The translations under genes and the position numbers were made by a program. The notes under the pieces were generated by a model. It made no database searches. It was given only the letters and a program-made list of their open reading frames with translations, and was not told where the DNA came from. Positions 1-26,791 of a DNA stretch of 26,791 nt are shown here, piece after piece (position 1 is the stretch's first letter; each line of letters opens with the position of its first letter). The DNA comes from Haplosporangium gracile (lineage: Eukaryota > Mortierellomycota > Mortierellomycetes > Mortierellales > Mortierellaceae), in assembly GCA_015499985.1 (NCBI GenBank), contig JAAAUF010000472.1, forward strand, positions 5,118 to 31,908, read 5' to 3'.

Positions 1-604
1 GTTTGTCGAGAAAAGGAAAAGGAAAAGGCAAAGAGGAAAAAGGGGCCCTTGTGCAAGCTGATTCGCCCATTTCACACAACCACAACCAAACAAACCAAAC
101 CACCAAACAAACAAACAAAAGAGAAATCGAAACGAATGAACCCCACGACTTCAATTTGGTTATTCTTGGAATGTCTACGTCTTTACTTTCAAAAGTTGTC
201 CCTCCTTTCTTTTTCATCATCATCGCAAGCATCATCGTCTCCTTTGTCATTGCGATGATACTACCTTACCAGTTCCCAGAACTTTTTTTTTTTTACTGCC
301 ACTCTGTTCATTCAAGAATAAACAAAAAAAAGTCATATGTAGCCATCATCATAATCCATCTACGGCAAGACACACTCACTTTCGTACTGTACATACTCCT
401 TTGAACAAGAGAGAACAAGAAGAAGTGATCTCCAGTCCGTAAGATTTTGTTGTACACTGGGGTTTATTTTCTTTTTGGTGGTGGTTGGTTGGTTGCTGCT
501 GTAGAATGAGGGACACTTTGTAAGGGGATGATGAGGATAAGAACAATGATATGATTCATCTATTCAGGAACATAGGAAAACTAGAGAGTTGATTTTTGAA
601 CAAA
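1..604. other. intergenic region left of the MAP kinase gene
   Basis: No supportable gene is seen. The first 50 bases are purine-rich on the + strand, so pyrimidine-rich on the - strand, like the leaders of the other - strand genes here. This fits the promoter of a - strand gene starting left of the window, which is an inference. The rest is AC-rich and AT-rich, with a T run near 285-294, and would include the 3' UTR of the MAP kinase gene. Confidence 0.5.
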
Positions 605-3069
<2,465 letters not shown>

Positions 3070-3439
3070 TTCCGAGATGGTGTCGCTGAGGCGCTTTGTG
3101 ATTCGCGAGAGAATGGTGGGGTGGGGGAAAAGAGAGGGGAGTAGGGAAGGATGGCTGATGCTGTTGCAAGGAGTGTGAGAAGTAACAACGGCTAAGCTAT
3201 AAGAAGGGAGAAGAGAAGTAAGAAAGAGAAGGGATGAACAAGAAGAAGAAAAGAAGTAGGAAGAAAAAAAAAGGGGGTAAAAAAAGAAGGACAGGGAAAG
3301 GGAAGGGGGATCAGGAGAAGGAAGAGAAGGAAGGAGAAGGGAACTGAGGAGGGCTGAGGAGGATGGGAAAGAGAGACGAGCGCTTTTTTCGTTAAACGAA
3401 TAATTGAAATCTATCTTTCTTGTGAGTACTTTTGAATGT

Positions 3440-3441
3440 CA

Positions 3442-3473
<32 letters not shown>

Positions 3474-3478
3474 CGTTG
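3440..3478. repeat. (AT)14 microsatellite inside a near-perfect palindrome
   Basis: Alternating AT from 3446 to 3473 is flanked by CAACG (3440-3444) and CGTTG (3474-3478), so the whole 39-base element can fold back on itself with a single unpaired G. It lies about 370 bp upstream of the MAP kinase start. Confidence 0.85.
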
Positions 3479-4289
3479 TCTTTTCTTTTCTTGCTTGATG
3501 GTGACAAGGATGAGTGGAGTGTGTGGTGGGAGGGAGTGAAGAATGGAAAAAAGGGAGAAGAAGAGAAAAAGGAAAGAGAATGAAAAGAGGCCAAATGATA
3601 TCTAAATATCAATGCCATTCACGCATCCTTGAAAGAGACAAAGAAAGAAATAAAAAAAACGGCACAATAAGAGAAAGAAGAGAAACGCAGAAAGAAGAAA
3701 GCATGTCCTGTTCAGGCGTGAAAAAGAAAAACAGAAGCTGGGGTCCATGCCCTACGAGGGTCTCTCTCGATTGGATCCAAATTTATCACTTCAAAAAACT
3801 AAAATTTAATTTCTGAGATGTCAACTTCAAACATCAGTCATCAAAGGTGATGGATTGGATGGTACCTGACTGGCGGTACCCAATGAGCGCCGAGCCTGCC
3901 CCTCTGATTTCACTATATACCACAAGACACCATAGGGAGCATCGTCCATAGAGGTGACAAAGGTCACCGGCCCGGGGGAGTACCGCCTTCTTTGTCAGTC
4001 CGGTCATCGTCAACCAAGGACCATTGCCTATCCCGTTTCTTCTATTGTTTATCGTGATTGTTGTTGTTATTCTCATCACCCCTAGCATAGTAGCCCTTCT
4101 ATTCATGCTCCGTGTGCATGGCACACATAGGACATCATGAAACATCTTTGTGAGCCATCACCCCCTTGTTTGTTCGTTCATTCTTCTTCCTTCTTTTTTC
4201 CACCCCTGCCCTTTGCCCTTTGCCCACTGCCGCACTCATTATCATAACAATAATAAACACCAAGGCGTCCTCTCTCGCTCTTTGCTCTC

Positions 4290-4335
4290 TCACACACACG
4301 CACACACGCACACACACTCACACACACGCACGCAT
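4290..4335 (+). repeat. (CA)n-rich microsatellite
   Basis: An interrupted CACACACG/CACACACA repeat lies in the presumed promoter or 5' UTR of the UPF0598 gene, about 185 bp before its ATG. An open frame runs through it, but its composition is not protein-like. Confidence 0.9.
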
Positions 4336-4519
4336 CACAGCCAACCATCTTCTCCGCCACCAACCAACCTTCACTCCCCCCTTTCCTTTTCGTATCAGTC
4401 TGTTCTATCCCCTCTCCAAGGCTTCCCTTACTTGGCTTTTACAAAACAAAACAAAAGCAAAGCACAAGCACAAGCAAAAGGCTCAATCGACAATCACTCC
4501 ACCCTCAAACCATACCACA

Positions 4520-5371
4520 ATGTTCTCCTCCAGAGCCATTGCATCAACAACTGCTGCTGCTACTCGTGCTCATCGACCCCTGGGTCTCATCACCCGCACT
4601 CTTCTTCCTGCTTCCACCCGCACATCACCCTTCTCCATTCATCGCCGCTCTATTCACACCACCCAAAACAACACCAGCGACAGTGACCATGATCCAATAT
4701 CCCTCCACGACCGAGGAATAACACCCTCTCCTACCACACTCTCTCTCCTCGCCTCTAAAAACATTCGCCCTTACTTTTACTTTATCGACATCCATGGCCA
4801 AGTATTCCTCCAGGACACCACTCCCAAGAATTTTACGTCCTGTTACAAGGATCCTAAATTCTTGAATTTCTTTATGACACGGATTCGACCGAACACGACG
4901 GGGTATTTTGGAAAAGAGTATGCCTGGCAGAGTCCTTGTGCAAAGGAAATCAACTTTGTTGAGGCTGCTGATACCCCTGTTGTCTTTCATGGTCTTATTG
5001 ACAATGGTAACTTATTCGCATCCCTTGAAGAAACCTCAAACGATATCTTCAACTATTTCAATATTTGTGTTCTCGACATCGTAGTAATGCGCATTTCTTG
5101 ATTGCAAATATTAGAACAACTGGTATGGGCAGGGAACTTGCAAACACCCTTCCAGCCAGACAAACTCAGCGTCTCTCTGTCTACAGGAAGAATATATCAT
5201 CCCTTACCATCCATCATGGTCCAACCATGCAGTTCTGATAAGGACGGAAACCCACTCCCATCACTCGGACTCCTCAAATCCTCACTTGTCCTCACCGAAT
5301 TCGCGGCCCTTCTCGACTATGATTCTTTCACCTGGCAGGGTAAACAGTTTCCTGTTCACCACGTTCCATAG
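4520..5371 (+). CDS. UPF0598 (C8orf82-like, DUF4505) protein, probably mitochondrial, 2 exons
   Basis: Exons 4520-5006 and 5115-5371 join through a 108-nt GT-AG intron (phase 1) to give 247 residues. The match to the UPF0598 family is by recognised motifs: YFYFIDIHGQVFLQDT (about 85-100), then KNFTSCYKD, a FFxxRIRPN segment, SPCAKEINF, PVVFHGL, and RIYHP in the second exon. The human protein has the same order (YFYYID..G.LFL.DT, NFTTCFKD, LRPN, SPCGRERNF, PVVF). The first 48 residues are rich in Arg, Ser, Ala and Thr and nearly free of acidic residues, as expected of a mitochondrial presequence. The biochemical role of the family is not known to me. The ATG at 4520 was chosen because it begins the presequence; the frame is open further upstream, but that stretch is microsatellite-derived. 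An AATAAA lies 32 nt after the stop. Confidence 0.9.
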
Positions 5372-5392
5372 TTTTTTTTTTTTTTTTTTTTT
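5372..5392 (+). repeat. T21 homopolymer directly after the UPF0598 stop
   Basis: Twenty-one consecutive T residues follow the stop codon immediately. The run lies in the 113-bp gap between two convergent genes. Confidence 0.9.
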
Positions 5393-5402
5393 CCTTCATT
5401 TA

Positions 5403-5408
5403 AATAAA
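5403..5408 (+). terminator. candidate polyadenylation signal AATAAA for the UPF0598 gene
   Basis: A consensus hexamer begins 32 nt downstream of the stop codon, on the coding strand, in the short convergent gap. Confidence 0.5.
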
Positions 5409-5484
5409 ACCCAAGTTGTGAACGAGAATAACAGTGGCAGGAGGATAGGAAGAGTGCATTCCTATCTCATTTTACTAGCTGCTT

Positions 5485-6081
5485 TTATTGGATTCTATTC
5501 TGAAGTAAATGTCCCATGAGAGTGGCGGCTTTGGGCTTAAAGAATCCCTTGTGCATATCATACGTATGGGGCGGTGTCTCGCTACCACAGCAATCGCATT
5601 CGGACGTGTAGTCAAACCCATCATCCAGCCCAAGCAGCACATTCACATACCTAACCGTGCTCTCCGCAATCATCACTGCACTGTCATCTACCTCCGCGAA
5701 CGACGGCACCCGTCTCGTCCCATCCCCGCTGCAGCCGCTATGGTTGAACAGCTCCAGCGTTCTGTGACAAATCTCCTCCTGCGCCAAACTCGAAATCCCC
5801 AACGCCAAAACACCTTTAATACCCGCCAGACCACAGTGTCGAACCGCATCGCACATCGGGCAGTTAATCCCGAGGTTCACAAACTTGTTGTTTGAAGGGT
5901 TGCCGTCGATATGGTCGCAGACCATGTATTTGAAGGATTTAACGCCACAGAACCGGCAAGAGTAGTTGTCCCGACGTAGGGTGTCTTGACGCATCCTGCG
6001 CCAGAGCCAGGATGAAGTGTCGATCGTTCGAGGAGTTTCTTTGTGCGTTGACCAGGTCTTTGTGACTGATAGGCGCAACAT
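5485..6081 (-). CDS. HNH-like zinc-binding protein, IcmJ/DotN-like pattern
   Basis: One exon, 198 residues. After an Arg/Trp-rich lead (WLWRRMRQDTLRRDNY, about 25-40) comes a zinc-finger/HNH-like core: C42-x2-C45, then D56-H57 in CDHIDGNPSNN, then C74-x2-C77 in NCPMCD, with H82-C83 following. A second Cys group, C162-x-C164-C165, lies near the C-terminus and was not assigned to a fold. The core follows the treble-clef HNH layout (CxxC, DH, N, CxxC). From memory it also recalls the bacterial type IVB secretion protein IcmJ/DotN, which is of similar length. The role in a fungus is unknown; DNA binding or cleavage is only one possibility. The start at 6081 was preferred because the frame upstream is a translated T tract (A24 on the + strand at 6131-6154). 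The stop codon lies inside an AATAAA. The gene converges on the UPF0598 gene. Confidence 0.8.
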   Translation of the reverse strand: MLRLSVTKTWSTHKETPRTIDTSSWLWRRMRQDTLRRDNYSCRFCGVKSFKYMVCDHIDGNPSNNKFVNLGINCPMCDAVRHCGLAGIKGVLALGISSLAQEEICHRTLELFNHSGCSGDGTRRVPSFAEVDDSAVMIAESTVRYVNVLLGLDDGFDYTSECDCCGSETPPHTYDMHKGFFKPKAATLMGHLLQNRIQ

Positions 6082-6394
6082 TGTGAGGAGAAGAGACAAA
6101 GGTGAGGAAAGATATAGAGAAAAGATGGTTAAAAAAAAAAAAAAAAAAAAAAAAGACAAAGACAAAGAAAAGCGTGGAAGTGAGCGAGAAGGAAGAAAGT
6201 GTGGGAACAGTTGAGAGAAAGAGAAAAGAAAAGGGAGGAGGATTGAAAGGATACTCGAGCGCCATCTTAGCTTGGCCATATGCATTGCCTCTCGACATGA
6301 CTGAAGGTCAAAACGTATTCAATTTCTAGAATTTCTTATCTTCACCGCTGAGCAATATCGACTGCATGTGGGAGAAAGTAGATGTTGTATTTGT
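6082..6394. other. short gap between two - strand genes
   Basis: It contains an A24 run (6131-6154) and GA-rich sequence, so a T/C-rich leader for the HNH-like gene read on the - strand. Its lower end would include the 3' UTR of the large membrane-protein gene, or an alternative last exon of that gene ending at 6342. Confidence 0.5.
6131..6154 (+). repeat. A24 homopolymer
   Basis: Twenty-four consecutive A residues lie about 50 bp upstream of the HNH-like start (a T tract on the coding strand). Homopolymers of this length are common in this window's leaders. Confidence 0.9.
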
Positions 6395-9300
6395 TTATGA
6401 GGAACTAAGAGCTTTACCACGTCGAGCTTCAGGCGTCTGAGAGAGATTGACATCACTCCAATGTGAATTAGATATGCCCGGATTTGTGTACATTCCACTA
6501 CCACCACCGCCCGGTGTCGTCGGCGCAAAGGCACCCAATTCTCCACCTACACCACCTACACCTCCATCTCCACCTCCAAACATATCCATACCTCGATACC
6601 CATACCCCTCCGCGAATAATCCAACCGGCGGCTGCGACATAACAAGCGGAATAGGAGGAGGGAGAGCAACCCTTTTGGTCCAATGTCTCAAAAACACGCG
6701 TTCGACCACCACAAACACAATCACCAACAACACCCACCCGGCCGCAATCCATGCCAACATCACCTTGGGCCCTCCTCCAGCTCCACTCATCACCATCCAT
6801 GTACCCCCCTCACCCTCGCCCATCTTCATATGCGGCGCCATCACCCATCGCCCTATATTCTCTCGATGCCGTTCTCTCTCGGCCTTGTTACCACTCCCGG
6901 ATTTCTTTTCGAGGACAGAGGAGTAGGGACAGAGAAGGGCGACGAGGAGGGAGGCATAAAGGACACAGGAGAAAGAAAACGTCCGCCAGTAGTTGATCTT
7001 GTTCCAGTAACATGGCTTCATCCGGATCGTATAACACGCCATCGCCAACATGATCCCAATCGACATCAGACCCCTAAATCGTCTCTGCGCAGGAGACTGA
7101 ATCAACAAGAAATCCACCGCCAAAAGCAGACCGAGGTTCTTGAGCACCGCTACTCCATTGGGTCGGAAACAAATCTCCCCCTTTGCAGGGACGCGTTCAA
7201 AAGATGTTAGAAAGACCATAAACAGGACGTACGCGAGGGTGTAAGCGAATAAGCTGGCGGTGAGATAGAGTGCTGGTTCGACGAGGGGTCCGGTACAAAG
7301 GAGAGAATTTGCGGAAGGCGCTGCGACGGTTGAAGCGGGATCGAGGAGGGTCATGACGACGAAGCTGAAGATTCCAGTTGCTTGGATTTTTGTGCCATGC
7401 CCTTCGCGGCGGGCTTGCTCTTGTTGTTGGGCGTATTTTTCGTGTGCGTAGGCGTGGATTGCTTGGGATTGGCATGCTGCTGAAGACAGGAACGTGCTTA
7501 GTATTGGCAAGTATAGGACACTCTATACACAGGAAAAATAATAATAAGGAGATATGCTTGTTGTTTAGTCGAGACAAACAAGTCAAACAAACGTCCTATT
7601 GCCAATGCCAACCACAAGAAGAAAAAAAAGCAGAGGATGTTACCACGACGGGGATGAAGCAGCTGACCCAACCGACAGGAATAGCGTTCCAATGCAGCCG
7701 TCCTCCACGTCTCAACCGTCGACACCATCGGTTCCAGGTATGGATACCCAAAGCAAGGAACCAACCAAATATCACCACCGCAAAGCAGCTCCAGAACCGC
7801 AAGAGATACCAATCATGTGTGTTGATCGACGGTTGCAAACCCAGACTATTTACTACCTGCATCACTATATCGCTGTCCCCTCCACTGTTACTGTTTCGAC
7901 CGGGGATCTTGTCCGTTGACGACCTTGTGGTTCTTGGGTCGCCGCCTACGGAGAGGGTTGTTGTATTTGAGGCTGTTGAGGAGTTGGTGCCTCCGAACCC
8001 TTGCAGGGCAACACCGACAGCCGCATGGATGAGGTTGTCCCGGAGCTCTTCAAACCGACCAGACTCGAGCCCGTTCATGGTGTTGTTGTCCATCAGCGCC
8101 GTTATGTTTGGCAGCCAGGAATGCAAGTTCCCCTTGATCCAGTCAACCGAGGCCCCCAGCTTCAGTTCCTTGTCATCCTCGTCATATTGATTCAAGACTG
8201 TTGATGCCGACCCAGCTGCTCGTACGGCATCATCTTCAGAAATCTTCAGCGCAAATGTAGGTCTCTCAGATGACTTTTTGTCCTGTGTCGAACTGTTCCT
8301 AGGGTTAAAGTCGAATAACGTGTTATTGCCGATCGACAGAATCCCGTCCTTGTAATGAATCCCTGACCCACCACTACCGCCGCCTGCTCCCGATGCTGCT
8401 GCCGTAGACACTGTCCCATCTCCCGTGTTGGCCGTCGAATTAGTCGCAGTCGTCCTAAAGACTTCAAGGATCGTCTTGGCACCCTCATACATCGCGCTCG
8501 TCTTCTCGGCCTGGTTATAAAACTCCATCAGCTCTCGAAGCGGGAACGAAAACAGCTGTAGGAACTCGATGATCAGGATTCCGACTTGGAGGTAGTTGAA
8601 CCAAGCCAGGAGGGACATTGTTGCAAAGTCGGGTGCATTGTCGTCGTCGTTGGTGGCATTGTCAGCGCCAGTACTGGTGGCGGTCTTCTTCTCGTCTGAT
8701 GAGGGTTCCTTTGTGGAGTGGTAGGTCGAAGTTTTTTTAGGTCTTGGGCCTCCTGCAGCTGCTAGGGTTGTTGGTAATGTTCCTGCATGTGGATCGGTAC
8801 TGTTAGCGCTGGTACTGGTGCTGGGTGTGTTTTTGATGGGCCTACCGCCACCAACTCCTGCTCCTATCCCAGCGATTCCTGCTGATGCGCTGGTCTGTGC
8901 GGAGACTTGATCTGTCGTCGTAAACTGCTCAACTCCCTGTGCCACTGCTTGGTGAAGATGCAGATCCTCATAAAAGCCGCGCTTGCCCTCACCAAACCCT
9001 TCACCATTCCCCTCGCTCTCCTGTTCCTTACCGCCAACAACAGCCTTGCCCTCTAAATCATATTTACTAACATCCTTGACCGTCTCCATTGGAAGCATCA
9101 TCCTTCCTCTTATTAGCTCCTGCGCATACCTTCTCCTCCTCCCAAATACCCGCTGTCGGACCAACACAAACCCATTAATCCCCACAATAAACACAAAGAT
9201 CCCATGTTCCATCAACTGGTCCACGAAATCATGTATCCCCAATGCAGCCTTCATAATATTCGCCACAATCGTGTCCATCAGACTCGCCCCTTCCTCGGGG

Positions 9301-9956
9301 TCAAACGTCCATGGTGTCGTGTTGGCCGAATTGTCATGAACCATGAAGCTTGCGCAGATGATTAGGCCCGCCCCGACAAAGACACAGCCGATCAAGCACC
9401 AGCCTACGACGTACTCCCACAACTTCTCGGCGACCATGTGTTCACGATCAATCCTGGTCCCGGTTGTTGGGTCGGTATCTGAGGAAGAAGAGACTCCTGT
9501 GTTCCCGGCCCTGTTAGCGCCATTGTCGTTACTCGTAACGACTAAGGTAGCTGGATCCTCGGGTTGTTGACGCTGATACCTTCTCCACAACTCATCCATC
9601 GCCATCTCTTCATCATACTCCCCACCACCACTACCTTGTCCACTCCCGCTCCCACCACCACCATCAGCATCCTCTCGAGTACTCTCAATACAATGCTGCT
9701 TCCTCTTCTGCGCCGTCTGTCGTTTCCGCATCTTAACCCTCCGCCTACAAGGTTGCAGCCCCTCCACAACACACCGGCCTTGAGAAGTCATAGTCTCAAC
9801 CAACAGATCTGCCTCGCTCTGGGCTTTCAACCATTGTGCCAGTCGTTGTGAGGGAGGTGTTGTCCGGCGACTGAGAAAGATGTAGAGAAGAAAGGTAGCC
9901 AGGAAGAATATTACTACTAGGAAAAATAGTAAGATTGTTAGGTGTGAGGTTTCCAT
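6395..9956 (-). CDS. large multi-pass membrane protein, family not recognised, 2 exons
   Basis: Exon 1 is 9956-7644 (771 codons, ends in phase 0) and exon 2 is 7522-6395, separated by a 121-nt GT-AG intron. The product is 1146 residues. Hydrophobic segments are seen near residues 5-28, 183-206, 250-268, 448-470, 718-740, 757-785, 820-831, 855-878, 895-912, 921-936, 950-970 and 1024-1047. This suggests about twelve membrane passes grouped toward the C-terminal half. Between them lie a Gly/Ser/Asp linker (98-115), a long Ser/Thr/Ala-rich stretch (345-445) and a segment rich in NxS/T sites (about 500-710), so large soluble loops are likely. The tail after 1060 is Pro/Gly-rich, encoded by a CCACCT-like repeat near 6539-6590. 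Joining at the acceptor before 7522 restores a continuous hydrophobic helix across the junction, which supports the splice. I cannot name a family. A 56-nt alternative 3' intron (6417-6362) would change the last residues and move the stop to 6342. Confidence 0.8.
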
Positions 9957-10530
9957 CGAGGTAGTAGTAAGAAAGGTAGATTGTTAAGAGAAGGAAGAGT
10001 AAGGGTATATATGTATCTGAGAGGAATTTGAGATAAAGAGTGAAAAAGGATAATCTGCCGCTGTTTTAAAAAAGAGAAAGGAAGGGTATGTCAGGGAGAG
10101 GGCGAAATATGGGGCGACAGGGTAGAGTTGAAGAAATGAAAAGGAAATGAGAAAAGGGGAAAAAAGGGCACTGAAAGGAGTTTTTTTTCGTGTAAATTCC
10201 CAATGCTCCTGAACGCGCGCTAGATCCGTCAGATGTGGAATAGGGACAAAAGCAATCTGTACGCCAAATACTTCGTACCAAAGGGCAGCGTAACCACAGG
10301 AAAGAAGGGCGTAACGAAAAGAAAAAGGAGTACGGCCGAGAGAGGTACCCACTGCAGAAAGGGGGAGACGAAAAAACGCGAAACGGTTGACTTTATTTGT
10401 TTGTAGAAATGTGTCAATGGAGATGGTGTCTCCGCATTATTATGGACAAAGCGAGGAGGCCAGGCACAATTAGACCATGGATACGTTGTATGTGTTAAAA
10501 AAAGAGTATCTCCAAAAGGTATGAGGGAGG
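9957..10530. promoter_or_regulatory. upstream region of the large membrane-protein gene and 3' flank of VPS20
   Basis: No gene is seen. On the - strand a TATATA-like element lies around 10006-10013, about 50 bp before the membrane-protein ATG. AATAAA on the - strand (TTTATT at 10392-10397) lies about 135 nt beyond the VPS20 stop and is a candidate polyadenylation signal for it. ORFs here are Phe/Ser-rich translations of CT-rich sequence. Confidence 0.45.
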
Positions 10531-11665
10531 CTATGCCAGCATAGGTTCGTTTGCCGTCTTCTTGTTCTTTCCCGCCACTTTTTTCGTAGGAACTAGCTCC
10601 TCATCTACGTATGTTTGATAAAATGAAAATTGCGATTAGTGTCCATGTCTCCTGTTCTTATAACCAACAGCATAGTGACCGATGAGACCTTGGGTGACAT
10701 ACCTTCTTCTACTGGTTGTTGTTCGAGTTCTGGCAGTGCGCTCACTGGTGTGTTTGGAAGCAACGCCTTTGTCTCCTCCTCCTATCGTACACAACATTGA
10801 TAGAGAGAAAGCAAATATGTTAGCCATCCTCCTTGAGACCCACAGGAATAAAAAAAAAAGATCCATACACCTGTCCAACGACCATAGCCTCTCCTTCGAT
10901 CTCTCTCTCTCTCTCTCTATCCCGAAACTTACGACCATAAGATCCAACTCCCGTTCGATATCCTCCTCTTCAGCAACAGAGAGTCGTGTACTCAGAAGTT
11001 CATCAATCTCATTCTGGTACGCAATACTATCCGCAGTCTCGTCCATCAACTTCTCAACATCAGCCAACGACATTTCCTTATGCAGCTCTTTCAGAACCTG
11101 GTTTCCTGCTGCCAGTCCTGCAAACACTTGCTTCTCCACCATTGCCTGCTCAATCGACATTGTCTTTTGTTGTTATTAGAAAAACAAGAAAAAAAAAGAA
11201 GAGAAGAGAGTGTTAGCTGTTATCGGATATGGTTGTAATGCAATGATAGGAACATGAATGAAAAACAAGATATATATATACATATATGGACTTACCAATT
11301 CGTCTAGGTTGGTCATTTGGAGGACAGTCTTTTCGAGAAGGGACTCCTGGAACTTTTTGCGGCGGAGGGCCAAAAGGGCACGCTGTTTCTCGCCCTTGGC
11401 CAGATGACTCTTTGCCAGCTTCAGTTCCTTCTCCACCACACCCTCGAGCTATGTCGATTAATACAAGAGCGACAATAGTGAGAAGAGGAAGTTAGAGATG
11501 GAATAATAGCTTGAAAGGTAAAACCAATTGATGTGATGAGAAGAGACTTGTATTGCGTACTCGTTTGTTGTATTGCCTCAGCTTATCTCGCTGCACTTTG
11601 AGGTCGAGGATGGCCCGGTCATGGGCTGTAATCTTGGATGCTCCCTTGGACGACGAACTTCCCAT
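10531..11665 (-). CDS. VPS20: ESCRT-III subunit Vps20 / CHMP6, 5 exons
   Basis: Exons: 11665-11561, 11448-11296, 11163-10933, 10781-10703, 10604-10531. The first three end in phase 0. The product is 213 residues, close to human CHMP6 and yeast Vps20. It starts MGSSSSK, an N-myristoylation motif (Gly2, Ser6, Lys7) typical of this subunit. A basic coiled helical hairpin follows (DKLRQYNKR; LRRKKFQESLLEKT), then the Snf7-family core EKQVFAGLAAGNQVLKELH and an acidic region with DETADSIAYQNEIDELL. LLPNTPVSALPE (170-181) has the spacing of a MIM2 motif that binds the MIT domain of Vps4. Known role: Vps20 is recruited by ESCRT-II on endosomes and nucleates Snf7 filaments for cargo sorting and membrane scission. 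Intron 3 carries a CT dinucleotide run (about 10900-10918 on the + strand). The gene is divergent from the phytochelatin synthase fusion. Confidence 0.95.
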
Positions 11666-11835
11666 TGCGTTGGTGTATAAAAGGAGTGAGTAGATTGTTG
11701 CTACTGCTGCTGTTGTTGATGTCGGAAAGATGGTCAATTCGCTGTTGGAGAGAAAGGAGAGTGAGAGCGAGAAGAAGAGGAATGCCAAGGGCTGAAAAGA
11801 GTCTCCTTGAGTATGCACGCCATGGCTGTATATTC

Positions 11836-11843
11836 CACGTGAC
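11836..11843 (-). promoter_or_regulatory. GTCACGTG E-box (Cbf1-type bHLH site)
   Basis: A perfect GTCACGTG on the - strand lies about 210 bp before the fusion-gene ATG and 170 bp before the VPS20 ATG. In yeasts this octamer is bound by Cbf1, which with Met4 controls sulfur-amino-acid genes. That would suit a glutathione-consuming enzyme, but no binding can be shown here. Confidence 0.4.
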
Positions 11844-12000
11844 GGATGGACGCATTGGTGGCGTGTCTTAACGTTGTTCCTGAGGCGTGGGTGCGGGAAT
11901 AAAAAAAAATACAAGAAATGCGACGTTTTGCATGAGTCTCTTCTCATCCAACTCCATCTTCTACCCGACCTGATTCAACTACACAAACTCGCATTCAGCC

Positions 12001-12027
12001 CCACCTCACCTCACCTCACCTCACCTC
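12001..12027 (+). repeat. (CTCAC)n pentanucleotide repeat in the leader of the fusion gene
   Basis: About five tandem CTCAC/CACCT units end 25 bp before the ATG at 12053, in the presumed 5' UTR. Confidence 0.85.
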
Positions 12028-12052
12028 AAAAAGCAAGCACCTTCCAGGAACA

Positions 12053-14119
12053 ATGCCACCAATCGTGGTCAAACAGGACTTACTGTCCGACATTACCCCT
12101 CTCCGTCCACCAGCACGCAACAACGACTTTACAACCCTTGCTAAGGCCCGTCTCGGAACCGACAACGTCCTTTTGCAACAGGCCAAACACACCAACGGAT
12201 GTGGGCTTCGAAGGGACATGGAGACCTGGTTGGATACCCTCGATTCGCAGTTGGATAATAACCAGCAGCCGCCTCAATTGGTCCGTGTCCGCGGTATTCT
12301 GGAGAGTCATAGCGATAGCAAGAGAGGAGGATGCGATGCGATGTCGACGGGGTTTGTCCCTGGTTCTGTCGCGGATTCGTATAGCAGTGTGGAGAGACCG
12401 GTCTTTGTGGTGGATTACTATGAGCGAGGATCACTTCGCGATAGCCTTGACAAAGGCGACTTTCTGATGACAGCGGCGACTTTTCAAGAAGGAGTAGCAG
12501 GAAGCGACAACCAACAAACTGAAGCCAAGAGCTGTTGGAAGAGCAAGATTGCGGTCCTGAAAGACATTGCAACAGCACTTCACTATGTCCAGTGTCACCT
12601 TCCCGATCAGCAAGTCGGCTCCTTGTCCAGCGACACCATTTTCCTTGATGCCAACCGGCGTGCATTCCTCTCATGGCATGCCTCACGCTCTCACCGTCGA
12701 GACTATACCTTGGGCCGCACACACGCCTGGCGATTCCTCCCACCAACGACACTTCTCCAATTGAAGAATACCCTGAACCAGGAGCCAATAGCAGAGGATA
12801 TCTCGGTGGAGCAAGATGATATGTACACATTTGGGACCTTGGCTTGGGAGATTGCGACGGAGGAACGGCCCTTTGAGAATATTGATACCCCCGTGTTGGT
12901 GCGGCCTGAAGATATGGCACATCGGTTCTCGAAGGCCCCACCTCCGCGTGTGCTGAACTTGGTCCGCCAGTGTATTCAGGCGGACAGGACAAAGAGACCT
13001 TCTTGGTGTGCGGTGTTGACGATTCTGGATGAATTGGATCCTGTTACCTTGGAAGACGACGCCGATACTGCTTCCAGCCTCAACAACAGCGACCTTATCC
13101 GGGAGCCATCTACCGACAGCACCGCAACAACAGCAACTTCGTCCCTTACGGCCTCCACGACAGTGACTCTCACTCGCGACCCATGCCATCCAACAGCGCT
13201 CTCAGACGACAAGACAAAAGTCGTCGAGATGATGGAATCCGTCCTCGACTCGACCTTCTACCGTCGAGACCTTCCTGCTCACCTCGACAGCTTCACCAGC
13301 CTACGTGGCAAAAAGCTCTTTCAAGAGATGATTGCCGCAGGAACAGGAGAATGTTTCTTCCGCCTTTGCACATCCTTCAACACCCAAAGCGACCCCGCCT
13401 TCTGTGGTGTCTCCTCTCTCTCAATGGTCCTCAACGCCCTCGAGATCGACCCCCGTCGACAATGGCGAGGTGTTTGGAGATGGTACTCGGATGAACAACT
13501 CGACTGCTGTACCTCGGTCGAAGTGATGAAACAAAAGGGCATCACGTTCAACCAGTTCAGCTGTCTCGCCCGCTGTCACGCCAAAGTCTCTGCCAAACGC
13601 GCCGACAGGACGACGATTGAACAGTTTCGACAGGATATCAAACTCGTCTCCACATCGGATCAGGTCCATATGGTCCTCTCATTTTCGAGAGCGGCATTGG
13701 GACAAACAGGATCTGGCCATTTTAGTCCCGTGGGTGGGTACCATGCTGACGAGGATAAGGTCCTAGTCCTGGACACCGCCCGATTCAAGTACCCGCCTTT
13801 CTTTGCGACCGTTCAAGAGCTCTGGGAGTCCTTGTTGCCCGTTGATCCCGAGACGGGTGAATGTCGTGGCTACTTCTTAGTGTCTGCCACCTCTAGGCAG
13901 AAACTTGACATCCAGCGCAAGAGGCTTCAAACTGTCATTGGCATTGGCAACGGCGATATCACATCCACGGCATCCTCGTCCTCAGTCTCCTTGCCTTCGC
14001 AAGCGGATCTTTCTTCCCGCTCCTCCTCCCCGTTCCCAGGACTGGGGGCCGACCTTGTAGATACTGAGCCCACTGCTGCAGACGAGCACCATGACTGTGA
14101 TTGCGACTGCAAGCCATAA
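12053..14119 (+). CDS. pseudokinase-phytochelatin synthase fusion protein
   Basis: A single uninterrupted exon of 688 residues. Residues about 30-330 read as a kinase fold: a hinge-like VFVVDYYERGSLRDSL (117-132), a loop VGSLSSDTIFLDA (188-200), DMYTFGTLAWEI (256-267) matching helix F, and DRTKRPSW (311-318). The catalytic loop is broken: HRD is VGS (188-190), the loop Asn is T195, DFG is WHA (208-210), and no VAIK lysine is seen. A Ser/Thr-rich linker (340-385) leads to a full phytochelatin synthase domain (about 400-615) with C451 in PAFCGVSSLS, H556 in GSGHFSPVGGY and D574 in LDTARFKYPP. The spacing (105, 18) is almost that of Arabidopsis PCS1 (C56, H162, D180). Such enzymes join gamma-Glu-Cys units from glutathione into metal-chelating peptides. 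The tail ends HHDCDCDCKP. The kinase half is therefore probably regulatory or a scaffold. The ATG follows a clean leader, and both halves share one frame without a splice. Confidence 0.93.
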   Translation: MPPIVVKQDLLSDITPLRPPARNNDFTTLAKARLGTDNVLLQQAKHTNGCGLRRDMETWLDTLDSQLDNNQQPPQLVRVRGILESHSDSKRGGCDAMSTGFVPGSVADSYSSVERPVFVVDYYERGSLRDSLDKGDFLMTAATFQEGVAGSDNQQTEAKSCWKSKIAVLKDIATALHYVQCHLPDQQVGSLSSDTIFLDANRRAFLSWHASRSHRRDYTLGRTHAWRFLPPTTLLQLKNTLNQEPIAEDISVEQDDMYTFGTLAWEIATEERPFENIDTPVLVRPEDMAHRFSKAPPPRVLNLVRQCIQADRTKRPSWCAVLTILDELDPVTLEDDADTASSLNNSDLIREPSTDSTATTATSSLTASTTVTLTRDPCHPTALSDDKTKVVEMMESVLDSTFYRRDLPAHLDSFTSLRGKKLFQEMIAAGTGECFFRLCTSFNTQSDPAFCGVSSLSMVLNALEIDPRRQWRGVWRWYSDEQLDCCTSVEVMKQKGITFNQFSCLARCHAKVSAKRADRTTIEQFRQDIKLVSTSDQVHMVLSFSRAALGQTGSGHFSPVGGYHADEDKVLVLDTARFKYPPFFATVQELWESLLPVDPETGECRGYFLVSATSRQKLDIQRKRLQTVIGIGNGDITSTASSSSVSLPSQADLSSRSSSPFPGLGADLVDTEPTAADEHHDCDCDCKP

Positions 14120-14798
14120 AAAAAATTCGCCATTTTATGAGATTATTTTTATTATTTTTATTATTATTTTTTTTTTGTAGTGGACTACAATGGAAACTAT
14201 TTGTTTAAAGAGGTGACAGAATAATCTATGCAGGATTTACAAAGAGGGAAATGGGAAAAGGAAAGGGAACGACAACTGTAACAGCAGTCATACATGATAG
14301 CCAGCAGCAAGAGAAGGAAAGACATGGATGAAAAAAAAGGGGGAGGCGTTTAGTCGACAACGGACGATAAAGAACGAGTACAAAAACATCGGAAGTACCA
14401 AAAACTCGCCTCCTCAACTCGTCCAAACAACATCGCGCCAACGAACACAAAGATATTTTTTTTATCATTTGCACATTTTCATGATCAACTTGACTATGGA
14501 TGTATCATCGGGGCGTCTTTTTCTCCTTGAACAACTTACTTTGCAAATAGAACATCTCCTTTTCAGTTTCCGAATCCCAGGGCTTCCGGCGTATGTGTAT
14601 GTAATTCCTTCAAATGACCTAACAAATGATGTCCATTTTGACTACTTCGCGAAGCCTTGAACTAGGCATGCCACAATAGACCAGCAAACAGACAACATTA
14701 TTTCTGGTCAACTCCCAACAGCGAACGAACGAAACAACAACGTGATATAAAAAGAAGAAAAAAAAAAGCATTTTGAATACAACTTAAAAAACCCCCTT
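14120..14798. other. convergent intergenic region with AT-rich tracts
   Basis: It lies between the 3' ends of the fusion gene (+) and the poly(A) polymerase gene (-). The first 60 bases are T/A-rich (TTATT units and a T10 run) and probably form the 3' end of the fusion-gene transcript. No gene or RNA is recognised in the rest. Confidence 0.5.
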
Positions 14799-17592
<2,794 letters not shown>

Positions 17593-18196
17593 GGTGCGAT
17601 TGGTGTCCTTGTTAATATTTAAATTGGTGGGGTGAGTGGCAAATCAAAAACAATCGTCCGATGGTAAGGCTGAGTAGTTTAGTTGTTGTTGTTATTGTTG
17701 TTGCTGCTGCTGTTGAGTTGAGGTTTTGATGAAAAGAAAGAGTCGGTATTTTTTCCTTTGGTGTGTGTATCGAATGAGATGTCCTCTCCTTCTTGAAGGA
17801 TGTGTCCAGAATTTGCTGTTGTCGGTGGTGAGTGAAGACAAAATTGACGGATTGATTGGGAAACAAAGGACGGCTGTTGAAATGGAGAAGAAGACAAGGA
17901 AAAATATGAAGAGGGTGACGTTTGAGTAAGCTTGATCTAGGCTGATTCCCTCCCCTTAACAATTTTACAAGAGACAATCTTCTCTTTGAAAAAAGGTGCC
18001 ACCAATTCGGACTTGGGCGTTGAGTACTGTTCCTTGTTGCTGATTGTGCGAGGGAGGAAGGAAGGAAGTAAAACAGGACCTAGACCTACTTGTGCTATCG
18101 TTTCCTTTTATGCCCCTGATCAGCTCTTTTAAAAAAACCTCTCTCTCCATTTTTTTTCTTTCTCTTTTTCTGCTCTCCCCCTCTTTCCACAAGACC
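17593..18196. promoter_or_regulatory. divergent intergenic region, PAP1 / GNAT gene
   Basis: It should hold both promoters. A GTT/GCT trinucleotide run lies at about 17681-17713 and a CT-rich leader (18130-18190) directly precedes the acetyltransferase start. No gene of its own is seen. Confidence 0.5.
17681..17713 (+). repeat. imperfect (GTT)n/(GCT)n repeat
   Basis: Trinucleotide repeats of GTTGTTGTT and GCTGCTGCT type lie in the PAP1 upstream region. They would read as CAA/AAC on the PAP1 strand but are not in a supported exon. Confidence 0.8.
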
Positions 18197-19603
18197 ATGC
18201 ATCAACACGAACCCTCTCCATCAACTCATCTTTCCCTCCTCAAGCCCATCTCTCCCGATGCAGGCTACACCGACTACCTTGCCGAACTTACCCACGAGCT
18301 CCCCTTTTCCGCGTCACAATTCGGCATCGTCCTTGTCTCAGCATTGCAACTCAGGGAACGCAAAAACCAGGGTCACGACAACAAGAGCAAGGAACCACAA
18401 GGAACCGCAACGCCAGTAACCTGGGAACCTAACGTCGACAGCCCTCACTTTCGATGCTCCTTACCTGTCCAGAACGCCACGGGCGAGGATGTCTTGACTA
18501 CTGTCGACGTGACAGTTGCAGGGCATGCCAACACTGTCTACGCCAGGTGTGAATACTCTCTCATGCAGGCCGCGGCAACAGCTGCATACGAGGGCAGCAT
18601 GGTCGATGGTCACTACTCGTTCAAGGCTACTGCGGAAAATTTCACCAAGGTTCTTGAGAGCGATTCAATCATCCAGGGCCATCAAAAGAATGTTGTCGCG
18701 GTCATGAAAGAGATTGTCGATCATCCTGTCACTAACAAGGCTCCTCCAGGTATGCTTTCGATTGATATGAGAACCTACACAATTCTGCTCTTACGAGTTC
18801 AACTTTGGTCGATCGATCAGTCTCCACTTTTTGCTGACCTATCAAGACATTCGATCGCTGAAATACTCTTTGACAATAGGACAAGGTGAAGCTGGTCTTC
18901 AGTTCTTTTATTGCCTCAACGACATTTGGATGCCCGCCTTAAAGACGTTTGGTAAACTGTCTGACGGAAGCAGGGGAGTCAAGCACGTCATCACCGAAGA
19001 GGAGCTAATGAAGGCCGAGCCTGAGATCCGCCTTCGATGCCAGGAGCTTGAAGAGAAGGAAGAATTGGTACTGGGTCCAATGGTAGAGAGCGACATTCCT
19101 CGTATGATTGAGTCGAATGGTGTCAAATACGACGAGGAATACGGTCGCTTCATTATCAAGCGATCTCTATGCTTTCGAGACAAGAAGAGAGAGATGGTTG
19201 CCTGGGCAGGCACTCACGGAGACTGTAAGTCGGCAACTGTGGCTTTTTTTTTTGTCATTTTTACCGACACTTCTCTTATGCCAGCAATAGTCTAACATGG
19301 TCTCTTACTCTTATTATCACTGTTCTAGTTTCAATTGCTGCATTGCATGTGCTGCCAGCGTACCGCAAGGCTGGCCTTGGCAGACTTATTCTCCACAGTC
19401 TAGCAATGACACATATTAAGCTTGCACGCGAGATTCTGGCAACGCGAGGCGGCGATGCAGAGCCTGTTTCTGCTTCGACTCTTGTTGCGCATGCTGATTG
19501 TATGGACTACAACCTGGCGACCATGATCTTTATGGAGCGATGCGGATGGCGCCGTATTGGATTCTATTTGTGGATTGGCGTTGACAAGAACACAAAGGAG
19601 TAG
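18197..19603 (+). CDS. GNAT-superfamily acyltransferase with a GLYAT/FR47-like C-terminal domain, 3 exons
   Basis: Exons 18197-18749, 18880-19224 and 19329-19603 give 390 residues. The C-terminal part (about 245-390) looks like a GNAT fold: LVLGPMVESDIPRMIE as the first strand and helix, CFRDKKREMVAWAGTHGD as the strand pair, then the acetyl-CoA loop LPAYRKAGLGRLIL with R312-x2-G315-x-G317. A CDMDYN-like helix and MERCGWRRIGFYLWIG close the fold. The order resembles the C-terminal half of glycine N-acyltransferase-like proteins. The N-terminal 180 residues would be the degenerate first GNAT half common in that family (inference). The acyl acceptor cannot be told. The intron 1 acceptor is uncertain: AG at 18878-18879 was chosen for a good branch-point distance, but AG at 18844-18845 also keeps the frame and would add 12 residues. 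Confidence 0.75.
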
Positions 19604-19784
19604 GGAAAGAAAAGGAATTGGTGGCAAAGGACGACCGAAAAAAATAAAAAAAATATTTCATGTGGGAGTGGCTGAATCAATTCGCCACCACCTTTTGACT
19701 CTCCCTCCTCGTCGCTCCACTCTTCCTTTGTAACAACTGCACTCATCTCCACACAACACAACACTGTACATCGACACATCAACC

Positions 19785-21503
19785 ATGCCAAAGGAAAAAA
19801 AGACATCAGTCAGCAGCAAGGTACTCCTCCAGCAAACTCATTCGCCTACATCACACCCCCTTGTGTCGCGGAAGAGTGAAAGAATGAAATGACAGCCAAG
19901 AATAACCCCGTCAACAAACACGCATTCCCTTCAACCTGATCTCTAGCCTGAGAGGCTCGTCCTGGACTACATGTCCAAGCAAAACCGACCCTATAGCGTC
20001 AGTAAGTCAACTCTCCCATGCGCGCTTCCTATTTCTTTTAATACAAGCACGCTAGATACAAACTTACGTTTCATAGCAACATTGACACCCATGCGCCCTT
20101 TCACCATTTTTGTGCCCTATGGTTCTCCTACAGCGGATATTGTCACCAACCTCCACGCAGCAGTCACGAAGACAGAATGCCAACGCGCTGTCAATTCGCT
20201 CGTCGACAAGGAGCTCTTGACCTCAAAGACCTTTGGCAAGCAAACCATCTACGTCGTCCGCCAGGTAACTATCTCATGTGCATCTAAACACGGCTATCTC
20301 TCTCTTCAGCACCTCAATATGCCCCCTCCCTAGCATGCGTCTATTTTATCTATGCCACCTCATGACATTTTTTTTTTTGCATTGGCCATCGAAAGGACAC
20401 GATAGAAACGGTCAAGCCTGATGAACTCGCCTCAATCGACAAGAGACTGGCCCAGCTCCGGGAGACAATCGCTGAACAAAAATCAAAACAAAAACAGCTC
20501 TTAGCAGGTACAACCTCTTTTTCCTAGGGTGCCATCATTTAGTGCACTCAGTCTGACTCGCTGAACGCCTAGGCTGGCAGACTGATAGGCTGACTCCCTC
20601 AATTTGATTTGTTATTCGTTGTGATAGAACTCGCGTCACTTAACTCTGCGCTGACAACGGAGGAGATTGAGCATAGACTGGCCATGTTGACGTCAAAGGT
20701 GTGTCTCATCCCCCCCCCTGCTCACGCAACCCATGATCGATGCGTCATCCATGCAATCTTGAAGCGAGAATAACGTTTGACATTACGCCCAAGACTAGAC
20801 ATAGTGTTGAAACTAATTGCTTCTATCCTTAATTTGTCCTTGATGCGTAGAACGAACAATCTGAGGAACAACTTGTCCTATTGCGCTCTGGGTCACAGTT
20901 GGTCCCAGTCGAGGAGAGGCAGCGAGTGACTCGCGAGATGGAGACTCATCGAAAACTATGGACCCAGAGACGACGACTGGTACGTGTGCCTGATCTCTAA
21001 CAACTACAACTATGGGGTTGATACACCTCCTTCCCCCTCCCCTTGCTTTTTTTTTTATTGCTTCTTTCAATTTTCTTTGGTACAACTAACGTTGAGCGAG
21101 GGGGTTGTGTGGGGCCATGGATTTTTTTCTCTCGTTATGTCTCGAACGTCTCGTATATAGTTCAAGGATATGTTCTCGACTGTCACTGAGAACCTTCCAG
21201 GAAAACCCAAGGAGTTGCTGGTAAAAAAGTCCGCATCATAGTTGTTGAAACAATTGAGCATCAGGTCGACTAATTGCCGCTTCATGGTCGTCTCCATCTT
21301 TAGTTTCTCCGTTCTTATGCTCGGCTTTTCGTTGTTGTCGTTTATGTTGTTGTTAGACTTGTTGTGGGTGGAGTAAAGGGCAAAGGTATCTGATCTATGG
21401 TACAATCTGTTGCTTTTGCTATGCCATTTAGGAAGAATTGGACATCTCGCTGGATGACCCTGTCGATATCAACATCAACCCAAGAGACCTTCTTTCGACA
21501 TGA
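19785..21503 (+). CDS. HOP2: homologous-pairing protein Hop2 (PSMC3IP/TBPIP family), 8 exons
   Basis: Exons: 19785-19820, 19947-20001, 20134-20264, 20396-20507, 20628-20698, 20851-20979, 21161-21220, 21432-21503. Phases agree and give 221 residues; human PSMC3IP has 217. The N-terminal winged-helix domain (about 13-75) contains LVLDYMSKQNRPYSV, a TECQRAVNSLVDKELL helix and FGKQTIYVVRQ. A coiled coil follows (about 82-145) with LNSALTTEEIEHRL, which matches the human LSSALTTPEM segment. The C-terminal part has THRKLWTQRRRLFKDMF and ends in the acidic EELDISLDDP. Known role: Hop2 with Mnd1 stimulates Dmc1/Rad51 strand invasion and homologue pairing in meiosis. The small first exon (12 residues) is kept because its donor and phase fit. 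All introns are GT-AG, 120-211 nt. An AATAAA lies about 165 nt after the stop. Confidence 0.94.
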
Positions 21504-21865
21504 GATCAATCTAGTCTCTCTATCTTGTGTTTTCGTCCTCCTCTTTTCCGCTCTCAAGCAGCATCATGCTATCTTTTTTTCAATTGCGCCCGGTAATGTC
21601 CATTGTTGATATCCGATCCTACCTCCTCTCGCCTCGACTTGACTCAGGGCGACATGCATGAGTACAAAATAAACAATCAAACACACGTTTGCAAAAAGGA
21701 GATAGCGAACAATATCAACACAATTTTTTTATGCCTCTCTCTCTCTCTCCGTTCAACATTACATAGCAGGAGCAAACAAATATTTTTTGATATTATATTC
21801 TATTTATTAAGAGATGAGATATACATAATTCTGGTTTTTAAAGTGCAGATGGGGGATTGACAGGT
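21504..21865. other. convergent intergenic region, HOP2 / PMA1
   Basis: This is 3' flank for both genes. It contains AATAAA at 21668-21673 on the HOP2 strand, a CT run near 21737-21750 and AT-rich sequence (21780-21840). No gene is seen. Confidence 0.5.
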
Positions 21866-24800
21866 TTACTTGAGCTCCTCAACGACAGTAGACTTCTCCG
21901 CGAAAGAGGAGACGACAGCGGTCATGACAGCGACCTTGCGGACCTGGTCAATGGATTCCCAGACACGCTTCTGCTGGAGGTCAGCGGCATCACGCTCAGC
22001 CAACTTGTTGCGGCGGGTGCTAGTGGGGACCAACTTGGCGGTGAGCTTGAACGACCAGCGCTTGAAGATCTGGACCTTGACGACATCCAAGAAGATGAAG
22101 TACACGAAGGAGATGAGCAAGACGACGATGGCCTCACCAGCAGGGACCTTGGGGGTAAGACCACCGAAGATAACCATCAACAAGGCAATGATCTGGGTAC
22201 CGATAATGACAATAGCGAAGATGGGCGAGGGAAGGTTCTCCCAGAAGTATCCAGTCAAACGGGTGGAGAAGATGACGAAGTGAGGGGCGGATGAGACGTG
22301 GAGGTACATGATCGACTCAAGCTTGCGGTCTGCATCAGGGACCTTCATATCGTCGGTGACATCATCACCGTGGGGCGAGTTAACGGGTTCGTAACCGAAA
22401 ACCTTCCAGAAGATGAAGAAGTGGGCAAAGGACAAGGCGCAGAGGAGGGCTCCGAGGACGATGGACATGGTGATCAACTGACCGATTCTCCACTTGTCGG
22501 GGTGCTGGGAGATCTGGGCGTTATCAACGGCAATGACCAAGGTGGCGAGATCGTTCAAGATGCAAATCAAGATGAGCAAGTAAGGGGGGAGGCACCAGTC
22601 GTAGGCCATGACGACAACGAAGAAGAACATCAAGAAGTGGACGGTCGAGGTAATACGGTAGAGGGCATAGGAACGCATGCGCTGGAAAATGGCACGGGAG
22701 GTAACCAAACCGTCGACAATAGTTGACAAACCGGGAGCGAGCAAGACAATATCGGCGGCAGAGCGGGCAGCGTCAGTGCATCCGTGGACAGCAATACCGA
22801 CGTTGGCCTTCTTGAGGGCAGGGGCATCGTTGACACCATCACCAGTCATACCGACAAGGATACCACGCTTCTGAAGAAGCTCAACGACGCGGTACTTGTG
22901 CTCGGGAATAACGTGGGCGAAACCATCGGCGCGGATAACGTGCTCGGTAACCTCATCCTCGGACTTGGTGGGGTCAACCAAATGACCAGCATCCAACATG
23001 ACACGCTGCATACCGAGACGGTGGGCAACCTCCTTGGCAATAATAAGCTGGTCTCCGGTAATCATCTTGACGGCAACACCCATATCGTTACAGCGACGGA
23101 TGGTCTCGGCAGAGTCAGGGCGAGGGGGGTCAATCAACGAGATCATACCGATGAGCTCCCACTGGTCCATGTTACCCTCAACAGTGCGGGCGACACCCAA
23201 GGCACGGAGACCACGCTTGGCAAGGCTGTTAACGGCACGGACGGCATCATCATCACCACCAACGAGCTTGATGATGACCTGGGGGGCACCCTTGGCGACC
23301 TTAAAGGTAGAGTTGGTGGTGAGGTTGGTGATGGTAGCCTGGGTGAGCTTGGTCGAAGGGTTGAAGGGCAAGAAAGAGGTAACCTTGAAGCCGGGAACCT
23401 CGTGCTTGTGGGTACGGCCCTGGAGAATAGCGAGCTGAGCCTCGGCAGCGGTACGGACGGCAAACTCAATGGGATCGTTGGCACCAGCCTCAGCGGCGAG
23501 GTAGGAGTACAAGAGGATGTCATCGGAGGTGTAGTTGTTGGAGAGGTAGGGCTCATCGAAGGTCAACTCGTTGAGAGTCAAAGTACCGGTCTTATCGGAG
23601 CAGAGAACAGAGACGGAAGCCATCTCCTCGACGGCTGTGAGACGCTTGACAATAACCTTCTTGGCGGCGAGCTGCTTGGCACCGACGGCCATGGTGACGG
23701 ACATGACGGTGGGGAGACCGACGGGGATGGCAGCGACAGTGAGGACGAGGACTTGGCCAAGGACGACAAGGAACCTGCCTTTGCGGTTACCATGGAAGTG
23801 GACGAGCTGGTAGATCATGATGATGAGGACGAGAACGACGGTGATGAGGATCAAGAAGTTACCGATGCGGTTGATGATCTTTTGGAAGTGACCCTCCTCG
23901 GTGGTAATGGAGATGAGGTTGGCGGCACGACCGATGAAGGTGTCACCACCGGTCTTGGTAACGACAGCCATCTGCTGGCCCTGCTTGACGATGGAGGACG
24001 AGTAGACGGTCTTGCCCTTGTTCTTGGCGACGGGGAGGGACTCTCCGGTCAAGGCAGACTGGTCAATCAAGAGATCACCCTCGGTGGCCTCACCGGTGGC
24101 ACCAATACCAAGAAGACGACCATCGGCGGGGATAATGTCACCGAGACGGAGGACAATAATATCACCGGGAACCAAGGCAGAAACATCCAACTCGACCAAG
24201 TGGCCGTCTCTCCAGCAGCGGGTCTTCAAGGCAAGGGTCTGACGAAGGGCATCCAAGGCAGATTCGGCCTTGGCCTCCTCAATGAAACCGATACAGGCGT
24301 TGACAATCAAAAGGGCAAGAATAATACCGAAATCAAGCCAGTCCTTGACGACGGCAGAAATAATACAGGCGACCTCGATCAAGTAGGCGATGGCACCGGT
24401 GAAGTAGCTCAAGAACTTGAGCAAGGGGTTGCGCTTGACCTCAGCGAGCTCGTTGGGGCCGAAGCGGGCGAGACGCTCAGTGGCCTCGGCGGTGGTAAGA
24501 CCGTGCTTGGGGTCGGTCTTAAGGAGAGCCTCGAGCTCGGGGGAGATCTCGTCGGCGTGCTCGTGGTGCTCGGCTTCCTCAACCTGGAGGTCACCCTTAT
24601 GTTGGGGTTCTGTGAGATGGACATGAATAAGGATAAACAATGATTAGGAAACAGGTTCTTTTTTTTTAAATAGCAATAATAAAAGGGGGTCTGTCTGCGC
24701 AAGGGATGTGTTGGGATGAAGGGTTGTTGGCGGGTTTGATGTGGTGCCTGGGGATGATGATGTTGCAGCTGCTCGTGTGAGATTGACCCTGATACTGCTT

Positions 24801-24955
24801 TGCAGCAGTCGGACAGTAAGAGGATTGAGGGGCAGGAGAAATCTGCTGTGTGTTTGTTTGTGAAAAGTGAGCAGGAGGAAGAAAGGTGGGGTGAAGCGGT
24901 TGTGAAGAGAGTGATAAGGAGGAATGGGAGGGTTACCTTCGATCTTTTCAGACAT
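21866..24955 (-). CDS. PMA1: plasma-membrane P-type H+-ATPase (P3A), 2 exons
   Basis: Exon 1 is 24955-24937 (19 nt, MSEKIE plus one base) and exon 2 is 24609-21866, split by a 327-nt GT-AG intron. The product is 920 residues, the usual fungal Pma1 length. Motifs: FLSYFTGAIAYLIEVA for the first membrane pair, LTGESLPV of the actuator domain (about 193-200), PVGLP in helix 4, CSDKTGTLT with the phosphorylated D345, KGAPQVI of the nucleotide domain, and TGDQLIIAKE and GDGVNDAPALK of the hinge. The C-terminal tail is charged and could be regulatory. Known role: it pumps protons out of the cell with ATP and energises nutrient uptake and pH control. Codon use is strongly biased to C-ending and selected codons, as in highly expressed genes. 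This leaves long stop-free frames on the opposite strand. A CT-rich leader (about 25010-25190) precedes the ATG. Confidence 0.96.
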
Positions 24956-26161
24956 GGCTGTTGGTTCTTGTGAACTGGCTGGTTAAAGCGCAGGTTGTAA
25001 AGGGGAAGGGTGTTTAGGGAGACAGGGTGGGCGGGGGAGAGGGGTGTGGAGAGGAGGGAGGGGAGAGATGGAGGGAAGAAGGATGGATGATGGGGAGGAT
25101 GAAAGGTACGGGCGGCGGATAGGTACACAACGAAAGGGAAGGCGGTATCGAAGAAGAAGAGAAAAGAAAAAAAAAAATGAAAGGGGGGGACGAATGTTGG
25201 TTCTTTTATATGACTTTGGATCCCTGGCACACATGTATGAATATATAAGAGATATGAGAGAGAGGGGAGAGGGAGGGAGAGAGAGAAAGATACCAACTAA
25301 CAACATCCGCTTTTCGAAGGACAGACAGAAAAAGAGAGGGCTAATCGTATGTCGATGATACGAGAGTTCGTTGTTGGTTGGTTATCGCTCGTTTTTTTTT
25401 TCTTTCTTCACCCTTTGTTCCTGGTCCTCCTCCCTCTTGGTTGTTGTTCCTGTTCCTGTTTGCCTGTGTAGTGTCCATGTCGATTCAATCGGATTGTCTC
25501 TTACATACAGTATCTGAGAGTAAATATAAGAGTTCAATTCAATCAATTCCGCCCTTTAACTTACTCATCTGTCCCTTTCCTTCCCTCGTCCTTTACCCGT
25601 GATATGCGCTATGAGTGTGTGGGTCTCTGTTTTGTCTCCCTGGTAAAAAAAACTAGTCTCTGTGTTTCCCAATAAGAAAGAAAAAAAAAACATTTATTTT
25701 AAAAATAATTATTTGAATTGAGAGCCGCTTCTCCGTTTCTCTTCCTATTAGATCTAACTGAATGGTTTTCCTTTTTCTTTTTTGCCTTTTTATTCATTCA
25801 CCGATAGGACGAGAAACTCAGTTCATATCCTGGCCCTTTGGTCGACATCGACATCCTTTTCTTATTCCTGGCCCTTTATCTCGCAAAAGAGAGTGTACGC
25901 ACACGAAAATACTAAATACCAAGTCAGAGTGGGTGAACAACAAGGGTGGGTCTGGGTTCGCCCGGTTCTTGAGAGAAAAGTATAAGGCCAACAGACTAAT
26001 ATAAACTATTTTAAAGTTGCCAGTCTGTATCCATTTTGTATATCCGCTCCATCCAGTCAGGTCCCCAGACGACTCTTCTGTGTACCTCTCTCTCACACAC
26101 TGCAGTAAACCCCTCCTCCTTTCCCCTCGCTCGCTGCTGTCTGCCTTTTGCTCATAACCGA

Positions 26162-26218
<57 letters not shown>

Positions 26219-26698
26219 GCACTTACGTTGCTCAATTGCCTGCGGTTGTTTTTTGCTCATAGTTGTTTTTATCCTTGGGATCAGTGTCCTGGAAAAAAAT
26301 AGAGGGAAAGAGAGAGAGACTGCTAGGTCGAAACAAAAAAAGGGTAAATCTCTCCCCGTTCTGTCTCTTCAATTTCGACCTGCGCACATGTATAACAGAC
26401 AAGGTTATTACCTGGTTCACACAATTCGGAAAAAAAGGACTAAGAGGCATAGATAGATAGGAAAGCCAAACAGCGGCTGATCTAACTGAATAATACAACA
26501 ACATTTAACCCAAAACAAATGATACTGGCTAGCTGCTTGCTGACGAAGTACAAAAGGCAAGCGCAAGCCTGCGTGGATAGTCTGCATTAAAACACACACA
26601 CAGAGTAAAGAGCTCGCATGGGCATTGATCTGGTCGGGTTGATGATGGTAATTTGTGTGGATGGATGGATGACCTATGATGAATTGTTGGTCCGTCGT
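24956..26698. promoter_or_regulatory. PMA1 upstream region and 3' flank of the next gene
   Basis: No gene is supported over 1.7 kb. About 25010-25190 is purine-rich on the + strand, so CT-rich in the PMA1 direction. A TATATA-like element lies near 25240-25250 on the - strand, roughly 290 bp before the ATG. The rest is AT-rich or CT-rich, including a TC microsatellite at 26170-26218. ORFs here are low-complexity Ser/Leu translations. Confidence 0.5.
26170..26218 (+). repeat. (TC)n microsatellite
   Basis: About 24 TC units with a single TT interruption. They produce spurious Ser/Leu or Arg/Glu ORFs on both strands. Confidence 0.95.
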
Positions 26699-26765
26699 TT
26701 AGTCATTCTTCTCTTCCTTCTTCTCTTCCTTCTTTTTGTCGGAAAGTAGCGTCCATTTCATCCAT
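26699..26765 (-). CDS. probable last exon of a gene continuing past the right edge
   Basis: On the - strand a pyrimidine-rich stretch ending in ACAG (up to 26766) is followed by an open frame that ends in TAA at 26701-26699. In the preferred frame it encodes 21 residues, WMKWTLLSDKKK followed by an EEKKEEKND tail. Charged Lys/Glu tails of this kind are common at protein ends. A second frame is also open but shorter. No family can be named from so little, and an untranslated or spurious exon is possible. Confidence 0.35.
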
Positions 26766-26791
26766 CTGTCGTGAATATGAATGAAAAAAAA

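Follow-up and report, generated by a model that had tools for sequence, protein, structure and literature searches.

Does this region of the Haplosporangium gracile genome encode a true fusion between a kinase-like domain and a phytochelatin synthase (PCS) and, if so, what might a kinase that lacks its catalytic motifs do for such an enzyme? The question is raised by a gene at 12053..14119 on the forward strand of a 26,791-nucleotide stretch of DNA (hereafter, the window), which we read as a single exon of 688 codons followed by a stop. The first in-frame ATG, with an A at position -3, lies at 12053, after an in-frame TGA at 11933-11935, and the stop codon is at 14117-14119. The sequence surrounding the gene (11001-15200) is free of N. 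When the bases of the stretch were shuffled, 0 of 2000 shuffles remained open, the longest open run among them being 272 codons. The two halves are fused in one open frame, as the original prediction had claimed; the one-exon structure is our reading of that frame, based on its openness, on the shuffles and on an intron scan. Codon log-odds, calculated with one reference frame, give the reading frame first place over residues 1-340 only and not in the linker, the PCS or the tail, and were therefore not counted as evidence.

The C-terminal half corresponds to a PCS catalytic domain (residues 402-607, 13256..13873, forward strand), identified by a PF05023 match, alignments and a structural model. 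The match (E 1.5e-79, 266.6 bits) is above the curated cut-off and extends over profile positions 1-210 of 210. The catalytic residues C451 (13403..13405), H556 (13718..13720) and D574 (13772..13774), all on the forward strand, were located by alignment with homologues, and the same residues are found in 14 of 14 alignment rows; they align with the triad of Alr0975 and of 13 bacterial homologues (13 of 19 bacterial PCS loci were taken into the alignment, all 19 being used in the tree described below). The triad is thus intact, as predicted. The further claim that the synthase is complete holds for the catalytic domain, but not for the C-terminal extension, which is present in a paralogue of the same genome and absent here.

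Functional positions of AtPCS1 were placed by motif spacing, AtPCS1 itself being unaligned, and 11 of 13 are identical in the fused protein. By this spacing, T444, Q445, R546, Q551, R577, K579 and Y580 correspond to Thr49, Gln50, Arg152, Gln157, Arg183, Lys185 and Tyr186, which are treated as functional in passages of PMC3855540. Both differences lie in B-loop 1, where Glu52 corresponds to D447 and Tyr55 to F450; the second-substrate site (Gln50, Tyr55, Arg152, Gln157, Lys185, Tyr186) accordingly keeps five of its six residues, F450 being the exception. In passages of the same study, AtPCS1 Y55F has roughly two thirds of the activity left; E52D is described once as comparable to E52A (very low) and once as having near-normal Vmax and a doubled Km for glutathione (PMC3855540). 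Taking into account the residual activity of Y55F and the conflicting reports on E52D, we consider it likely, but not certain, that the PCS half is catalytically active.

In the structural model, the blocks of the PCS domain reach pLDDT values of 74-98, except for residues 471-490, whose two blocks have values of 50 and 65. The modelled domain superimposes on solved Alr0975 (6th5_A), the primitive PCS of Nostoc (NsPCS), with an rmsd of 2.0 over 216 columns and 30% identity. Fold and triad are common to both proteins, whereas Alr0975 lacks a kinase-like half and has an Asn four residues before the Cys, where the fused protein has a D/E-type residue that creates a CK2 context. That context, [ST]-X2-[DE], is formed by T444-Q-S-D447 (T444, counterpart of AtPCS1 Thr49 by motif spacing, at 13382..13384, forward strand) and is found likewise in the paralogue. 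Eukaryotic PCS (AtPCS1, SpPCS), the paralogue and the fused protein all keep the counterparts of Thr49, Gln50, Cys56, Arg152, Gln157, His162, Asp180, Arg183, Lys185 and Tyr186.

Beyond the PCS core there are some 70-80 residues, closing with HHDCDCDC-KP. Phytochelatin_C (PF09328), the C-terminal domain of plant-type PCS, has no match in the fused protein at E up to 1. The short His/Cys tail HHDCDCDC (residues 679-686, 14087..14110, forward strand) may possibly be a metal ligand. The plant enzymes have a C-terminal domain (passages of PMC9917255) and the paralogue a long extension, whereas the fused protein has this short tail and a pseudokinase in front. Such a domain does not define the PCS family as a whole, being absent from the cyanobacterial forms (passages of PMC9917255).

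The N-terminal half includes a kinase-like domain at residues about 22-333 (12116..13051, forward strand), delimited by profiles, alignments and a kinase-guided model; its securely homologous part, from alphaE to alphaI (residues 160-328, 12530..13036, forward strand), was established with Pfam, an own-genome profile and shuffles. Among the families named in the original prediction, PF07714 is above its cut-off on the 688-residue protein, as is PF05023, and PF00069 is below. PF07714 matches residues 244-322 with 36.4 bits (cut-off 23.1), covering only profile positions 174-255 of 258; PF00069 gives 17.7 bits on the kinase-like half (cut-off 31.7). We also built profiles from kinases of the same genome (30 loci, L013-L042), of which 10 entered the full profile and 9 the C-lobe profile, picked by eye; the N-lobe profile had 19 rows, two short ones having been removed. 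The profile of 10 aligns residues 160-328 with 25.7 bits (28.2 for the sequence). The C-lobe (residues 151-340) scores 33.6 bits, the best of 1000 shuffles (640 scored) reaching 9.3, and the N-lobe (residues 16-150) scores 11.1 bits, the best of 1000 shuffles (616 scored) reaching 5.5. The N-lobe match is limited to the beta5-hinge-alphaD words VFVVDYYERGSLRD (residues 111-138), and residues about 85-112 form an insert with respect to the own-genome kinases. As judged from these scores, kinase homology is secure for the C-lobe and weak for the N-lobe. A PDB sequence search returned TKL and tyrosine kinases (MLT/ZAK at 3.5e-7, CTR1, ILK) matching residues 160-331 or parts of them, and the conserved C-lobe words DMYTFGTLAWE, RPF and KRPS remain in the kinase half.

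As predicted, the alignment with own-genome kinases places V188-G189-S190 at the HRD motif and T195 at the catalytic-loop Asn (12614..12637, forward strand), and the VAIK lysine is absent, its place falling at about Q42; that of the alphaC Glu falls at about D55. The replacement of DFG by WHA stands in part. The equivalent lies within S207-W208-H209-A210 (12671..12682, forward strand) and has no Asp, but its register varies: it is W208-H209-A210 if ungapped, S207-W208-H209 when HMMER aligns the protein to MLT, and W-H plus a gap in both alignments with the own-genome kinases. A MAFFT alignment with viral-contig kinases (11 of 17 loci, redundant or partial ones having been dropped) proposed D217-Y218-T219 as DFG, which is disfavoured by its spacing after the catalytic loop. 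As the VAIK lysine, HRD, its Asn and DFG are all lost in a domain homologous to kinases, the N-terminal half is, by its sequence, a pseudokinase of the TKL type. The sole NCBIfam match, a bacterial defence kinase, was rejected as an identity (19.7 bits versus a cut-off of 460).

When 11 kinase rows serve as a guide, the model adopts a kinase topology (pLDDT 58.3, pTM 0.56). Kinases account for 50 of 50 matches listed by Foldseek and for 50 of 50 by VIA, which re-aligns the matches of Foldseek. Among the Foldseek matches listed, rmsd values are 11-14 A and TM values 0.37-0.48 by query length, so that this model backs the topology more than an accurate shape. In the model obtained without kinase rows no kinase is seen, and 313 of residues 1-380 are in segments under pLDDT 50. 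As the topology came from the kinase rows and confidence is low without them, a kinase fold of residues 22-150 is only probable.

A parent of the kinase half was sought among the own-genome kinases and none was identified, the nearest scoring 18.5 and 18 bits against residues 1-340. The genome contains at least 152 PF07714 matches, counted by exon. Two of its TKL-like kinases (L020 and L021) have HRQ or HRH for HRD and Ser for the catalytic-loop Asn, DFG being kept. With so many kinases, partly decayed ones included, a ready source of decaying TKL domains would be at hand in the same genome.

PF05023 matches two genes in this genome (37.5 Mb, 1157 contigs). The second, recognized by its PF05023 match, is an ordinary PCS paralogue (locus L004 3482-5728; contig C226, about 31.0-33.2 kb, reverse strand). 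Its PCS core is interrupted by two GT-AG introns (208 and 101 bases), as read from the sequence, and its 645-residue product gives no kinase match. The triad is kept; the C-terminal extension, which is long, carries a CCC word close to its end and matches Phytochelatin_C below threshold (15.5 bits against a cut-off of 25); by eye, its N-terminus resembles a mitochondrial presequence. The PCS cores of both proteins are 58% identical over 237 residues. In the tree they are sisters with respect to the 19 bacterial sequences (support 100/99, with a long-branch warning); as these are the only fungal sequences in it, this placement leaves the duplication undated.

The explanation that we put forward, and to which we assign an even chance, is that the gene is a true fusion derived from a duplicate of an ordinary PCS, having gained a pseudokinase that serves as the regulatory end in place of the C-terminal extension; the direction of this change is one that we infer. 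The C-terminal half would be a PCS-type cysteine transferase, in which glutathione acylates C451 with gamma-Glu-Cys, to be handed on to a second glutathione. The N-terminal half would be a decayed TKL-type kinase, incapable of phosphate transfer by the usual chemistry. This pseudokinase would most likely act as a switch to which a partner docks, making PCS activity depend on that partner. In the most testable version, the partner would plausibly be a kinase with T444, next to the active site, as its target; alternatively, the pseudokinase would hold the enzyme at a cellular site. In the original prediction, the dead kinase would sense a ligand, nucleotide or partner and gate the reaction, a role that is conceivable.

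According to passages of PMC9917255 and PMC11314372, plant PCS is activated by metal-glutathione, via the C-terminal domain; it is also activated when CK2 phosphorylates Thr49, which precedes the Cys by seven residues. Passages of PMC9917255 and PMC3855540 state that this phosphorylation raises the activity of AtPCS1. Pseudokinases acting as allosteric parts or switches are described in passages of PMC10211241. More tentatively, the dead kinase may have replaced the C-terminal metal-response domain as such, coupling thiol-chelator synthesis to a protein signal (a partner kinase, phosphorylation of T444) instead of, or besides, metal; both PCS genes would then split metal-driven and signal-driven synthesis. 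It counts against a regulatory pseudokinase that cyanobacterial PCS are functional without a C-terminal domain (passages of PMC9917255), so that the absent extension may need no substitute. If the regulatory explanation is correct, the fusion would be a direct genetic link from signalling to metal chelation, would make the steering of PCS by phosphorylation testable in one polypeptide, and would bring a papain-like transferase into the range of enzymes for which control in cis by a pseudokinase is assumed.

A close second to the regulatory pseudokinase is a kinase half that is a mere passenger, that is, a fusion relic that folds or half-folds and regulates nothing, the PCS half alone acting as a second PCS. 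We regard this as possible, if less probable. The loss of every catalytic motif, an N-lobe that is hard to recognize and the lack of any apparent intron in the fused gene, versus two in the paralogue, are all consistent with it. Against it, the kinase half is still open over about 330 codons, with a GC3 (per 50 codons) of 0.44-0.64 versus 0.60-0.64 in the PCS core, and has conserved the C-lobe words cited above.

A further alternative concerns the other half, which might hydrolyse glutathione or gamma-Glu-Cys instead of acting as a synthase, or might be a homologue without enzymatic activity; the fusion would then be a signalling peptidase. The changes to D447 and F450 in B-loop 1 and the missing C-terminal domain match point in that direction, and the active Cys has been lost in four PCS-like proteins of Mucoromycotina (PMC4410428, section 9). 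Against this, the triad is kept, and so are the second-substrate residues R546, Q551, K579 and Y580; we consider this alternative rather improbable.

It is less probable still that the fusion is only apparent (two neighbouring genes, an unrecognized intron or a join made in assembly), or that an in-frame intron alters the kinase half. The halves are connected by a Ser/Thr-rich linker (residues 334-401, 13052..13255, forward strand), and between them there is neither a stop codon nor an N; a scan of 13073-13236 for AATAAA, TATAAA and TATATA words found none. The frame was scanned for introns with donor words loose enough to recover both paralogue introns. Weak pairs do exist: 16 with GTA donors, none of which touches residues 329-401, and 9 with GT[AG]ANT donors, 4 of which touch residues 371-432. 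All 4 are frame-shifting, however, and would cut the PCS core. As for the in-frame GTA-donor pairs (several within residues 81-187, one at 257-312, one at 486-572), they would take out the kinase-like hinge, alphaE, C-lobe words or the PCS core rather than inserts. Moreover, the frame contains no GTAATT, the donor word used by the two introns of the paralogue, and it stays open as a whole. Finally, nucleotide binding or phosphate transfer by the N-terminal half via migrated residues, of the kind known in some pseudoenzymes (passages of PMC10211241) and with K45 (three residues away from where the VAIK lysine would be) and D217 (a little beyond the DFG position) as candidates, is very improbable given that the HRD Asp, its Asn, the DFG Asp and the Gly-rich loop are all absent together.

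According to the original prediction, known PCS carry a C-terminal Cys-rich domain and are not known to have a kinase-like partner; the lack of such a partner agrees with the open literature surveyed, at the level of titles and abstract openings: no description of a kinase-PCS fusion was found there on PCS and kinases, on PCS in Mortierella, Mucoromycota or early-diverging fungi, or on fungal pseudokinases. The word "kinase" is absent from the literature passage surveyed, in which an N-terminal partner could have gone unseen. According to passages of PMC10318531, where PF05023 is fused its partner is usually Phytochelatin_C. As far as searched, the fusion gives a known enzyme a new architecture; instances that are unpublished or recorded in databases only may well exist.

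For the 19 bacterial PCS loci, the frames from stop to stop measure 236-362 codons, and no more than 120 codons precede the match, which leaves too little room for a kinase; within the frame, a kinase-PCS fusion is thus ruled out for 19 of 19. Viral contigs, searched with pattern scans that pick up only close relatives, gave no confirmed match for the fused protein or the PCS alignment, and neither did prokaryotic contigs scanned with the fungal PCS core alone. Three bacterial PCS (L076, Sorangium; L077, a Pseudomonadales MAG; L078, Paucibacter) group with both fungal ones (support 100/100), possibly reflecting transfer between domains, and have a Glu four residues before the Cys, as in eukaryotic forms; the other 16 rows, apart from this group, are 12 cyanobacterial and 4 from Pseudomonadota.

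In EDR1-type plant proteins the kinase is active and C-terminal. Their papain-like domain is PF14381, which has no match in the fused protein at E up to 1, whereas that of the fused protein is PF05023. Both nevertheless unite a papain-like fold and PF07714, a TKL kinase, in one protein; in passages of PMC10318531, EDR1, a different papain-like family, is described as often fused to PF07714. The C-lobe is homologous to those of the TKL members CTR1, MLT/ZAK and ILK, and MLKL is among the Foldseek matches of the kinase-guided model; compared with TKL kinases and pseudokinases, the fused protein stands apart by the loss of all catalytic motifs at once, by the N-lobe insert mentioned above and by its papain-like transferase partner.

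Around the fused gene, the window contains a kinase gene in several exons (646-2100, reverse strand), with Pkinase matches of 72.6 and 59.7 bits in two frames and of 18.6, below the cut-off, in a third. Neighbouring exons match DUF4505 (4154-5101, forward strand), Snf7 (10636-11172, reverse strand), poly(A) polymerase (15325-16800, reverse strand) and TBPIP/Hop2 (19947-20333, forward strand), and a 795-codon open frame (7596-9983, reverse strand) gives no Pfam match at 0.01. The only ion-related neighbour recognized among the 20 frames scanned, of 53 in the window, is a P-type cation ATPase frame (21866-24643, reverse strand; E1-E2_ATPase, 154 bits; Cation_ATPase_N, 55 bits).
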